The notes under the pieces were generated by a model that saw only the letters and a list, made by a program, of their open reading frames with translations, searched no databases and was not told the DNA's origin. Below, piece by piece: positions 1 to 64,000 of a DNA stretch of 64,000 nt. The stretch lies in assembly GCA_023150295.1 (NCBI GenBank), contig JAKLLE010000011.1, positions 1-64,000 of the forward strand. The letters are read 5' to 3'. Both the position numbers and the translations under genes were made by a program. How positions within the stretch are numbered: the first letter of the stretch is position 1; each line of letters starts with the position of its first letter. The stretch comes from Giesbergeria sp. GTDB taxonomy: Bacteria > Pseudomonadota > Gammaproteobacteria > Burkholderiales > Burkholderiaceae_C.

Positions 1-110
1 CTATGCGTCAGCAGTCGCGGCCACAGCAACCCTCGTGGCGTCAAGCGCAAAATGAGTAACTTCAACGTACGCCATCGTGGGGAAAACCTTCATCGAAAGC
101 ACCACCCAAC

Positions 111-869
111 ACCGGTGCTTCGTATCTGAACAGTATTGAGGCTAGCCTGCCGCAGTACAAGGACCTGCCGGTGCTGTCGGTCAGCGCGCCGTTCAAGAGC
201 GGCTTTCAGGGCGCGGCTGACTACACCGACGTGGCCGTGGGTCCGCTGGCCATCAACAACGCGGCCGACCTGTACCTGTATCCCAACACTGTGTACGCGG
301 TGAAGGTCAACGGTGCAGACATCCAGAAGTGGCTGGAGGCCGCGGCCAAGCGCTTCAACCAGATTGACCCGGCCAAGACCACCGAGCAGGCGCTCATCAG
401 CACCTTCCCCGGCTACAACTTCGACATGTTCACCACGCCCGACGTGCAGTACGAGATCGACGTGACCCAGCCCGTGGGCAGCCGCATCAAGAACCTAGCC
501 TACCTGGGCAAAGCCATCAACCCGGCGCAGGAGTTCGTGATTGCCACCAACAACTACCGCGCCACCAGCGGCAAGAGTTTCATCGACAAGCTCGACGGCT
601 CGGGCACCATCTGGGCTTCGCCCGACGCCAACCGTGACGTGGTGATCGACTACATCCGCAAGAACCCGGCGGTGACCCGCACGGCCAACGGCAGCGCCAA
701 GAGCTGGCGTTTTGCCAAGGTGAAGACGGCGGGGGCCGTGGTGTTCAGCTCGGGCGCGGGCGCGCTGTCTGTGGCGCAGGCCGCAGGCCTGAAGAACGTG
801 AGCCTGCTGGCAGCGGACGACGGCTCTGGCAAGGGCACGTCCAAGTACGCCATCGACCTTTCGCAATAA
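111..869 (+). pseudogene. cpdB: CpdB-like 2',3'-cyclic phosphodiesterase/5'-nucleotidase, C-terminal fragment
   Basis: The frame reads ASYLNSIEASLPQYKDLP and then about 230 residues matching the C-terminal substrate-binding half of periplasmic 2',3'-cyclic-nucleotide 2'-phosphodiesterases (motifs ADLYLYPNT, FNQIDP, EIDVTQP, ATNNYRA). These enzymes scavenge nucleotides in the periplasm. The N-terminal metallophosphatase domain is not in the window. Upstream of about base 111 the frame no longer looks like the family and hits a TAA at 57-59, so the gene is truncated or joined to foreign DNA. The GTG at 171 listed in the ORF track is an internal codon. It ends in TAA at 867-869, followed by a terminator. 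The family call is from recalled motifs; the truncation is seen directly. Confidence 0.72.
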
Positions 870-934
870 GGCCAGGGGCCAAGATCCACGACGTCCTCCA
901 AGAGCAAGCGTCCACGGTTTGCTCTTGATTTGAT

Positions 935-976
935 AGCTGCTAACGTCCTTTGCACGGGCGCTAGCAGCTTTTTTTA
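935..976 (+). terminator. Rho-independent terminator after the cpdB fragment
   Basis: An 8-bp perfect stem (AGCTGCTA / TAGCAGCT) is followed by a run of Ts. The stem carries the AGCTATCAA-type repeat in reverse orientation. The stop codon of the convergent smr gene (974-976) lies inside the T tract. Confidence 0.75.
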
Positions 977-1879
977 TAGTTGATTTGTGCGCTGTGGCGA
1001 AGAGCGCACCCCCACCGGTTGCAACAGCACCAGCAGGGCGCCCGCGCCGCCATCCACCGGCCGTGCCTGCACGAAGGCCAGCACCTCGTGCTTTTGCACC
1101 AGCCAGCGCTGCACGCGGCTCTTGAGTACAGGGCTTTTGCCGGGCGAGCCCAGGCCCTTGCCGTGCACCACGCGCACGCAGCGCACGCCGTTCTTGTGCG
1201 CGGTGCGGATGAAGGTGCTCAGCGCCGTGCGGGCTTCATCCACGCGCAGGCCATGCAGGTCGAGCTGGCGCTGAATGCTCCAGTGCCCGGCGCGCAGGCG
1301 GCGCGTCACTTCCACGCCAATGCCGGGGCGGCGAAAGCTGAGCTGGTCGTCGGTGTCCAGCAGGGTGCTCACGTCGAAGTCGTCGCTGATCGACTCCTGC
1401 AGCACGCGTTGTTCGTCCAACTGGTGCTGCACGGGCAGGGGTGGCGGCTGGGGGCGGTGCGGCAGGGCCAGGTTGCGGTCATGCAGCCGGGTGATGGGGC
1501 CTACTGCGCGGCTGAACAGGTGGCGCTCGGCTTCGCGCCGAGCGGCGGCTTCGCGCTGGGCTTTTTCTTCGGCCTCCCTGCGGGCCTGTTCTTCGTGCAG
1601 GTGGCGGGCCACGGCGGCCAGGTCCTGCAGGTCGGTGATGCGCACGCTGGCGCGGCGGGGTGTGGGCGCGCTGCTGCGGCGGGCTTTGCGCGGCACCGGG
1701 GCGGCATCTGTGCTGGGGGCAGCCCGTGCTGGGCGTGGCGCGGCAGCGGGCCGGGGTGGTGCCACCGGCACGCTGGCGGGCGGTGCCACCGTCGGCGTGG
1801 TGGGAGCCGTCGCAGCGCCCTTGGGCGCGCGTGCGCGCTCCAGCGCCAGGCGCAGGGCGGTATGGCCGGGCAGGCTCAC
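974..1879 (-). CDS. Smr-domain protein (MutS2-like C-terminal nuclease domain)
   Basis: This 301-aa protein has a long Ala/Pro/Arg-rich, probably disordered N-terminal half with an Arg/Glu-rich coiled stretch (about residues 90-120). A C-terminal Smr domain follows (about 200-290), with the signature LDLHGL and the VVHGKG loop. Stand-alone Smr proteins are DNA- or RNA-binding and often nucleolytic. The GTG start follows the radC stop by one base, so the two genes form one transcript (radC-smr). The stop overlaps the terminator of the convergent upstream gene. The exact substrate cannot be told from sequence. Confidence 0.85.
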   Translation of the reverse strand: MSLPGHTALRLALERARAPKGAATAPTTPTVAPPASVPVAPPRPAAAPRPARAAPSTDAAPVPRKARRSSAPTPRRASVRITDLQDLAAVARHLHEEQARREAEEKAQREAAARREAERHLFSRAVGPITRLHDRNLALPHRPQPPPLPVQHQLDEQRVLQESISDDFDVSTLLDTDDQLSFRRPGIGVEVTRRLRAGHWSIQRQLDLHGLRVDEARTALSTFIRTAHKNGVRCVRVVHGKGLGSPGKSPVLKSRVQRWLVQKHEVLAFVQARPVDGGAGALLVLLQPVGVRSSPQRTNQL

Positions 1880-1880
1880 G

Positions 1881-2594
1881 CTACACCAGCCCTTTCTCGG
1901 CCATCGACAGGGCCTGGCCCGGCGCCACGATCACATGGTCCAGCACGCGCACGTCCACCAGGGCCAAGGCGGCTTTCAGGGTCTGGGTGAGCGCCTCGTC
2001 GGCGCGGCTGGGCTGCACGCTGCCGCTGGGGTGGTTGTGCGCCAGCACCACGGCAGCGGCCTGGTGGTGCAAGGCACGCAGCACCACTTCGCGCGGGTAC
2101 ACGCTGGTCTGCGTGAGCGTGCCGCGAAACAGCTCTTCCAGCGCCAGCAGGCGGTGCTGGCTGTCGAGGAACAGCACCGCAAACACCTCGTGCGCCTTGG
2201 CGGCCAGGTGCAGTTGAAGGTAGTGCTTGACGGCCTGGGGCGAGTCGAACACCTCGCGCTCGCGCAGTTGCTGGGCCAGCGCGCGGCGCGCCAGTTCCAG
2301 CACGGCCACCAGCTCGGCGCGCTTGGCTGGGCCCAGGCCTTTGATGCGTTCGAGGTCGGCTGCGCTGGTGTGCAGCAGCCCGGCGATGCCGCCAAAGCCG
2401 CCCGTGGGCTGGCCGGTGCTAGGGTCTTGCGCCGGGGGCTCCAGCAGCTCCTGTGCCAGTTGCAGCACGCCCTTGCCCACAATGCCGGTGCGCAGCAGGA
2501 TGGCCAGCAGCTCGGCATCGGCCAGCGCGGCGGGCCCGCGCGCCAGGAGCTTTTCGCGCGGCTGCGCGTCGGCAGGAAGGTCTTTGAGCGGCAT
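1881..2594 (-). CDS. radC: RadC family protein (JAB1/MPN metalloprotease fold)
   Basis: A 237-aa protein beginning [17 protein letters not shown]. It has an N-terminal helix-hairpin-helix-like part (about 20-105) with [19 protein letters not shown] and a C-terminal MPN/JAMM domain with the metal-binding HNHPSG motif and a downstream Asp (LDHVIV). The length is normal for the family. Historically named a DNA-repair protein, its actual biochemical role is unsettled. It is divergent from fkpB, with about 56 bp between the two start codons that must hold both promoters. It is followed immediately by smr. Confidence 0.93.
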
Positions 2595-2650
2595 GGAGAC
2601 GGGGGTGTAAACGCCGAAACGTAAAATGGCGCCAGTTTATCGAGGCATCC

Positions 2651-3103
2651 ATGGCAACTGTTCAACCGGGTTCTTTCCTGACCCTGCATTACCGACTGGC
2701 GGGCCCTGAGGGCGACGTCATCAACACTTTCGAAGACAAGCCCGCCACGCTCACGCTGGGCAACAGTGAGCTTTCGCCCGTGCTGGAGGAGCGCCTGCTG
2801 GGCCTGGAAGAGGGCACGCGCACCAGCTTCGAGCTGGCGCAGGGCGAGGCCTTTGGCGAGCGCAACCCGGCCATGCAGCAGTGGGTATCGCGCAAGCTGC
2901 TGGACACCCTGGGCGACCCCGACGAGCAGTACCACGTCGGCGAGGCGGTGGAATTTGCCACGCCCGACGGCTCGGGCTCCTACGCGGGCGTGGTGGTGCA
3001 GGTGGGCAACGCCGACAGCCAGGATGCGCTGCTCATCGACTTCAACCACCCGCTGGCGGGGCAGCCCGTCACCTTCGAAGTGCACGTCATAGGGGTGCTA
3101 TGA
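2651..3103 (+). CDS. fkpB: FKBP-type peptidyl-prolyl isomerase, SlpA/FkpB type
   Basis: A 150-aa cytoplasmic FKBP-type cis-trans prolyl isomerase with the SlyD/SlpA arrangement: a short N-terminal FKBP strand ([11 protein letters not shown]), an inserted flap (about residues 70-125), and the closing strand [11 protein letters not shown]. No His-rich metal tail is present, so it is the SlpA rather than the SlyD form. Its TGA overlaps the ispH ATG (ATGA). This pairing with ispH is widespread in proteobacteria and indicates translational coupling. Confidence 0.93.
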
Positions 3104-4068
3104 ACCACCCGCAAGAGGTGTTGCTGGCCGAGCCGCGCGGTTTCTGCGCGGGGGTGGATCGGGCCATCGAGATCGTCGAGCGTGCGCTGGCCAAGTTTGG
3201 CGCGCCGATCTACGTGCGCCATGAAATCGTGCACAACACCTACGTGGTGAACGACCTCAAGGCCAAGGGCGCGATCTTCATCGAGGAGCTGTCCGACGTA
3301 CCGCCCGGCGCCACGCTGATCTTCAGCGCGCACGGTGTGAGCAAGGCCGTGCAGGAAGAAGCCCGCGCGCGCGGCTTTCATATTTTCGACGCCACCTGCC
3401 CGCTGGTGACCAAGGTGCACGTCGAGGTGGCCAAGCTCGCCCAGGAGGGCTACGAGTTCATCATGATCGGCCACAAGGGCCACCCCGAGGTGGAGGGCAC
3501 GCTGGGCCAGCTCGACGGCGGCATCCACCTGGTGGAAGACGTGGCGGACGTGGCACGCGTGCAGCCGGCCCAGACCGAGAAGCTCGCCGTGGTCACCCAG
3601 ACCACCCTGAGCGTGGACGACGCCGCCGAGATCACCGCCGCCGTGCGCGCGCGCTTCCCCAAGGTGCGCGAGCCCAAGCAGCAGGACATCTGCTACGCCA
3701 CGCAGAACCGGCAGGACGCGGTCAAGCTGCTGAGCCCGCAGGTGGACCTGGTCATCGTGGTGGGCAGCCCCACCAGCTCCAACAGCAACCGCCTGCGCGA
3801 ACTGGCGCAGCGCATGGGCACCACCAGCTACATGGTGGATTCTGCGGACGAGCTGCGTGCCGAGTGGTTCAGTGGCATCGCCCGCGTGGGTCTGACGGCG
3901 GGGGCATCTGCGCCGGAGGTGCTGGTGCAGCAGGTGATCGAGCGCATCAAGGCCCTGGGTGCCGTGTCGGTGCGCAAGCTCAGCGGTATCGAGGAAACGC
4001 TCAAGTTCCCGCTGCCCAAGGGGCTCAAGCTCGACGACACCGGGCCGGCGGCGGACGGTGGTGAATAA
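3100..4068 (+). CDS. ispH: 4-hydroxy-3-methylbut-2-enyl diphosphate reductase
   Basis: A 322-aa [4Fe-4S] enzyme that catalyses the last step of the MEP isoprenoid pathway, HMBPP to IPP and DMAPP. The three cluster cysteines are visible in [21 protein letters not shown] and [10 protein letters not shown]. The conserved HGV and the SSNSNRL motif are also present. The ATG at 3100 overlaps the fkpB stop; the longer ORF in the track (from 2881) is only an upstream extension through fkpB in another frame. A strong terminator follows. Confidence 0.97.
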
Positions 4069-4101
4069 TTCGCTATCAATTTGATAGCTATTTGCGCAAG
4101 T

Positions 4102-4130
4102 AAAACGGGCCTTAGAGCCCGTTTTTTATT
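4102..4130 (+). terminator. Rho-independent terminator of fkpB-ispH
   Basis: Stem AAAACGGGC / GCCCGTTTT with a 6-base loop and a T run. A reverse-oriented AGCTATCAA-type repeat sits just before it (about 4073-4099). Confidence 0.85.
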
Positions 4131-4178
4131 GAATTTTGCAGGCGTTCCTGCTCGCAGCGATCCAGGGGGGGGCCCTCA

Positions 4179-4895
4179 TCAACTCCACAGATCGAGTGGT
4201 GGATCTGCCGCCACGGCGCGCAGGATGTCGGTGCGCGAGACAAAGCCCACCGGTATGCCCGCCTCGTCCGTCACGGGCAGGCCGGGCAGCCCGGTATCCA
4301 GCAGCACCGAGGCCAGACGGCGCACATCGGTGTCGGGCGCAACGGTGGGCACGGGGGTCACCATCACGGCAGACACGGGCCGCCGGGCCAGCGCGATGGT
4401 GGCCTGGATGTGGCCCGGTTCGGGCAGCAGGTCCAGCGGCGCCATGTCGGCACGCACCAGCAGACCGATCACACGGCCCAGGGCATCGACGACGGGCGCC
4501 TGCGCGACGCCATGCTCGGCCAGTTGCTGCCAGGCATGGTTGACGATGGCGTCGGGCTGCACCGTCAGGCTGCGCGGCGTCATCACGTCGCGTACGAGCG
4601 AGAGGGGCTGGCGCGTGGTCGGTGTGGGGTGGCCGGTCTGTGCATAGGCGCTCACTGCGTCGTGTGCGCGCAGGTTGGCGCTGCCGGTGGGCGCTGCGGC
4701 GCCCGTGGTTTCAGAGGTGCCGCTTGGCTGTGCGCCGCCAGGCAGCAGGGATTCCAATGAGAAGGGTGGCGCCTCGTCGGTGCCGCGCGTGCGCAGCGCC
4801 TGTGGGCGGTTGACCCGCCGTGCCGATGTGATGCGCGCAAGGTTCTCGGGGCCACCCCGGTACATCTGTCCCGATGGGCCAAACACAAAAAACAT
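4179..4895 (-). CDS. CBS-domain pair protein
   Basis: The ORF is open from 4976, but the ATG at 4895 (MFFVFGPSGQMYRG) has a good AGGAGG ribosome site seven bases upstream and gives a 238-aa protein. The N-terminal about 120 residues are low-complexity. They are followed by two CBS motifs (VMTPRSLTVQPDA... and VMVTPVPTVAPDT...FVSRTDIL), which together form a Bateman module that usually binds adenine nucleotides. No catalytic domain is attached. It lies alone between ispH and serS, convergent with ispH. The regulated partner is unknown. Confidence 0.85.
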   Translation of the reverse strand: MFFVFGPSGQMYRGGPENLARITSARRVNRPQALRTRGTDEAPPFSLESLLPGGAQPSGTSETTGAAAPTGSANLRAHDAVSAYAQTGHPTPTTRQPLSLVRDVMTPRSLTVQPDAIVNHAWQQLAEHGVAQAPVVDALGRVIGLLVRADMAPLDLLPEPGHIQATIALARRPVSAVMVTPVPTVAPDTDVRRLASVLLDTGLPGLPVTDEAGIPVGFVSRTDILRAVAADPPLDLWS

Positions 4896-4980
4896 GGCAG
4901 CCTCCTGCCACCCCTGGATGCGGGATGGGCCTGCACATGTTATCGGCAAGGCCCGCAGCTTCCGCAGTGGGGCCATCTAA

Positions 4981-6348
<1,368 letters not shown>

Positions 6349-6380
6349 AAATCCTGCTACAATCTAAAGCTTGCCCGCCA

Positions 6381-6470
6381 GGAGAGGTGGCAGAGTGGTC
6401 GAATGTACCTGACTCGAAATCAGGCGTAGTGGTAACACTACCGAGGGTTCGAATCCCTCCCTCCACTGCA
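6381..6470 (+). tRNA. tRNA-Ser (anticodon CGA), 3' end altered by island insertion
   Basis: The molecule has a GGAGAGG 5' acceptor strand, anticodon arm CCTGA-CTCGAAA-TCAGG (CGA), a long class II variable arm, and a T arm GAGGG-TTCGAAT-CCCTC. The 3' acceptor strand reads CCTCCAC followed by TGCA. It therefore mispairs at positions 2-71 and 3-70, and no CCA is encoded. The matching 3' strand CCTCTCC-G-CCA lies 7.5 kb away at 13940-13950. This copy is probably impaired or inactive; UCG codons could still be read by a UGA-anticodon tRNA-Ser elsewhere. Confidence 0.85.
6443..6463 (+). repeat. Left attachment core of the tRNA-Ser island
   Basis: The 21 bases of the T arm and first acceptor bases, starting GAGGGTTCGAATCCC, recur exactly at 13923-13943. 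Everything between is accessory DNA with a tyrosine integrase. This is the usual att arrangement for elements that insert in tRNA 3' ends. Confidence 0.8.
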
Positions 6471-6484
6471 AGTATTCATATCAG

Positions 6485-6515
6485 ACGGGCCCGAGTGGCC
6501 CGTTTTGCGTTTTTA
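6485..6515 (+). terminator. Terminator downstream of tRNA-Ser
   Basis: Stem ACGGGC / GCCCGT with a 7-base loop, followed by a T-rich tract interrupted by GCG. The remaining 190 bases to the next gene show no other feature. Confidence 0.6.
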
Positions 6516-6704
6516 CCCTCTAGCGTACCCGCGATAGTGCGCGGCACATGGCGCTTGCTGGGGACATGACGTGCCATTCGCCATCCATATACCTAGATGC
6601 TGGCCGTATTCCGGCAGGTATCGAGCCTCAGCTATCTACGGATAGAGTTCACTTTGGATATTCATCAGGTGAGCGCTACCCGTGACATAGTGAGATTGTC
6701 GTGA

Positions 6705-7091
6705 TTACCGCTTCTTTAGCGTGATGCTGTTTGCAGTACGGGAGATCTCTTTGTATTTGCGCAGTGTCGTCAAGGCGCCGACTCCACCTGCAGCAATTGC
6801 GATGGCAATTGCCGAAGTGGTTGCGGGGATTCCGAGTATCCCCACTGCGGCAGCCGCAGTAACTCCAGCTGCGGGCGCGGTAACCGGGCCAGCTGTGCCA
6901 CCCGTACCTAGCGTTGCATATGCGGCAAACGCTGCGATACCAATAGCTCCAAATGCAATTGCCCACGCTACTTGACCTGTAGCACGGATCCTGATGGTCT
7001 TTTTTGCCAGGTCACCTTCAATTTCAATCTCATCCGCGCCTGACTTTAGAGCCTCGCCAAGCTCTTTCTCGGTTTTGACTTTTCGCGCCAT
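6705..7091 (-). CDS. Hypothetical membrane protein with Gly/Ala helices
   Basis: This 128-aa protein is not a family I can name. The N-terminal about 30 residues are charged (MARKVKTEKELGEALKSGADEIEIEG). Residues about 40-110 form two long Ala/Gly/Ile-rich hydrophobic stretches broken by Pro, and the C-terminus is basic (TLRKYKEIS...LKKR). This looks like a helical-hairpin inner-membrane protein. It is the last gene of a minus-strand run that starts at the integrase. Function unknown. Confidence 0.6.
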   Translation of the reverse strand: MARKVKTEKELGEALKSGADEIEIEGDLAKKTIRIRATGQVAWAIAFGAIGIAAFAAYATLGTGGTAGPVTAPAAGVTAAAAVGILGIPATTSAIAIAIAAGGVGALTTLRKYKEISRTANSITLKKR

Positions 7092-7119
7092 CAGTCTCTC
7101 CCTTGGTTCTTACAGGATG

Positions 7120-7407
7120 TTACTTCACGGCAAGGCACGTCTTTCGCGCATCGTGTTTTTTGATGGCGTAGCAACGATCCCGTGATCCTTTGATTTCCGC
7201 CAGACACTGGTTGCGGTTGTCACCATCCTTGATGCGGTAGCAACTTCCAGAGTCCCGCTTGACCTGCGCCAGACAATACGCCCGCTTGTCCGCATCCTTG
7301 ATCGCGTAGCACTCCGAGGTGCCCGCCATGGCCTCCCCCATCCAGGCCATTGCGATCATGCAGAGCGGCACGAGGAGGTAGCTTCTTGCTATGCTGTTTA
7401 TGGTCAT
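7120..7407 (-). CDS. Small secreted protein with three Cys-repeat units
   Basis: A 95-aa protein with a signal peptide (hydrophobic SYLLVPLCMIAMAWMGEAMAG, cleavage after AMA likely). Three tandem units follow, of the form CY-x-IKD-x-D-x-R-x2-x-CLA-x2-K, spaced 22-23 residues apart with two Cys each. Six regularly spaced cysteines suggest a periplasmic disulphide-stabilised repeat. The genes on either side are also membrane-associated. I know of no function for this repeat. Confidence 0.65.
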   Translation of the reverse strand: MTINSIARSYLLVPLCMIAMAWMGEAMAGTSECYAIKDADKRAYCLAQVKRDSGSCYRIKDGDNRNQCLAEIKGSRDRCYAIKKHDARKTCLAVK

Positions 7408-7414
7408 GGTGCCC

Positions 7415-8335
7415 TCATTCGCAGATGCTGTGGAACATGGCCTGCTCCTCGCCAGCGGTACATATGGTCAGTTGCTTTCCATCTCGCTGCCAGCGGAATC
7501 TACACATGGCCAGCCCTGACCCGCTGCAGGTCTGCATTTCCGGACGGCCCTCACATCGGGTGTCACCTTCCATGCATTGATCTGCCTCTTTAGAGATCAC
7601 AGGCTGCCAGCCATCGCGCATGAGAACCACCCGCACCTGTGCATAGGATTCGTTGCGAGCGAATGATGGGACAGGACGCCGTTTGATGCTAGTCTGGGCC
7701 TGGGTTTCGTCCACCACTGGCGGCGGCGAGCGATCATTCCCGTCTGGTGCCTTGCGAGAGACCATGATTGGCGCGCGATTCTCTGCCGCCACGGTTTTGC
7801 CGGTGAGCTTCTGCCATTGCCCAGCATATGTCCAGTATGTCTGTCCTTGGTAGGTGACCTGCATGCGCTTGGGTTTGAGGGGATCGGCATCCTTCGATGA
7901 TTGCCATTCCATCCAGTCCGCCCTCACTGGATCACCATGCGTCACCTCACGGCATTGCCCGCGTGCGATCTTGCGCATGGCCTCCGATCTCCATGCCGCT
8001 GCATCTCGCTGCATGTAGGTGTCGCTGGTGATGATGCGTCTCTGCATATCCGGTTGGTGGCGGAATTTCTCCAGCAGGGCTTGGTTCGTCACATCTTTGG
8101 CACCGATGATTTCATCGAATGATTGCTGCTGGCTGCACAGCAGGGCAGGCTCGGTCATGGCAGGGCGCAGTTCCAGTTCTACGTCCGGCATGAGCAGTGC
8201 GACCGGGACCATGACTGCGACAGCCAGCCCGTACCACGCCAGGATCACCTTCGCTTTGCCTATGCGGCCCTGTCCCCATGTGACTGATGACCACGCCCGG
8301 AGAGACTTCCACTTGGTGGCGAGATAGTTCTTCAT
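7415..8335 (-). CDS. Hypothetical membrane-anchored protein
   Basis: A 306-aa protein with one N-terminal transmembrane segment (about residues 28-48, VILAWYGLAVAVMVPVALLM). A hydrophilic, presumably periplasmic domain follows, with a Pro-rich linker near residue 200 and a Cys-rich C-terminus (QCMEGDTRCEG, TCSGSGLAMCR, CTAG, ICE). The start ATG overlaps the integrase stop (4-bp overlap), so it is translated with the integrase. Its cysteines and position make it a likely partner of the downstream Cys-repeat secreted protein (inference). Confidence 0.65.
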   Translation of the reverse strand: MKNYLATKWKSLRAWSSVTWGQGRIGKAKVILAWYGLAVAVMVPVALLMPDVELELRPAMTEPALLCSQQQSFDEIIGAKDVTNQALLEKFRHQPDMQRRIITSDTYMQRDAAAWRSEAMRKIARGQCREVTHGDPVRADWMEWQSSKDADPLKPKRMQVTYQGQTYWTYAGQWQKLTGKTVAAENRAPIMVSRKAPDGNDRSPPPVVDETQAQTSIKRRPVPSFARNESYAQVRVVLMRDGWQPVISKEADQCMEGDTRCEGRPEMQTCSGSGLAMCRFRWQRDGKQLTICTAGEEQAMFHSICE

Positions 8336-9669
8336 TGCATTGCTCCCTCTGTGTTGTTGTGCTGATTTGGTGTGTCGTCCCGTGTTGATGCGAGTGGGTC
8401 AGAGCTATGACCGTCGGTCATATTTCCTGCGCGGCGACCGATGGCGTAGTCCGCCCAGTCCTGCATGAGCTGCTGCCGTTTAGCGAGGAGGTCACCACGC
8501 CGATACGCTGCCTCCACCTTGTTGCCCACCGTATGAGCCAGTGCCATTTCTGCGACCTCGTTCGGGTAGTCGGTTTGCTCTGCGCACCAGTCGCGGAACG
8601 TAGAGCGGAACCCATGGGGCACCGCCTCCAGCTTCAGGCGACGGAGTACCGCCGTGAGCGTCATATCCGAGAGCGCACTACCCAGTTCAGGATCACGGCT
8701 GTTGGGGCTCGGGAATACATACGCCTTGCCCGTGGTGCGTCCCGCTGCGAGAGCGAGCGCTTTCATTTCTTGCAGGAGTGCGATAGCTGCATCCGACAGC
8801 GGCACCCGATGGGCCTTGCTGGCCTTCATGCGTTCAGCAGGGATGGTCCACACCCGCGCAGCCAGATCGATTTCTTCCCAGGTGGCACCGCGAACTTCTC
8901 CGGAGCGGGCTGCCGTCAGGATCAGGAATAGCAGGGCCTTGGCACCCATCCCCTCCTGACCCACCAGTTGCTCCATGAATACCGGCAACTGCGCATAGGG
9001 CAGCGCCTGAAAATGCGTCGTCTTGGTCACCTTGCCCGGAGCAGGCAACAGCTTGTCCAGCAGCCCCTTCCAGCGTGCAGGATTGGAGTCCGTGCGGTAG
9101 CCCCGTGCAATAGCCCAGTCGATGATGGATTCGATTCGACCGCGCAGACGGGTGGCCGTCTCTGTCTTGCTGGACCAGATTGGCTCCAGCACCTTGAGCA
9201 CCATCGCCAGCGATATGTCCCGCACAGGCATCTTGCCCAGCACGGGCGTGGCATACATGTCCAGCGACCGTTGCCACTGCTGCGCATGCTTGGCGTTCTT
9301 CCAGCCCTTCTCATGCGAGGCGATGTAGCGTTTGGCCGCTTCACCGAACGTCATGCTGGTGTGGATTTCCGCGACCAGACGGGCCCGCGCTCTGCGTGCG
9401 TCCTCGATAGGGTCGATGCCCTGCGCCAATTTGGCACGGGCAGCCCGAGCCGCCTCCCGTGCATCCGCCAGCGTCACGGACGGATAGGAGCCCAGGCCCA
9501 GGTCTCGTCGCTTGCCTGCCACCTGATAGCGCAGCACCCAACTGCGCGAGCCGTACATCGTGACGTTGAGGATCAGGCCACGCACGCCGCCGACATGGTT
9601 GGTGCCACGGCGCCAGAGAGCTGCCACCTGGGCCGCACCCAGTTCCTTGCGCGGTTCGCGGGGCATCAT
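8332..9669 (-). CDS. Tyrosine integrase, P4/DUF4102 type
   Basis: A 445-aa site-specific recombinase for the tRNA-Ser island. The N-terminal arm-binding domain is of the DUF4102 type (GLILNVTMYGSRSWVLRY...LGLGSYPSVTLADAREAA). A core-binding SAM-like domain follows (about 110-190), then the catalytic domain with Arg in TAARSGEVRGATW, HGFRSTFRDW (His-x2-Arg), LAHTVGN, and the nucleophile Tyr in VEAAYRRGD. All catalytic residues are present. Unusually for the type, it lies mid-element, about 1.9 kb from the tRNA. Confidence 0.93.
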   Translation of the reverse strand: MMPREPRKELGAAQVAALWRRGTNHVGGVRGLILNVTMYGSRSWVLRYQVAGKRRDLGLGSYPSVTLADAREAARAARAKLAQGIDPIEDARRARARLVAEIHTSMTFGEAAKRYIASHEKGWKNAKHAQQWQRSLDMYATPVLGKMPVRDISLAMVLKVLEPIWSSKTETATRLRGRIESIIDWAIARGYRTDSNPARWKGLLDKLLPAPGKVTKTTHFQALPYAQLPVFMEQLVGQEGMGAKALLFLILTAARSGEVRGATWEEIDLAARVWTIPAERMKASKAHRVPLSDAAIALLQEMKALALAAGRTTGKAYVFPSPNSRDPELGSALSDMTLTAVLRRLKLEAVPHGFRSTFRDWCAEQTDYPNEVAEMALAHTVGNKVEAAYRRGDLLAKRQQLMQDWADYAIGRRAGNMTDGHSSDPLASTRDDTPNQHNNTEGAMQ

Positions 9670-9923
9670 GGCTGCACCTCCGCTGGTGCAGGACGGGGAT
9701 AGCCGGGGGGCTCATAGATCAGTACCTGCCACTCGCACACCGAGGCACGGGAGAGGGCTGGAGCAGGGTCACCCCCATCCATGGCGATTAGCTCACTCTC
9801 GACGGCGCGAGTTCGGCCCTCGGTGAGCCAGTCAGTCCAGGCGCGGTAGCGGGCGATCATCCCGGGGTCGCGCTGGTGGAGATAGATGACCTGCAGGGGC
9901 GCAGGCGGGTTCGGTGCGGTCAA
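9666..9923 (-). CDS. Small hypothetical protein upstream of the island integrase
   Basis: The ORF is open from an ATG at 10094, but a TTG at 9923 is preceded by a strong AAGGAGG site. That start gives an 85-aa protein beginning TAPNPPAPLQVIYLHQRDPG. The stop overlaps the integrase ATG by 4 bp, so translation is coupled. The protein contains YRAWTDWLTEGRTRAVE and an acidic middle. No family recognised; it could be an excisionase-like or regulatory partner by position only. Confidence 0.55.
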   Translation of the reverse strand: MTAPNPPAPLQVIYLHQRDPGMIARYRAWTDWLTEGRTRAVESELIAMDGGDPAPALSRASVCEWQVLIYEPPGYPRPAPAEVQP

Positions 9924-10064
9924 TCGAGTTTCCTCCTTGACCGCCACTCTGGAGAATTTGGAGGGCTTGCAGGAAATTTTGATTTCATCGTCCCGGAACC
10001 CGCATGGATCAAGGCGATGCTCTCCTCTCCCCAACTTTATTGAGTTGGTTGCTATCAATTTCAT

Positions 10065-10088
10065 ATCAATGACTCCTATGTCATTGAT
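10065..10088. promoter_or_regulatory. 24-bp inverted repeat, operator-like
   Basis: Half-sites ATCAATGAC and GTCATTGAT are perfectly complementary around a 6-base spacer. It lies in the gap between the DUF1643 gene and the integrase operon, both on the minus strand. No T run follows, so an operator or protein-binding site is more likely than a terminator. Confidence 0.5.
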
Positions 10089-10252
10089 TTTCAATAGCTT
10101 TTTCCAGCGGCGGAGAGGGGGTGTCCGGAGCGGTCAGGCTGTCTTGATGGACGAGACAGGGGACGAGTTTTCTTGCGACGCGAGACACGGAGACTCCCTG
10201 GTGATGGGGAGCATGGAGGGGAGAGCAGCGGGTAGAGCTACCCGCCATTTGC

Positions 10253-10756
10253 TCAGGTAAATTCGTAGGGTTCGAGCGTCCAGCTGTAGTCCAGATACAG
10301 AGGATGCCGAGGGTGACCATTGACCGTCAGGTCTCCGAATCTGCGCCATTGGGGCTGATACTGCGCCAGCCGTTCATGCAGTGCATCACGCGCCCGGAGG
10401 AGATAGGGCCGGTTCACCACGGAGGTACCCCAGGCCGCCCAGATGGTTGGCTTGGGGTATTGCGCGACGGTCTTCTCGATGGCCTCTAGGTTGCGCTCGT
10501 AGGCGACAGGATCAGCCCTGGGCGGCAGGTCTTTGGGATCGGTGGCCCGCACCGGGTAGAGATTCAGCATGACAAATCCATCGAATCCGCATTGCCGGGC
10601 GACCTTCTCCACGCGGGTCACGGTGGGGTCGAGTTTCTCTTGGGTGGCAGTGCTTGGATTGAGGCCGATGACCAGCAGCGGTCGGGCTCCGGAGCGGCCC
10701 AGCGTGTAGCGCCATTGGTCGTTTTGGTCGGAGTGGTAGATGTCGTACATGGGCAC
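10253..10756 (-). CDS. DUF1643 family protein
   Basis: A 167-aa protein with the hallmark LLVIGLNPSTATQEKLDPTV near residue 28 and the later WAAWG segment. These match the DUF1643 family, common on mobile elements and of unknown function. The family looks glycosylase-like in fold, but I have no direct evidence for activity. Either of two Met (first or third residue) could be the start. It stands alone, about 160 bp from the integrase operon and divergent from the XRE regulator. Confidence 0.8.
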   Translation of the reverse strand: MPMYDIYHSDQNDQWRYTLGRSGARPLLVIGLNPSTATQEKLDPTVTRVEKVARQCGFDGFVMLNLYPVRATDPKDLPPRADPVAYERNLEAIEKTVAQYPKPTIWAAWGTSVVNRPYLLRARDALHERLAQYQPQWRRFGDLTVNGHPRHPLYLDYSWTLEPYEFT

Positions 10757-10869
10757 TTTCAGGGGGGTATTCGTAGCGTCTGCCCAGTCCGCTCCGGCTC
10801 AGGCATCAGATTATTTTGTACCACATATGCGGGTGCATAGAGTCGTCAGGCAACGGACAGTCCCTGCCC

Positions 10870-11103
10870 ATGACCAGGGACGAGGCATTGATCGCTGCGT
10901 TCGCCGACGAGCTTCGCTCCCGGCGTGCTGCGCTGCGTCTGTCCCAGGAGGAGTTGGCCCACCGTGCGGGTGTCAATCGGACATACATCGCCAAGTTGGA
11001 GCTGGCACGCAACCAGCCTACATTGACTGTGTTGCTGCGCGTGGCTGAGGCGTTGGAGGTGCCGCTTCCAGAGTTGATTGCTGGGGCTCTTGGTCGGCGG
11101 TAG
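10870..11103 (+). CDS. XRE-family transcriptional regulator
   Basis: A 77-aa protein, essentially one helix-turn-helix domain: LRSRRAALRLSQEELAHRAGVNRTYIAKLELARNQPTL. The start at MTRDEAL is preferred over the 18-residue upstream extension, which is not family-like. It is divergent from the DUF1643 gene and is the only regulator in the island, so it is a candidate controller of the integrase operon or of the removed restriction-modification system next door. Confidence 0.85.
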   Translation: MTRDEALIAAFADELRSRRAALRLSQEELAHRAGVNRTYIAKLELARNQPTLTVLLRVAEALEVPLPELIAGALGRR

Positions 11104-11331
11104 TGGCGTGCTTCCGCCCAGGTGTGACCTGCCTGCTGGTTGATGCCAGCTACAGAGTGGAGAGAGCCGCATACGCCATCTCCGAGGTCGATCGAGTCTG
11201 TTCCCCTTACTGCCTTACCCGGCGCCCCGCCCGGCAGCCCCGAGTTTCGGGTGGGAGCGTTTCATGATCTGCCCTGCGTGATTTGAGGCCGTTGGTCACT
11301 GTTTCGCGAGCTTGTTCTCCCTATGCCCCAG

Positions 11332-11377
11332 CCCCCGCCCGCCCCGCCGTCCCCGTAGGGGACGGGCGGGCGGGGGC
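11332..11377. repeat. GC-rich palindrome 1
   Basis: C/G-only arms fold around CCCCGTAGGGG. The same core is in palindrome 3. No T run on either side. Confidence 0.65.
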
Positions 11378-11684
11378 GGGTATGTGGTGGCGGGACATGG
11401 TTTCCGAGGGGGCGCGGCACGAGCCGTCACGCTGGTCTGATGCCACTGGATTCATTGAGGTCAGAGTGGTACTTACGCGCGTTTCGTGGGGGCTGTGACT
11501 ATGGGGGTAGCGGGCAGGTTCTTCGTGCAGCTCTTTGGTACCACTCTGTACGACTTCGGTGCCATCATGCGCTGGTGGCTCGCCGTTTGCTCAGGCTCCA
11601 GTTCTGCGTTTGGGTATCTGCTGCCGTCACTCGCCCGGGGATTCCTGTCCCGGGTTTATCCGTTTGCGCGTTACCCAGTAGCTT

Positions 11685-11754
11685 CCACCCCAGCCCGACT
11701 CCCCCCCGCCCCCCCTTTCAGGGGGGAGCGGGCGGGGGGGAGTTGGGGCGGTGG
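11685..11754. repeat. GC-rich palindrome 2
   Basis: About 30-base imperfect arms (CCACCCCAGCCC... / ...GGGGCGGTGG) around a CTTTCA loop. Runs of 7 C and 7 G lie in the arms. Confidence 0.65.
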
Positions 11755-11862
11755 AGATTTGGATGTGCCCTGATGCCCGTTCCGAGATTCGGCTAGAGGT
11801 AGTCGATGATGTTTGATGGCTGCAGTTTGGGTTAGCGACTTCCCCGGGATGTAATTGGATTT

Positions 11863-11915
11863 CGACTGCCCACCCCGCCCGGCCCCGTAGGGGCATGGGG
11901 GCGGGTGGGCAGTCG
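11863..11915. repeat. GC-rich palindrome 3
   Basis: Arms CGACTGCCCACCCCGCC / its complement, 17-18 bp almost perfect, around the CCCCGTAGGGG core shared with palindrome 1. It lies just downstream of the methylase fragment. Confidence 0.65.
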
Positions 11916-11964
11916 CTGATCGGCCATCAACAACTCACTCCAGAGCTTTCAGAGACAGCAATGG

Positions 11965-13104
11965 TCAGCGCAGAAAGCCCAGTTGGAACACCATGGGTCT
12001 CAGTTTGTCTGTCAGCGCCTGGTAGGCCTGCTCAAAGGGAGCGAAGTTCACCGGGGCAGTGTCGCCGCCTTCGCTGCGAGCCTTGAGCGCGTTGCGGATC
12101 TGGTACCAGCCCACGTCAGGGCGGTTGAGTTTGTATTCGTCGCGCACGGTGCGCACGTCGGTGTGGGCAAAGTATGCCTGCCATAGCGTCCGCCCGGCAT
12201 CGAGCACAGCCTGGGCTTCGGACGTCAGGGTTTTATCGGCCAGGTACTGCACCATGAAGTCGGACTCGAAGCGGTCGGGAGCGCCCACCTCGGTTTCGGT
12301 GAAGGGGATGAAGTGGTTGACCAGTGACCACTGCTTGCCGTTCCACTCGAGGCCATTGGCGCCTGCTGTGAGGTTGCTGCCGTTGAACAGCATCCACATT
12401 AGGCAGTCCGTCCGGAATTCAGCCGTCAGGTCGCCGATCGGTTGGAGAAATTGGTCACGGTCGTTTATCCAGGTGGGTTTGACGACGCGCCGCATCGTGA
12501 AAATTACTGCCGCCTGCCACAAGTTTTCCGCCGTGATGTAAGCGCCACCGCCGTTGCCACCTGTGTAAATGGAGGATGTGATGAGAGTTTCTTGTCCTGC
12601 ATGCTGGAGGTCGTTGTTGCTCGCGTACAGGTAGCCCACCATTGCGTCGCACGATCGCTTTAGTCGCGGGTTGCCAGATACTTTGACAGCGTTCGCAAGT
12701 GGCAAAGCGAGCTCCATATTTGGTTCTGGTTTTTCCATCCACACATTAAGGTATGTGCTGGTGGGCAAGTTGTAGAACCTCTTCGCACCGATCTGCTGTG
12801 CCTTCTTATCCAGCACCTCGACGGCAATTTCTGTGATCGGTATTTTTCTTTCTGAACCTTGGTTGGTTTTCCATATCAGAAAGCCAATCGGGAAGTCGCC
12901 TTTGAGCCCGTCAAATGCCTTGCTATGAACGATGAAGCCACCCAGGTAGGCCGCATGCCAGTCTGTGCGAAACTTTGCAAAATTGGGGGCATTCACGTAC
13001 TTAAGCTTGCTGAACATCGCTAACGTTGCTGTGGGCAACTCCGTGGAAATGCGCGCTAAAAACTGGACGAACAGCTCTTTGCTGGCATAGCCCATGTTGG
13101 CCAT
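11965..13104 (-). pseudogene. DNA methylase of restriction-modification type, C-terminal fragment
   Basis: 379 aa resembling the part of Eco57I/N6-type DNA methylases that follows the NPPY catalytic motif (GYASKELFVQFLARI, LKYVNAPNFAKFR, FIVHSKAFDGLKGDFPIGFLIWKT, WINDRDQFLQP). The C-terminus looks complete. The S-adenosylmethionine motif and NPPY are absent because the gene starts abruptly seven bases after the stop of the upstream ORF. The first Met is inside the conserved domain, so this is a remnant rather than a working enzyme. The family call is from remembered relatives. Confidence 0.6.
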
Positions 13105-13111
13105 GCACGTG

Positions 13112-13726
13112 TTAACACGGGTCTGCTCTACGCTTTTTTTGTTCTGATTGCCTTTGCCATACCTCAGCGCCTACGCGGTGCAGTCCCGTGATGATGATGT
13201 CGGTCGACGCCACCCATACCGGCGCGTCACTGCTGCGTTCGCACAGATAGGTACTCCATCCAGACTCATTGCCCACTAGGTCGGGCCTGCCAATTCGGTA
13301 GTCGTCGCAAACCCAGCGGATAACGCTTGTCCAGTACTCATACGCCTTCGCTGCCATTGCTCGGTGGCGAACGGCCACAGCCTCAAGTTGATCCTGTTGG
13401 GCTTGCGGGATCAAGTCGCAGGCGTTGGGATTGCGAGTTAACAATTCGGGGGGGAGTTGTACGTGCTCGTCAACAAACACTCGCACATCAACCTGGTAGA
13501 TGTTGTACTCCAGCGGGTTGCCACCAACCTGCCATGAGGATAGGCGTCCAACGGGGTCGTCGACAGTGCGGTCTCTCTCGATCTTCTCTGCACTGGGCAA
13601 CCGTAGTTCGATTGCTGCACCGTCCATTTGCCATGTGTGCGTAGCACCGAGTAAGGAGGGCGCAACGGCGAAAGCCCGCAAAACAAAGCGGTTCCATGAT
13701 TGCAAATGCATTGGCTGAGTGCTCAT
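13112..13726 (-). CDS. Hypothetical protein, probably truncated at its C-terminus
   Basis: A 204-aa protein starting MSTQPMHLQSWNRFVLRAF. I do not recognise a family. It has a mixed alpha/beta look with several Trp (SSWQVGGNPLEYNIYQVDV, YEYWTSVIRWVCDDY). The ORF ends EQKKRRADPC just before the methylase fragment, and a 7-A run near that junction could shift into the methylase frame. I infer that a deletion joined this gene to the remnant methylase. It may have been a small partner gene of the lost system. Confidence 0.5.
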   Translation of the reverse strand: MSTQPMHLQSWNRFVLRAFAVAPSLLGATHTWQMDGAAIELRLPSAEKIERDRTVDDPVGRLSSWQVGGNPLEYNIYQVDVRVFVDEHVQLPPELLTRNPNACDLIPQAQQDQLEAVAVRHRAMAAKAYEYWTSVIRWVCDDYRIGRPDLVGNESGWSTYLCERSSDAPVWVASTDIIITGLHRVGAEVWQRQSEQKKRRADPC

Positions 13727-13740
13727 GTCGAGAATTGTGA

Positions 13741-13950
<210 letters not shown>

Positions 13951-13999
13951 GCACAGATTTGCAGAAACTCTGAAAATTCGTGCTAGAATGCGAGGCTTA

Positions 14000-14076
14000 G
14001 CGGCTGTAGCTCAGCTGGATAGAGTACTTGGCTACGAACCAAGGGGTCGTGGGTTCGATTCCTGCCAGCCGCACCA
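14000..14076 (+). tRNA. tRNA-Arg (anticodon ACG)
   Basis: A complete 77-nt cloverleaf: acceptor GCGGCTG / CAGCCGC, anticodon arm CTTGG-CTACGAA-CCAAG, T arm with GTTCGATTC, and encoded CCA. It is the integration site of the prophage; its last 45 bases recur at 58331-58375. Because the phage brings a matching 3' end, the tRNA stays intact. Confidence 0.96.
14032..14076 (+). repeat. attL of the prophage (45-bp core)
   Basis: From CTACGAACC in the anticodon loop to the CCA end. It is identical to 58331-58375 and marks the left prophage boundary. Confidence 0.92.
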
Positions 14077-14079
14077 TAT

Positions 14080-14111
14080 AAACCCCGTAACTTCAACGAG
14101 TTACGGGGTTT
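14080..14111. terminator. Hairpin between tRNA-Arg and the phage HNH-like gene
   Basis: A 13-bp perfect stem (AAACCCCGTAACT and complement) with a 6-base loop. It can serve the tRNA from the left and the minus-strand HNH-like gene, whose stop codon lies within it. Only a short T-rich tract follows on the plus strand. Confidence 0.6.
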
Positions 14112-14731
14112 ACCTTTTCCACCAGTGGAATGCCTGGGTAGATTTTGGGTAGGTCAGCTCCTGACTCTCCCCGTACTTCCTTCTCAAGACCCTTGAGGAA
14201 GATCGCTTTCCCGATTCGCGCAATCACCGCCTCACCCCATTCGCGCATGGCCAAGTTGACGGCCAGCGCTACCACACGGCAGTTTGCCGCGTCGTAGCCC
14301 TTGCTGGAATCGATCCGGTCTATGCTTGGCTGAAATGGCGCGGCTCGCTTGCTTGGGTCTGGGCGGTCAAAGCTCAGGGCTATTCCCGTAACTTCGCAGT
14401 AGCCGTTGCAGCGCAGCAGAATTTCTGCAACTTGCGAAGGCGTCATGCTTGCGCCACGTCCAGTTCGGCGCCCGCGATAGGCCATGCCCTGCGCGGTGCG
14501 ATGAAGCCACGACTTTCGGTCGCGCAGCATTCCTTCTACCGTGGTTTCCCAGGCGGTTTGCAGATGACGGCGTGAATACCCTCTGACATAGCGCCCGAGT
14601 ATTTCCTTGGCTTCGGCGAGGTTGCTGGTTTGCGTGCAAAGCCGGATGCGCTCCCCGCGTATCACTTTGTCGATCTTCCAGAACCCATGAGGTTCCAGAT
14701 AGAGCCCAAGAGGTTTCTTCATGTCATCCAT
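14093..14731 (-). CDS. HNH-like endonuclease with integrase-type N-terminal domain
   Basis: A 212-aa protein. The C-terminal half has the HNH/His-Me-like pattern CNGYCEVTGI...PSIDRIDSSKGYDAANCRVV...NLAMREWG. The N-terminal about 50 residues (LGLYLEPHGFWKIDKVIRGERIR...LAEAKEILGRY) resemble the N-terminal DNA-arm-binding domain of the adjacent integrase. The start overlaps the integrase stop by 8 bp. A homing-type or packaging-related nuclease is possible; the catalytic His is not obvious, so activity is uncertain. Confidence 0.65.
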   Translation of the reverse strand: MDDMKKPLGLYLEPHGFWKIDKVIRGERIRLCTQTSNLAEAKEILGRYVRGYSRRHLQTAWETTVEGMLRDRKSWLHRTAQGMAYRGRRTGRGASMTPSQVAEILLRCNGYCEVTGIALSFDRPDPSKRAAPFQPSIDRIDSSKGYDAANCRVVALAVNLAMREWGEAVIARIGKAIFLKGLEKEVRGESGADLPKIYPGIPLVEKVNPVTR

Positions 14732-15881
14732 TCACCACCTCCAATAAGCGGCGCTCTTCTTGCTCCTGGCGCAGTGTGGCCAGCGTCTTGTTCCACTTGC
14801 CCGAGTCGGCTTTGATCTTCTCCAGCGCTGCGTGCAGTTCCACGATTTGGGCCATGCTGTAGTGCTGGGTCATGGTCTTGGTGCTGTGCCACAGCACTTC
14901 GGCCACGGTGCTTTCGGCCACCCCGGCTTCGCGCAGGCGCATGCCTACGGTGTGCCGCAGGTCATGCACATGCAGATCGCCCAAGCCCGCTGCCTTGCGC
15001 GCGTTCTGCCAGGCCGTGTTGTTCATGGTCTGGATTCGGCGGTAGGGCATGGCCGGGGCCTGGTCGGTGTGCTTGACGCGCTCGCGCCGGTACACGAACA
15101 CCCACTCGGGGTGCTGGCCGCGCACCGTCTCGATGATCGACTGCGCCACGCTGTTGCACACGATGATGCGCGAGCGGCGCCCGCCCTTCACATGCTGGCG
15201 GGGCACGTCGAACACTGAGCAGCCCAGCTCGGGCACCCTGATTTCCCATTCCCAGCGCAGGCTGCACACCACGTCGTCACGCACGCCGGTATTGAGCGTG
15301 AACAGCGACATGCGCGCCAGGTGGTCTGGCAGCAGGGGCATCAGCGTGCGCTGTTGGCCCCAACTGATGGGGCGCGGCTCGCGCTGGTGGCCCACCAGGG
15401 GCAGCATGGTGATCTTGGGCGCCTGCTCCAGCCATGTCTTGCCGTCTTCGTCGCGCCAGCTCGTGGCGGCCAGATTGATGATCCGGCGCACCACGCCCAG
15501 GGCGAGGTTGATGGTCTTGTTCTTGCGGCCCTCTGCCTTGCGCGCAGCAACGTAGGGCGCCAGGGCGCCATCGTGGACTTGCGGTAGGGTGAGCTGGCCG
15601 ATGAAGGGCATGATGCTGTCGAGCAGGATGATCTCGGTAGGGAGGCTTTTCTTGTCCTGGTGCGTCGTCACGTAGTGCGCGGCGGCTTGGTCGAAGGTGC
15701 GCTCGGGGCGCATGCCGTGCAGGTGCACGGCGCGCAGCTCGCCCAGGCGCGCTATCAGCCAGCTTTCTGCCTCGCCCGCAGTTGGGAAACCGCGTTGGCG
15801 AAGGCGGGTGCCGAGATACCACTTGTCAACTTGCCAGGTTCCGTCTTTTTCGGGGTAGATGCCCCGGATTTTTTGGCCCAT
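14724..15881 (-). CDS. int: Prophage integrase (tyrosine recombinase)
   Basis: 385 aa from the ATG with a GGAAGGA site (the track start at 15908 adds 9 residues). It has an N-terminal arm-binding domain (YPEKDGTWQVDKWYLGTRLRQRG), a core-binding domain (about 75-160) and a catalytic domain with Arg in LNTGVRDDVVCSLRW, the box II HDLRHTVGMRLREAG, and the nucleophile Tyr in TKTMTQHYSMA. It lies 0.65 kb from attL in tRNA-Arg, as expected for the enzyme that inserted this phage. It overlaps the upstream putative excisionase by 127 bp. Confidence 0.95.
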   Translation of the reverse strand: MGQKIRGIYPEKDGTWQVDKWYLGTRLRQRGFPTAGEAESWLIARLGELRAVHLHGMRPERTFDQAAAHYVTTHQDKKSLPTEIILLDSIMPFIGQLTLPQVHDGALAPYVAARKAEGRKNKTINLALGVVRRIINLAATSWRDEDGKTWLEQAPKITMLPLVGHQREPRPISWGQQRTLMPLLPDHLARMSLFTLNTGVRDDVVCSLRWEWEIRVPELGCSVFDVPRQHVKGGRRSRIIVCNSVAQSIIETVRGQHPEWVFVYRRERVKHTDQAPAMPYRRIQTMNNTAWQNARKAAGLGDLHVHDLRHTVGMRLREAGVAESTVAEVLWHSTKTMTQHYSMAQIVELHAALEKIKADSGKWNKTLATLRQEQEERRLLEVVNG

Positions 15882-16144
15882 GCGTTCCTTCCTTTCTCTG
15901 TGGGCCATCCGTTCCTGGCCGCATTCTGCGCCTGCCCGTGCTCGCTGTCATTGGCTGCGCTTTGCGGCAGCCCCCCGGCATCGCGTTTGAAGTCGTCGAA
16001 AACCCGGTCGAGGTCGTTCTTGTCGAAGATGAGGCACACGCCCTGCTGGATACCCACCAGGCGGGGGAGCCACAGGGCCTCCCAGGTGCGGCGCTTGACG
16101 CCGACGTAGGCCATGGCTTCTTGTTGCGTGAGGCCGCGTTTCAT
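15755..16144 (-). CDS. Putative excisionase / HTH protein
   Basis: A 129-aa protein beginning MKRGLTQQEAMAYVGVKRRTWEALW, a MerR/AlpA-like winged-helix start, then a basic C-terminal tail. It is encoded just upstream of int and overlaps it by 127 bp, a common xis-int arrangement. The ATG overlaps the stop of the preceding small gene (ATGA). Recognition rests on the HTH-like N-terminus and on position, so excisionase is an inference. Confidence 0.65.
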   Translation of the reverse strand: MKRGLTQQEAMAYVGVKRRTWEALWLPRLVGIQQGVCLIFDKNDLDRVFDDFKRDAGGLPQSAANDSEHGQAQNAARNGWPTEKGRNAWAKKSGASTPKKTEPGKLTSGISAPAFANAVSQLRARQKAG

Positions 16145-16347
16145 GCCGTGGCCTCCTGCTTGTGCTGCAGCCACAGGAAATGCGGCGGGGTGCCTGCTGC
16201 CTGGTAGTCGGCCCACAGGCCCGCGCCCACGGCGCAGCGCGATGGCCCGCCGGGGTTGAGCCCTGCTGCCCGGCATTGCGGGCACGCGCCGTGGTGGGCC
16301 TGGTAGGCTGTGTCGGCGGTGCGCCAGGGGGTGGGGCGGGTCAGCAT
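16141..16347 (-). CDS. Small phage protein with CxxC
   Basis: 68 aa, MLTRPTPWRTADTAYQAH..., with CPQC and a later Cys (a possible partial zinc site). Start and stop overlap both neighbours by 4-7 bp, which supports it as a real gene in the packed left operon. The track shows it only as the tail of a shadow ORF. Function unknown. Confidence 0.6.
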   Translation of the reverse strand: MLTRPTPWRTADTAYQAHHGACPQCRAAGLNPGGPSRCAVGAGLWADYQAAGTPPHFLWLQHKQEATA

Positions 16348-16949
16348 TGGGAGTGCTCCACGTCGATACGCCGGAACTCCAGCACCCACACCCACGGGTT
16401 GGCGTCCCAGCTTCCGGGGCCGTTGATCTGCTCCCAGAGCACTGCATACTCGGCTATTGGCCCGCCCTGTTCGTTCCCTGCGCTGTCGAGAATCAGGGAG
16501 CCCGTGTCTGATACCCCTTCGGCTTGTGCGGCAGATATGTCGATGTCCTGCAGGCGCTCCACGCGCACGCTGGTGATTTCGAGCGTGATGCGGCTGGCCC
16601 AGCGGGGCATGTGGATAGCAGGCCGCCAGCGCGCCTCTGCGCATTCGTCGCGCCTCAGCTCGTTCATCGCCTTCAGCCCTGCGGGGTCGGCTTTGTAAAG
16701 GGTCTCGCCATCGTCCGTGAACCGCTGGAACGTCTCCCTCACCCAAAGCCGGTCTCCTCGCTTGCCGTAGGGGCAGCGCATCATCGCGGTGCCTGGCTCG
16801 GCGTGCGCCCATTGCGGCGCATCTCCGAACGGCACGCCGCCGTCCACGCGGCGCGGCTGGGGTTTCACCACCCTTCGCGTCTGCGTCTTCGTGCCTGCCA
16901 GCAGCGCGCACACCATCGGCGCGCTGAAAAGGATTGGTCGTTCTTTCAT
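16341..16949 (-). CDS. ASCH (PUA-like) domain phage protein
   Basis: 202 aa beginning MKERPILFSAPMVCALLAGTKTQTRRVVKP. The GTKTQTRR motif with the later YGKRGDRLWVRETF and RITLEITSVRVERLQDI is the pattern of ASCH-domain proteins found in many phages (often labelled morphogenetic). The fold binds RNA or modified nucleotides in characterised relatives. It lies in the early left operon, so a role in nucleic-acid metabolism is more likely than structure. Confidence 0.8.
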   Translation of the reverse strand: MKERPILFSAPMVCALLAGTKTQTRRVVKPQPRRVDGGVPFGDAPQWAHAEPGTAMMRCPYGKRGDRLWVRETFQRFTDDGETLYKADPAGLKAMNELRRDECAEARWRPAIHMPRWASRITLEITSVRVERLQDIDISAAQAEGVSDTGSLILDSAGNEQGGPIAEYAVLWEQINGPGSWDANPWVWVLEFRRIDVEHSQC

Positions 16950-16956
16950 GGCTCCC

Positions 16957-17472
16957 TCACGCGGCCTGAAGGCCGATGCTGTGTGGCGCCACCCGCATGA
17001 CGGTGCCGCCGCTGGTTTGCGTTTGCGCGATCAGCTTGCGGGCGATGTCGTGAATTTCGCCCGCGCTCAGTTGCTGGATCTGGAATTCGTGCAGATCCAG
17101 CGCGGTGGTGATTGCTTCCAGCTCGTAGTAGTGCAGCGGGGTCTGGCGCCAGGTGCCGGTGGCCAGGGCGCGGGTGCGGACGGCTGCAAGGGCCTGCTGT
17201 GCCGATGTGATGTGCTCGTGCAGGCCGCGCACGATGCCGCGCTGCTCAATGGCCTGCGCGATGTGCATGGCGGTGGCCAGCACGGTGTGCTGGTCTTCGG
17301 TGGCCACGCCTTCGCGCAGGCGGGCAAAGCAGGCGCGGTAGGGGGCCATGGTTTCGGCCACCTCGGCACGGCTGAGGGCGCTGGCGCGTTTGAGGGCCTT
17401 GAATAGTGTGTTCACGCCGCCGGGCTTGAGGTGCTGGCGGGAGCGTGGGGGGGTGTAGCGTGGGAGGGGCAT
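16957..17472 (-). CDS. Hypothetical phage protein
   Basis: 171 aa, mostly helical, with a basic N-terminus (PRYTPPRSRQHLKPGG) and no cysteine-rich or membrane features. The start codon overlaps the upstream stop (TAATG), so it belongs to the same left operon. Similar proteins occur beside ParB-like genes in other betaproteobacterial prophages as far as I recall. No function known. Confidence 0.7.
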   Translation of the reverse strand: MPLPRYTPPRSRQHLKPGGVNTLFKALKRASALSRAEVAETMAPYRACFARLREGVATEDQHTVLATAMHIAQAIEQRGIVRGLHEHITSAQQALAAVRTRALATGTWRQTPLHYYELEAITTALDLHEFQIQQLSAGEIHDIARKLIAQTQTSGGTVMRVAPHSIGLQAA

Positions 17473-18062
17473 TACTCGCCCTCCTGCGCTGCGCGGGCGG
17501 CGTCATGCCGAAGGAATGCCGCCAGCACTGAGCTTTTCAGGTCTCGGCGCAGGATGCGGATGCACTCAGGGTCATCTTCGTCTGCTGGCTCTGTTTCGCA
17601 GGCTTCCCGCACAACCAGCCACGCGAATTCTTCTCTCGGCAGCGCATCCCCCTGCGATGCGGGCGAGGGCTGGGGTGCTGTGTAGAGTTTGCTTCCGGCG
17701 GGGATCATGCGCAAAAGCTCGACGTTGTGATGCCCGTGCTCGCCGCAGTCGATGGTGCAGCCGCCGTGGTAAATCATCACCGGCTCCTGCGCCTCCTGCT
17801 GAGGCGCTGAAGTTGGATCACCGGACATCCTGCACTGCAGCATGGCGTCGGCAGCGAGGTAGCACCCGTCTGCCAGTATTCCCAGATCCACTTCGTTATA
17901 GAAATCAAAATTTCTGTCGCTTGACCTAAAACGTTGTTGGAGATTGGCAGCTACTGCAGGAATGGCCGCAGCAGCGAAGTAGTCGCGCAAGGTCATGCCC
18001 CAGCAGCCATGCACGCTCGGAGCGGTTGCTGATGGGAATGCTGGGGGGTTATTCGGCTTCAT
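17472..18062 (-). CDS. Hypothetical phage protein (DUF551-like neighbourhood)
   Basis: 196 aa from MKPNNPPAFP. The ATG lies inside the end of the parB-like gene, giving a 14-bp overlap; the track start at 18092 would lengthen the overlap. It has the GMTLRDYFAAAAIPAV motif common in small phage early proteins and a central cluster of His/Cys (HGGCTIDCGEHGHHN) that could bind metal. Bases 17870-17940 are clearly more A/T-rich than the surroundings. Function unknown. Confidence 0.65.
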   Translation of the reverse strand: MKPNNPPAFPSATAPSVHGCWGMTLRDYFAAAAIPAVAANLQQRFRSSDRNFDFYNEVDLGILADGCYLAADAMLQCRMSGDPTSAPQQEAQEPVMIYHGGCTIDCGEHGHHNVELLRMIPAGSKLYTAPQPSPASQGDALPREEFAWLVVREACETEPADEDDPECIRILRRDLKSSVLAAFLRHDAARAAQEGE

Positions 18063-20160
18063 CGATAGCCTCCAGTTCGGTGTAGTCAGCAATCAGGCCC
18101 TTGCCGGTGGGCATGTCTTCGATGTCGAGCATCCAGGCGCGGTCGCCGGTTTTGCTGGTGATGACGGCCTGGGTGCCCTTGGTGGGCAGCAGGTGGCCGC
18201 TGGCGTTCTTGAGGTCGATGCGCACGCGCACTGTCTGGCCGGGTGCGAAGGCGTTGATGCCATCGGCGGCGGCCATGGCCTGCGCGATGGCGGCCTGGGC
18301 CTCGGCGGCGGTGGTCTTGCTCTCGGCCCCGGCCTTGCCTTTGCCCTTGGGCTTGATGGCGGGCTTGGCGGTGTCGGGCTGGGCTGTGGTGCCTGCGCGC
18401 TCGGCGGCTTCGGCCTTCATTTCTTGCTGAGCCTGGGCTTTGATGGCTGCCAGATCGACGCCTGCGATGGGGGCGATGGCTTCGAGTTGCAGGGCTTCGT
18501 TGATGGGCCGGTTGAAATGGGGTTCTGCGTCCGCCGTGGCGGCGACCATGAGCATGGCGAGCATCTGTGTTTTGTGGCCCATTTCTGCGATGCGGCGCGT
18601 TGCCTCGGCAAGGGCGTCGTCGTCAAACATGGGGGGGAGGCTGAAGATGGAGCGCAGGAATTCGTCGCTGGCTTCGCGGGCTTCCGAAAGGATGAAGCGC
18701 TGGGCAACGGCGGGGGGTAGCGTGTCAATGTCCTGCGGGTCGTTCTGCAGGTTGTCTATCACGGCGTTGATGGCTGCGCCGCGCCAGCGCCGTTGGTATT
18801 CGGTCTCCAGCTCCTCGCGCGTGGGCTCGCCGGTCTTGGGTGCTGCCTGGGGCTTGGCGGCTTTGCCGCGCGCTTCCAGCACGGCCCCGGCGGCGCGGGT
18901 GGGCACGGCTTCTACCATGGCGCCGCTGGGGGCTTCGATCAGCACGATCTTGCCCTCGGGCACTTCGTCGCCCAGCAGGGTGCGCAGGGGCTCGGTGTCG
19001 CCCTTGCGTGGCTTGTCGAGCAGGATGTAGCCGGTGGGGGCCACGCCTTCGGTGGGCATGATTTCGCGGGCCTCAGCGCCGGTGATGACTTTGCGCCCGC
19101 GTGCTTTGGCTTGCAGGGTGATGTGGGCGTAGTGCGCGTCTTTCTTGTCGGCAAAGCAGGCGGTGTCGGTGCACACGTCCGCACCCTGTTTGTCCCACAG
19201 CTCGGGGGCGGCTCCGGTGCGTTTGGGGCACTGGGTGCACGCGCCAGCCTTTGGCAGCAGGGCCGCATCGTCCAAGGCAAAGGGGGCCTGGGCGAGGTCG
19301 GTCATGTAGTTGCGGCGGGCGAGGTCTAGCGCGGCGCGGTAGCTCATGGGGCCGTTGTCTGGCCCGCCGGTCAGCACCTTGCGGGTGAATTCCTGCTGCA
19401 GGGCTGGCGTTGGGCGCTGGGCCACCAGCAGGGCCACGCTGCGCTTGAGGATGCCTTGGCGCATGGCCACCAGGGCATCGGCGCACAGGCCGGGCAGGCG
19501 CAGGGCTTCGTACACGTGGGTGCGGCTTTTGCGGATTTCGTCGGCGGCCTGTTCGCGGGTGTAGCCGTGCTCCTCGATGAGGCGCAGGATGCCCATGGCT
19601 TCGTCGAGTGGTGAGAGGTCGGCGCGGTGCAGGTTCTCGACCAGTTGCATGGTGAGCGCGCGGGGTGCGTCGGCGTCTTTGATGAGCACGGGGATGGTGC
19701 GCAGCCCGGCGATGCGCGCTGCGCGCCAGCGGCGCTCGCCCGCAATGATTTCGTGCGTGGCGTGGCGGGTGTCGGCGCTTTCAAAGGTGTCTTGCAGGCG
19801 CTCGGGCGGGAGCTTGCGCACCAGGATGGGCTGCAGGACGCCGTGCAGCTTGATGGTGGCTGCAAGCTCTTGCAGGGCTTCGTCGTTGGCCACGGGGCGG
19901 TTGGTGCGGCTGGGGGCCAGGGCGTCGAGCGGCAGGGTGTTGCCCTCGGTGGGCTCGGTGGTGGTGCCGTGCACTTCGAAGGCGTCCATGGGCAGGTTGA
20001 CGATGTCGTCGCCCACGAGCACCTGATACTGTTTGCCGCCTGGCGTGCGGCCTTGCACGGTGCCTTGCTGCCCGGCCTTGGGGTGCGGCTGGCCTTTGAG
20101 GGTGGTGGCGTCTGGCAGCACGCGCACGGTGCGGCCGATGAGGGGGTCTTTGGTGGCCAT
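18049..20160 (-). CDS. ParB/RepB/Spo0J-family protein
   Basis: 703 aa from the ATG with GGAG seven bases upstream. An N-terminal KOW/SH3-like strand set (GRTVRVLPDATTLKGQ...QVLVGDDIV) is followed by the ParB N-terminal CTPase-like domain with GERRWRAARIAGL and the HTH domain (GYTREQAADEIRKSRTHVYEALRL). A four-Cys knuckle (CTQCPK...CTDTACF) and a C-terminal SH3-like repeat come next. It is too large for simple partition. A DNA-binding or silencing role during early phage growth is more likely. There is no parA partner. Confidence 0.82.
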   Translation of the reverse strand: MATKDPLIGRTVRVLPDATTLKGQPHPKAGQQGTVQGRTPGGKQYQVLVGDDIVNLPMDAFEVHGTTTEPTEGNTLPLDALAPSRTNRPVANDEALQELAATIKLHGVLQPILVRKLPPERLQDTFESADTRHATHEIIAGERRWRAARIAGLRTIPVLIKDADAPRALTMQLVENLHRADLSPLDEAMGILRLIEEHGYTREQAADEIRKSRTHVYEALRLPGLCADALVAMRQGILKRSVALLVAQRPTPALQQEFTRKVLTGGPDNGPMSYRAALDLARRNYMTDLAQAPFALDDAALLPKAGACTQCPKRTGAAPELWDKQGADVCTDTACFADKKDAHYAHITLQAKARGRKVITGAEAREIMPTEGVAPTGYILLDKPRKGDTEPLRTLLGDEVPEGKIVLIEAPSGAMVEAVPTRAAGAVLEARGKAAKPQAAPKTGEPTREELETEYQRRWRGAAINAVIDNLQNDPQDIDTLPPAVAQRFILSEAREASDEFLRSIFSLPPMFDDDALAEATRRIAEMGHKTQMLAMLMVAATADAEPHFNRPINEALQLEAIAPIAGVDLAAIKAQAQQEMKAEAAERAGTTAQPDTAKPAIKPKGKGKAGAESKTTAAEAQAAIAQAMAAADGINAFAPGQTVRVRIDLKNASGHLLPTKGTQAVITSKTGDRAWMLDIEDMPTGKGLIADYTELEAIDEAE

Positions 20161-20161
20161 G

Positions 20162-20779
20162 TCAGTGCTCCGTGTTTTTGCTGGCGACCAGCGCGCTGAG
20201 CTGGTGGTAGCGCACAAGCCACTGGTCTCGCCATTCAGTCCAGTGGGTCTGTTCGCGCTTGCGGGTGTCCAGGTCGATCCAGTCAGCGCACGGCACTACG
20301 CTGCCGGGGGTGTCGAGGATGGGCCAGGGCTTGTTGCGGCCTGGGGCGTAGTTGAGGAGGTCGCGCCGCTCGGTGGCCAGGACCATGAGGTCGATGTGGC
20401 GGATGGTGGCGCGGTGGGCTGCAAAGGTGCTGTACAGGCCCAGCCAGCGGCGCAGATGGTTGGCAATGGGGTGCTCGAATTCTTCCCACGCATGGCCCAG
20501 CGCCCACTTCACGGGGCTGGTGACGTCGCCGGTGTAGGCCTCGTGGGCGTCGTGTACCAGGCAGGCCAGGGCGACCAGGGGCGAGAGGTTGAGGTGCTCG
20601 GCAATGTCGGCGCACAGGAGCTGGTGCTCATTGATGCTCATGGGGCGCCGGGCGTGGCCGTTGTAGCGGTTGATCTGCGCGCCCGCGTGGGCTATGTCGT
20701 CGAGGTGGTATTCGGCCTGCAGCAGCATGCAGCGGCTCAGGCCGTGGTCGGTGCCGCTGGCGGTGGTCATCCAGGTCAT
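20162..20779 (-). CDS. HD-domain phosphohydrolase (YfbR-like)
   Basis: 205 aa with the HD motif in LACLVHDAHEAYTGDV and later metal ligands around HIDLMVLATERRDLL. This pattern is typical of 5'-deoxynucleotidases of the YfbR type, which dephosphorylate deoxynucleoside monophosphates. In a phage early operon it could adjust nucleotide pools. It is coupled by overlap to its upstream neighbour and sits two bases from the parB-like start. Confidence 0.85.
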   Translation of the reverse strand: MTWMTTASGTDHGLSRCMLLQAEYHLDDIAHAGAQINRYNGHARRPMSINEHQLLCADIAEHLNLSPLVALACLVHDAHEAYTGDVTSPVKWALGHAWEEFEHPIANHLRRWLGLYSTFAAHRATIRHIDLMVLATERRDLLNYAPGRNKPWPILDTPGSVVPCADWIDLDTRKREQTHWTEWRDQWLVRYHQLSALVASKNTEH

Positions 20780-21081
20780 GCGGCGCTCCCGGAGGGGATG
20801 CCCAGCACGGCGCGGGCGCGGTTGCGCACCTCGGGGGCGGTGCTCCAGCCGTACATTTCGGGGCTTGTGAGGTCAAGCGCCAGGGCCAGGGCGGGCACAT
20901 GCTCGGCGCCGTGCAGCACTTCGTGGCGCTGGTGGCGGCAGTGGGTGATGAGGTCAAGCCCCAGGGCCTGGGCGGGCGAGAGCGGGGCGCCCATGGCGGG
21001 CTGGGGCAGGTCTGTGCACACGCGCACGTTGCCGTGGGCGTCTTGCATCAGGGTGATGGTGACGGTTTTGGCGGGGGTCAT
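20776..21081 (-). CDS. Hypothetical phage protein
   Basis: 101 aa, MTPAKTVTITLMQDAHGNVRV.... The stop overlaps the HD-gene start (ATGA) and the start overlaps the previous stop, so it is part of a tightly packed early operon. No motif recognised. Confidence 0.65.
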   Translation of the reverse strand: MTPAKTVTITLMQDAHGNVRVCTDLPQPAMGAPLSPAQALGLDLITHCRHQRHEVLHGAEHVPALALALDLTSPEMYGWSTAPEVRNRARAVLGIPSGSAA

Positions 21082-21383
21082 TGCTGGTCGCTCCGGGTGA
21101 TGGATGGGATGTGGATGAGGGCCGCTTCGCAGTCGAGGCGGCGGGGCTTGAGGCGGGGGTTGGTCACCTCAAGCTCGGCGTGCTGGCCGCGCAGGTTGCG
21201 CGCCAGGGAGCTGGCGGCGTAGTGGCTGCTGGCGCTGGCGTCGGGGTAGGAGTGCAGGGCGCGCACTTCCTGGCCGCTGGCGTCTTTGAGGTGCAGCACC
21301 AACAGGGGCGCGCCTGCGGTGGTGGTGCGGCATTCGCACGCGGTGACTTGCCCGCGTATGCGTAGCTGGAGGGCGGCTGTCAT
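21078..21383 (-). CDS. Hypothetical phage protein, single-strand-binding-like
   Basis: 101 aa from MTAALQLRIRGQVTACECRTT (the track ORF starts further upstream in non-family sequence). The first half looks like a small OB-fold (LQLRIRGQVTAC...APLLVLHLKDASGQEV), as in PriB/SSB-like phage proteins. This is weak, pattern-based evidence. It is packed by 4-bp overlaps on both sides. Confidence 0.55.
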   Translation of the reverse strand: MTAALQLRIRGQVTACECRTTTAGAPLLVLHLKDASGQEVRALHSYPDASASSHYAASSLARNLRGQHAELEVTNPRLKPRRLDCEAALIHIPSITRSDQQ

Positions 21384-21619
21384 GGTGCGCGGCGCTGTCG
21401 CAGGTGTTTGCACAGGTCGGCATGGGCCGCTGCCATGGCAAAGCGGTGGCTGCCGCCAAACTGCCACCAGTTGCGCAGGTAGTAGGCGGCGTAGCGCAGG
21501 GCCAGCAATGCCAGGGCGGCGAACAGCAGGGTGTACGTCAGGGCCTGCCCGGCCTTGCGTGCCAACGTGCGGGCGCGGCTGCGGCGGTAGGGGCCGTAGA
21601 GCTGGATGGGGGCGGTCAT
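21380..21619 (-). CDS. Small single-pass membrane protein
   Basis: 79 aa, MTAPIQLYGPYRRSRARTLARK, then one hydrophobic segment (about residues 27-48, ALTYTLLFAALALLALRYAAYYL) and a basic tail. 4-bp overlaps with both neighbours support it. The track lists only a longer frame. Function unknown. Confidence 0.6.
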   Translation of the reverse strand: MTAPIQLYGPYRRSRARTLARKAGQALTYTLLFAALALLALRYAAYYLRNWWQFGGSHRFAMAAAHADLCKHLRQRRAP

Positions 21620-21777
21620 GCTGCACCGCCCGTCTGCCACAGGGGCTTGGCTGTGATGGTCTGGGCGCCGTGCAGCAGCATGGCGTCGGCGATGGCCTGG
21701 CAGGGGCCGGTGGCCAGGGCGATGTATTCCAGCCCGGCCACGGTGATGCGGTAGGGGTGCAGGGTGGGGGTGGTCAT
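21616..21777 (-). CDS. Very small phage protein (53 aa)
   Basis: MTTPTLHPYRITVAGLEYIALATGPCQ... to ...WQTGGAA. Too short for the track, but it starts and ends in ATGA overlaps with both neighbours. Its composition is protein-like. Confidence 0.6.
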   Translation of the reverse strand: MTTPTLHPYRITVAGLEYIALATGPCQAIADAMLLHGAQTITAKPLWQTGGAA

Positions 21778-22229
21778 GCGGCAATTCCCATTTCTGCAAG
21801 GTGGCGCGCTGCGGCGCGGTCGATGGTTTGATGCACGGCGGCGCGGGCTTCGCGCTCAAGGCGGGGCAGAAAGTCGGCGCGGTGCTGCTCCAAGAGATCC
21901 AGCCCGGCCCGCACGTCTGGATGTATGGCCAGCACGTCCTGCGCAGGATCGAGAAACAGGTTCTTCTCGTAGCAGATGACACCGCACATGCCAAAGATGA
22001 CGCGGTTGGCAAAGCCCGGTGCGGTGTTCAGCAGGCGCGCAAGACTGTTGTATAGGGCCTGCAGGTGGCCTGCGTCGTCGCAGTCGAAATCGTCTTCGAG
22101 GTCATCGAGCGACTGCGGGCCGTAGCCGGTGAGCCATGGGCCACCGAATCGCCCGTCGATGGTGTTCAGGATGCCCAGCAGATCCATGCCGGCATCCAGA
22201 TCGCGGCGGGAGGGTTTGGCCATCTTCAT
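21774..22229 (-). CDS. Hypothetical phage protein
   Basis: 151 aa, acidic centre (LDDLEDDFDCDDAGH) and several Cys. No family recognised. The start overlaps the preceding stop, and the stop overlaps the start of the 53-aa gene. It is part of the leftward early transcript. Confidence 0.65.
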   Translation of the reverse strand: MKMAKPSRRDLDAGMDLLGILNTIDGRFGGPWLTGYGPQSLDDLEDDFDCDDAGHLQALYNSLARLLNTAPGFANRVIFGMCGVICYEKNLFLDPAQDVLAIHPDVRAGLDLLEQHRADFLPRLEREARAAVHQTIDRAAARHLAEMGIAA

Positions 22230-22465
22230 GCTGCACCGCCTTGCACGGCGCGCCAGCCGTCAAACGTCATGCGGCCTTGCTGGGGGGTGATGGTGACCTG
22301 GGGCGCGGTGTCTGTGGTCTGGCCAGGCAGGGCTGCAAAGTCTTTGGCGCAGCGGTTGGCCTGGCGTTTGGTGGGCCAGCGGAAGGCGGCGCGCTTTCCG
22401 GTGGTTGGAAAAAGCACCTCGACCAGGTAGCTGGTCTTGGTGGCTGCTGGTGTGGTGGTCTGCAT
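22226..22465 (-). CDS. Small hypothetical phage protein
   Basis: 79 aa starting MQTTTPAATKTSYLVEVLFPTTGKRAAFRWPTKRQANRCAKDFA. It has a GGAGGAA ribosome site. Its first codons and upstream leader are duplicated 720 bp away at the start of the 23185 gene. No function known. Confidence 0.65.
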   Translation of the reverse strand: MQTTTPAATKTSYLVEVLFPTTGKRAAFRWPTKRQANRCAKDFAALPGQTTDTAPQVTITPQQGRMTFDGWRAVQGGAA

Positions 22466-22492
22466 CGTTCCTCCAGTGCGCCGGGGTGGCGT
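22441..22492. repeat. 52-bp direct repeat, copy A
   Basis: Start codon, ribosome site and leader of the 22465 gene. It differs at one base from copy B, exactly 720 bp away (23161-23212). Confidence 0.9.
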
Positions 22493-22518
22493 CAGAATGG
22501 CTTTGAAAGGAGTGGGCT

Positions 22519-22971
22519 ATGGAAAGAAAAAACGTCACGCTCGACGACCTGGAGCGGCGGCACACGGCAAACCACCTGGAGCCGTATTGGGGCTGGAACC
22601 GGCTGGTGCTGTCGCTGTCGACTGGTGCGCTGACGGTGCTGGTGAGCCTGCAAGGCCACTACGTGCCCAAGCAGCCGACGTGCCCGCAATTGCTGGTGGG
22701 GGCGTGGGCACTGCTGGTGGTGTCGATTGCGGCTGGCCTGTGGGCGCTGCGCTGGAGCTACGTTGGTCCGCTGATTGCTGCGCGCAACCTGCGGCGTCTT
22801 CGCAGGCGGGCGGGTGATGCGGGCGCGGTTGTGATTCTTGAGCGCGGTGGGGGTGGTGCAACCCCGCCAGCCAGCCACCGATGGTCTGTGCGGCTGATGT
22901 CAGCCAGCTTTTTGTGCGCGCTGCTACTGCTGTGCGCGTTTGCTGGGTTGAACGTTCTGGCTTTGCGGTAA
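22519..22971 (+). CDS. Membrane protein on the opposite strand of the left operon
   Basis: 150 aa with an AAAGGAG site. A charged N-terminus (MERKNVTLDDLERRHTANHLEPYWG) is followed by three hydrophobic segments (about 28-45, 58-80 and 125-148). It opposes all flanking genes and lies inside a segment bounded by 52-bp direct repeats, which suggests an inserted cargo gene. It overlaps the low-complexity tail of the minus-strand ORF 22535-23185, and only one of the two may be real over that stretch. Confidence 0.6.
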   Translation: MERKNVTLDDLERRHTANHLEPYWGWNRLVLSLSTGALTVLVSLQGHYVPKQPTCPQLLVGAWALLVVSIAAGLWALRWSYVGPLIAARNLRRLRRRAGDAGAVVILERGGGGATPPASHRWSVRLMSASFLCALLLLCAFAGLNVLALR

Positions 22972-23185
22972 AGCCCAAGCCATCGGGGCCGCACACGTCG
23001 CGGTTGCACCGCTGGCGCATGTGATGGCAGGAAAAGAAAAGCGTGCTGCCGGTGACCGGATCGGCCTCGTGAGGCGCGGCAAGACAGAGGTGCTCGCCAT
23101 AGATTTCTGCATGGTGAGCGCAATCCACGCAAAGCGGTGCGCGGGTTTGCGTGGACTCGCTGGCTGCTGGTGTGGTGGTCTGCAT
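22535..23185 (-). CDS. Cys-rich small phage protein with doubtful long tail
   Basis: The first 60 residues look real (APLCVDCAHHAEIYGEHLCLAAPHEADPVTG, then CHHMRQRCNRDVCGPDG). This four-to-six-Cys, zinc-ribbon-like pattern is common in phage early proteins. The following about 150 residues are Pro/Ser/Ala-rich and antisense to the membrane gene, so the true protein may be shorter in evolution. First gene after the leftward promoter; start shared with 52-bp repeat copy B. Confidence 0.5.
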   Translation of the reverse strand: MQTTTPAASESTQTRAPLCVDCAHHAEIYGEHLCLAAPHEADPVTGSTLFFSCHHMRQRCNRDVCGPDGLGFTAKPERSTQQTRTAVAARTKSWLTSAAQTIGGWLAGLHHPHRAQESQPRPHHPPACEDAAGCAQQSADQRSSSAAPTGQPQSTPPAVPTPPPAIAGTSAAWARSGLAGSPAPSAHQSTATAPAGSSPNTAPGGLPCAAAPGRRA

Positions 23186-23212
23186 CGTTCCTCCAGGGCG
23201 CCGGGGTGGCGT
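23161..23212. repeat. 52-bp direct repeat, copy B
   Basis: See copy A at 22441-22492; one mismatch. It contains the start codon and ribosome site of the first gene of the left operon. Confidence 0.9.
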
Positions 23213-23220
23213 GTGGAGGA

Positions 23221-23261
23221 ATAATCACACAAGTGATTGATGGTGTCAACACTAAAGTGAT
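23221..23261 (-). promoter_or_regulatory. Leftward early promoter (PL-like) with two operators
   Basis: On the minus strand a -35 TTGACA (23249-23244) and a -10 GATTAT (23226-23221) are 17 bp apart. Two 14-bp operator-like sites, AACACTAAAGTGAT (23248-23261) and ATCACACAAGTGAT (23224-23237), lie 24 bp apart centre to centre. They touch the -35 and -10 exactly as in the cro promoter region. Expected to be repressed by the phage repressor. Confidence 0.75.
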
Positions 23262-23298
23262 AATTCGGAGTAAGTTTTTTTATGGCATCGAGAAGGCG

Positions 23299-23324
23299 CA
23301 AAAAAACCGCCTCGCGGGCGGTTT
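23299..23324 (-). terminator. Terminator of the repressor-side operon
   Basis: On the minus strand, an 8-bp stem AAACCGCC / GGCGGTTT is followed by seven Ts. It separates the minus-strand genes 23344-24599 from the leftward promoter. Confidence 0.85.
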
Positions 23325-23343
23325 GGTATGGGGTTGTTTGTTG

Positions 23344-23760
23344 TCAGTCGTCAGACCCGTCGTCTGCCTGGCGTCTGTCACGGTATGCCTGGTAGCCCAT
23401 TCCGCCAGCAAAGGCGGCCACCACCTTGATGATGTCCATGACAAGCGCCGTTTGGCCGGCGTGAATGGCATAGCCAGCAAAACCCAGAAGCATCACGACG
23501 ATGATGCTGGAAAACCGCTGAGACCCCTTGAGGCGCCTGGACACTTCTTCGCGCGAATGCTTTCTGTCGCGCTCCTGCGCTTCTATGGACTTGTCGGCGA
23601 TCTTTTGGTTGTGATCCAGCTCACGCAGGGCAATGTCTGCCTGCTTCAATTCAAGCGCAAGCCGCTGCTCCTGAACGGTAAGGTAGCGGTTAAGGGTTTC
23701 TTCGGATGGCGGCTGGGCGGCTACAGCGCGGCCGTTGCTGCCGGGTGGCTTTGCGCTCAT
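23344..23760 (-). CDS. Unrecognised membrane protein in rex-like position (coiled coil plus two TM)
   Basis: 138 aa. A long polar helix (about residues 25-80, VQEQRLALELKQADIALRELDHNQ) likely forms a coiled coil. Two C-terminal hydrophobic segments follow (IIVVMLLGFAGYAIHAG; MDIIKVVAAFAGGMGY) with an acidic tail. Resembles small DUF2335-type phage membrane proteins only in layout. It is the last gene before the terminator, in the repressor's orientation, so expression in the lysogen is likely. Candidate exclusion or defence protein (inference). Confidence 0.65.
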   Translation of the reverse strand: MSAKPPGSNGRAVAAQPPSEETLNRYLTVQEQRLALELKQADIALRELDHNQKIADKSIEAQERDRKHSREEVSRRLKGSQRFSSIIVVMLLGFAGYAIHAGQTALVMDIIKVVAAFAGGMGYQAYRDRRQADDGSDD

Positions 23761-23960
23761 GCAGGCACAGCGTTTCGCAAAATGGGGGTGGTGTATTCGA
23801 CCTCAAACCGCCCAAATCCGCGCTCGCCAAGGCGTGGCGCCTCGAAGCGAGAGCGCGCAATGGCGTGTGGCCGCTCGTTGACGATGCGGGCAAACTCGGC
23901 AGCAGACACCGTTTCACGCCTGACGGGTGTCATGTCGATGATGTGGGGCGTCTTCTTCAT
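23757..23960 (-). CDS. Small protein in rex-like position
   Basis: 67 aa, MKKTPHIIDMTPVRRETVSAAEFARIVNERPHAIARSRFEAPRLG. Its stop overlaps the start of the 138-aa membrane gene (ATGA), so the two are co-translated. Basic, with an SAAEFARIVN segment that could be a small HTH. No family recognised. Confidence 0.6.
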   Translation of the reverse strand: MKKTPHIIDMTPVRRETVSAAEFARIVNERPHAIARSRFEAPRLGERGFGRFEVEYTTPILRNAVPA

Positions 23961-24038
23961 CAGAAAATAGTACCACGTCTGGGCAAGGCGGTGCAGGAGT
24001 GGGCGTTACCTACTCGCCAGCGCAAAGCATGGCGCGCT

Positions 24039-24599
24039 TTACGGCGCGGGGCATGCAGTGCGCGCAGAGCGATAGCGCTCCATGCTCTTGGCGCCCCTTT
24101 CAAAGTGGGCGGCGGCCAGTATCTCGCCCAGCTTGTCGCGGTTTTGCATGAACACCAGGTAGGCCTCCACGGTTTCTTTCATCGCGTCGGCCAGATCGTC
24201 GCGGCCCGTGGCAAGGCAAGGCGGCGCCGCCAGTTGCGCTGCCTCTCGGTGTAGCGCCTGCATGGTGGCCACGGGCTGGGCCAGTGCAATGCGCCCCGTG
24301 CCGCCCGCCACGCGGCTCGCGTCATTGAAGCGCACCACCACATCGTCAAACTGCTTGAGGGCCTGGGCCAGCAGGTCGCTTTTTGCCTGCTCGGCCTTTT
24401 TGGCTTGCTCTTGCAGCGCTTCGCGCTCGCGCTGCGCGGCGGCGGCCCGCTCGGCCTCTTGCCGCTGCACCAGTTCTATGCGCTGCTGCTCGGCCTTGGC
24501 CGCAGCGCGGCTGCGCTCTTTGTAGACCACCAGCCCTGCCACGATCACCGTCACCACGGCAATGATGGCGAGGATGGACGCGCCTCGCTGGCGTTGCAT
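24039..24599 (-). CDS. Membrane-anchored coiled-coil protein in rex-like position
   Basis: 186 aa if started at MQRQRGASILAIIA (the track start adds 14 residues). One N-terminal TM segment (about 8-27), then a long Ala/Glu/Gln-rich coiled coil (about 28-85), then a globular C-terminal part with four conserved-looking short segments and two Cys. Encoded between the repressor and the smaller genes, same strand. The topology suggests inner-membrane attachment with a long periplasmic or cytoplasmic stalk. Function unknown. Confidence 0.6.
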   Translation of the reverse strand: MQRQRGASILAIIAVVTVIVAGLVVYKERSRAAAKAEQQRIELVQRQEAERAAAAQREREALQEQAKKAEQAKSDLLAQALKQFDDVVVRFNDASRVAGGTGRIALAQPVATMQALHREAAQLAAPPCLATGRDDLADAMKETVEAYLVFMQNRDKLGEILAAAHFERGAKSMERYRSARTACPAP

Positions 24600-24692
24600 G
24601 GCGGGCATTGGGTAAGCAGGGCTGTGGTGCATGGCAAACAAAAGGTGGTCACAGAATGGCGACAGTCTAGCCGCCGCACACGTTTTGCGGCA

Positions 24693-25361
24693 TCAAATCA
24701 GGCCGCCCAGTGATGCGTCCACCACCACGCCGCACCATTCATCTCCGGGTTGCAGGGGTAGATACTTCATGTCTTTGGGCCAGTCGGGGTTGATGGCTTC
24801 AAGGTATTTTTGCCCGTCGATCAGCACGTAGCGTTTGAAAGTCGCTTCAAGCGTTGAGTTGCGGCGCACCACCACATAGTTGCCCGGCACAGGGTCGAGG
24901 TGTGGGTTAACGTGTAGCACCATGCCTTCGGCAAAGCTCGGTTTGCCGGTCGGGTTTTCCATGGACTTGCCTTCGACCCGCAGCATGTAGCCGCATTTGC
25001 CCAAATTCTTGGTGGATGGCAGCCATTCATCGGCCTGCCCAGGCTGAAAGTGGTCGCACAACTCTGTCCATGCGCCAGCCTGCACTTTCGAGATAAGAGG
25101 GTAGGTGCCCTTGATGTCGGGGCCGGGTGATGTGTTGGTATGGGCGGCGACTGTTTCGTTGCAGCGCAAATAGTCTGGCGTGACGCCAAGCACGCGCGCT
25201 ATGTCCACAACGCTATCTCCATAGCCGCGCGTTTCGCGCTCGATGTTGCCAATTGTCCCCTGGCTTTTTAGGCCAGCAAGCGATGCAAGTGCCCCCTGGG
25301 AGAGTCCTTTGCTCTCCCGGATTCTCTTAAGGCGTTGGCCGATTGTTTCCATGCAAGGCAT
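24693..25361 (-). CDS. Phage repressor, CI type with S24 peptidase domain
   Basis: 222 aa from the ATG preceded by a perfect GGAGGTGAT site (the track start lies upstream in operator DNA). N-terminal HTH (IGQRLKRIRESKGLSQGALASLAGL); Ala-Gly self-cleavage site in SKVQAGAW; C-terminal LexA-like domain with Ser in VEGKSMEN and Lys in EATFKRYV. All residues for RecA-stimulated self-cleavage are there. It should bind the paired ATCAC-N4-GTGAT operators on either side and maintain lysogeny; SOS induction is expected. Confidence 0.93.
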   Translation of the reverse strand: MPCMETIGQRLKRIRESKGLSQGALASLAGLKSQGTIGNIERETRGYGDSVVDIARVLGVTPDYLRCNETVAAHTNTSPGPDIKGTYPLISKVQAGAWTELCDHFQPGQADEWLPSTKNLGKCGYMLRVEGKSMENPTGKPSFAEGMVLHVNPHLDPVPGNYVVVRRNSTLEATFKRYVLIDGQKYLEAINPDWPKDMKYLPLQPGDEWCGVVVDASLGGLI

Positions 25362-25377
25362 TTCATCACCTCCGTGA

Positions 25378-25418
25378 ATCACTTTGGTGTTGACTTGTGG
25401 AATCACTTGAGTGATGAT
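25378..25418 (+). promoter_or_regulatory. Rightward early promoter (PR-like) with two operators
   Basis: -35 TTGACT (25390-25395) and -10 GATGAT (25413-25418) are 17 bp apart. Operators ATCACTTTGGTGTT (25378-25391) and ATCACTTGAGTGAT (25402-25415, perfect palindrome with a two-base centre) have centres 24 bp apart. It drives the Cro-like gene. The repressor's own promoter must read the other way through the same region. Confidence 0.8.
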
Positions 25419-25425
25419 CGGACGC

Positions 25426-25728
25426 ATGAATGCACTTCAAACAGCAATCGACATCCTTGGCGGGGTGGGAAAGCTGGCTGTCGCTATTGGCGTTGGTCAG
25501 CCGGTTGTGAGTAACTGGCGAGCGCGTGGCACTGTCCCTGACGCGGCCACATGCGTTGCCATTGAGCGAGCTACAAGCGGCGCCGTCACCCGCCGCGACC
25601 TGCGCCCCGACGACTGGCACCTGATCTGGCCCGAGCTTGCTGATTCCAATCCAAATCAACCCGCAGCGCCCGCCAATCAAGCGCTGGTAGCTATCAATTC
25701 CGAAGTATCTGGAGCCATCCATGCCTAA
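25426..25728 (+). CDS. Cro-like / YdaS-type regulator
   Basis: 100 aa from MNALQTAIDILGG. The HTH GGVGKLAVAIGVGQPVVSNWRARGTVPDAATCVAIERATSG is the YdaS/Cro arrangement, in which the protein opposes the CI repressor. Divergent from the repressor with the operators between. The C-terminal tail NQALVAINSEVSGA is contributed by an in-frame copy of the AGCTATCAA repeat and is probably not part of the fold. Confidence 0.88.
   Translation: MNALQTAIDILGGVGKLAVAIGVGQPVVSNWRARGTVPDAATCVAIERATSGAVTRRDLRPDDWHLIWPELADSNPNQPAAPANQALVAINSEVSGAIHA
25678..25716 (+). repeat. AGCTATCAA-type repeat, copy 1
   Basis: CAAGCGCTGGTAGCTATCAA... in frame at the end of the Cro-like gene (peptide QALVAINSEVSGA). Confidence 0.7.
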
Positions 25729-25960
25729 GCGCGTATCGCAGGCGGCTGTCTTTCGTGCGGGCCGTGGGCCGCTGTTTTCACAGTGTCCTGATGGCGCGCT
25801 GGAAATCGTCCGCGCAAGCGGGTATCGCCTGGTGCTCAGCGCGGCTGAGGTGGCAGCTATCCGTACATTGCCGCCGCCGCCCGATCTCCAATCCAAAACT
25901 GCGTGTGTACTTTCTTTGCATCCGCTTTCTTCCACTTGCGGGAGCGGTAGCAATGCATAG
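25721..25960 (+). CDS. Small phage protein after cro
   Basis: 79 aa; the ATG overlaps the cro stop. The first 50 residues (VSQAAVFRAGRGPLFSQCPDGALEIVRASGYRLVLSAAEVAAIRTL) look like a compact beta-alpha domain. The last 30 are opposite the minus-strand 69-aa gene and look random. Function unknown. Confidence 0.5.
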   Translation: MPKRVSQAAVFRAGRGPLFSQCPDGALEIVRASGYRLVLSAAEVAAIRTLPPPPDLQSKTACVLSLHPLSSTCGSGSNA

Positions 25961-26066
25961 CAATGCCAGCGGCCTGTTTGTCTGTCAGCGCGAAGTAGCT
26001 GGCCACCCTGATGTGAATTTCGCCGATCTTGAACGTGGTCGGGTGAATGATGTTTGGCAGGTTCAT
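25857..26066 (-). CDS. Small phage accessory protein (69 aa) with duplicated leader
   Basis: MNLPNIIHPTTFKIGEIHIRVASYFALTDKQAAGIAMHCYRSRKWKKADAK..., basic, with a GAGAGGGA ribosome site. Transcribed against the right operon. The 73 bp covering its start and leader recur before the 107-aa gene at 27020. No family recognised. Confidence 0.55.
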   Translation of the reverse strand: MNLPNIIHPTTFKIGEIHIRVASYFALTDKQAAGIAMHCYRSRKWKKADAKKVHTQFWIGDRAAAAMYG

Positions 26067-26134
26067 GGGCATCCCTCTCGAAAGGTGGTTGATTGTGAGA
26101 AGTGAATTGTCTTTCGTTTGCGGATGCCCGCCAA
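26062..26134. repeat. 73-bp direct repeat (leader), copy C
   Basis: 70 of 73 bases match 27016-27088. It includes the start codon, ribosome site and upstream region of the minus-strand gene. On the plus strand it opens a 46-codon ORF starting MGIPLERWLIV. Confidence 0.88.
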
Positions 26135-26157
26135 ATCAGCCCCCAGCGCCCGCCAAT

Positions 26158-26190
26158 CAAGCGCAAGTGGCTATCAATACAGAAGCGGCG
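26158..26190 (+). repeat. AGCTATCAA-type repeat, copy 2
   Basis: CAAGCGCAAGTGGCTATCAA..., in frame at the end of the 46-codon plus-strand ORF (QAQVAINTEAAGVA). Confidence 0.7.
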
Positions 26191-26204
26191 GGGGTTGCCT
26201 GATG

Positions 26205-26555
26205 TCAGCCACCCAGGTGCTTCGTCAGCAGGTTCGCCGCCACCTGGCTGAACACGCCAAACACCCATCCCGTGCCAAAACTCAGCAGGCCGAATGCCGC
26301 CTGTCCCAGCCGGTAGCGCAGGGTGCGTTTGCGCTGCTGCTCGGCCAGTTCGTCGGCGTACAGCCGCCCCTTCATGGTGGGCGCAAAGCCCACCAGGGCG
26401 GTGATCTGCCCATACGCCAGGTGCGACTTGCTGACCTGGTAGTGCCCGTGGGCGTATCCGTTGTCGATCAGTTCGCGCGCGGCCCAGTAGTCGGCCTGCG
26501 CGGGCGCGGCGCCATTCAACAACCGGAGGTATGTGCTCTTGAAACCCTTTGACAT
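26205..26555 (-). CDS. Membrane-associated phage accessory protein
   Basis: 116 aa, MSKGFKSTYLRLLNGAAPAQADYWAARELIDNGYAHG.... A polar N-terminal domain is followed by a hydrophobic C-terminal stretch (QAAFGLLSFGTGWVFGVFSQVAANLL) that could cross or enter the membrane. Minus strand within the rightward region, so it needs its own promoter and may be expressed in the lysogen. Function unknown. Confidence 0.6.
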   Translation of the reverse strand: MSKGFKSTYLRLLNGAAPAQADYWAARELIDNGYAHGHYQVSKSHLAYGQITALVGFAPTMKGRLYADELAEQQRKRTLRYRLGQAAFGLLSFGTGWVFGVFSQVAANLLTKHLGG

Positions 26556-26700
26556 CGTGCTTCTCTTGCTGTTCGCGGTGGGGGCCGTGTGCGGCTCTGT
26601 GTGGGCTGCAACTTATCTCATCCCCACGTTTTTTCCAAGCCTTGTGGTGGTGCAGCAAGCGCAAGTCGCTACAAATTCCGAAGCGCAGGGGGCGGCCTAA
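26533..26700 (+). CDS. Small single-pass membrane protein (55 aa)
   Basis: Too short for the track. GTG (or TTG two codons later) behind CGGAGG. Hydrophobic LKPFDIVLLLLFAVGAVCG, then a soluble tail ending QQAQVATNSEAQGAA from an in-frame AGCTATCAA-type repeat. The start overlaps the 26555 gene on the other strand. Confidence 0.5.
   Translation: MLLKPFDIVLLLLFAVGAVCGSVWAATYLIPTFFPSLVVVQQAQVATNSEAQGAA
26656..26690 (+). repeat. AGCTATCAA-type repeat, copy 3
   Basis: CAAGCGCAAGTCGCTACAAA..., in frame at the end of the 55-aa membrane ORF. Confidence 0.65.
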
Positions 26701-27020
26701 TGCCCCGCTTCGCCTCTGCCTGCCAGGTACATCTGTACCGCGATGTAGCTGGCGTACTGCATGCGTGCCTGGCCGTCGATGTGCTGGCCCGGCCTGTGCG
26801 CCGCGCACCACGCGGGAAATCGAACTGTATCCAGCGTTACACGGACGGTTCTTGCTCCCTTCCGGCTCAGTTGCTCTTCCGTGCGCTGGGCTGCCCCAAG
26901 CCACTCGGCGTAGGTGCCAAACAGTCCGTCCTTGTCGTGCATGAGGGCGCAGACCCGCTCGTAGCTCTCGGGCTCGTACCACGGCAGGGGCGCAAGTTGA
27001 GCGGGGGTGTTTTGTTTCAT
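26697..27020 (-). CDS. Phage accessory protein (107 aa) with duplicated leader
   Basis: Starts MKQNTPAQLAPLPWYEPESYERVCALMHDKDGLFGTYAEWLGAAQ at the ATG behind GAGAGGGA (the track start is 28 codons upstream inside the leader repeat). Soluble alpha/beta, with an RTVRVTLDTVRFPAWCA stretch. Same orientation and near-identical leader as the 26066 gene. No family recognised. Confidence 0.65.
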   Translation of the reverse strand: MKQNTPAQLAPLPWYEPESYERVCALMHDKDGLFGTYAEWLGAAQRTEEQLSRKGARTVRVTLDTVRFPAWCAAHRPGQHIDGQARMQYASYIAVQMYLAGRGEAGH

Positions 27021-27088
27021 GGGCGTCCCTCTCGAAAGGTGGTTGATTGTGGAAAGTGAATTGTCTTTCGTTTGCGGATGCCCGCCAA
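27016..27088. repeat. 73-bp direct repeat (leader), copy D
   Basis: Matches 26062-26134 at 70 of 73 positions; start of the 107-aa gene. Confidence 0.88.
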
Positions 27089-27111
27089 TTTGGCTCTTGG
27101 CCACCGCCCAT

Positions 27112-27146
27112 CAAGCGCCAGCAGCTATCAAAACCGTAGCGCAGGA
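27112..27146 (+). repeat. AGCTATCAA-type repeat, copy 4
   Basis: CAAGCGCCAGCAGCTATCAA..., closest to the consensus. In frame in a small plus-strand ORF (HQAPAAIKTVAQEVAHG), with the downstream AGGAGG inside its 3' end. Confidence 0.7.
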
Positions 27147-27154
27147 GGTGGCCC

Positions 27155-27481
27155 ATGGGTGAGCACAAGCGGGTTTTCCTGGACGTGAGCGCCGTTGATC
27201 GCGCCTGCGCAGACGTCAGTTTGCAGGGGGTGTTTGCGTGCCCTGTGTTTGCCGCAGTTGTTGCTGGCGGGCTGTTATCACGTCTGACCATTCCTGCCAG
27301 AACTTTGGCTGCTGAAAGCGCGGGTGCAGCAGTGCCACCTGGTGGTCTACCTCTGCCTCGTAATCCTCCAGCACAGCGGGGAGGGCCTCCAGCGGAACCC
27401 GAGCCAGCAGGGCTCTCACCATCGCCCCGAGCGCCAGCTGGCGGCTCATCGTCTGGCGAAACGTGTTTTGGAGGTCGTTGA
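27155..27481 (+). CDS. Doubtful ORF with a strong ribosome site
   Basis: ATG behind AGGAGG. The first 35 residues (MGEHKRVFLDVSAVDRACADVSLQG) look coding, but from residue about 45 the sequence is Pro/Gly-rich and antisense to the 102-aa gene. Possibly a rightward gene whose 3' end was replaced. Confidence 0.3.
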   Translation: MGEHKRVFLDVSAVDRACADVSLQGVFACPVFAAVVAGGLLSRLTIPARTLAAESAGAAVPPGGLPLPRNPPAQRGGPPAEPEPAGLSPSPRAPAGGSSSGETCFGGR

Positions 27482-27524
27482 TGGCTTTGATCGTTTCTTG
27501 CTGGAACTTTTCCGGGTCGTGCAT
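27216..27524 (-). CDS. Hypothetical phage protein
   Basis: 102 aa, helical: MHDPEKFQQETIKAINDLQNTFRQTMSRQLALGAMVRALLARVPLEALPAVLEDYEAEVDHQ. No cysteine or membrane features. Minus strand, like the two genes to its left. A coiled-coil or small regulatory protein is possible; nothing firmer. Confidence 0.6.
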   Translation of the reverse strand: MHDPEKFQQETIKAINDLQNTFRQTMSRQLALGAMVRALLARVPLEALPAVLEDYEAEVDHQVALLHPRFQQPKFWQEWSDVITARQQQLRQTQGTQTPPAN

Positions 27525-27713
27525 GGGCGCCCCCTGTGTTGTGGATGGTGGTGTAGCAGCGCCATTTTGCCGCGCAGGCGGGCGCCCGCCCCGTCACTCG
27601 AGCACCTCCCCACGCAGCGGTTTTGGTGCCGGTATGCGGGCCTTTGGGGTGTGGGGGTTTTGTTCCATGGCTGCAGTGTCTTTTTTTTGCCGCCGTGGCA
27701 GATGGCACGAGAT

Positions 27714-27729
27714 GGCAACACGTGTTGCC
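27714..27729. promoter_or_regulatory. Perfect 16-bp palindrome before the CII-like gene
   Basis: GGCAACACGTGTTGCC with no loop, 22 bp upstream of the ATG at 27751. Half-site GGCAACAC; a nearby GATGGCA is repeated. A regulator-binding site is more likely than a terminator. Confidence 0.6.
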
Positions 27730-27750
27730 GTCTGTTTTTGAGGGGGCTGT

Positions 27751-28119
27751 ATGAGTCAGTTGACCTTGAGTTTTGAGCCCGCGCTGCCAGAGCGCTTTGC
27801 CACGCTGCGCGACTTTGTGGCGCACCGTGCCCAGGTGGTGCCAAAGCACCTGAAGGCGCAGGCGGCCGATATGGACATTGCGCCCAGCACGCTGAGCCGC
27901 AAGCTGAACCCTGGCGAGGGGGATACCCAGCGTCTGAATGTGGATGACCTTGAGCAGTGGCTGGCCAGCACGGGCGATGCCCCGGCGGTGATTGAGTACC
28001 TGGCCGCCAAGTTTATGGACAGCGACGACGCCCGCCGCGCCCGCGCCCTCAGCAAGGTGGAGCGCCTGGCCGAGGAGCTGGCTGGGGCCATGGCGTTGCT
28101 GAAGGGGGTGCAGGCATGA
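27751..28119 (+). CDS. Phage regulatory CII-family protein
   Basis: 122 aa. The HTH segment VPKHLKAQAADMDIAPSTLSRKLNPGEGDTQRLNVDDLEQWL matches the CII/CP76-type regulators that steer early transcription and the lysis-lysogeny choice. The C-terminal region is helical and could oligomerise. First of a tightly coupled set with the replication genes. Confidence 0.78.
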   Translation: MSQLTLSFEPALPERFATLRDFVAHRAQVVPKHLKAQAADMDIAPSTLSRKLNPGEGDTQRLNVDDLEQWLASTGDAPAVIEYLAAKFMDSDDARRARALSKVERLAEELAGAMALLKGVQA

Positions 28120-28468
28120 CCGCCGATATCCAAACAACAGAGCCGCAGCCAGCGCGCGTATCAGACACCAGCGCGCAGGCGTACCAGCAGCTGGGCTGGC
28201 TCACCGTGGGCACGCAAACCCGCACCATCTTTGATATCGTCGTCGCCGCGCAGCGCAATGGTGCCGCCGACATGACGCGCCGCGAAATCTGGCACGAGTA
28301 CGAGCGCATCACTGGCAAGCGCATAGACCCAGGCACCATCGCGGCCCGAGTCAAAAACCTGATCGACGCAGGCCGCTTGATCTCCAGCCAGGACAGGCGC
28401 ATTTGCAGCGTGAGCGGCATTACGGTGGCTCCCGTTTACGTGCCTGAAAAGCAAGCGAGGCTGTGCGC

Positions 28469-28472
<4 letters not shown>
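28116..28472 (+). CDS. Phage DNA-binding protein, winged-helix-like
   Basis: 118 aa. The middle part (TRTIFDIVVAAQRNGAADMTRREIWHEYERITGKRIDPGTIAARVKNLIDAGRL) reads as a winged helix. Overlaps the CII-like gene by 4 bp and the replication gene's GTG by 4 bp. Role in early regulation or origin binding is inferred from position. Confidence 0.65.
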
Positions 28473-29436
<964 letters not shown>

Positions 29437-29440
<4 letters not shown>

Positions 29441-29889
29441 GCCTTCCTGCACCCTGGGTTGAAAAGATTTTCGCCAAGCTGGCACTCGCCTACGGGCGCG
29501 ACTTCCTCGCGCGGTGGGAAGGGCTGGAGATTGCAGACGTCAAGGACGACTGGGCGCGCGAGCTGGCAGGCTTTGCGCAGCACCCCGACGCCATCGCCTA
29601 CGCCCTGGCCCACCTGCCAGCGCGGGCGCCAACGGTCATCGAGTTCCGGGCCATTGCCCGCCAGGCGCCGGCGGCCCCGGTGCCACGCCTGCCCGCGCCA
29701 GCAGCAGACCGCGCGCTGGTCGAAGCCGAGTTCGCCAAGCTCGCGCCCGTGCGCAGCGGCGTGAGCAGCAATGGCCCGGCAGACCACCGGGCCTGGGCGC
29801 GGCGCATCCTGGCGCGCGCCGATGCTGGCGAGCGCATCAACCGCATGCCGCTGCTCATGGCTCGCCAGGCCCTGGGGCTGCAGGCGTGA
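29437..29889 (+). CDS. Replication protein P-like (helicase loader)
   Basis: 150 aa: PAPWVEKIFAKLALAYGRDFLARWEGLEIADVKDDWARELAGF is the pattern of lambda P-type phage replication proteins, which recruit the host replicative helicase. Start overlaps the DUF1376 stop (ATGA). The C-terminus is Ala/Arg-rich. Order initiator then loader supports the call. Confidence 0.78.
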
Positions 29890-30167
29890 CACAGGCAGAG
29901 CTATGCGAGCAGTGCACAGCAGCAGCAGCATCGTCGCCGACAGGTGGGCTGCCCAGCGGCGTTTTCAACCTGCGGTGCTTGGGCTGCTGCGCCCGCCTGG
30001 TGCGCTCCGCGCGGCCATTGCGGACAGCGCAAGAGGGCCTACTGGCAGCGGTGGCGCGTATCGAGGGGGCGCCTTCACGGGCCCTGGTGCTGAGTGCGCT
30101 GCAGGCGGATGCGCCCTCAGCGCCGCCGAGTGGAACGTGCTCGCCCGCGTCCAGGGCGAGCCCATGA
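29886..30167 (+). CDS. Small Cys-rich phage protein
   Basis: 93 aa from a GTG that overlaps the P-like stop (GTGA). TQAELCEQCTAAA...FNLRCLGCCARLVRS has two CxxC-type pairs that could bind zinc, then a helical part and a Ser/Pro tail. Similar small zinc-finger proteins follow P in lambdoid phages. In the track it appears only inside a longer shadow. Confidence 0.6.
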   Translation: MTQAELCEQCTAAAASSPTGGLPSGVFNLRCLGCCARLVRSARPLRTAQEGLLAAVARIEGAPSRALVLSALQADAPSAPPSGTCSPASRASP

Positions 30168-30313
30168 GCTGGGAGTCGGCAGGGTCGTGATGACTGCGCG
30201 CACACCCCCTGTAGGTACTCCCTGAGCCATGAGCATGAAGGGTAATTCGGCCCGCCCGGAAAGGTTTGTGGAAGAAATTTCATAGCAGGTTAAGCGGTAA
30301 ATCAGGTTAACAA

Positions 30314-30931
30314 ATGAGCGATTCAGTCAATCAGGACAAGCCCCGGCAGCTATTGAATCAGAAGCGCCTTGCGGAGGTGCTTGATGTCAGTGCGCCATAC
30401 CTTTCTCGCCTGACGAAAGAGGGCAGGATTACGTTTGCTGACCCCGAGCGCAAGCTGTACGACCTGGATGCCGTCCGGATGCAGTTGGAGCGCGGGCGCG
30501 ACGTGCGCCAGGTGGTGGCTGCCGAGACGCGGCGCCAGTCGCGCGGTGCGGGCGCCGCTGCAGCCCTGCCGTCGCCTGCTGTTGATGGTGGTGCAGGGTT
30601 GGACGACGAGGAGCCAGAGTACGGGCTTGATCATCACGAGAACTACAAGATCGCCGCCAGCTTCGAGAAGCGCGAGGCAGCGCGCACTGCGCGCATCGAG
30701 CGCATGGAGCTGGAGAAGTCCCTTGGCCGCGTGGCCGACATGGAGCGCGAGGCCTACACCGAGGCCCGCATCATCCGCGACACCCTGCTGGGGGCACTGC
30801 CCACCAAGCTGGCGCCCGCACTGGCAGCCATCAGCGACCCGTTCGCGCTGGAGCAGGCGCTGCGCGAGGGCCTGCGCGCCGCACTGCACGACATCGTGCG
30901 CCAGATCGAGGGTGTAGATGCCGCTGGCTGA
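30314..30931 (+). CDS. Terminase small subunit (Nu1/DUF1441 type)
   Basis: 205 aa with an N-terminal winged HTH (LLNQKRLAEVLDVSAPYLSRLTKEGRI...LYDLDAVRMQLE) like lambda Nu1 and a helical C-terminus (ALEQALREGLRAALHDIVRQIEG). Binds the packaging site and hands DNA to the large subunit, which overlaps by 14 bp. The 146 bp before it (30168-30313) contain no gene and are where a cos or pac site would be expected; I could not identify one. Confidence 0.85.
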   Translation: MSDSVNQDKPRQLLNQKRLAEVLDVSAPYLSRLTKEGRITFADPERKLYDLDAVRMQLERGRDVRQVVAAETRRQSRGAGAAAALPSPAVDGGAGLDDEEPEYGLDHHENYKIAASFEKREAARTARIERMELEKSLGRVADMEREAYTEARIIRDTLLGALPTKLAPALAAISDPFALEQALREGLRAALHDIVRQIEGVDAAG

Positions 30932-32984
30932 CGCCGCCGCCTGCTACCGGGGCAGCTTTACCGCTGGCCTGCGTCCAGACCCGCCCCTGTGGGTGGATGA
31001 GTGGGTGGATGAGCATGCCTACATCCCCGCCGAGGGCAACGCAGAGCCCGGCAAATACGACACCGCCCGCACGCCCTTTGCCCGCCAGGTGATGCGCGTG
31101 CTCAGCCCAGGCCACCCGGCCAACCGCGTGGTGGTGATGGGTGCCAGCCAGTTGCTCAAAACGCAGAGCGCCATGAACTGGATGATGGCCAGCGTGGACG
31201 GCGCAGCGGCCAACATCCTGGCGCTGATGCCCACGCTGGATCTGGCCCGGCGCCTGTCGGCCCGCATCAACAACACCATCAAGGCCACGCCAAAGGTGCG
31301 CGGGCTGTTTTCCGAGCCGCGCAGCCGCCACGGAAAGAACACCGACGACACCAAGACCTTCCGTGGCGGCACGGTGTACATCAGCACGGCGGGCAGCGCC
31401 GCCAACCTGGCCGAAATCCCGGCCCGCTACGGCTACGGCGACGAAATCGACGACTGGGAAGATGACCTTCAAGGGCAGGGTGACCCGATCGAGATTTTTG
31501 AGAACCGGGGAAGCACCTACGGCCGAAACCGCAAGTGGTACTACTCCAGCAGCCCGAAGCGCCCGAAGGAAATGAGCAAGATATGGCAGCTCTTCCTTCG
31601 TGGAAACCAGCAGCACTACCACTTGCCGTGTCCGCATTGCGATCACTTGCATGAACTGCTGTGGGAGAACGTGCGCGCTGACGAGGCTCTGTCGCGCGCC
31701 TGGATGGTTTGCCCCGAGTGCGGCGGCGAAATCGAAGAGAGCCACAAGGGCCAGATGCTGCGCGACGAAGCCATGGGCGGGCAAGCGCGGTGGGTGGCCT
31801 ATGCCGAAAGCGTGGACGGCACCGAGAGCTTTACCATCAGCCAGCTCTATGCCCCCACCGGCTGGACAAGCTGGCTCGAACTGGCCCGCCTGCACCGCCA
31901 GGCAGAAGACGCCTTGCGCGAAGGCGACCACACCAAGATGGCCGCGTTCTGGAACACGCGGTTGGCCCGGTGCTACGACATCGCCCAGTCCGTCACGTCG
32001 GCAGACAAGCTCAAGGCCCGCGCAGAACCCTACCCGCCGCGCGTGGTGCCAGACCCTGCGCTGGTGCTCACCATGGCGGTTGACACCCAGCCCGACCGGC
32101 TGGAGCTGCAGATTGAAGCCTGGGGCCCAGGCATGGAGCACTGGATTGTTGACCACCAGGTGCTGCCCGGCAGCCCGGCCATCCCGCCCAGCGACCCCGC
32201 CAGCGTGTGGGCCGCGCTGGATCGCATCGTCACGACCCCCTTGGTGCACGCCAGCGGCGCGCTCATCAAGATCAGCGCATACGGCATCGACTCGGGCGGC
32301 CACAACACTCAGGACGTGTACAACTACGCCACCCAGCGCCGCCACCTGCACTGCGTGATCTTGGCCGGTGCGCGCAAGCCGCACAGGCCCATCATGGCCA
32401 GCAAGCCAAGCAACCAGGACGTGGACTGGGGCGGCAAAGTGCGCCAGGGCATGGCCGAGCTCTGGTTTGTCGGCACCGACGTGGCCAAGGACTACCTGTT
32501 CAACCGCATCGACGTCACCAGCGGCCCCGGCGCAATGCACTGGCACAACCAGATGCCCGCAGAGTGGTACGACCAGATGTGCGCCGAACGCCTCGTGCCC
32601 GTCATGCGCAACGGCCAGATCATCAGGGTGTGGCGCAAGCTCAACGACCATGCGCGCAACGAAGCGCTCGACATCAGCGTGTACGGCCTGGCCATGGCCC
32701 ACAAGCTGCGCTTGCACACCTGGAGCCACGCCGACTGGGAGCGTCTGCGCGAAAAGCTCATCCCCCGATCCATGACCCCCGACCTGTTTGCAGTGCCCCA
32801 GCCACCGCAGCCCGCAGACTTTGCAGAAATCCAAGTGCCAAAAGTGCCGCAAGCGCTTGATACACAAGCGCGAGAAGCTATCAAAACAGAAGCAAAAGAG
32901 GCCCATGAAACACCCGTAGCCGCCTACATCCCCCCAGCGCCCCCGGCCACAGGCCGCCGAATCTACTCCAGAGGAATCGCATGA
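30918..32984 (+). CDS. Terminase large subunit, GpA family
   Basis: 688 aa packaging ATPase-nuclease. N-terminal ATPase with a Walker-A-like VVVMGASQLLKTQ and acidic YGDEIDDWEDD. A CPHCDHLH...CPEC zinc-knuckle-like insert lies near residue 240-270. The C-terminal nuclease has acidic residues in DTQPDRLELQIEAWG and YGIDSGG. Length is normal for lambda gpA. The C-terminal tail carries an in-frame AGCTATCAA-type repeat (QAREAIKTEAKEA). Confidence 0.93.
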   Translation: MPLADAAACYRGSFTAGLRPDPPLWVDEWVDEHAYIPAEGNAEPGKYDTARTPFARQVMRVLSPGHPANRVVVMGASQLLKTQSAMNWMMASVDGAAANILALMPTLDLARRLSARINNTIKATPKVRGLFSEPRSRHGKNTDDTKTFRGGTVYISTAGSAANLAEIPARYGYGDEIDDWEDDLQGQGDPIEIFENRGSTYGRNRKWYYSSSPKRPKEMSKIWQLFLRGNQQHYHLPCPHCDHLHELLWENVRADEALSRAWMVCPECGGEIEESHKGQMLRDEAMGGQARWVAYAESVDGTESFTISQLYAPTGWTSWLELARLHRQAEDALREGDHTKMAAFWNTRLARCYDIAQSVTSADKLKARAEPYPPRVVPDPALVLTMAVDTQPDRLELQIEAWGPGMEHWIVDHQVLPGSPAIPPSDPASVWAALDRIVTTPLVHASGALIKISAYGIDSGGHNTQDVYNYATQRRHLHCVILAGARKPHRPIMASKPSNQDVDWGGKVRQGMAELWFVGTDVAKDYLFNRIDVTSGPGAMHWHNQMPAEWYDQMCAERLVPVMRNGQIIRVWRKLNDHARNEALDISVYGLAMAHKLRLHTWSHADWERLREKLIPRSMTPDLFAVPQPPQPADFAEIQVPKVPQALDTQAREAIKTEAKEAHETPVAAYIPPAPPATGRRIYSRGIA
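32865..32893 (+). repeat. AGCTATCAA-type repeat, copy 5
   Basis: CAAGCGCGAGAAGCTATCAA..., inside the terminase C-terminus, same reading frame as copies 1-4. Confidence 0.65.
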
Positions 32985-33475
32985 CTACCGTATTTGCAGC
33001 CCCCGCCCGCCCCGCGCAAAACGAAGAAGACTCCCCCCGCCTGAGCGATCAAGACCGCGACCTGCACCTGGTGTGCGAGCGCTGGGTGAAATGGTGCATA
33101 ACACGGCGCCTGTACGGCCCAAAGCCCATCACCGGCACCATCCTCGGGCGCCTCAGTGGCTGCAGCATGCGGCCAGTGGAAGACGGCGGGCCCGACGCCA
33201 TCAGCAGCGCCGAGCTGTCGGCCTTCCACATCGCCTACACCTGCCAGCCCGACGCCCTGGACAAGCGCGTGTTCGACATGTACTACGTGCACCGCGTCAA
33301 ACCCGTGAAGGCTGCTGCTGCTGCGCTGGGCATTGGCCGGGCGCACTTCTACACCGTGCTGGGCGAATTCCGGCGCCGTGTGGCCCATGCTGCCGATGCC
33401 ATTGCCGACGACAACGCCCAGGCGCTGCAGGCCATGGAAGCGCGCAGGGCGGCCCGCGTGGCCTCGGGTGTCTGA
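32981..33475 (+). CDS. Antiterminator Q-like / sigma-region-4-like phage protein
   Basis: 164 aa. LVCERWVKWCITRRLYGPKPITGTILGRLSG and the later PVKAAAAALGIGRAHFYTVLGEFRRRVA resemble the HTH region of lambdoid late antiterminators. ATGA overlap with the terminase. A Q protein here, after the terminase, would be an unusual order. An HTH protein controlling the late genes is the cautious call. A terminator 400 bp further on is a plausible target. Confidence 0.6.
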   Translation: MTTVFAAPARPAQNEEDSPRLSDQDRDLHLVCERWVKWCITRRLYGPKPITGTILGRLSGCSMRPVEDGGPDAISSAELSAFHIAYTCQPDALDKRVFDMYYVHRVKPVKAAAAALGIGRAHFYTVLGEFRRRVAHAADAIADDNAQALQAMEARRAARVASGV

Positions 33476-33498
33476 ATCACATTAAAAAGGATTGAAAA

Positions 33499-33705
33499 AT
33501 GGAACAAATTGCCGCATACCGCGCAAACGATGGTGAAATTTTTGCCACTGCCGAAGAATGCCAAGAGCACGAAGCATCCCTTGTTTGGCGCGATCGAATA
33601 TCAGAATTCACCGCGTCGGGTATGAACCCATACCCCACTGGAATGCATTTCAACATTTGCAAAAAAGTCATCATCGCCTGGGAGAGATTCAAGGCGTGCT
33701 CTTAG
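33499..33705 (+). CDS. Small hypothetical protein, A/T-rich
   Basis: 68 aa, MEQIAAYRANDGEIFATAEECQEHEASLVW. Its lower GC content and ATT/AAA codons differ from the flanking late genes, which suggests separate acquisition. AAAAAGGAT upstream is a fair ribosome site. The pattern of a short N-terminal strand and AEECQEHE helix is common in small phage proteins. Function unknown. Confidence 0.6.
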   Translation: MEQIAAYRANDGEIFATAEECQEHEASLVWRDRISEFTASGMNPYPTGMHFNICKKVIIAWERFKACS

Positions 33706-33879
33706 CTGAAATCGCGTAAAAAGTCTAGGCTAAAAAATAACCAAAACGCGCCTAAATTGTCGCCCCCATAGCAGACACTTTAGGTGTGGACTTCACCAGA
33801 CACTTTGCCCCAAAATTGGCCCCAATTCAGGTAGGTCTCAAAAGTCCGTAACCTGATTCCCAGCGCGATAGCGCAACCC

Positions 33880-33918
33880 GCCCCCGGCAGCTTGAGAAGG
33901 CTCCGGGGGCTTTCTTTT
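33880..33918 (+). terminator. Terminator/attenuator before the head genes
   Basis: Stem GCCCCCGG / CCGGGGGC with a 15-base loop and a T-rich tail, 16 bp before the next gene. The preceding 170 bp are A/T-rich, with AGACACTTT twice (about 33773 and 33798). A regulated read-through point for late transcription is plausible. Confidence 0.7.
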
Positions 33919-33933
33919 GGAGCCTGCCAACCC

Positions 33934-34701
33934 ATGATCAACGTCCGCCACAGCGGTGCCAGCATCGCTGACGTGGCCGCGTCCATGCGCGGCGTGCAGA
34001 GCTACATGGTGCCCTACGCCACGGCCACGGCCCTCACGCGCACGGCAAAGCACGCTGCAGACAAGGCCGTGCCAGACGCCATGCGCGCAGCCTTCAGCAG
34101 CCCGGTGTCCTACACCCTCAAGTCGCTGCGCACCGAGCCTGCCACCAAGGACAGCCTGAGCGCCCGCGTGATGGTCAAAAACACGGCAGACGGCGGCGTG
34201 CGGCCTGAAAACTTTTTGGCCCCGCAGGTCGAAGGCGGCGGGCGCAAGTTCAAGGGTCTGGAGGCAGGCCTGCGCTATGCGGGCGTTCTGCGCGCAGGCC
34301 AGTACGCCATGCCCGGCGAAGGCCTCAGCCTGGACGCCCATGGCAACGTCAAGGGCGCCGATGTGCGCACCATCCTGACGGCGCTCAAGAGCATTCGCGC
34401 CGCCAGCTCCACAGGCAAGAAGCTGCGCAAAGGCGGCAAGCTCAAGAACGACCTGTTCGTCGGCAAGCCACGCGGCGGTAACCGTCCGGACGGCATCTGG
34501 CGCCGAGAAGGCGGCAGCGGACAGGGCAAGAAGGAAGGATATGGGCGCATCCGCCCGCTCTTTGTCTTCGCCAGCCAGGCGCCGCAATATGGCCAACGCC
34601 TCGACTTCAGCGGCGTGGTGCAGCGCGTGGCGCAAGACCGCTTCAAGGTCGAGTTCGACAAGGCCCTGCAGGCCATGGTTGCCAAAGGGGCGCGCGCATG
34701 A
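33934..34701 (+). CDS. Phage structural or morphogenesis protein of unknown type
   Basis: 255 aa from MINVRHSGASIADVAASMRGVQ (the track start lies in the terminator). No Cys-rich or membrane parts. The C-terminus (RRLDFSGVVQRVAQDRFKVEFDKALQAMVAK) resembles that of HK97-gp10-like tail-completion proteins. It sits between the terminase block and portal, and overlaps the gpW-like gene by 4 bp. Confidence 0.6.
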   Translation: MINVRHSGASIADVAASMRGVQSYMVPYATATALTRTAKHAADKAVPDAMRAAFSSPVSYTLKSLRTEPATKDSLSARVMVKNTADGGVRPENFLAPQVEGGGRKFKGLEAGLRYAGVLRAGQYAMPGEGLSLDAHGNVKGADVRTILTALKSIRAASSTGKKLRKGGKLKNDLFVGKPRGGNRPDGIWRREGGSGQGKKEGYGRIRPLFVFASQAPQYGQRLDFSGVVQRVAQDRFKVEFDKALQAMVAKGARA

Positions 34702-34928
34702 GCACCGGCACACCGCTCGAACAGGCTCAGCAACGCCTGCAGCAATACCTGGATGCCGAGGCACGCATCCTGCAGTCGCAGGAATACACCGTGGGGCAGG
34801 GCGGCACCGCCCGCCGCAACCGCCGGGCCGACCTGGAGCAGGTGCGTGCAGGCATCAAGGAATGCCGCGACGAAATCGCCCGCCTGCAGCCCGCGCCGCG
34901 CCGCGTCTCCTACCTTCGCCCTTACTAA
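34698..34928 (+). CDS. gpW-like head-tail joining protein (DUF6148-like)
   Basis: 76 aa: TPLEQAQQRLQQYLDAEARILQSQEYTVGQGGTARRNRRADLEQVRAGIKECRDEIARLQ. The helix - YTVG turn - helix layout is that of small gpW-type connectors that sit between portal and tail. Placed just before portal, as gpW is in lambda. Confidence 0.8.
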   Translation: MSTGTPLEQAQQRLQQYLDAEARILQSQEYTVGQGGTARRNRRADLEQVRAGIKECRDEIARLQPAPRRVSYLRPY

Positions 34929-34931
34929 ACC

Positions 34932-36578
34932 ATGCAGCCCAACATCCTCGACCGCGTCATTGCAGCGGTGGCGCCAGCCTGGGCGTCGCAGCGGCAACTG
35001 GCCCGAGCCCGCATGGACGCCATGAGCATGCTCGACCGGCTCATGCCACAGGCGCAGGCGTCGGCCGCCCTCGATGGCGCCCCCGCCGCGCCCAGTGGTG
35101 GCGCTGGCCGCTGGTGGCGCCCCATGGCGCGCGATGCCAAGGCCGACACCCTGCGCGCCCTCACCGGCCAGCGCGGCGCATCGCGCGAGCTGGTGCGCAC
35201 CAGCCCTATTGCGGCAGGCGCAATCAATATCAATGTGGACCGCGTGGTAGGTACTGGACTGGCGCTCAGCGCGCAGCCCGTGCGCGCGGTGCTTGGCTGG
35301 TCGCTTGAGCAAGCCCTGGAGTGGAAGGCCATTACCCAGCGCGAGTTCAGCCTGTTTGCCGACAGCACCGAGTGCGACATCGAGAACACCCTCAACTTCT
35401 ACCAGCAGCAGGGCCTTGTGTTGCGCTCCGGGCTGGAAAGCGGTGACTGTTTCACCTTGCTCCCCAATGGCGAGCGCACCAGCACCCAGCCCTACGCCCT
35501 GCGCCTGCAGGTGCTGGAGGCCGACCGCATTGGCAACCCTCGTGGTGCCATGGATACCCATCGCATCGCGGGCGGCATCAAGACCAACGACCAGGGCGCC
35601 CCTGAAGCCGCATTCATCTACGACCGCCACCCCGGCGGCTGGCTGCCCGGCAGCGGTGGTGACATGTATGCGGGCGGCTGGTACGACTTCCTGGGCCGCT
35701 CTGGCCGCCGCCGCCTGCTGCACCACTACCGCAAGCTGCGCCCCGGCATGCCGCGCGGCGTGCCCTACCTGGCGCCCATCGTTGACGCCATCAAGCAAAT
35801 ATCGCGCTACACCGATGCCGAAATCATGGCGGCGGTCATCACGTCGTACCTCACGGTGTTCATCGAGACCCCCACCGGGGCCAGTGCGCCAGTGTTCGAC
35901 GGCGGCACGCCGGGCGCTGGTGCGCCGGGGCAAGAAGTCGGCCTGGGCATGGGCGCAGTGGTGGGTCTGGCCCCCGGCGAAAAGCCCCACACGGTCAACC
36001 CCGCACGGCCAAACCCCAACTTCGAGCCCTTCCTGCTCGCCATCCTCACCCAGATCGGCATGGCCCTGGGCATCCCGCGCGAGCTGCTCATCAAGCAGTT
36101 CAACAGCAGCTACTCGGCCAGCAAGGCCGCGCTGCTGGATGCGTGGGTGTACTTTCGTGGCGTGCGCCAGTGGCTGGCGCTCAGCTTTTGCCAGCCCGTC
36201 TATGAGACGTGGATGGCCGAGGCCGTGGCCATTGGCCGCATCAAGGCGCCGGGCTTTTTCTCCGACCCGCTGCTGCGCTGGGCCTACACCCGCGCCGCGT
36301 GGCCGGGCGACAGCATGGGCTCCATCAACCCCAAGGACGAAGTGGCCGCCTACGTGGCCGCCATCGACGCCCGCCTGATGACGCGCGAGCGCGCCGAGTG
36401 GGAGCTGTGGGGCACCGACTTCAACGACACGTTCGACCAAAAGCAAGGCGAGCAAGACCGCCTGCGCAAAGCCGACCTGCTGCCCACGCCCAAGGCCGGT
36501 GCCGCCGCGCCACAACAGACGCAGCAGCCGCCCAAGCCCGACAACGAGCCCGACAACGAGCCCGCCGCACCAGCATGA
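34932..36578 (+). CDS. Portal protein (lambda gpB family)
   Basis: 548 aa forming the dodecameric DNA entry ring of the capsid. Features of the family: the ASRELVRTSPIAAGAININVDRVVGTGL start, LEADRIGNP, YRKLRPGMPRGVPYLAPIVDAIKQISRYTDAEIMAAVI and FLLAILTQIGMALGIPRELLIKQFNSSYSASKAALLDAW. A Pro/Asp/Asn repeat tail (PDNEPDNEPAAPA) ends it. Full length. Overlaps the next gene by 4 bp. Confidence 0.95.
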   Translation: MQPNILDRVIAAVAPAWASQRQLARARMDAMSMLDRLMPQAQASAALDGAPAAPSGGAGRWWRPMARDAKADTLRALTGQRGASRELVRTSPIAAGAININVDRVVGTGLALSAQPVRAVLGWSLEQALEWKAITQREFSLFADSTECDIENTLNFYQQQGLVLRSGLESGDCFTLLPNGERTSTQPYALRLQVLEADRIGNPRGAMDTHRIAGGIKTNDQGAPEAAFIYDRHPGGWLPGSGGDMYAGGWYDFLGRSGRRRLLHHYRKLRPGMPRGVPYLAPIVDAIKQISRYTDAEIMAAVITSYLTVFIETPTGASAPVFDGGTPGAGAPGQEVGLGMGAVVGLAPGEKPHTVNPARPNPNFEPFLLAILTQIGMALGIPRELLIKQFNSSYSASKAALLDAWVYFRGVRQWLALSFCQPVYETWMAEAVAIGRIKAPGFFSDPLLRWAYTRAAWPGDSMGSINPKDEVAAYVAAIDARLMTRERAEWELWGTDFNDTFDQKQGEQDRLRKADLLPTPKAGAAAPQQTQQPPKPDNEPDNEPAAPA

Positions 36579-36907
36579 GCAGCAGCGACTTCACCCCCCT
36601 GGCAGACGGCACGCACCACCGCAAGCGCGTGGCGTTTGACCCCACCATCAACCTGGGCCACGTGCTCACGTTCGTGGGCTTCTTGGTCACGGGCTTCTCG
36701 GCCTACAGCGCGCTGGACAAGCGCGTGGCCGTCATCGAGCTGCAGGCGGCCACCGTGGTCGAACGCAGCCGAGAGCAAGACGCCCGCATCAAGGACACGC
36801 TGGTCGAGATCAAGGCCGATGTCAAAGACATGCAGCGTTCTTTGCAGGACGTGAACCGCAACCTCATCGCATCGCCGCCACAGACCCCCCGGAAGGTGCA
36901 GCCATGA
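36575..36907 (+). CDS. Small membrane/coiled-coil phage protein
   Basis: 110 aa starting MSSSDFTPLADGTHHRKRVAF. One hydrophobic segment (LGHVLTFVGFLVTGFSAYSAL), then a coiled coil (VAVIELQAATVVERSREQDARIKDTLVEIKADVKDMQ). Between portal and protease with 4-bp overlaps on both sides. The layout is that of DUF-type phage membrane proteins sometimes annotated as holin-like; its place here argues against lysis. Confidence 0.65.
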   Translation: MSSSDFTPLADGTHHRKRVAFDPTINLGHVLTFVGFLVTGFSAYSALDKRVAVIELQAATVVERSREQDARIKDTLVEIKADVKDMQRSLQDVNRNLIASPPQTPRKVQP

Positions 36908-38265
36908 CACTGATCGACCTACTCACCGGCCCCTGGGCCATCGCCCCGGACAAGCTGCTGGAGCTGCAGGCCATCTACGCCACGCACTTTCGCGGCGACA
37001 AGATCGACCTGCCAGCGCTGGAGGCCCGCCTTGGCCGCCCCCTGGCCCACGAGCAGCAGGACTACCGCATCGAGCCCGGCGGCGTGGCCGTGCTCAGCCT
37101 ATCGGGCGTGATGGCGCCCAAGGCCAACCTGTTTTCGGCGGTGTCTGGCGGCATCAGCACCCAGAAGGCCACGGTGCAGCTTGAGAGCGCGGCGGCAGAC
37201 CCCCGCGTCAAGTCCATCGTGCTCCACCTCGATAGCCCCGGCGGCAACGTCTTGGGCACGCCGGAATTCGGCGCCGCCATCTACCAGCTCTCGCAGGAAA
37301 AACCCATCGTTGCCTACAGCGACGGCATGCTGTGCAGCGCGGCCTACTGGGCAGGCTCTGCCGCGTGCGCCGTGTACATCAGCGGGCCAGTGGTGCAGGT
37401 GGGCAGCATCGGCGTGGTGCACAGCCGCACCTACAACCCCACCACCCCGGTGGTGGAAGAAAACATCACCGCAGGCAAATACAAGCGCTTGTCCACGGGG
37501 CGCGAACCCTACAGCCCCGAGGCCCGCGCCGTGGTGCAGGCCGATGTGGACTACCTCTACAGCCTATTCGTGGACACGGTGGCGCAGTACCGCAGCACCA
37601 CCACGGAACAAGTGTTGGCGCACATGGCCGATGGCCGTGTGTTCCGTGGTCAGCAGGCCATCAACGCCGGGCTGGTGGACGGTGTCTCCACCCTCGACGA
37701 ACTGATTGCCTCGCTGGCCCAAAACCCCGCTGCCTTCGCAACCCGCCGCAAGGCGGTGTTTGCGCTGGGGGCGGATTCCCCGTCTCTCGCGGCCGGTGCG
37801 CCCGAAGACACATCAACCCGTGAACTGGAGAACCCTATGCCTGAAGACAACAAGGCTCCCATCACGCGTGCGTCTTTCGAGCAAGAGCACGCGCCCCTCT
37901 TCGCGCAACTGCGCGCGGAATTCACCCAGCTTGGCGCCAGCCAGGAACGCGAGCGCATCCAGGCCGTGCTGGCCGTGGGCGAAGGCCTGCCCGGCCACGA
38001 AAAGCTGCTCACCACCATGGCCTACGACGGCAAGAGCACCGCCGCCGATGCATCGCTCGCCGTGCTGGCCGCAGAAAAGGCCACCCGCGCAGCAGCCCTT
38101 GCAGCGCACAACGCTGATGCGCCGCCACCCGCCAAGCCCAGCGCGGCCCCGCAGGACGCCCCGGCCAAAACCAAGGAACAGCAGGTGGCCGATGCCCAGG
38201 CCTACGCCGCTGAGAACAACACCGATCTGGTGACCGCGCTCAAGAAGCTCGGCTACGCCTCCTGA
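36904..38265 (+). CDS. Capsid maturation protease, S49 (lambda gpC-like), fused to scaffold
   Basis: 453 aa. SppA-type S49 peptidase (about residues 50-270), with the catalytic Ser in DGMLCSAAYWAGSAA, oxyanion motif DSPGGNV and Lys in ITAGKYKRLSTG. The C-terminal 142 residues are helical and charged, as in scaffold proteins. An internal in-frame ATG with a ribosome site lets this part be made alone. Processes scaffold and head proteins during assembly. Confidence 0.93.
   Translation: MTLIDLLTGPWAIAPDKLLELQAIYATHFRGDKIDLPALEARLGRPLAHEQQDYRIEPGGVAVLSLSGVMAPKANLFSAVSGGISTQKATVQLESAAADPRVKSIVLHLDSPGGNVLGTPEFGAAIYQLSQEKPIVAYSDGMLCSAAYWAGSAACAVYISGPVVQVGSIGVVHSRTYNPTTPVVEENITAGKYKRLSTGREPYSPEARAVVQADVDYLYSLFVDTVAQYRSTTTEQVLAHMADGRVFRGQQAINAGLVDGVSTLDELIASLAQNPAAFATRRKAVFALGADSPSLAAGAPEDTSTRELENPMPEDNKAPITRASFEQEHAPLFAQLRAEFTQLGASQERERIQAVLAVGEGLPGHEKLLTTMAYDGKSTAADASLAVLAAEKATRAAALAAHNADAPPPAKPSAAPQDAPAKTKEQQVADAQAYAAENNTDLVTALKKLGYAS
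37837..38265 (+). CDS. Nested scaffold protein (Nu3-like) by internal start
   Basis: In frame with the protease. ATG at 37837 is preceded by CTGGAG six bases upstream, and the product MPEDNKAPITRASFEQEHAPL... is 142 aa, Ala/Glu-rich and helical. This mirrors lambda C/Nu3. That the internal start is used is inference. Confidence 0.7.
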   Translation: MPEDNKAPITRASFEQEHAPLFAQLRAEFTQLGASQERERIQAVLAVGEGLPGHEKLLTTMAYDGKSTAADASLAVLAAEKATRAAALAAHNADAPPPAKPSAAPQDAPAKTKEQQVADAQAYAAENNTDLVTALKKLGYAS

Positions 38266-38297
38266 TCGGACGCCACCCCAACACAGGAGATTCATCC

Positions 38298-38666
38298 ATG
38301 TCCGGCAACATTTCCATCCTCACGCTGACCGTGACCGCCGCTGGCGCCCTGGCAGCGAACCGCTTTGTCACCCAGGCAGGCGCCTACCCATCTGCAGGGG
38401 CTGCTGCCTTTGGCGTCACCCGCACCAGCGCCGCTGCTGCTGGCGACCTGGTGCCCGTGGACGTGCAAGGCACAGCCATCGTCGAAGTGGGCACCGGCGG
38501 CGTCACCAAAGACGCTGCACTCATGGTTGACGCCACTGGCTGCGTTGTGGCCCTCAGCGGCCTGAGCAAAAGCCCTGTTGGCCGCGCCATGGGCGCAGCC
38601 AGCGCGGGCGGCCTTGTCGAGGTGCTGCTTGTGCCCAGCGCAGGCCTGCTGACCCCCGCCGCCTGA
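38298..38666 (+). CDS. Head decoration protein (DUF2190, gpD-like role)
   Basis: 122 aa, small-residue-rich beta protein: ILTLTVTAAGALAANRFVTQAGAYPSAGAAAFGVT...DVQGTAIVEVGTGGVTKDAALMVDATG. The DUF2190 pattern. It stabilises the capsid surface. Ribosome site ACAGGAG; sits between protease/scaffold and major capsid as usual. Confidence 0.88.
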   Translation: MSGNISILTLTVTAAGALAANRFVTQAGAYPSAGAAAFGVTRTSAAAAGDLVPVDVQGTAIVEVGTGGVTKDAALMVDATGCVVALSGLSKSPVGRAMGAASAGGLVEVLLVPSAGLLTPAA

Positions 38667-38699
38667 CCCTTCACAACCCCATAAAACAGGAGCATCTTC

Positions 38700-39638
38700 A
38701 TGTCCCAGCAAACCCCCGGTCAGGCCCGCGTCCTCGACCCCATCCTCTCTGCCATTGCACGAGGCTACCGTAGCCCCAAGGCCGCTGTGGCCAACGTGCT
38801 GTTCCCGATCATCCCGGTGGGCCTGCGCGGCGGTCGCATCATCAGCTTTGGTCCCGATGACTTCAAGCTGGTCAACAGCGCCCGGGCGCCTGGGGCCAAC
38901 ACCAAGCGCGTGCAGTTCGGCTATGCCAGCGACCCCTACTCTCTGGTGGATCACCGCCTCGAAGGTGTTGCACCCAATGAAATCGATGAAGAATCTCAAA
39001 AAGGCCCGGGCATTGACGCTTCCAGCAACGCGGTGCGACGGGTGCAGAACACCATGGCGCTGGAGCGCGAGCACATGGCGGCCACACTGGCGCGCGATGC
39101 CTCCAATTACGACGCGGCCAACAAGGAAACCCTTAGCGGAACCAGCCAGTGGAGCCATGCGTCGAGCGACCCGTTCACCGACATCATGGAGGGCAAGGAA
39201 ATCATCCGCTCCAAGACTGGCGAGCGCGCCAATGTGCTGACGCTTGGCCCGAAGGTTCTGACTGCGCTTCGCACGCACCCCAAGGTGCTTGATCGTCTTT
39301 CTACCGCCAGCGACCGCCCTCCAGCAACCATCCAACAACTGCTCGCCTTGTTCGAGTTGCAGCAAATTGTGGAAGGCGAGGCCGTGTACCACGATGGTTC
39401 GCAGTTTCAGGACGTGTGGGGCAAGGACGCCATCCTCGCCTTCACCACCCCTGCGAGCATGCAAGAGATGGGGTCTCCGAGCTACGGCTACACCTACCAG
39501 CTCGAAGGGCGTCCCATGGTGGAAGAAGGCTACGAAGACCGCAATGCCAACAGCATGATCTTCCCGGTGACCGATGCCTACCAGCCCGTGCTGGCTGGCG
39601 CCGCTGCGGGCTTCCTCTTCAAAGACGCGGCGGCCTGA
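38700..39638 (+). CDS. Major capsid protein (gpE-like)
   Basis: 312 aa. YRSPKAAVANVLFPIIPVGLRGGRIISFGPDDF near the start and AYQPVLAGAAAGFLFKDA at the end match major capsid proteins of the lambda gpE/HK97-fold type. Ribosome site AACAGGAG. Expected to be the most abundant virion protein. Confidence 0.9.
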   Translation: MSQQTPGQARVLDPILSAIARGYRSPKAAVANVLFPIIPVGLRGGRIISFGPDDFKLVNSARAPGANTKRVQFGYASDPYSLVDHRLEGVAPNEIDEESQKGPGIDASSNAVRRVQNTMALEREHMAATLARDASNYDAANKETLSGTSQWSHASSDPFTDIMEGKEIIRSKTGERANVLTLGPKVLTALRTHPKVLDRLSTASDRPPATIQQLLALFELQQIVEGEAVYHDGSQFQDVWGKDAILAFTTPASMQEMGSPSYGYTYQLEGRPMVEEGYEDRNANSMIFPVTDAYQPVLAGAAAGFLFKDAAA

Positions 39639-39640
39639 TC

Positions 39641-39901
39641 ATGCCCAAGTACACCGTCAAGAGCCCCGTCAAGCACGACGGCAAGCGCTACGGCGTGGGC
39701 GAGAAGATCACGCTCAAGGTCGAGGATGCCGAGCGCCTGCTGGAGAATGGCGCGGTCGAGGATGATCGCGACTCTGCTGCTGATCGCAAAGCTGCCGAAA
39801 AGGCTGCAGCCGAGCGCAAAGCCGCCGAGGAGGCCGATGCAGCCGCCCAGGCCGAAGCAGCTCGCAAGGCGGCTGAAGAATCGGCACCCAAGCCAGACTG
39901 A
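39641..39901 (+). CDS. Small phage protein with Lys/Glu/Ala-rich tail
   Basis: 86 aa: MPKYTVKSPVKHDGKRYGVGEKITLKVEDAERLLENGAVEDD is a compact domain (pattern of DUF7210-like proteins) followed by a charged helix of A/E/K repeats. Directly after the capsid gene. A head-tail joining or accessory role is likely by position. Confidence 0.7.
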   Translation: MPKYTVKSPVKHDGKRYGVGEKITLKVEDAERLLENGAVEDDRDSAADRKAAEKAAAERKAAEEADAAAQAEAARKAAEESAPKPD

Positions 39902-39909
39902 CCCCAGCC

Positions 39910-40245
39910 ATGCTTGACCTCGAAGAAGACCTCGCCACCACGTTCTACGGTGCCGACTTTGCCGCCATCTTCACCCGCCAGCGGCCCGCCGCTGCCGACG
40001 TGGCGGTGGCGCTGATCATCGGCACTGCAGACGAAGAGGCCCTGGAAGGCCGCGCCCTGGCCACCACGCGCACCGCCCTCATGCCCGCCACGGCGGACGT
40101 GCGGGCAGACGACGTGCTGGTGTCCACCCAGGCGCTGCCCGGCCTGGGCGTGGTGGTGGGCCAGCGCTTTCGGGTGCTGGACGTTCCGCGCCGCCTTGTT
40201 GACGGCATGGAAATGGAGGCGCTGCTCGGCAGCGCAGCGCCATGA
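39910..40245 (+). CDS. Head-tail joining protein (gpFII-like)
   Basis: 111 aa beginning LDLEEDLATTFYGADFAAIFTRQRPAAADV and ending with a strand-rich part (VVGQRFRVLDVPRRLVDGMEM). The size and order (capsid - this gene - tail completion - tail tube) match gpFII-type head-tail stoppers. Overlaps the next gene by 4 bp. Confidence 0.7.
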   Translation: MLDLEEDLATTFYGADFAAIFTRQRPAAADVAVALIIGTADEEALEGRALATTRTALMPATADVRADDVLVSTQALPGLGVVVGQRFRVLDVPRRLVDGMEMEALLGSAAP

Positions 40246-40700
40246 CTATGCCCGCCGACAAATGCCCCCAGGGCGTGCCCTACGTCATGGGCGCGGCCAT
40301 CGTGCAGGCCCTGCGCGATGCGCCCGCCCTGACAGGCGCCGTGGTGCTGGACAACCCGCGCCGCGCCAGCGACCTGAGCGAAGGCGCGCGCATCGTCTTT
40401 TTTGAGGACGCAGGCGACACCCCGCGCAGCAACGAAGCCCAGGTGCAAGCCCGCACCTACCGCTTCACGCTGGGCGTCATCAGCCGCGCCGCAAACGCCA
40501 GGCAGGCCGCACACACCGACTACCGCGCCGCAAAGCGCGTGCTGCGGCTCGTGTGCATGCCCGCCCTGACGCTGGCCGGTGTGCAGCTTGACGGCGGCGG
40601 CCTGCGCGAAGGCGAGGTCACCTACAGGCTTGAAAACATCGACGTGGGCGGCGAGCTGGTGCTCGGCACGTTCACCGTTGACTACCGCGACCCGAGCTGA
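40242..40700 (+). CDS. Tail completion/terminator protein (gpU-like)
   Basis: 152 aa with an alpha/beta gpU-like layout: VMGAAIVQALRDAPALTGAVVLDNPRRASDLSEG...RTYRFTLGVISRA...HTDYRAAKRVLRLVCMPAL. Lies between the joining gene and the tail tube, where lambda has U. Followed by a terminator. Confidence 0.7.
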   Translation: MTMPADKCPQGVPYVMGAAIVQALRDAPALTGAVVLDNPRRASDLSEGARIVFFEDAGDTPRSNEAQVQARTYRFTLGVISRAANARQAAHTDYRAAKRVLRLVCMPALTLAGVQLDGGGLREGEVTYRLENIDVGGELVLGTFTVDYRDPS

Positions 40701-40725
40701 CGCCCAGGTCGAACCCCACCCACCC

Positions 40726-40752
40726 AGGCCCGCCACCGTGCGGGCCTTTTTG
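40726..40752 (+). terminator. Terminator/attenuator between head-joining and tail genes
   Basis: Stem AGGCCCG / CGGGCCT with an 8-base loop and five Ts. Confidence 0.75.
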
Positions 40753-40769
40753 TTTGCAGGAACACCATC

Positions 40770-41531
40770 ATGACAACCACAGCACGCGCAATCCTGGCCG
40801 GTGGCCTGGTCGCATTCTCCATCTGGGACACAGTTGCCCAAAAGTTCTACGGCTTCGGCGAGGCGGTGGATGCCGACAAGTTCGAGATCAAACCCGACTT
40901 TGAAGAAAAGGTCAGCGAATCGCGCAGCCACCTGGACTACGGTCAGGCCCGCGCCACGGTTATCTTGCCAAAGCCCACAGAAGTCACGGTGGAACTCTCG
41001 GCCTCCAGCGTCAAGGCGCTGGCCATGCAGTTCCAGGGCCTGGTGGAAGAACTCACGCAATCGTCCGGCAGCCAGACCGCCACCAACCTCGAAGTGACCG
41101 AGGTGGGTGTCTGGCTCCCCATGGGCCACCGCAACATCAGCGAGGCGGGATTGATCATCACCGACAGCACGGCCACCACCACCTACGTGCTGGGCACGCA
41201 CTACAAGGTGAACTGGCTGCGCGGCGAAGTCATGTTCCTGGCTGTTGCGGGTGCGCCAGCCAAGGCCGACACCGTGAAGGTCACCGCATCCTGGCTGGCC
41301 GTGGACGGCAAAAAGATTCTGGGTGGCCGCGTGGCCCAGGTGCGCTGCCACCTGCGCCTGGACGGCCAGAACATGGTCAACGGCGAAGCGGTTGAGGTGG
41401 ACGTGAACGACGTTGCCCTGGGCAGCAACAACGGCTTTGACTTCCTGGGATCTGACTTCTCGGCCATCACGCTGAGCGGGAAGATTTCTGGCGGCTACGA
41501 AATCCGCTTCCCACAGCGCAGCGGGGATTGA
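40770..41531 (+). CDS. Major tail tube protein
   Basis: 253 aa, beta-rich: VAFSIWDTVAQKFYGFGEAVDADKFEIKPDFEEKVSESRSHLDYGQARATVIL and repeated strands thereafter. The position before the tape measure gene and the length match siphovirus tail tube proteins. Ribosome site CAGGAACACC. No tail assembly chaperone gene follows on this strand. Confidence 0.8.
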   Translation: MTTTARAILAGGLVAFSIWDTVAQKFYGFGEAVDADKFEIKPDFEEKVSESRSHLDYGQARATVILPKPTEVTVELSASSVKALAMQFQGLVEELTQSSGSQTATNLEVTEVGVWLPMGHRNISEAGLIITDSTATTTYVLGTHYKVNWLRGEVMFLAVAGAPAKADTVKVTASWLAVDGKKILGGRVAQVRCHLRLDGQNMVNGEAVEVDVNDVALGSNNGFDFLGSDFSAITLSGKISGGYEIRFPQRSGD

Positions 41532-41535
41532 TGCC

Positions 41536-41715
41536 CTAGCGCCGTGCGGACGTCTGCACGGCGCCCATGAGCAGCAGCACGGGCCATCCCACCACCACGG
41601 TGGCGATGGCCCCGCCCCCCAGCGCCATCAGGCGCTCCGAATCCATGGCCAGGCCCGCCAAGGCCAGGCCAAACCCGCCTGCCGCAAGCGCAGCGCACCA
41701 CAGAACACCAATCAT
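41536..41715 (-). CDS. 59-aa membrane protein antisense between tail tube and tape measure
   Basis: Read on the minus strand: MIGVLWCAALAAGGFGLALAGLAMDSERLMALGGGAIATVVVGWP..., two hydrophobic segments, TAG stop, GAGGTG ribosome site upstream of the ATG. It fills the 198-bp gap where lambda has the G/GT chaperones. Below the track cutoff. Could be an expressed moron or a chance frame. Confidence 0.45.
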   Translation of the reverse strand: MIGVLWCAALAAGGFGLALAGLAMDSERLMALGGGAIATVVVGWPVLLLMGAVQTSARR

Positions 41716-41729
41716 CGCAACACCTCATC

Positions 41730-44700
41730 ATGGCTGATCCGAAGATCAAATACGACATCGAGGCACAAGCCACCGGCGAGGCCGCGATTGAAAAGCTCAC
41801 CGGAGCTGTAAAGGAGCTTGGCGACAGTATCGATCAAGACCTCAAGCGCGAAGCGGATGCAGCTGCACAAGCGTTGCGCAAGGTCGGCGAACAAAGTGCA
41901 GCGGCAGAGGTTTTCAGGGCGGCAGGCCTTGAAGCGGAGCGCGCAGGTGCAGCGTTCAAGGAAGCGAAAGCGGGGCTTGATGACCTGGACAGAAAGTTTG
42001 CAACAGCGGCAACCGCTGCCCAGCAATTTGGCGTTGCAGAAAAGGCCGCGCTCGATGCTGTGCGCGCTGCGGCGCGAGAGTTGGATGCTGCCAAGATAGC
42101 CCTTGCGCAGATTGATGCCACCTACGACAAGGCCGGGCGCGGGACTGCTGAATACGAGGCAGCCACAGGCGCGCTTCGCCTCACCATAGCCAAGCTGAAT
42201 GCTGATCTGCGAGAAAAGAAGGTCTCGCTGCAGGATGCATCGCAGGCGGCCAAAGCTGCAGAGCGTGAAGAGACTGCGCTTGTGCAGCAGCACCAAAAGG
42301 CCTCTGTCGAGGTTGGGCGCTTGCGCAAGGCCTACGAGGATTCAAACCGCGCGCTTGCTGACGCGAAATCCAAACTCACTGCGGCAGGCGTTGATGCCGG
42401 GAATTTTGCCGCCGAGCAGCGCCGGTTGAGTGCGGAGACAGATAGGGCCAATGCCGCTGTGCGTGGGCTTGCGGGTTCCCTTGGGGGCATGTCTGAGGCA
42501 GCGAAGGCGGGCAAGGTTCTGTCGGAGGCGTTCGGCACCCTTGGTGTGCGCAGCGCTGCAGATTTGCGCGCGGAGATTGCGCAGGTTCGCGCGGCCATGC
42601 AAACCGTAGAACAAAGCGCAGGACTGACGGGCGCAGCCCTGCAGCAGGCTTTGGGCGCTGGCAATGGCCGCCTCAAAGAACTGCAGCGCGAATTGCGCTC
42701 AGTCCAGGGGGAGATGACTCTTGCCGACCGTGCGTCTGGGCTGTTGCGCACGGGCTTGGCGCAGATCGCAGGGGGCAATGTGATTGCCAATGCGATAGGA
42801 GGCATCGCCAACAAGGCGCAGGACATGGGGCGCGAGTTCCTGGCGGCCAATTTGCAAATGGAAGGGATGCGCCGCGCCCTGAACGCCGTATACAAGGATG
42901 CGAGCGTCACGGCTGGGCAAATTGACTTCCTTCGCAAAACTGCCACCGATGCAGGTGTGTCCGCTGGAAGTCTTGCTGATTCATTCCGTTCGTTCTCTGC
43001 CTCCACGGCGGCGGCGAACATACCTCTTGAAACTACCAATGCGCTGTTTGCCAGCGTGACGAAAGCGGGAGCCACCCTCGGCCTTTCCGGTGAGCGTGTA
43101 AGCCTTGTCTTGCAGGCGCTGGGGCAAATGGCGGCCAAGGGCACGGTATCCATGGAGGAACTGCGGCAGCAGCTTGGGGAGTCACTTCCTGGGGCACTGT
43201 CTCTTTCTGCAAAAGGGCTTGGACTGACAGAGGCGCAGTTGATCAAGTTGGTGGAGTCAGGCCAACTTGCGGCGCGCGATCTATTCCCGGCGCTCGCTAA
43301 ATCGTTGCGCGATATGCAGGGGGAGACGGACGGCGTAGCAACTTCATGGGAGCGCTTGAAAAATGCGCTGACCGTTGCCTCGCAAAACACCGGGGATGCT
43401 GGTGGTATGCAGGTTCTCACGCTTGCCGTGAAGACGCTTGGGGCTGTCGCTGCTGCGGTTGTCTTGCCGTTATCTGCATTCGCAGAGGTTGTGTTTGGGC
43501 TTGCAAAGGCTGCGGGGGTGTTGCTTGGTTCGTTGGTGACATTGACGAGCCCGATGCAGGCGTTGGGCGAAATTGCAGACGGCGCCAGTGCTCGGCAAGC
43601 TGCTCTTGTCGATTCGTTCAAAGCATTGGTTTTTGGTGCCGACAGCGCAGCGAATTCGCATGCTGCTGCGGGGGCTGCGATTTCGCAGGCCGGTCGCGAT
43701 GCTGGCGCTGCTGCTGTAGGGGTTGGGCAGGTAACGCAGGCCCATAGCGCCTCTGCTGGTGCGGCCCAGGCGAATGCTGCGGCCCATGGCGCTGTAGCCA
43801 TAGCATCCCAGGTTGCTGCAGATGCAAGCATGGACGCTAGCGCCAAATGGGTGCAGCTCGGAGTGCGTCTCGGTGAAGTTGCTGTCATTCAGGAGCAGCA
43901 AGCTAAAAATGCGGAAAAGCTTGCTGCGGCGACCCGCATCGAGGGCGAGAGCATTCAGGCGCTCGCCACGCTGCGCGGGAATGACCTTGAGATGCTGGAG
44001 GCCGCCTCTTCGGCCTCGCAAGCCCACGCGGCAGCGCTGGAAAAAGTCGCGTCTGCGCGGGAGGTGCAGCTCGGCACGCTGAGGGCCGAACTGGCCGCCA
44101 AGCAGCAACTGATTGCGAACAACGCCGAAGAACAAAAAGCGCGTGCCGCAGAAATACAGGCCATCCAAAAGAAGATTGATGCGCTGGATGCTGAGACAGC
44201 GGCGTCTCGGGCTGCTGCAGAGGCGGCGAAAACAGATGCTGCGACAAAAAGCGCAGCCGTAGGCGCGTATCACGACAACGCGGAGGCTGTGGGGGCGTTG
44301 CGCATGGCTCTTGAGCAGGCGATCATCGTTCAGGAGGCATTTGAGAGCGATCGCCGAAAAGGCATTGCTACAGATCAACAGGTCGATGAGGCAAAACGCC
44401 GCGTGGCGGAGGCGCAGAGGCTCTACAACGACTCGCTCAATGATGCCGTGGCGGCGGAGCAGCGCAAGGCTGCGGCTGCAGCATCTTCGCTTCAGTTGGA
44501 GCGCACCGGTCTGGAGCTTGCTGCGGCCAAGGCAAAGGCGGCAGAGGCAAGGGCGGTTGCAGAAGGCAATGAGTATGCAGCCACGGCGGCGCGCATCAAG
44601 CAAAAGGAAATCGAAATCGCCACGCTGAAGCTGACGGTGAAAGCCCTGCTCGCCGAAGCGGACGCGATGGACATGGTCACCAACAAGAAAATTGAGGCGG

Positions 44701-45566
44701 CCATTGCAGAGGGGAAGTGGAATCAGGAGCTTGCGGCGCAAATGCAGCTACTGCGCCAGAGTGCAGAGCAAAAGCGTCTGCAGGCCGCGTCAACCAGCGA
44801 GGGGCTTAAAGAGCTTGAGCGGCAGCTCAAGAATCTCAAGTCCGCAGGAAATGATGCGCGCGATGGGGCCAACGCTGCGGCAGGCGGATTTAAGGCGATG
44901 GGGCAAGCCGCAGACAACGCGGCAAACAGTGCAAAACGTCTTCGAGAAATCTACGACCGCCACCGGCTTGATCCCGGTGACCCGAACAAATCTGACATCG
45001 ATAACCTCTACGACCGCCACACCCCGAGTTCTTCAGCAGACTTTGACAAAGCCGTCAATAAGTCGCGCAGCGAAGTCTCCGGCAACGCCACGTTGACCAA
45101 GGAATATGTGGACGCACAGATTGCCAAGCAGTGGGGCGAGCAGTTCATCGGCGATGCGGACGCGATGGAGCTTTTCAATGCGCAAATCAAGCTGGATGCG
45201 TACCGCACAAACTACGGCAACGTTGTGCGCTCGCAGCAGAGTCTGAACGAGCAGCACGCACTTCTACAGGCCGTGCAGCGCCTTGAAGAAAAGCTGCGCG
45301 CGCGCCAGGCCGATGGGCTGAACAAGCGGCTCACTCAAGCCGACGACGATGACACCGCGCCTGAGCCAACCACCCGCCGCAGCCGCACAACCGGCGGTGG
45401 TGGCGTGCAAGGCGGCATGCAAACCGGTGCGGTGGCTGGTGGCACGGTGGTCAATCTCAACTACAACGGCGTGCAGCTGGGTGCCGTCAACACCGATGCC
45501 AGCGGGCGCCAGTCCCTGCAGAAGTTCATGGACGCGCTGACCCAGGCGCGGTCGGTTGCGAGGTAA
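41730..45566 (+). CDS. Tail tape measure protein
   Basis: 1278 aa that fixes tail length. The tape-measure domain is at about residues 370-530 (MEGMRRALNAVYKDASVTAGQIDFLRKTATDAGVSAGSLADSF...MSMEELRQQLGESLPGALSL type sequence). It is preceded and followed by long Ala/Lys/Glu coiled coils (about 1-300 and 730-1130), with hydrophobic patches near 570-620. Lower GC than its neighbours (GCG/CTT/ATT codons). Length predicts a tail of roughly 190 nm by the usual 0.15 nm per residue (inference). Confidence 0.93.
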   Translation: MADPKIKYDIEAQATGEAAIEKLTGAVKELGDSIDQDLKREADAAAQALRKVGEQSAAAEVFRAAGLEAERAGAAFKEAKAGLDDLDRKFATAATAAQQFGVAEKAALDAVRAAARELDAAKIALAQIDATYDKAGRGTAEYEAATGALRLTIAKLNADLREKKVSLQDASQAAKAAEREETALVQQHQKASVEVGRLRKAYEDSNRALADAKSKLTAAGVDAGNFAAEQRRLSAETDRANAAVRGLAGSLGGMSEAAKAGKVLSEAFGTLGVRSAADLRAEIAQVRAAMQTVEQSAGLTGAALQQALGAGNGRLKELQRELRSVQGEMTLADRASGLLRTGLAQIAGGNVIANAIGGIANKAQDMGREFLAANLQMEGMRRALNAVYKDASVTAGQIDFLRKTATDAGVSAGSLADSFRSFSASTAAANIPLETTNALFASVTKAGATLGLSGERVSLVLQALGQMAAKGTVSMEELRQQLGESLPGALSLSAKGLGLTEAQLIKLVESGQLAARDLFPALAKSLRDMQGETDGVATSWERLKNALTVASQNTGDAGGMQVLTLAVKTLGAVAAAVVLPLSAFAEVVFGLAKAAGVLLGSLVTLTSPMQALGEIADGASARQAALVDSFKALVFGADSAANSHAAAGAAISQAGRDAGAAAVGVGQVTQAHSASAGAAQANAAAHGAVAIASQVAADASMDASAKWVQLGVRLGEVAVIQEQQAKNAEKLAAATRIEGESIQALATLRGNDLEMLEAASSASQAHAAALEKVASAREVQLGTLRAELAAKQQLIANNAEEQKARAAEIQAIQKKIDALDAETAASRAAAEAAKTDAATKSAAVGAYHDNAEAVGALRMALEQAIIVQEAFESDRRKGIATDQQVDEAKRRVAEAQRLYNDSLNDAVAAEQRKAAAAASSLQLERTGLELAAAKAKAAEARAVAEGNEYAATAARIKQKEIEIATLKLTVKALLAEADAMDMVTNKKIEAAIAEGKWNQELAAQMQLLRQSAEQKRLQAASTSEGLKELERQLKNLKSAGNDARDGANAAAGGFKAMGQAADNAANSAKRLREIYDRHRLDPGDPNKSDIDNLYDRHTPSSSADFDKAVNKSRSEVSGNATLTKEYVDAQIAKQWGEQFIGDADAMELFNAQIKLDAYRTNYGNVVRSQQSLNEQHALLQAVQRLEEKLRARQADGLNKRLTQADDDDTAPEPTTRRSRTTGGGGVQGGMQTGAVAGGTVVNLNYNGVQLGAVNTDASGRQSLQKFMDALTQARSVAR

Positions 45567-45569
45567 GCC

Positions 45570-45983
45570 ATGGCCATCACTTTGCAAAATGGCGCAGACA
45601 CCATCGTGCTGCCCCCCGATCTGCTGTGGTCGGATGAGTTCGCCTGGTCGCCCGTGTCGCAGGGCACCGAGCGCAGCGTGACGGGCGCGTTGCTGATCGA
45701 TGTGTCCACGCGGCAAGACGGCATGCCAATCACCCTGACCGGCACGGAGCGCCACGCATGGATGCAGCGCCCCGAGGTGCAGGCCCTGCGCGCCTGGCTG
45801 GCGCTGCAGGGGCAGGTGTTCACGCTCACGATCAACGGGCAGGCCTTCACCGTGTTGTTCGACCACGGCACCGACGAGACCTCTCGCGCCTTCGTTGTCT
45901 CCCCGCTGATCGACTTCAGCGACCCGCAGCCGCAGGACTACTACTGCAGCGTCACGCTGCGCTTCATCACAACAACACCATGA
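45570..45983 (+). CDS. Tail tip-associated protein (minor tail)
   Basis: 137 aa, MAITLQNGADTIVLPPDLLWSDEFAWSPVSQGTERSVTGALLIDVSTRQDG, beta-rich. Located after the tape measure, where small tip proteins (lambda M/L region) sit. Overlaps the next gene by 4 bp. The motif DGMPITLTG followed by a Trp-rich helix is seen in several betaproteobacterial prophages as I recall. Confidence 0.7.
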   Translation: MAITLQNGADTIVLPPDLLWSDEFAWSPVSQGTERSVTGALLIDVSTRQDGMPITLTGTERHAWMQRPEVQALRAWLALQGQVFTLTINGQAFTVLFDHGTDETSRAFVVSPLIDFSDPQPQDYYCSVTLRFITTTP

Positions 45984-48253
45984 CCATCCAATCCGGCGAC
46001 ATCAAAATTCTCGCGTCCAAAGTCATGGACGACGTTCCCGAGGGCGGCGGCGGGCCATCCGGCACCGTCATCCCCGACAACAACAGCAACGCCGTGTTCA
46101 CCGACGTGTCCGAGGTTGACCGCGCGGGCGGCGCCGCCAGCATTCGGCAGGTGCACACCCATGTGCAGACGGCGGACGTTGACCGCTTTCTTGGCGCGCA
46201 CATCATCGTCAGCCGCATCCCCAACGACGACAACGTGGCCATCACGCTGGCAGAGTGCAACCCGTTCGATCGGCGCACCGACATTGCAACGGCCATCGAA
46301 AACTACCTGATCCAGGGGCCTGAGTGGAATGGCTATCTGTTTGAAAACCACGTCCAGGGCCAGCGCAGCATCCAGTTGTTCCAGCGCCTAGGCACGCCAA
46401 CGCCGCCCATCGGGCGCACGCTGGTGCTCATCAAAAACGAGGGCCTCGGCACCGAGTACAAGCAGTACGTGCGCGTCACTGCGGTTGAGTCCGAAGACCG
46501 CACCTTCTCCTACTCGTCGAGTGGCGGGTATGCGGATTATGTTGGCACCGTGGTCACCTGCGACATATCGGATGAGCTGCGTGAGGCCTTCCCAGGCTCT
46601 ACCGCAGACCGCGCCTTTGTCCGCAATGCCAGCGAGACCATCGTGCGCGACACCACCGTGGCCGATGCCGCCACCTACTACGGCGCGGTGCCCCTGAGCG
46701 CGGCTGCTGACCTGGGCGACATCAGCGCCAAGGTCGTGGGCATCTACAGCCAGCTCGTGCCAAGCGCCCGCACCGAGACCACGGCCATCGACCAAAAGCC
46801 CGCCGCGCAGCGCCTGCTCACGCTGGCCAGCACGCCGCGCTTGATCGAGGTGCCCATCGTTCCCCACAGCCTGCGCATCCGCGTGGGGCAGGAAAACCGG
46901 GGCTTTTCATGGGTGCAAATGCTCAAGCCACTGCCCGCGCCGGGTACGGTGGTCATCAGCTTCATGGTGCTGGGCAACTGGTACACGGTGCAGGACGACG
47001 GCGCAGGCGGATTCACCGGCAGTGGTACGGGCGTCATCAACTACACCACCGGCAGCATCGCCGTCACCTTCCCGTCTATGCCGGATGCGGGCAGCAGCGT
47101 GCTGTTCCAGTGGGGCGAAAACACCGCCTTCACCAACCGCAGCGGGGCGGCTGGCTACCGCATGCCAGAGTTTTCTTGGGAAGTCGCCCAGGCGCCCATC
47201 AAGCCCGGCACCATCACCGTCACCTGGCAGTCGGGCGGCGCCACGCGCACCGCCACCGACGACGGCACGGGCGACCTGTCTGGCGACGGCACCGGCAGCG
47301 TGAACTACGCCACCGGCCAAATCAGCCTGCGGCCTGCCTACATGCTTGACGCCGGGGGCGAGTTCAGCACACAGTACACCTACACCCCACAGGTGACGGA
47401 GCGCTTTGCCAGCGTGTCGCCCGACGCCGGAGGCTTTGCCACCCTTACCCTGGGCGAGGTGCCAGCGCCGCGCAGCATCAGCGTGCAATGGACAACGGTG
47501 CGCAACTGCACCACCAGCGCAGGCAGCACCGAGGCGGTCACGCAAAGCACCACCACGTCGGGCGTGGGGCCTGATGGCAAGGTCATCTATCGCGGGGGCT
47601 CGCCGGGGTGCAGCCTCACGTTCTACAGCCCAACCAGTGCCAGCACCAGCGGCTTCCCGCCCAGCGCCACGGTCGAGGTGCATGTGCAGACCACCAGCGC
47701 AGGCACTTTCGACTGGAGAATTCAAGACGTGAATACCACCCCCTGGCCCACGGCTGCAATGCCTGCCGACCTGATAACCGGCGCCTCATCCGGAACCGTG
47801 GTCACCACCTACCCGCCGGGCATTGTGGCGGGCAAGGCCATAGGCACCTTCACGGTCGCGCTGGCTGCGGCCACGGCCATGCACGAGGGGCAGGTGGTGT
47901 TGACAGACTTCACCACCGCCACCATTGCCGTGGCCTCGCTGCGCGTGGAGCCCAGCAGCACCGTGCGCGCCACGGTCACGCCGCCCACCCCGGCTGACGC
48001 CGTGCGCCTGCCAGATGGCGTGGGCGCAGTTCCCAAAATCTTCCCTGGCGGGGTTTACAACTCGGACGACCTGACCGTAGTTGGCCGCAAGGTCGATGTG
48101 GGGGTGCAGCCCCTGTACGACGCCACCTATGGCTACAGCTATGACCCACCCATGGGCGCTGCCACCTGGAACGACGCCGAAATGGTCGCCGGACAAAAGG
48201 CCATGCTCAGTCAGCGTGGCGTGACTACAACTTACAAGCGCTGGGGGTTCTAA
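45980..48253 (+). CDS. Large tail tip protein A
   Basis: 757 aa from the ATG overlapping the previous stop. An N-terminal region (DVSEVDRAGGAASIRQVHTHVQTADVDRFLGAHIIVSRIPNDDNVAITLAECNPFDRR) is followed by beta modules of the form GTG-x2-NY-x-TG-x-I (GTGVINYTTGSIAVTF; GTGSVNYATGQISL), then a Ser/Thr-rich C-terminal part. Shares these modules with the next protein. Probably part of the tail hub or tip; no lambda counterpart by sequence. Confidence 0.7.
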   Translation: MTIQSGDIKILASKVMDDVPEGGGGPSGTVIPDNNSNAVFTDVSEVDRAGGAASIRQVHTHVQTADVDRFLGAHIIVSRIPNDDNVAITLAECNPFDRRTDIATAIENYLIQGPEWNGYLFENHVQGQRSIQLFQRLGTPTPPIGRTLVLIKNEGLGTEYKQYVRVTAVESEDRTFSYSSSGGYADYVGTVVTCDISDELREAFPGSTADRAFVRNASETIVRDTTVADAATYYGAVPLSAAADLGDISAKVVGIYSQLVPSARTETTAIDQKPAAQRLLTLASTPRLIEVPIVPHSLRIRVGQENRGFSWVQMLKPLPAPGTVVISFMVLGNWYTVQDDGAGGFTGSGTGVINYTTGSIAVTFPSMPDAGSSVLFQWGENTAFTNRSGAAGYRMPEFSWEVAQAPIKPGTITVTWQSGGATRTATDDGTGDLSGDGTGSVNYATGQISLRPAYMLDAGGEFSTQYTYTPQVTERFASVSPDAGGFATLTLGEVPAPRSISVQWTTVRNCTTSAGSTEAVTQSTTTSGVGPDGKVIYRGGSPGCSLTFYSPTSASTSGFPPSATVEVHVQTTSAGTFDWRIQDVNTTPWPTAAMPADLITGASSGTVVTTYPPGIVAGKAIGTFTVALAAATAMHEGQVVLTDFTTATIAVASLRVEPSSTVRATVTPPTPADAVRLPDGVGAVPKIFPGGVYNSDDLTVVGRKVDVGVQPLYDATYGYSYDPPMGAATWNDAEMVAGQKAMLSQRGVTTTYKRWGF

Positions 48254-48255
48254 AA

Positions 48256-50337
48256 ATGGCAGTAGAAGTAGGGGTCGATTTTCCGGGGAGCCACGGCATA
48301 GTTTTGGGGCCGGGCTCCGGGGTCAGCATAAGCCCAGGCCCAGGCACAGGCCCTAGTCCCACGGTCACCGCGCCTGTGATCACGCCCACGCCGCCTGTGG
48401 TCACCATGCCGCCAGCACCAGTGGCGCCACCAGAGCCGCCCGCTGTGCCGTCCCCTGGCACGGTCACCAGCGTCGTGCCCGTACAGTCCAAGCTTGTCAA
48501 CGGCTCCACAAAAACCGAAACCCGCTACCGCACCACAAAAACGCAAGAAACCGTGGCGCACACCCTGTCCGACAATGGCAGCGGGGAGCTGGGCGCATGG
48601 GGCACGGTCAGCTACGCGGGCAAGTCCGTTAACGTCAAATTCGTGAGCCTGGACAGCACCACCGACGGCTACAAGTCTGACCATGAGGACAGCACCACCT
48701 TCGACGGCGGCGAGGTCACCGCAGGCGGCACCACGGCCAGCAACAACAGCCAGAAAGGCGGCGAGTACGCAGACAACACCATGAGCGAGCAGTTGCTCGC
48801 ATCCAGCACCGTCATGGTGACCTACAGCACAGGCAGCGGCGCCGAGGTGGTCAACACCCACAGCTTTGCCCCGCCGGATGTGCAGATAGATTTGTGTCCG
48901 TATACCAGCGACTACGTGGTGCCCGGCAGCGTGCGCTTCTCATGGATGGGTCAGGTGTTCGAGGACTACGACGGCCTGCTCGTGCGGGGCCGCACGCCCA
49001 CAGAGCCCGGCTGGGTGGCGGGGCAAATGAACTACAGCACGGGCATCGCCACGGTCACAGACTACATCGTCAGCGGCTCGCCCACAGCCTTCAGCCTCGA
49101 CAGCCTTTGGACGGTGCGACAAAATTGGAACACCGCCAGCGTCTTTTTGCGCACCCAGGCCGCGCCGCTCAAGCCCAGCGGGTTTGTCATGAACCTGAGC
49201 GACGCCCAGGGCAACAGCATCACGGCCATGGCGGGCATTGACGGCAACATCACCGGCACCCACCTGCGCGGGCGCATCAAGTACCTGACGGGTGAGGTGG
49301 AGCTGCAATTTGGAGACTACGTGCTCGACAGCAGCCTCACCGCAGAGCAAAAAGCCGAATGGTGGTACGACGTGGCCGACGTGGGCGCGGTGGAGGCCGA
49401 CAAAATCTGGCGCCCCTGGCCCGTTGACCCCACCACACTGCGCTACAACAGCGTCAGCTACTTCTACCTGCCAATCGACGCCGACCTGCTGGGCCTAGAC
49501 CCCGTGCGCCTGCCACCAGATGGCCGCGTGCCCATCTTCCGCGCGGGCAGCTACGCGGTTGTGGGCCACACCGCCGAAACGCCCGAGGCCACCGTCAGCG
49601 ACGGGCAAACCATCAATTGCGGCCGCACCCGCCTGTCCCGCGCCCGCGTGCTGGGCAGCAATGGCGCGGTCATCCATACCGGCTACACGGCAGACCTGGA
49701 CGCAGGCACCGTCACCTTTACGGACGTGACCGGCTACAGCCAGCCCGTGCGCGTGGAGCACCGCATTGAAGACCTCGCGCGCGTGTCCGACGTGCAAATC
49801 GACGGCACGCTCACCTTCACGCGCCAGCTCAGCCACGACTTCCCCCTTGGCAGCCTGGTTAGCAGCGCGCTGATGGCGGGCAACCTCAAGGCCCGCGTGT
49901 CCCACCTGTTCGACCAGTATTCATGGCTGGGCGACTGGGCAGACAACACCGTGGGCGACGTGGCCCTTGGCACCTACAACGACACCGTGGCCCCCATCGT
50001 GGTCACCAACGCAGGCGCACTCACAGAGCGCTGGGCGCTGATCTTCACCAGCTCCACGCAGTTTCGCATCGTGGGCGAAAAAGTGGGGCAGATCGGCACG
50101 GGCGACATCAACACCGAGACCGCCCCCATCAACCCAATTACCGGCGTGCCGTACTTTGTGCTGCCTGCCCTGGGCTGGGGCGCGGGCTGGGTGGCGGGCA
50201 ACGTGCTGCGCCTCAACACCGTGGGGGCCATGTTCCCCGTGGCCGTCATCCGCACCGTGCAGGCCGGGCCTGCGGCGGGCATTGACTACAACTTTGAACT
50301 GCTGGTGCGCGGCGACGTTGACCGCCCGGCGCCCTGA
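48256..50337 (+). CDS. Large tail tip protein B
   Basis: 693 aa. Pro/Gly-rich N-terminus (about residues 15-70), then beta modules resembling protein A (GQMNYSTGIATVTDY; LTGEVELQFGDYV; a later DLDAGTVTFTDV), and a C-terminal half that pairs in order with a similar region of other phages' tip proteins (FDQYSWLGDWADNTVGD...). Two bases after protein A. Function inferred as tail tip/hub from position. Confidence 0.7.
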   Translation: MAVEVGVDFPGSHGIVLGPGSGVSISPGPGTGPSPTVTAPVITPTPPVVTMPPAPVAPPEPPAVPSPGTVTSVVPVQSKLVNGSTKTETRYRTTKTQETVAHTLSDNGSGELGAWGTVSYAGKSVNVKFVSLDSTTDGYKSDHEDSTTFDGGEVTAGGTTASNNSQKGGEYADNTMSEQLLASSTVMVTYSTGSGAEVVNTHSFAPPDVQIDLCPYTSDYVVPGSVRFSWMGQVFEDYDGLLVRGRTPTEPGWVAGQMNYSTGIATVTDYIVSGSPTAFSLDSLWTVRQNWNTASVFLRTQAAPLKPSGFVMNLSDAQGNSITAMAGIDGNITGTHLRGRIKYLTGEVELQFGDYVLDSSLTAEQKAEWWYDVADVGAVEADKIWRPWPVDPTTLRYNSVSYFYLPIDADLLGLDPVRLPPDGRVPIFRAGSYAVVGHTAETPEATVSDGQTINCGRTRLSRARVLGSNGAVIHTGYTADLDAGTVTFTDVTGYSQPVRVEHRIEDLARVSDVQIDGTLTFTRQLSHDFPLGSLVSSALMAGNLKARVSHLFDQYSWLGDWADNTVGDVALGTYNDTVAPIVVTNAGALTERWALIFTSSTQFRIVGEKVGQIGTGDINTETAPINPITGVPYFVLPALGWGAGWVAGNVLRLNTVGAMFPVAVIRTVQAGPAAGIDYNFELLVRGDVDRPAP

Positions 50338-50367
50338 CCCTGCAATCAATTGCACAAGGAGACTTGA

Positions 50368-51570
50368 ATGGCATCCCCTGTTGACACCTCAGTCAAATTC
50401 ATCACCGAGAACATGCCCGGTGCACCCGTGCTGAGTGGCACCGCTGGCGCTCTGATTTCGGTGCTCGACGCCCTGCTGGTGACCGGCTTTGGCCTGCGCA
50501 CAGCCACATCAGTGACTGTTGCGGGCGGTGTGGCCACGGTCACGCTGTCAAGCGACGCGCTCAACGGAAACCTGCTGCACAGCGTCATCCTTGTGGACGG
50601 TGTTGCCGCTCCCATGGCCGACCTCAACGGCGAGCAGCGCGTGACCGCCGCCACCAGCACCACGTTGCAGTTCGCCACCGCAGTCGCGGACGGTACCGCC
50701 ACCGGCACTATTACCATCAAGTCTGCCCCGGTGGGATGGGAAAAGAAATACAGCGACACCAACCTTGCTGTTTACAAAAGCACCGATGTGCAGGCCCACG
50801 GACGCCACTGGCGTGTAGACGACACCGGCACCACTGCGGCGCGTGTAGTCGAGTACGAGACCATGGCCGACGTCAACACAGGCAGCGGGCCGAGTCCCAC
50901 GGCGGCCTATATCTCGGGCGGCGGCTATGTGCACAAAAGCGCCGTGGCCAGCGCCGCTGCTGCACGCTACGCCATGGCTGCGGATTCGCGCACGGTGCTG
51001 CTGGCGCTTGGGCCTGGCACGGCCACTGCGGCCACCTATCGCGTCGCCAACATTCGTGGCTTCGGCGACGCCATTGCGTTAGCCCCTGCAGGGGACTCGT
51101 GGGCATCATTTGTGTCGCTTTGTGGGGCTAGCGCCACCAGCGGCTTTACCTACGGCTCCTTGAGTGGAGGGCCAGTGTCCTCGGTCACCGGCTTTTCGGC
51201 ACTGTCGCGGTCATATACCGGCTTGGGAGCGTCGGTCATAGCTGATGCTGTGCCAATGTCAGGAACGCTCACCACGATGTCTGGCGGCGATTCCTTCATG
51301 GGGCCAGCGCCGTCGGCGGTGGACGGGCAGATCAAGCTGTCCCGGGTGTTTTTCAGGGAGCAGGGCTCATCCAACCCACCCAGGGCCATCGTTCCCGGCG
51401 TGCTTTACGTGCCGCAGTCCGGCCTCGCCAGTTTGGTGGCAGGCGGTGATATTGCGGTGGGCGCTGGTGACTGGGCGGGGCGTCAGCTCATGGCAGTGGC
51501 ATGTGGTACTGCTTCCAACCAATTACCAACTGGCGCCGCCTTCATTGACATCACCGGCCCTTGGCGTTGA
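50368..51570 (+). CDS. Tail protein, fibre-like
   Basis: 400 aa, Ala/Gly/Thr-rich and strand-forming: FITENMPGAPVLSGTAGALISVLDALLVTGFGL near the start; VGWEKKYSDTNLAVYKSTDVQAHGRHWRVDDTG in the middle. The absence of coiled coil or charged repeats argues for a globular tail component or short fibre. Good AAGGAGA site. May contribute to host binding (inference). Confidence 0.65.
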   Translation: MASPVDTSVKFITENMPGAPVLSGTAGALISVLDALLVTGFGLRTATSVTVAGGVATVTLSSDALNGNLLHSVILVDGVAAPMADLNGEQRVTAATSTTLQFATAVADGTATGTITIKSAPVGWEKKYSDTNLAVYKSTDVQAHGRHWRVDDTGTTAARVVEYETMADVNTGSGPSPTAAYISGGGYVHKSAVASAAAARYAMAADSRTVLLALGPGTATAATYRVANIRGFGDAIALAPAGDSWASFVSLCGASATSGFTYGSLSGGPVSSVTGFSALSRSYTGLGASVIADAVPMSGTLTTMSGGDSFMGPAPSAVDGQIKLSRVFFREQGSSNPPRAIVPGVLYVPQSGLASLVAGGDIAVGAGDWAGRQLMAVACGTASNQLPTGAAFIDITGPWR

Positions 51571-51574
51571 ATCC

Positions 51575-51973
51575 ATGTCCACCATCGCTACTCCAACCGG
51601 GGCTTTGCCAGCGCCAGGCTGGATACAAGGCCGCGCAGCGCAGAAGTACACCGGCCATGCCGCCGTGCCAGCGCTGGGTCACATGCAGCAAGACTGGCGC
51701 CTGCGCCTGCCCACAACGGGGCAGATCACCGACCGCGTGATGTTCAAAGCCACGCCCTCATCCCCCGAGGCGCCATTTGCAAAAGGCCGCGTGTGGCTGC
51801 TGCGCGCAGCCGACGGCTACAAAGCCTGGGAGGGCTGGAGCGACGCGGGCGGCTACTACACGGCAACCGGCCTTGAGCTGGGCGTGGAGTACATCGCCGT
51901 GGGCATAGACCCGTACCGCAACCACAAAGCCACGGGCGCAGGGCCTGTGGTGGCCACGGAGGCCGCGCCATGA
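51575..51973 (+). CDS. Small tail-associated protein
   Basis: 132 aa from MSTIATPTGALPAPGWIQGRAAQKY. The second half (APFAKGRVWLLRAADGYKAWEGWSDAGGYYTATGLELGVEYIAVGIDPYRNHKATG) is a carboxypeptidase-regulatory/Ig-like beta domain, as in many phage tail decorations. Overlaps the next gene by 4 bp. The track frame starts too far upstream. Confidence 0.65.
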   Translation: MSTIATPTGALPAPGWIQGRAAQKYTGHAAVPALGHMQQDWRLRLPTTGQITDRVMFKATPSSPEAPFAKGRVWLLRAADGYKAWEGWSDAGGYYTATGLELGVEYIAVGIDPYRNHKATGAGPVVATEAAP

Positions 51974-52350
51974 ACATCACCACAGCCCACCGCGCAGCCC
52001 GCAACGCTGCCACCCTTGCCACCGCCGACGCGGGCGCAGGCAATGCCAGCATCAAGCTCTACACGGCAGAGGGCGGCACGCTGCTGGGCACGCGCACGTT
52101 GGCAAAGCCCTGTGGTGTGATCAACGGCGCGGGCCGCATCGTCCTGCAATTGGGTGCAGCGCAGGAGATGGTGGCCGCAGACGGCACGGCCACCTGGGCA
52201 GAGTGGTGCAACGGCGACGGCGATCCAATAGCCACCGGCGCAGTGACTGACGAAACCGGCGCCGGGCCGTGGGTGCTGGAAGGCACCGCAGGCACCCAGG
52301 TGTACGCGGGCGGCGTCATTGGTCTTTCGGCCACAGCATTGATCGGCTGA
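51970..52350 (+). CDS. Small tail-associated protein
   Basis: 126 aa: AARNAATLATADAGAGNASIKLYTAEGGTLLGTRTLAKPCGVINGAGRIVLQLGAAQEM..., all-beta with alternating small residues. It looks like the small proteins that accompany phage tip baseplates. Coupled to its neighbour by ATGA. No precise function. Confidence 0.65.
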   Translation: MNITTAHRAARNAATLATADAGAGNASIKLYTAEGGTLLGTRTLAKPCGVINGAGRIVLQLGAAQEMVAADGTATWAEWCNGDGDPIATGAVTDETGAGPWVLEGTAGTQVYAGGVIGLSATALIG

Positions 52351-52354
52351 CGCC

Positions 52355-54229
52355 ATGGCAGACGGAAAGCTCACGTTCCTGCGCCCACACGACGGCACAG
52401 GCCGCCTCGTGTTCGGGGACGTGGGGGATGTGGTGGTCACGCCGCCCGTCACTATCGCGGTCGATACTGATCTGCCGGGCTTGGGCGCCTGTGCATTGTC
52501 CGTAGGGCCCGCGCTACGGGTGGACGCAGACCTGCCCGGCCTGGGCACCTGCACGCTGCTGTGGGACAGCAACACCAGCCGCCCCACCGTGGGCCAGACC
52601 ACCCACCACTACCAGCAGGCCACACCCGCCCGCACCGGGGCGCAAGGCGCCTACCAGCAAGCCCAGGCCCTGCCCACCGGCCTGCACAGCCACTACCAGC
52701 AGGCCCAGCCCGTGCAGGCGCCCACCAGCGCCGCATGGGATGATGCTGCTCACGCTCGCGCCACCGCTGGCCTGCGCTACCAGCAGGCCCAGCCCCTGCA
52801 CGCCCTGGGCCTCCGTGGCGCATGGCAAACGGCCCTTGGTCACCGCGTGGGCAGCGCCCTGCGCTACCAAGAGGCATGGCCGTTGCAGGTGCTGGGCTCC
52901 GCCCGCTTCCAGCAAGCGCTGGGCCTGCGACTGGGCGGCTTGCACCGCTACCAAGAGGCGCTGCGCAGCGGGCGCAGCTTCAGCGCGCGTTTTCAGCGGG
53001 CTCTACCCTGGCGCGTTGACCACCGGGTGCGCTACCAAGAGGCATGGCCCCCGCGCCCAGGCCTGTCGGTGCTCATCCCCGTGGAGCCGCCCGGCCCGCC
53101 GCCGTGCTACACGCCCAACGGCCACCTCGTCTTTACCGCTGCCCACGACGGCACCGGCCATCTTGTTTTTGTGTGCGAGCGCGCCACCCCGCCTGAGCCC
53201 GGCGGAACGGTGGTGGTGCCCGTGCGGAGGGTTTACATGACCGTCAACAACGTCACCCTGCATCGCGCCAGCGACGGCGCGCCCATCCCCGCCTACAGCC
53301 TGGGCCTTGGCCTGGATGCGGACTCATGGACGTGGAGCTGGCAGGCCAGCCTGCACGCCAGCGCGCTGCCCCTCATCCAGCCCGGCGCGGGCGGCGACCC
53401 GGTGGGCGTGCTGGCAAGCATCAACGGCACCACGCTGCACCTGGTGGCCGAGAGCTACTCGCGCGAGCGCAGCTTTGCCAACACACGCATCAGCGTGCGC
53501 GGGCGGGGCAGGGCGGCCGTGCTCGATGCCCCCTACGCCCCCACCCTCAACCACGGCAACGCCAGCGCCCGCACGGCGCAGCAGCTCATGCAAGACGTGC
53601 TCACCCTCAACGGCGTGGGCATCGGCTGGGCCGTGGACTTTGCCCCGCAAGACTGGCTTGTGCCGGGCGGCGTGTGGGCACACCAGGGCACGTACATCAG
53701 CGCGCTGCTCGACATTGCCGACGCCGCAGGCGCCTACCTGCAGCCGCACGACACCGCCGCCACCCTGCGCGTGCTGCCCCGCTACCCCACCGCCCCGTGG
53801 GACTGGCCCAGCGCCACGCCCGACTTTGAGTTGCCCGCCGACGTAGTGGCCGTAGAGGGCATCGCCTGGCAGCAAAAAGCCAACTACAACCGCGTGCACG
53901 TCAGCGGCACCAGCGCCGGGGTGCTGGGCGAGGTCACCCGCCTGGGCACGCTGGGCGATGCAGTGGCCCCCATGGTCACCCACCCCCTCATCACCCACGC
54001 CGACGCGGCCCGCCAACGAGGCCGCGCCGTGCTGGGCGACACGGGCCTGCAAGCCATCATCAGCCTGCGCCTGCCAGTGCTGGCCGCCACCGGCATCATC
54101 AAGCCCGGCGCCCTGGTGCGCTACGTGGACGGCCCCACCCAGCACCTGGGCCTGGTGCGCGCCACCAGCGTGGAGTGGCAAGCCCCCACCCTGCGCCAGA
54201 CCCTGACCGTGGAGACCCACCCAACATGA
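52355..54229 (+). CDS. Tail tip protein with eleven 14-residue YQxA repeats
   Basis: 624 aa. Residues about 86-240 consist of eleven units of 14 residues starting (Y/F/W)-Q-x-A (for example YQEAWPLQVLGSAR, FQQALGLRLGGLHR). A short duplicated module flanks them on both sides (GKLTFLRPHDGTGRLVF and GHLVFTAAHDGTGHLVF). The C-terminal 330 residues (VYMTVNNVTLHRASDGAPIPAYSLGLGLDADSW...) look like a baseplate hub domain. Coupled to the next gene by ATGA. Confidence 0.75.
   Translation: MADGKLTFLRPHDGTGRLVFGDVGDVVVTPPVTIAVDTDLPGLGACALSVGPALRVDADLPGLGTCTLLWDSNTSRPTVGQTTHHYQQATPARTGAQGAYQQAQALPTGLHSHYQQAQPVQAPTSAAWDDAAHARATAGLRYQQAQPLHALGLRGAWQTALGHRVGSALRYQEAWPLQVLGSARFQQALGLRLGGLHRYQEALRSGRSFSARFQRALPWRVDHRVRYQEAWPPRPGLSVLIPVEPPGPPPCYTPNGHLVFTAAHDGTGHLVFVCERATPPEPGGTVVVPVRRVYMTVNNVTLHRASDGAPIPAYSLGLGLDADSWTWSWQASLHASALPLIQPGAGGDPVGVLASINGTTLHLVAESYSRERSFANTRISVRGRGRAAVLDAPYAPTLNHGNASARTAQQLMQDVLTLNGVGIGWAVDFAPQDWLVPGGVWAHQGTYISALLDIADAAGAYLQPHDTAATLRVLPRYPTAPWDWPSATPDFELPADVVAVEGIAWQQKANYNRVHVSGTSAGVLGEVTRLGTLGDAVAPMVTHPLITHADAARQRGRAVLGDTGLQAIISLRLPVLAATGIIKPGALVRYVDGPTQHLGLVRATSVEWQAPTLRQTLTVETHPT
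52610..53074 (+). repeat. Coding tandem repeat, 42 bp unit
   Basis: About eleven diverged 42-bp units, many beginning TACCAGCAGGCC or TACCAAGAGGCA, encoding the YQxA repeats. Confidence 0.85.
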
Positions 54230-54447
54230 GCAACCTGTACCACCAGTTCCTGGCCCTGCTGCCCCCGCGCCCGCTGCAAGTGGGCGCCGTCACCGCAACC
54301 AGTGGAGACACCTGCACCGTGCAATTGCCCGGCGGTGGCGTGCTGCAAGTGCGCGGTGCTGCCGCTGTGGGCGACCGAGTGTTTGTGCGCGACGGCTTGA
54401 TTGAGGGGCTGGCGCCGAGCCTGCCCATAGTGAGCATTGACGTATAG
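54226..54447 (+). CDS. Small phage protein with OB-like strand set
   Basis: 73 aa: LPPRPLQVGAVTATSGDTCTVQLPGGGVLQVRGAAAVGDRVFVRDGLIEGLAPSLPIVSIDV, a small beta barrel pattern. Overlaps the previous gene by 4 bp and ends before a terminator. Probably a tip/baseplate accessory. Confidence 0.72.
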   Translation: MSNLYHQFLALLPPRPLQVGAVTATSGDTCTVQLPGGGVLQVRGAAAVGDRVFVRDGLIEGLAPSLPIVSIDV

Positions 54448-54468
54448 CGCCAGCGCAATCGTCAGAGC

Positions 54469-54499
54469 GCCCGCCCGTGGAGACACCGGCGGGCTTTTT
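54469..54499 (+). terminator. Terminator between tail and lysis genes
   Basis: Stem GCCCGCC / GGCGGGC with a 12-base loop and five Ts, 30 bp before the lysis gene. Confidence 0.75.
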
Positions 54500-54528
54500 G
54501 TTGTCTGCAACCCTGAAAGGAGACCCCC

Positions 54529-55485
54529 ATGAACCCCTTGAAACGCTGGCGCTGGTGGGCCGTGCTGGCCTTGCCTGTCGCTGTGATCGCAATCAACAGC
54601 TTCGGCCCCGATGGCTGGCGTGAGCCAGTGGTAAAGCTGCTGTGGCTGTCGTGGACGGCGCTGTGCGTTGCGCTGGCCCACAGCGCGCGCAAAGCCCTGT
54701 TCGACTATGCCCACGGGCGCGAGGCATGGCTCAAGGCCATGCAGCACCCCGTGGGCGCGGGCCTTGCGTTCCTGGGCCTGTGCCTTGTGTCTGCTGTGCT
54801 GGTGCTGGCCTTCACCGGCTTTGCGCGGGCGCAGCCCGTGCCGCAGCCCGCGCAGGCCATGGCGCCGCTGGTGGTGCACGAGATCGAGCAGCACTGGCCC
54901 GCCGCGCCGCGCCGCAGCTACCTTGGCGCGTTGATCGAAAAGGAAACCTGCATCACCCTGGCGCATCGCTCTTGCTGGAGCACCACGGCCCGCCTCAAAA
55001 CCAGCAGGGAAGAGGGCGCAGGCCTGGGGCAGCTTACCCGCGCTTGGCGGCCCGACGGCACACTGCGCTTTGACGCGCTGGAGGAAGCCCGCGCAATGGC
55101 GCCGCAGGCCCTGCGCGAACTGAACTGGGCCAACGTGTACACCCGCGCAGACCTGGGCGTGCGCGCCATCATCGTCAAGCTGCGCGACTGCCACAGCCGC
55201 TTTGAGCGCCTGGGGATTGACGACGAAATGGCCCGCCTGGCGTTTTGCGATGCGGCCTACAACGGCGGCCTGGGCGGCGTGCAGCAAGACCGCAAGCTCT
55301 GCGCCCTGACCGACGGTTGCGACCCCGCGCAGTGGTTCGGCCACGTGGAGCACCACAGCGCCAAGAGCCGCACGCCCTGGCAGGGCTACGGCGCGAGCGC
55401 GTTCGAGATCAACCGCGCCCACGTGCGCGCCACCGTGCCGCTGGAGCCCCGGCGGTGGCGGTATGCGCAATGGCTGGGGGTCTAG
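54529..55485 (+). CDS. Holin-like domain fused to lytic transglycosylase-like endolysin
   Basis: 318 aa. Residues 1-105 hold two or three hydrophobic segments (WWAVLALPVAVIAINSFG; LLWLSWTALCVALAH; AGLAFLGLCLVSAVLVLAFTGFARA) with the look of phage 2-3 TM holins. Residues 115-318 resemble lysozyme-like transglycosylases, with a candidate catalytic Glu in GALIEKETC, the GAGLGQLTRAW motif and AYNGGLGGV. In other phages these are separate genes; here one uninterrupted frame encodes both. Could act as a membrane-tethered (SAR-like) endolysin. Confidence 0.75.
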   Translation: MNPLKRWRWWAVLALPVAVIAINSFGPDGWREPVVKLLWLSWTALCVALAHSARKALFDYAHGREAWLKAMQHPVGAGLAFLGLCLVSAVLVLAFTGFARAQPVPQPAQAMAPLVVHEIEQHWPAAPRRSYLGALIEKETCITLAHRSCWSTTARLKTSREEGAGLGQLTRAWRPDGTLRFDALEEARAMAPQALRELNWANVYTRADLGVRAIIVKLRDCHSRFERLGIDDEMARLAFCDAAYNGGLGGVQQDRKLCALTDGCDPAQWFGHVEHHSAKSRTPWQGYGASAFEINRAHVRATVPLEPRRWRYAQWLGV

Positions 55486-55487
55486 CC

Positions 55488-56030
55488 ATGCTCGACAAGA
55501 TCAAGGCCTACGGCTTCCAGGCCCTTGCGCTGGCGTTGGGCGTGCTGCTGCTGGTGCAAACCGGGCGGCTGCACACCGAGCAAGTAGCGCACGAAAAGCT
55601 CAAGACCAGCACGGCCCAAGCGGCCACTGAGCGCGCCACGGCGGCGCTCACCATCGAGCGGCAAGCCGCGGCCAAGGAATCCACCCACGCGCAGCAAACC
55701 CAGGAGGTATCCGATGCGTTCACCGTTTCACAGCCCGTGCGCGATGCTCTGCACCGCGCTGATCTTGCTCGCGTTGAGCGGCTGCGCCTCGACCAGGCCC
55801 GCAGAGCCGCCACCTACCGCGCGATGTCCCAAGCCTGCGCCGCTGCCAGCGGCGGTGTCGCGGATCGACTTGCAGCCCTCGACGCCCAGCTTGTCGAAGG
55901 CGTTGCAGTGGTCGGAGACCTCAGAGCAGTTATTGCGCGGCGAGACGCCGAAGTAGTGCTGTTGCGCGGCGTGGTCGATGCAGACCGCGCTTTGACAACG
56001 CCGGATGCAGCCCCATCGGCTGCGCCCTGA
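55488..56030 (+). CDS. Rz-like spanin (inner-membrane subunit)
   Basis: 180 aa. N-terminal TM (YGFQALALALGVLLLVQTG), then a long coiled coil (HEKLKTSTAQAATERATAALTIERQAAAKESTHAQQ...). Follows the endolysin by two bases. With the embedded lipoprotein it forms the spanin pair that fuses inner and outer membranes at the last step of lysis. Confidence 0.85.
   Translation: MLDKIKAYGFQALALALGVLLLVQTGRLHTEQVAHEKLKTSTAQAATERATAALTIERQAAAKESTHAQQTQEVSDAFTVSQPVRDALHRADLARVERLRLDQARRAATYRAMSQACAAASGGVADRLAALDAQLVEGVAVVGDLRAVIARRDAEVVLLRGVVDADRALTTPDAAPSAAP
55714..55956 (+). CDS. Rz1-like spanin lipoprotein nested in Rz
   Basis: 80 aa in a second frame within Rz: signal peptide with lipobox LALSGC, then a Pro-rich mature part (STRPAEPPPTARCPKPAPLP). 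It lies entirely within Rz, the lambda arrangement. AGGAGG is located 9 bases upstream of the ATG. Confidence 0.85.
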   Translation: MRSPFHSPCAMLCTALILLALSGCASTRPAEPPPTARCPKPAPLPAAVSRIDLQPSTPSLSKALQWSETSEQLLRGETPK

Positions 56031-56169
56031 AAAAAAAGAACGAGGCGACCGCCTGGGTGCTACGAACACCCGGACGGCCACCAAGACCACTGAACGTGCC
56101 AGTGAGCCCAGCCAAGGCCCCGCCCACCTGTACAGGCGGGGGCGAGTGTATCAACCCCTGGAGCCCATC

Positions 56170-56967
56170 ATGGCAAACCCCATCATCCCGTGGCTCGGCG
56201 GAAAGCGCCGCCTTGCCGACATCATCATCCCGCGCTTCCCTGCGCATACCTGCTATGTGGAGGTGTTCGCGGGCGGCGCGGCGCTCTACTTTTTGCGCCC
56301 GCGTGCCGATTGCGAGGTGCTCAACGACATCAACGGCGAACTGGTCAATCTCTATCGTGTGGTGCAGCGGCACATGGAGGAATTCGTGCGCCAGTTCAAG
56401 TGGGCCTTGAGCAGCCGAGAGGTCTTCAAATGGACGCAGGCCACGCCGCCCGAAACACTGACCGACATTCAGCGCGCGGCCCGCTTCTACTACCTGCAGC
56501 ACCAGGCGTTCGGCGGGCGCGTGGAGAGCCAGACCTGGGGCACCGCCACCACCGTGGCCGCGCCCACGGTGAACCTGCTGCGGCTGGAGGAAGACCTGAG
56601 CGCCGCGCACCTGCGCCTCACGGGCGCGTACATCGAGCGCCTGGACTGGCAGGAGTGCATCAAGCGCTACGACCGCCCGCACACCCTGTTCTACCTTGAC
56701 CCGCCGTACTGGCAGACCGAGGGCTATGGCGTGCCCTTCGAGTGGCCGCAGTACGAGGCCATGGCCCACTGCATGCGCAACCTGCAAGGCAAGGCCGTGC
56801 TCAGCATCAACGACCATCCGGACATCCGTACCTGCTTTGCGGGCCTGCAAATGGACGAGGTGCCCATCACCTACCAGGTGGGCGGTGGCGGCAAAAGCGT
56901 GGCCCGCACCGAGCTGATCATCTATAGCTGGGATCGCGCCGCAGAGCCCGCCGGGTTGTTCGAGTAG
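56170..56967 (+). CDS. DNA adenine methylase (Dam/D12 class)
   Basis: 265 aa. Motif I-like PWLGGKRRLADIIIPRFP and FAGGAALYF, DI-NGELVN, and the catalytic YLDPPYW are all there, as in D12-class N6-adenine methyltransferases. A phage enzyme could methylate its own DNA against host restriction or alter regulation. Located after lysis, preceded by a 139-bp gap without features; ATG at 56170 follows a weak site. Confidence 0.9.
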   Translation: MANPIIPWLGGKRRLADIIIPRFPAHTCYVEVFAGGAALYFLRPRADCEVLNDINGELVNLYRVVQRHMEEFVRQFKWALSSREVFKWTQATPPETLTDIQRAARFYYLQHQAFGGRVESQTWGTATTVAAPTVNLLRLEEDLSAAHLRLTGAYIERLDWQECIKRYDRPHTLFYLDPPYWQTEGYGVPFEWPQYEAMAHCMRNLQGKAVLSINDHPDIRTCFAGLQMDEVPITYQVGGGGKSVARTELIIYSWDRAAEPAGLFE

Positions 56968-57019
56968 GGCGTGTCAGACCACGGCGTGGGGACACTCGCG
57001 CCGGGGTTGACTGAGGCCC

Positions 57020-57042
57020 GGCACCAGAGCGTTACTGGTGCC
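57020..57042 (+). repeat. Stem-loop before small right-end genes
   Basis: Perfect 8-bp stem GGCACCAG / CTGGTGCC with a 7-base loop, no T run, 16 bp upstream of the next ATG. Could shape translation of that gene. Confidence 0.5.
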
Positions 57043-57058
57043 ACGCAAGGAGACCGAC

Positions 57059-57247
57059 ATGACCACAGCACCTACCGCAGCCCAAAAACAGCACGCAGAA
57101 ACCATGGCCGCCGCGCTCGCCCAGCTTGAGCACATCAAGGCCGTTATCCAGCGCAGCGCAGACCACATGCAGGCCCGCCCCGAGAACTGGGGCATCGCGG
57201 GCGACATGGCCGCCATCCTGGATCGCCTGAACAACGTGACGGCCTGA
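57059..57247 (+). CDS. Small hypothetical protein
   Basis: 62 aa from the ATG behind CAAGGAGAC: TTAPTAAQKQHAETMAAALAQLEHIKAVIQRSADHMQARPENWG, helical. Starts six bases after the track's frame would need. Function unknown. Confidence 0.6.
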   Translation: MTTAPTAAQKQHAETMAAALAQLEHIKAVIQRSADHMQARPENWGIAGDMAAILDRLNNVTA

Positions 57248-57249
57248 AC

Positions 57250-57450
57250 ATGACAACGACCAAGCTCCCAGCCAAGGCCGAAAAGGCCATCGCCCGCATC
57301 GCGCTTGAGCACTGCCGCATCGAGACATTGGAGGAGCGCCGCTCCGACAGGCTCGATTTCCACGACGTTGCCGTCTGGAACCTCAAAGCGGCGCTGGAGG
57401 CGGCCTATCTTGAGGGGATGAAGGAGGCGATGAAAAAAAAGCTTGCATAG
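57250..57450 (+). CDS. Small DUF6900-like protein
   Basis: 66 aa: KAEKAIARIALEHCRIETLEERRSDRLDFHDVAVWNLKAALEAAYLEG. The RRSDRLDFHDVAVW segment recurs in small proteins of plasmids and phages (I recall DUF6900). Three bases after the previous stop. No known function. Confidence 0.65.
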   Translation: MTTTKLPAKAEKAIARIALEHCRIETLEERRSDRLDFHDVAVWNLKAALEAAYLEGMKEAMKKKLA

Positions 57451-57470
57451 TTTCAAAATGAGACTATGAT
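57443..57470 (+). promoter_or_regulatory. Independent promoter with operator-like dyad
   Basis: -35 TTGCAT and -10 TATGAT are 16 bp apart. An imperfect dyad (CATAGTTTC / GAGACTATG) covers both. Drives the last three prophage genes. Confidence 0.6.
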
Positions 57471-57536
57471 AGAGCCCATGGACAAGCAATAACGCAAGTC
57501 CCCGGCGCCTCCCGGAATGAGGGGCAGGAGAGAAAA

Positions 57537-57803
57537 ATGGAATTCATCGCACGCATCCTGCACACGAATGGCCAAGTCACCACGAAGACCATTCTCACCC
57601 CTCCGGCATTGGTCGGCGCCCGTCTCACTAGCGATGGACTCATGCCCGCCTGCAGCGATCTGCGGAAGGCAGACCCCTCCGTAGCCGCGGTGAGAATTGC
57701 TGTGCCTGGGTTTCCCGATGATTACGAATGGAGTGGTAACTACACATCCGAGCACATGGCGGCAGTGGTGGCACGTGAGCGTGCGGGAACCAGCAATTGG
57801 TAA
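57537..57803 (+). CDS. Small hypothetical protein at prophage right end
   Basis: 88 aa, MEFIARILHTNGQVTTKTILTPPALVGARLTSDGLMPACSDLRKADPSVAAVRIAVPGFPDDYEW. Good GGAGAGA site. Has its own promoter and is placed beyond the lysis genes, so it may be expressed in the lysogen. No family recognised. Confidence 0.65.
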   Translation: MEFIARILHTNGQVTTKTILTPPALVGARLTSDGLMPACSDLRKADPSVAAVRIAVPGFPDDYEWSGNYTSEHMAAVVARERAGTSNW

Positions 57804-57808
57804 GCCCC

Positions 57809-58027
57809 ATGGGCAACAGGGCTCGCCTCATCGTGACGCCAGGGGGGCCTTGGCGTCTGTACACCCACCCGCTGGCCGGGTGGGAAATGCTTGGCACCGT
57901 CCAGCGCGGCATGGATATTGGCGCGCTGGCCCGCTCGCCATCTGGCATCCTTGCGCAAGTCAACGCCGGTGCCACCCGGTCACTTGACCAGCGTAAAGCC
58001 AGCGCAGCCATGGCGCCAGCAGAATGA
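57809..58027 (+). CDS. Small hypothetical protein
   Basis: 72 aa from MGNRARLIVTPGGPWRLYTHPLAGWEMLGTVQRGMDIGALARS. Weak ribosome site; 5 bp after the previous stop and overlapping the next gene by 4 bp, so part of the same transcript. Function unknown. Confidence 0.6.
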   Translation: MGNRARLIVTPGGPWRLYTHPLAGWEMLGTVQRGMDIGALARSPSGILAQVNAGATRSLDQRKASAAMAPAE

Positions 58028-58254
58028 CCCCCTCCGACCTGCGCGCCTGGCAGGCCCACATGGGCCTGACATACGACACCGCCGCCCAAGCCCTGGGCGT
58101 GAGCCGGGCAACATACGCCGAGTGGCTCGCGGGCAAAAGCCGCACCACGGGCAAGCCCGTCACGCCCAGCCGCACTGTCGCGCTGGCCTGCGCAGCTCTG
58201 GCTGCGGGGCTGGAGCCGTGGGGAGATTCGGGGGACTCGGCCGCGCTGGCCTGA
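58024..58254 (+). CDS. HTH DNA-binding protein
   Basis: 76 aa: PSDLRAWQAHMGLTYDTAAQALGVSRATYAEWLAGKSRTTGKPVTPSRTVALACAALAAGL is an XRE-type helix-turn-helix. Last gene before attR, 77 bp away. Candidate autoregulator of the promoter at 57443 whose dyad it could bind (inference). Confidence 0.75.
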   Translation: MTPSDLRAWQAHMGLTYDTAAQALGVSRATYAEWLAGKSRTTGKPVTPSRTVALACAALAAGLEPWGDSGDSAALA

Positions 58255-58330
58255 GCATTACAGTGCAGTATGTGTCGGAACGGACGGCATCCAGTCAATT
58301 AAAATCAATCACTTACCAGCGGCTGCAAAA

Positions 58331-58375
58331 CTACGAACCAAGGGGTCGTGGGTTCGATTCCTGCCAGCCGCACCA
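58331..58375 (+). repeat. attR of the prophage (45-bp core)
   Basis: Exact copy of the last 45 bases of tRNA-Arg (14032-14076). Only the 3' part of the tRNA is present. Right prophage boundary. Confidence 0.92.
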
Positions 58376-58381
58376 ACAGGT

Positions 58382-58416
58382 AAGCCCTGAGTCTGAAAAG
58401 ACTCAGGGCTTTTTCC
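58382..58416 (+). terminator. Original chromosomal terminator of tRNA-Arg
   Basis: Stem AAGCCCTGAGTCT and complement with a GAAA loop and five Ts. Before integration it followed tRNA-Arg directly. Confidence 0.88.
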
Positions 58417-58450
58417 TTTGGAATTTCCCAGAGCCACTATCGTCATCACC

Positions 58451-59005
58451 ATGAGCAAGGCTTTCACCAAGGAAACTGACCACGACGAGGACGACGGCCC
58501 GGCATTGCCGCCGATCCCCGCCGGGGGCAAGAACTACATCACGCCCCAGGGCTATGCGCGTCTGCGCGCCGAGCTGCTGCAATTGATGGACGAGGAGCGT
58601 CCCCGTGTGGTCGAGGTGGTGCATTGGGCTGCGAGCAATGGGGACCGGTCGGAGAACGGCGACTATCTGTACGGCAAGAAGCGCTTGCGCGAGATCGATC
58701 GCCGCATCCGTTTTTTGACCAAGCGGCTGGAGATTGCCGAGGTGGTCGATCCGTCGCTGCATGCTGGCAGCGACCAGGTCTTTTTTGGCGCCACGGTGCG
58801 CTATGTGGATGACCTGGGCGAGGAGCGCTGCATCACCATCATGGGCATTGACGAAGCCGACAGCAGCCAGGGGCAGGTGAGCTGGGTGGCGCCGGTGGCG
58901 CGCGCCCTGCTCAAGGCACGTGTGGGTGATGAGGTGGCCTTGCCCACGCCCTCGGGCGTGCGCCAGTTGGAGGTGGTGGAAGTGCGCTACCCGCAGCCTG
59001 GCTGA
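58451..59005 (+). CDS. greB: Transcription elongation factor GreB
   Basis: 184 aa from MSKAFTKETDHDEDDG. N-terminal coiled-coil hairpin (NYITPQGYARLRAELLQLMDEERPRVVEVVHWAASNGDRSENGDYLYGKKRLREIDRRIRFL) with the Asp/Glu tip that reaches the RNA polymerase active site, then the FKBP-like C-terminal domain. Rescues backtracked polymerase. About 25 residues longer at the N-terminus than E. coli GreB. The track start adds 11 residues over the terminator region. Confidence 0.92.
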   Translation: MSKAFTKETDHDEDDGPALPPIPAGGKNYITPQGYARLRAELLQLMDEERPRVVEVVHWAASNGDRSENGDYLYGKKRLREIDRRIRFLTKRLEIAEVVDPSLHAGSDQVFFGATVRYVDDLGEERCITIMGIDEADSSQGQVSWVAPVARALLKARVGDEVALPTPSGVRQLEVVEVRYPQPG

Positions 59006-59023
59006 GGCGCGGTCAGCGGCGCA

Positions 59024-61276
59024 TCATGGCTGGGGCATGGCGCGCACCGCACGCAGCACGTCTGCGGTGCGGCGCAGGTTGCGCAGTGCGGTTTCCAGGT
59101 GCTGGAGGTCGTGCACGGCAATGCTGAAGCGCAGGTCTATGGTGTCCATGGCCGTTTGTTCGTCCATGTCCACATGGGTGATGTCCGCCTCAGAGCGTGC
59201 CAGGTTGGCGGCAATGCGTGCCAGGGTGCCTTTGCCGTTGCGTGCCGTGACGACGATGCGTGCTTCAAAGGGCCGGGTGGGCTCTTCGGACCAGTCCACG
59301 GCGATGAAGCGCTCGCTGTCCTTGTGCTGCAGGCGCTGAGCGACGGCGCATTGGCTGGAGTGCACCACCAGCCCCTCGCCGCGCCCCAGGTAGCCCATGA
59401 TGGGTTCGCCAGGTACCGGGCGGCAGCAGGCAGCGTATTGCACCGATGCGCCTTCGCTACCGTCCAGCGTCACGCCACCTTGCGAGACGGTTTCGTGCGA
59501 GGTGTAGCGCTCCCGGGTCATCAGCAGCGCATCGGGTTTGTGGCCGTGTTCGGTCATCAGTACCACGAGCCGTTTGGCGACGATACTGGCAATGCGTTTG
59601 CCCAGGCCGATGTCGGTCAGCAACTCGCTGCGGGAGCGGTTGCCGGTAAAGCGCAGCAGCCTTTCCCAGATTTGCTGGTGGCCGTCGTCCTGCGCGGGCA
59701 GTTGCTGCATGCCTTCGGAGCGCAGGGCCTGGGACAGCAGTTTTTCGCCCAGGTTTTCGGATTCGGTCTGCGCCAGGGTTTTGAGGTGGTGCCGAATCTT
59801 GGATCGGGCACGGCCCGTGCGTACAAAGCCCAGCCAGGCGGGGTTGGGCGTGGCGGTGGGGTCGGTGATGATCTCCACCACGTCGCCGTTCTTGAGTTCG
59901 GTGCGCAGCGGCACTTGTTCGTTGTTGATGCGTGCGCCTGCCGTGTGGCTGCCCACGTTGCTGTGGATGGCAAAGGCAAAGTCCACCGCCGTGGCGCCCC
60001 GGGGCAGAGCCAGGATTTGGCTTTTGGGGGTGAAGACGTACACCGCATCAGGGAACAGGTCCACCTTGACGTGGTCCCAGAACTCGGCCGCGTCGCGGGT
60101 TTCGTTCTGGATGTCGAGCAAGGACTGCAGCCACTTGGTGCCCAGGCGCTCGGCGGCGGCGCCGTCGGCATCCTGGGCCTTGTACAGCCAGTGGGCGGCC
60201 ACGCCCGCTTCGGCCACAAGGTGCATTTCCTCGGTGCGCATCTGGAACTCAACGTTCACCCCCGAGGGGCCTACCAGCGTGGTGTGCAGCGACTGGTAGC
60301 CGTTGAGCTTGGGGATGGCGATGTGGTCCTTGAACTTGCCGGGCACCGGCTTGTACATCTGGTGCAGCACGCCCAGGGCGGTGTAGCAGTCGGTCACGCT
60401 GGGCACGATCACCCGAAAGCCGTAAATATCGGTCACCTGGGCAAAGCTCAGGTGCTTGAGCACCATCTTCTGGTAGATGGCGTAGAGGGTTTTCTCGCGG
60501 CCTGCCAGGCGCACCGGCATGCCCAGGCGCGAGAAAGCGGCGTCGACATCGGTCTGCACCTTTTTGACCAGGTCACGGCGGCGGTTGCGTGCCTTGCCCA
60601 CGGCCTTGGCCAGTGTGGCGTAGCGCCAGGGGTGCAGGTGGCGGAAGGACAGGTCCTGCAGCTCGCGGTAGGTTTGGTTCAGGCCCAGGCGGTGGGCAAT
60701 CGGCGCGTAGATTTCCAGCGTTTCCGAGGAGATGCGCTGCCATTTGCTGCGCGGCATGTCCGACAGCGTGCGCATGTTGTGCGAGCGATCGGCCAGCTTG
60801 ATCAGGATGACGCGCACATCGCGCGCCATGGCCAGCAGCATTTTTCGGAAGGATTCGGCCTGGTTCTCCTCGCGCGTGTCGAACTGCAGCTTGTCGAGCT
60901 TGGTGAGCCCATCGACCAGTTCGGCCACTGGCGCGCCAAAACGCTCGATCAGATCGACCTTGGTAACGCCGCAGTCCTCCATGGCGTCGTGCAGCAGGGC
61001 GGCCATCAGGGCCTGGGCGTCGAGCTTCCAGGTGGCACACTGTGCGGCCACGGCGATGGGGTGGGTGATGTAGGGCTCCCCGTTCTTGCGCAACTGGCCC
61101 AGATGGGCCTCGTCGGCATAGCGGTAGGCCTGGCGCACTTGCTCGATGCTGGCGCTGTCCAGGTAGTCCAGGTTGTCCGTGAGCGCAGCAAAGCTGGCCG
61201 CAGCGGCGTTGGCGGCCGCCCTGGGCGGGGCACCTGCGGGCTTGGCATGGGCGGAGGGAGTGGCCTGCATTTCCAT
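59024..61276 (-). CDS. spoT: Bifunctional (p)ppGpp synthetase/hydrolase SpoT
   Basis: 750 aa stringent-response enzyme. HD hydrolase domain with ALLHDAMEDC and LIKLADRSHNMRTL intact; synthetase domain with GREKTLYAIYQKM, DIYGFRVIV and KLNGYQSLHTTLVG; TGS domain (DAVYVFTPKSQILALPRGATAVDFAF); helical and ACT regulatory domains at the C-terminus. An intact hydrolase identifies SpoT/Rel type rather than RelA. Convergent with greB. Confidence 0.94.
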   Translation of the reverse strand: MEMQATPSAHAKPAGAPPRAAANAAAASFAALTDNLDYLDSASIEQVRQAYRYADEAHLGQLRKNGEPYITHPIAVAAQCATWKLDAQALMAALLHDAMEDCGVTKVDLIERFGAPVAELVDGLTKLDKLQFDTREENQAESFRKMLLAMARDVRVILIKLADRSHNMRTLSDMPRSKWQRISSETLEIYAPIAHRLGLNQTYRELQDLSFRHLHPWRYATLAKAVGKARNRRRDLVKKVQTDVDAAFSRLGMPVRLAGREKTLYAIYQKMVLKHLSFAQVTDIYGFRVIVPSVTDCYTALGVLHQMYKPVPGKFKDHIAIPKLNGYQSLHTTLVGPSGVNVEFQMRTEEMHLVAEAGVAAHWLYKAQDADGAAAERLGTKWLQSLLDIQNETRDAAEFWDHVKVDLFPDAVYVFTPKSQILALPRGATAVDFAFAIHSNVGSHTAGARINNEQVPLRTELKNGDVVEIITDPTATPNPAWLGFVRTGRARSKIRHHLKTLAQTESENLGEKLLSQALRSEGMQQLPAQDDGHQQIWERLLRFTGNRSRSELLTDIGLGKRIASIVAKRLVVLMTEHGHKPDALLMTRERYTSHETVSQGGVTLDGSEGASVQYAACCRPVPGEPIMGYLGRGEGLVVHSSQCAVAQRLQHKDSERFIAVDWSEEPTRPFEARIVVTARNGKGTLARIAANLARSEADITHVDMDEQTAMDTIDLRFSIAVHDLQHLETALRNLRRTADVLRAVRAMPQP

Positions 61277-61338
61277 TGGTCAAATGTAGCGCGGATGCTT
61301 CCGGGGCGGAGCACAAAAGCCTCTATGGCCCTGATCCA

Positions 61339-61364
61339 TAAAAAAAGCACCGCATAGCGGTGCT
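61339..61364 (-). terminator. Terminator between rpoZ and spoT
   Basis: 8-bp stem AGCACCGC / GCGGTGCT with a 3-base loop and, on the minus strand, seven Ts. Suggests that spoT also needs its own promoter or read-through. Confidence 0.85.
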
Positions 61365-61383
61365 CGGCAGGGGCCGGTGCGAA

Positions 61384-61587
61384 TCAGCCCGGTACTTTCT
61401 TGAGCATTTCCAGGCCGACCTTGCCTGCAGCGATTTCGCGCAGGGCCGTGACGGCAGGCTTGTTGCGGCTCTCGATGCGGGGGGCATGGCCATGGCTCAG
61501 CATGCGGGCGCGATAGGTCGCGGCCAGAACGAGCTGAAAACGGTTGGGGATCTGCTCCAGGCAGTCTTCGACGGTGATGCGGGCCAT
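61384..61587 (-). CDS. rpoZ: RNA polymerase omega subunit
   Basis: 67 aa from [33 protein letters not shown] (the track start adds 17 residues). This short sequence, including the RFxLVLxAxxRAR core, identifies omega, which aids polymerase assembly and forms the ppGpp site. Sits between gmk and spoT, the classic gmk-rpoZ-spoT order. Confidence 0.95.
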
Positions 61588-61603
61588 GGGGTACTCCGGA
61601 AAA

Positions 61604-62224
61604 TCAGGAAATGTTGAGCGACTGGAACGTCTGGGCACGGGCGCGGCGCTGGGCCGCGTACTTGAGGCGTTGTGCGTGGACGATGGCTTTCATGTCGAAA
61701 AGCGCACGCTCAAACAACTCGTTGATTATAACGAAGTCGAATTTATGCACCTGGGCCATTTCCTCGGCGGCGTTCTTGAGGCGCAGTTCGATGACTTCGG
61801 CGGAGTCCTCGCCCCTGCGCTCCAGGCGCGAGCGCAGTTCTTCCCAGCTGGGCGGCAGGATGAAGATCAGCACGGCATTGGCAAAGGCCTGCTTGACCTG
61901 GAGTGCGCCCTGGTAGTCGATCTCCAGGATCACGTCGTTGCCCTGGGCAATGCGCTCTTCGATGGCCTTTTTGGAGGTGCCGTAGCGTCGCCCGTGCACA
62001 TGGGCCCATTCGACGAAGGCGTTGGAGGCGACCATGGTGTCGAACTCGGCGTCGGAGGCAAAGTAATACTCGCGCCCGTGCTTTTCCTGCCCTCGGGGGG
62101 GGCGCGTGGTGTGCGAAACCGAGGCCCGCACCTGGGAATCGAGTTCCATCAAGGCCTTGACGAGGCTGGATTTTCCGGCGCCGCTGGGGGCTGCAACGAC
62201 AAACAGATTTCCTGGATATTCCAT
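61604..62224 (-). CDS. gmk: Guanylate kinase
   Basis: 206 aa from [26 protein letters not shown]-loop GAGKSS; GMP-binding [19 protein letters not shown]; Asp in LEIDYQGA. Converts GMP to GDP. 16 bp upstream of rpoZ, same strand. A partial AGCTATCAA-type repeat (62235-62260) lies just upstream. Confidence 0.96.
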
Positions 62225-62234
62225 ATCAGTATTG

Positions 62235-62260
62235 CGCAAGGCGCTATCAAAATAGAAGCA
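62235..62260 (+). repeat. Partial AGCTATCAA-type repeat between yicC and gmk
   Basis: GCGCAAGGCGCTATCAAAAT...GAAGCA, related to copies 1-5 but intergenic. Confidence 0.5.
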
Positions 62261-63181
62261 TCACTCGATATTCTGCACTTGCTCGCGCATTTGCTCGATC
62301 AGCACTTTCATGTCGACACTGATGCGGGTGAGTTCCAGCGCGGCCGACTTGGAGCCCATGGTGTTGGCTTCGCGGTGCAGCTCCTGGATGAGGAAATCCA
62401 GGCGCTTGCCGATGTCGCCGCCTTTTTTCAGCAGGCGCTCGATTTCGTCCAGGTGGGACTGCAAGCGGGTGATTTCCTCGGCCACATCGATGCGGATGGC
62501 GAAGGCCGTGGCCTCGCTGAGTGCGCGCTCCTGGGCCGCTACGGGGGATGGGCTGGCGCCCTCGGTCAGCCCCATGGCCTCCTGCCAGCGCTCCATGAAC
62601 CGTTGGCGCTGCTGATCCACCAGCCGGGGTACCAGGGGGCCGGCCTGCTGGGCCAGTGCGCGCAGTTGTTCCAGGTGGCCTTTGAGCATGGTGGCCAGGC
62701 GCGCGCCCTCTTGGGCCCGCGCTTTGAGCAGGGCGGCCAGTGCCTGTTCGGCCAGGCTCAGGGCGGTGGGCCCCCAGTCCTCAGAGGCTGGGCCCTGGGT
62801 GCCGCACAGGCGCAGTACGTCGGCGACGGACAGCGGGGTGGCCTGGGGCAGCCAGGACCGGATGGTGTCCTGCGCGGCATTGAGCCGCTGCAGCAGCTGG
62901 GGCGTGGGCGCAGGCACGGCAGCGGCCTCGGTGCTTTCCAGCGTGGCACGCACCTCGACCTTTCCGCGCCGAACGCTCTGGGTCAGCAGCGTGCGCAATG
63001 CGGGCTCCAGCGCGCGCAGTTCGTCTGGCAGGCGGAAGGCCAGATCCAGAAAACGGCTGTTGACCGATCGGATTTCCAGCCCCAGACGGCGCGTGGGGGC
63101 CGTCCGGCCCTCGGCGTCGGGGCTTTCGGCGGTGCCAGCCGCCTGAGCGCTGGCATATCCGGTCATGCTGTAAACTGGCAT
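62261..63181 (-). CDS. yicC: YicC-family endoribonuclease
   Basis: 306 aa starting MPVYSMTGYASAQ (a start at MTGYASA five codons on is also possible). The N-terminal domain contains LEIRSVNSRFLDLAFRLP. The C-terminus has RLDFLIQELHREANTMGSKS, the family's DUF1732 signature. An RNase involved in small-RNA turnover in E. coli. Precedes gmk on the same strand. Divergent from the kinase gene. Confidence 0.92.
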   Translation of the reverse strand: MPVYSMTGYASAQAAGTAESPDAEGRTAPTRRLGLEIRSVNSRFLDLAFRLPDELRALEPALRTLLTQSVRRGKVEVRATLESTEAAAVPAPTPQLLQRLNAAQDTIRSWLPQATPLSVADVLRLCGTQGPASEDWGPTALSLAEQALAALLKARAQEGARLATMLKGHLEQLRALAQQAGPLVPRLVDQQRQRFMERWQEAMGLTEGASPSPVAAQERALSEATAFAIRIDVAEEITRLQSHLDEIERLLKKGGDIGKRLDFLIQELHREANTMGSKSAALELTRISVDMKVLIEQMREQVQNIE

Positions 63182-63256
63182 CGGACTATTGATGGTGGCT
63201 TGCGATCCCCGCGATTATCCGGGTTCTGCCGGGCCCTCCAATCTTCTTCGCAGAAT

Positions 63257-64000
63257 ATGTCAAAAATCAAACCGGCCCCGTTGCCGCCCGATACCGTCAT
63301 AGGTGGGTACCGCGTGATTCGCCGATTGTCTGCGGGTGGCTTTGGTGTGGTCTATCTGGCGCAGGACACCGAAGGCCAGCAAGTGGCCATCAAGGAGTAC
63401 CTCCCGTCCTCGCTGGCCACCCGTGCGCCGGGGGAGCTGCTGCCCAAGGTGCAGCCCGAAAAGCTCTCGCTCTACCGCCTGGGGCTCAAGAGCTTTTTCG
63501 AAGAAGGACGCGCGCTGGCGCAGATCTCGCACGCCTCGGTGGTGAGCGTGCTCAACTTCTTCCGCGAGAACGAAACCGTTTACATGGTGATGAATTACCT
63601 GGAGGGCGCCACACTGCAGGACTACATCATCACGGCGCGCGACCTCAAGGGCCAGAAGGTCTTTCGCGAGTCCACCATCCGCTCGCTGTTCGACGAAGTG
63701 CTGCGCGGCATGCGCATCGTGCACCAGCACAAGATGCTGCACCTGGACATCAAGCCGGCCAACATCTTCATCACCGACGACAACAAGGCCGTGATGATCG
63801 ACTTTGGCGCCGCGCGCGAGGTGCTGTCCAAAGAGGGCAACTTCATCCGCCCCATGTACACGCCCGGCTTTGCCGCGCCCGAGATGTACCGGCGCGACGC
63901 TTCCATGGGACCCTGGACCGATATTTACGCCCTGGGTGCCTGCATTTACGCCTGCATGCAGGGCTACCCGCCCAACGAGGCGTCGCAGCGCCAGGACAAG
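63257..64000 (+). CDS. Serine/threonine protein kinase, N-terminal part
   Basis: Runs off the right edge; 248 codons seen and absent from the track because no stop is reached. Hanks-type kinase: Gly-rich loop LSAGGFGVVYLA, Lys in VAIKEYLP, catalytic loop HLDIKPANI (His-Leu-Asp instead of His-Arg-Asp), MIDFGAA (DFG), APEMY. The missing Arg in the HRD-type motif is typical of this bacterial subgroup. Divergent from yicC with 75 bp between. Substrate not known. Confidence 0.9.
   Translation, partial: MSKIKPAPLPPDTVIGGYRVIRRLSAGGFGVVYLAQDTEGQQVAIKEYLPSSLATRAPGELLPKVQPEKLSLYRLGLKSFFEEGRALAQISHASVVSVLNFFRENETVYMVMNYLEGATLQDYIITARDLKGQKVFRESTIRSLFDEVLRGMRIVHQHKMLHLDIKPANIFITDDNKAVMIDFGAAREVLSKEGNFIRPMYTPGFAAPEMYRRDASMGPWTDIYALGACIYACMQGYPPNEASQRQDK

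What the first reader, a model, noticed from the sequence alone, without database searches (positions are those of the whole stretch)
23299..25361. Rex-like lysogen operon: repressor plus three unrecognised genes, two membrane-associated
Between the CI-type repressor and the leftward promoter, on the repressor strand and closed by a strong terminator, lie genes for a TM plus coiled-coil protein (186 aa), a 67-aa basic protein and a coiled-coil plus two-TM protein (138 aa). Lambda keeps rexA-rexB, its superinfection-exclusion genes, in exactly this place. The families are unrecognised, so this is the best candidate here for an undescribed prophage exclusion or anti-phage system. The position is seen; the function is inference.
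Basis: partly seen in the sequence, partly recalled or inferred. Interest (0 to 1): 0.82.

Follow-up and report, generated by a model that had tools for sequence, protein, structure and literature searches.

The report
Lysogen-expressed membrane gene cassette in prophage
Next to the gene that keeps a sleeping virus dormant in this bacterium lies a small self-contained two-gene cassette, with its own promoter-like and terminator signals, that recurs at different places in unrelated viruses and resembles a widespread membrane-protein family of unknown function, so it is a good but untested candidate for a new way prophages shut out competing viruses.

Summary
On the minus strand: S24 repressor (25361-24693), 186-aa TM/coiled-coil protein (24599-24039), 67-aa protein (23960-23757), 138-aa coiled-coil/two-TM protein (23760-23344), hairpin terminator, then a leftward promoter under operators matching those at the repressor. 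This is the lambda rexAB slot.

The Rex-like reading is partly supported; the three genes are not one unit. The last two form a conserved pair in seven other prophage or viral loci (29-72% identity), always with the same 4-nt ATGA overlap. They sit after repressors, reversed in a Mu-like phage, beside a holin, and among virion genes. In 5 of 7 independent loci an extended -10 ends 6-9 nt before the first ATG, usually without a Shine-Dalgarno; nearly all have a terminator. So the pair is an autonomous moron. The 138-aa protein is a distant relative of DUF2335 (PF10097), uncharacterised in the papers held, whose gene usually also follows a small overlapping gene at phage lysogenic-conversion sites. 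A prophage with a 55%-identical repressor carries a DUF2335 pair in the same slot and order. The 186-aa protein is separate envelope cargo.

It is neither RexAB nor a lysis gene. Exclusion or abortive infection at the inner membrane is the likeliest function, unproven.

The parts
24693..25361 (-). CI-type repressor, HTH_3 + Peptidase_S24, 222 aa
24039..24599 (-). 186-aa exported cargo: N-terminal TM anchor, coiled coil, C-terminal domain with two conserved cysteines (C128, C183)
23967..23975 (-). Extended -10 element TGGTACTAT, 6 nt before the ATG of the 67-aa gene, no Shine-Dalgarno: putative leaderless promoter of the pair
23757..23960 (-). 67-aa soluble partner (phrog_2711); predicted beta-alpha-beta-beta fold
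23344..23760 (-). 138-aa membrane protein (phrog_2720, distant DUF2335 relative): long helix running into TM1, then TM2; start overlaps the 67-aa stop (ATGA)
23299..23324 (-). Intrinsic terminator hairpin plus T-run
23221..23249 (-). Leftward (PL-like) promoter TTGACA-17-GATTAT
23224..23237 (.). Operator-like palindrome over the PL-like promoter
23248..23261 (.). Operator-like palindrome at the PL-like promoter
25378..25391 (.). Operator-like palindrome at the repressor/cro junction
25402..25415 (.). Operator-like palindrome (perfect) at the repressor/cro junction
25411..25728 (+). Cro-like regulator (phrog_35), divergent from the repressor

Best explanation
The region is the lysogeny cargo slot of an intact-looking lambda-type prophage. 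It holds two things: (i) an autonomous two-gene moron, 67-aa soluble protein plus 138-aa inner-membrane protein, translationally coupled by an ATGA overlap, with its own extended -10 (probably leaderless) promoter and a terminator, so it can be transcribed from the silent prophage and also by read-through from the repressor gene; and (ii) an exchangeable membrane-anchored extracytoplasmic protein (186 aa) next to the repressor. Shown: anatomy, conservation, mobility, distant relation of the 138-aa protein to DUF2335, and replacement by a DUF2335 pair at the same slot in a related prophage. Inferred: the 138-aa protein oligomerises through its cytoplasmic helix in the inner membrane, the 67-aa protein binds it as a sensor or restraint, and a superinfecting phage releases or triggers it, perturbing the membrane and stopping the infection (RexB-like in logic, not in ancestry). 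The 186-aa protein probably acts separately at the envelope.
For: Pair conserved with an identical ATGA overlap in all 8 sequences checked and in four genome contexts: after repressors (window, L005, L006, L007), divergent in a Mu-like phage (L009), opposite strand beside a holin (L018), between virion genes of Paracidovorax prophages (L022, L023). Extended -10 within 5-9 nt of a start: exact in 5 of 7 independent loci against one other gene (two orthologous copies) among 265 called genes. Terminator hairpin after the pair in all but L018. DUF2335 relation: phrog_3996, which hits the same loci as PF10097, E 3.9e-4; hhalign 95.4%, score 54, against at most 48% and score 31 for 17 reversed or shuffled controls. 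Same slot and order in L079: repressor (55% id), 187-aa TM protein, 83-aa, DUF2335. DUF2335 pairs at lysogenic-conversion sites of temperate phages. Precedents for soluble+membrane exclusion pairs in this slot, some with their own promoter: lambda, CarolAnn, Sbash, P. putida P1 (PMC12894663, PMC6426606).
Against: No expression, toxicity or phage-challenge data. DUF2335 itself has no known function in the papers held. Promoter and TSS are sequence inference, and the loci are related by descent. Two TMs are fewer than the four of RexB-type proteins. No structural match for either protein with a function attached. In Paracidovorax the pair lies in the late region on the late strand, where it would also be made in lytic growth. 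The DUF2335 similarity is strongest over the TM hairpin and depends on shallow profiles.
Confidence: 0.42

Rival explanations
1. Entry-blocking superinfection exclusion: the membrane and periplasmic proteins sit passively at the envelope and block DNA injection of some phages, as P22 SieA does; no triggered cell arrest.
For: The slot repeatedly holds exported proteins: anchored disulphide-type domain (window, L037, L043), lipoprotein (L069, L070), secreted HNH protein (L006, L007), secreted 197-aa protein (L078). P22 SieA is necessary and sufficient for its exclusion (PMC10883804).
Against: A soluble partner coupled to the membrane protein suggests regulation. The 186-aa domain also occurs in non-prophage chromosomal settings, so it need not be anti-phage.
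Confidence: 0.22
2. Toxin-antitoxin or maintenance module, or another host-benefit gene pair unrelated to phage exclusion (membrane stress, growth control).
For: Small gene overlapping a small membrane protein gene, own promoter, mobile between phages; DUF2335 pairs also on chromosomes; Phrann gp32 (marginal DUF2335 match) sits beside HicAB.
Against: No known TA family matched in Pfam or NCBIfam. Copies of the 67+138 pair are in prophages or viral contigs; none in 72,556 plasmids.
Confidence: 0.25
3. Lysis or virion function (holin, antiholin, spanin).
For: Two-TM membrane protein; weak spanin-like profile match of the 186-aa protein (phrog_5151, E 5.7e-4); neighbours a holin in L018; late region in L022 and L023.
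Against: The prophage has its own lysis cassette at 54529-56030 (endolysin with N-terminal TMs, Rz with nested Rz1 lipoprotein). The pair is on the lysogeny strand here and antisense to late genes in L009 and L018. The 186-aa homologues L041 and L045 are chromosomal and L044 lacks the coiled coil.
Confidence: 0.05

Closest known systems
DUF2335 (PF10097; phrog_3996) with its small upstream gene
   Same: Coiled-coil region followed by a two-TM hairpin and basic tail; preceded by a small gene that usually overlaps it; lysogenic-conversion positions in temperate phages; same slot and order in L079.
   Different: The window protein does not score in PF10097 (not listed at E<=1) and matches only by weak profile comparison. 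Its partner is an unrelated 67-aa family without the W-x-x-[VI]-G motif found in 6 of 8 DUF2335 partners.
Lambda RexA-RexB and RexAB-type systems (CarolAnn 43/44, Sbash 30/31, P. putida PP_5643/5644)
   Same: Position between repressor and leftward promoter; soluble plus membrane pair; co-direction with the repressor.
   Different: 67 aa against a 279-aa RexA (size from memory), two TMs against four, no sequence match; the pair is an autonomous cassette found elsewhere too.
BstA of Salmonella prophage BTP1
   Same: Accessory defence gene directly downstream of the repressor.
   Different: Single soluble protein; no homology to any of the three found here.
P22 SieA
   Same: Lysogen-expressed inner-membrane exclusion protein.
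   Different: Single protein; no sequence relation found.

Membership tests
Prophage moron (accessory locus) | Absent from some relatives at the same site and found at several unrelated sites | tested here: met
   Four kinds of site; related phages carry other or no cargo at those sites
Prophage moron (accessory locus) | Own promoter and terminator | tested here: met
   Sequence level only: extended -10 in 5 of 7 loci, terminator in all but L018; no RNA data
Prophage moron (accessory locus) | Expressed in the lysogen | not testable with these tools
   Needs RNA-seq
RexAB | Homology to RexA or RexB | tested here: not met
   No match in Pfam, NCBIfam, PADLOC or PDB sequences
RexAB | Membrane partner with four TM helices | tested here: not met
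   Two TMs by hydropathy and AF2 model
RexAB | Location between repressor and leftward promoter, same strand | tested here: met
RexAB | Infection-triggered membrane depolarisation and abortive infection | not testable with these tools
   Needs phage challenge
DUF2335 (PF10097) | Score above the Pfam gathering cut-off | tested here: not met
   Not listed at E<=1 for the 138-aa protein
DUF2335 (PF10097) | Profile-level similarity of coiled-coil plus TM hairpin | tested here: met
   hhalign 95.4% against 48% or less in 17 controls; phrog_3996 E 3.9e-4
DUF2335 module | Small overlapping upstream gene with W-x-x-[VI]-G | tested here: not met
   Small coupled gene present, but of another family without the motif
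Spanin / holin | Part of the lysis cassette on the late strand | tested here: not met
   Separate complete lysis cassette at 54529-56030
Known defence families in PADLOC (2023) | Profile match to a catalogued defence protein | tested here: not met
   Nothing beyond chance-level scores for the three cargo proteins; BstA itself was not compared directly

The most novel reading that the evidence does not exclude
The pair and DUF2335 modules are two branches of one undescribed superfamily of prophage two-gene membrane exclusion systems (small soluble partner plus coiled-coil/two-TM effector), spread from Proteobacteria to Staphylococcus, Streptococcus and lactic-acid-bacteria phages, with interchangeable partners and positions.
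Probability: 0.3. Interest if true: 0.82.

Novelty: new variant of a known kind. Interest (0 to 1): 0.55.

Why it matters
The cI-to-PL slot is a known hotspot for prophage defence genes, yet most occupants are unstudied. Here a mobile cassette can be delimited precisely, with candidate promoter, coupled genes and terminator, and tied to DUF2335, a family for which the held literature gives no function. If DUF2335-type pairs are exclusion systems, one mechanism would explain many hypothetical genes next to integrases, lysins and repressors in phages of very different hosts, and it can be tested with DUF2335 pairs already present in isolated phages such as Pseudomonas MD8 or Lactococcus D6890.

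Tried and rejected
RexAB membership: no sequence match. Spanin/holin: a weak spanin hit of the 186-aa protein is judged compositional, and the phage has its own lysis genes. EccE (E 2.9e-4) and ThsB_TIR Pfam hits of the 138-aa protein are below cut-off and on the coiled coil: not pursued. tblastn against 50,697 phage records and 72,556 plasmids found no relative of the pair; GTDB genomes gave only two Paracidovorax hits and samples of 201 and 369 genomes gave none besides the window. Fold search of the 67-aa model gave only one uncharacterised viral protein of note (A0A8S5QMZ5, prob 1.0, E 0.03) and nothing in PDB; the 138-aa model gave nothing. Phrann gp32 as a link to a tested defence locus: match only E 1e-3, kept as a lead. 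tRNA near the pair in L018: none found. The sigma-70 scan does not list the extended -10, so that element rests on comparison between loci.

Full report
Observation. The minus strand from 25361 to 23299 reads: repressor, 186-aa gene, 67-aa gene, 138-aa gene, terminator. The repressor is an HTH plus S24-peptidase protein. A Cro-like gene starts on the other strand at 25411. The leftward promoter lies just past the terminator. Two operator-like palindromes sit at each end; four such sites in the window are reached by only 1 of 100 shuffles. The terminator folds at -11.8 kcal/mol followed by a T-run. The prophage begins near an integrase (14724-15908) beside tRNA-Arg (14000-14076) and has terminase, tape measure and a complete lysis cassette.

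The 67- and 138-aa genes are a unit. They match phrog_2711 and phrog_2720, both of unknown function. IMG/VR and GTDB, with the window, yielded seven independent loci: window, L005 (same contig as L008), L006, L007, L009, L018, and L012/L013, which correspond to the Paracidovorax loci L022/L023 and count as one. Every copy has both genes in the same order with the overlap ATGA. Identity to the window is 44-61% for the small and 29-71% for the large protein in full alignment. Substitutions are mostly synonymous.

The unit is mobile. It follows a repressor in the window, L005, L006 and L007. In L009 it stands alone, opposite to the genes of a Mu-like phage. In L018 it is convergent with a holin/lysozyme block. 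In L022/L023 it lies between two virion genes. Relatives of the latter phage have other or no cargo between these genes.

The unit carries its own signals. Immediately before the first ATG stands TGnTAnnnT, 6-9 nt away: window TGGTACTAT, L005 TGCTAATAT, L006 TGCTACCAT, L007 TGTTAGGAT, L022 TGCTATTAT. L009 has one mismatch, and L018 has none but has a Shine-Dalgarno-like sequence; L007 also has an AGGA that could serve as one. Among 265 called genes in ten sequences only seven starts carry this element: five are copies of the small gene, and the other two are one orthologous gene that is divergent from the pair in L022/L023; the L005 copy was missed by the gene caller. The spacing fits transcription starting at the A of the ATG, that is, a leaderless mRNA. 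This is inference; no RNA data exist here, and shared descent of the copies limits the statistics. A hairpin with a T-rich tail follows the large gene in all loci but L018.

Relation to DUF2335. phrog_3996, a weak hit of the 138-aa protein (E 3.9e-4), finds the same genome places as PF10097. Profile comparison gives 95.4% (score 54) against DUF2335, while reversed, shuffled and block-shuffled controls reach at most 48% (score 31), and an unrelated TM family gives 2%. The match is concentrated in the end of the coiled coil and the TM hairpin. Pfam itself does not call the protein DUF2335, so it is a distant relative, not a member.

DUF2335 genes follow the same plan. In eight cases checked a small gene lies upstream, overlapping in seven, and six of the eight carry W-x-x-[VI]-G against 4 of 170 control small genes. 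In isolated temperate phages these pairs sit after the lysis genes and next to the integrase (IME-SA4), after the amidase (D6890), after the lysin at the genome end (Javan433), near the genome end (P2.4), or beside the integrase (MD8). RAH1, MoxS-R1 and BUCT711 have DUF2335 genes without such an overlapping annotated partner. The only two held papers naming DUF2335 give no functional study.

Most telling, a prophage with a 55%-identical repressor (L079) carries, in the same slot, strand and order, a 187-aa TM/coiled-coil protein with a tRNA_anti-like domain, an 83-aa protein and a DUF2335 protein, the last two overlapping. The window's and this module look like functional equivalents exchanged at one site.

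The 186-aa protein is different cargo. It belongs to an unnamed family seen in 13 of 301 genomes of the host family. The seven aligned members share a TM, signal or lipoprotein-like start and two invariant cysteines. L037 and L043 carry it after phage repressors; L041, L044 and L045 are in non-prophage settings. Other repressor slots hold lipoproteins, secreted proteins or a secreted HNH protein. Exported products in this slot are thus a recurring theme.

Structure. The 67-aa protein models as beta-alpha-beta-beta (pLDDT 78), with one uncharacterised viral look-alike and no PDB match. The 138-aa protein models as an 82-residue helix running through TM1 and a return TM2 helix (pLDDT 70). Basic residues before TM1 and after TM2 suggest both ends are cytoplasmic (inference).

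Mechanism. Lysogen-expressed soluble-plus-membrane pairs in this slot exclude phages in lambda, CarolAnn and P. putida P1, and Sbash expresses its pair from its own promoter (PMC12894663, PMC6426606). By analogy I take the 138-aa protein as an inner-membrane effector controlled by the 67-aa protein, acting on superinfection. Entry blocking, a TA/maintenance role and another host benefit remain open. Lysis and RexAB homology were tested and not met.

Verdict. A real, well-delimited moron cassette of a new variant, linked here to DUF2335; exclusion is plausible, unproven.

Noticed in passing
25857-27524 (minus strand): Four more small genes (71, 116, about 120-135, 102 aa) on the repressor strand, antisense to the early rightward region, with near-copies of a ~140-nt leader (26062-26199 and 27016-27153, 83% identical) and a shorter third copy at 25651-25705: an array of duplicated moron-like units.
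   Followed up: partly
22519-22971 (plus strand): 150-aa multi-TM protein gene running against the leftward operon, no Pfam or PHROG match.
   Followed up: partly
22432-22492 and 23152-23212: 61-nt repeat, 93% identical, overlapping the starts of two leftward-operon ORFs.
   Followed up: no
L006:7452-7769 and L007:7391-7741: Secreted HNH-type proteins (Pfam HNH for L006) between repressor and the pair: a possible periplasmic nuclease acting on incoming phage DNA.
   Followed up: partly
L022:9227-9574 and L023:9229-9573 (minus): Secreted 115-aa gene divergent from the pair with the same extended -10 close to its ATG: a second moron at the same site.
   Followed up: partly
L079:4871-5434 (minus): Membrane-anchored tRNA_anti-like (PF12869) protein directly after a prophage repressor.
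   Followed up: no
54529-55485: Endolysin with several predicted N-terminal TM segments, possibly a holin-endolysin fusion, followed by overlapping Rz/Rz1.
   Followed up: partly
L081:4686-5159: 157-aa two-TM protein shortly downstream of a related repressor, architecture like SLATT proteins (from memory); no Pfam match.
   Followed up: no
L042:6799-10413: Several near-identical short reading frames repeated in an intergenic stretch beside a chromosomal homologue of the 186-aa protein.
   Followed up: no
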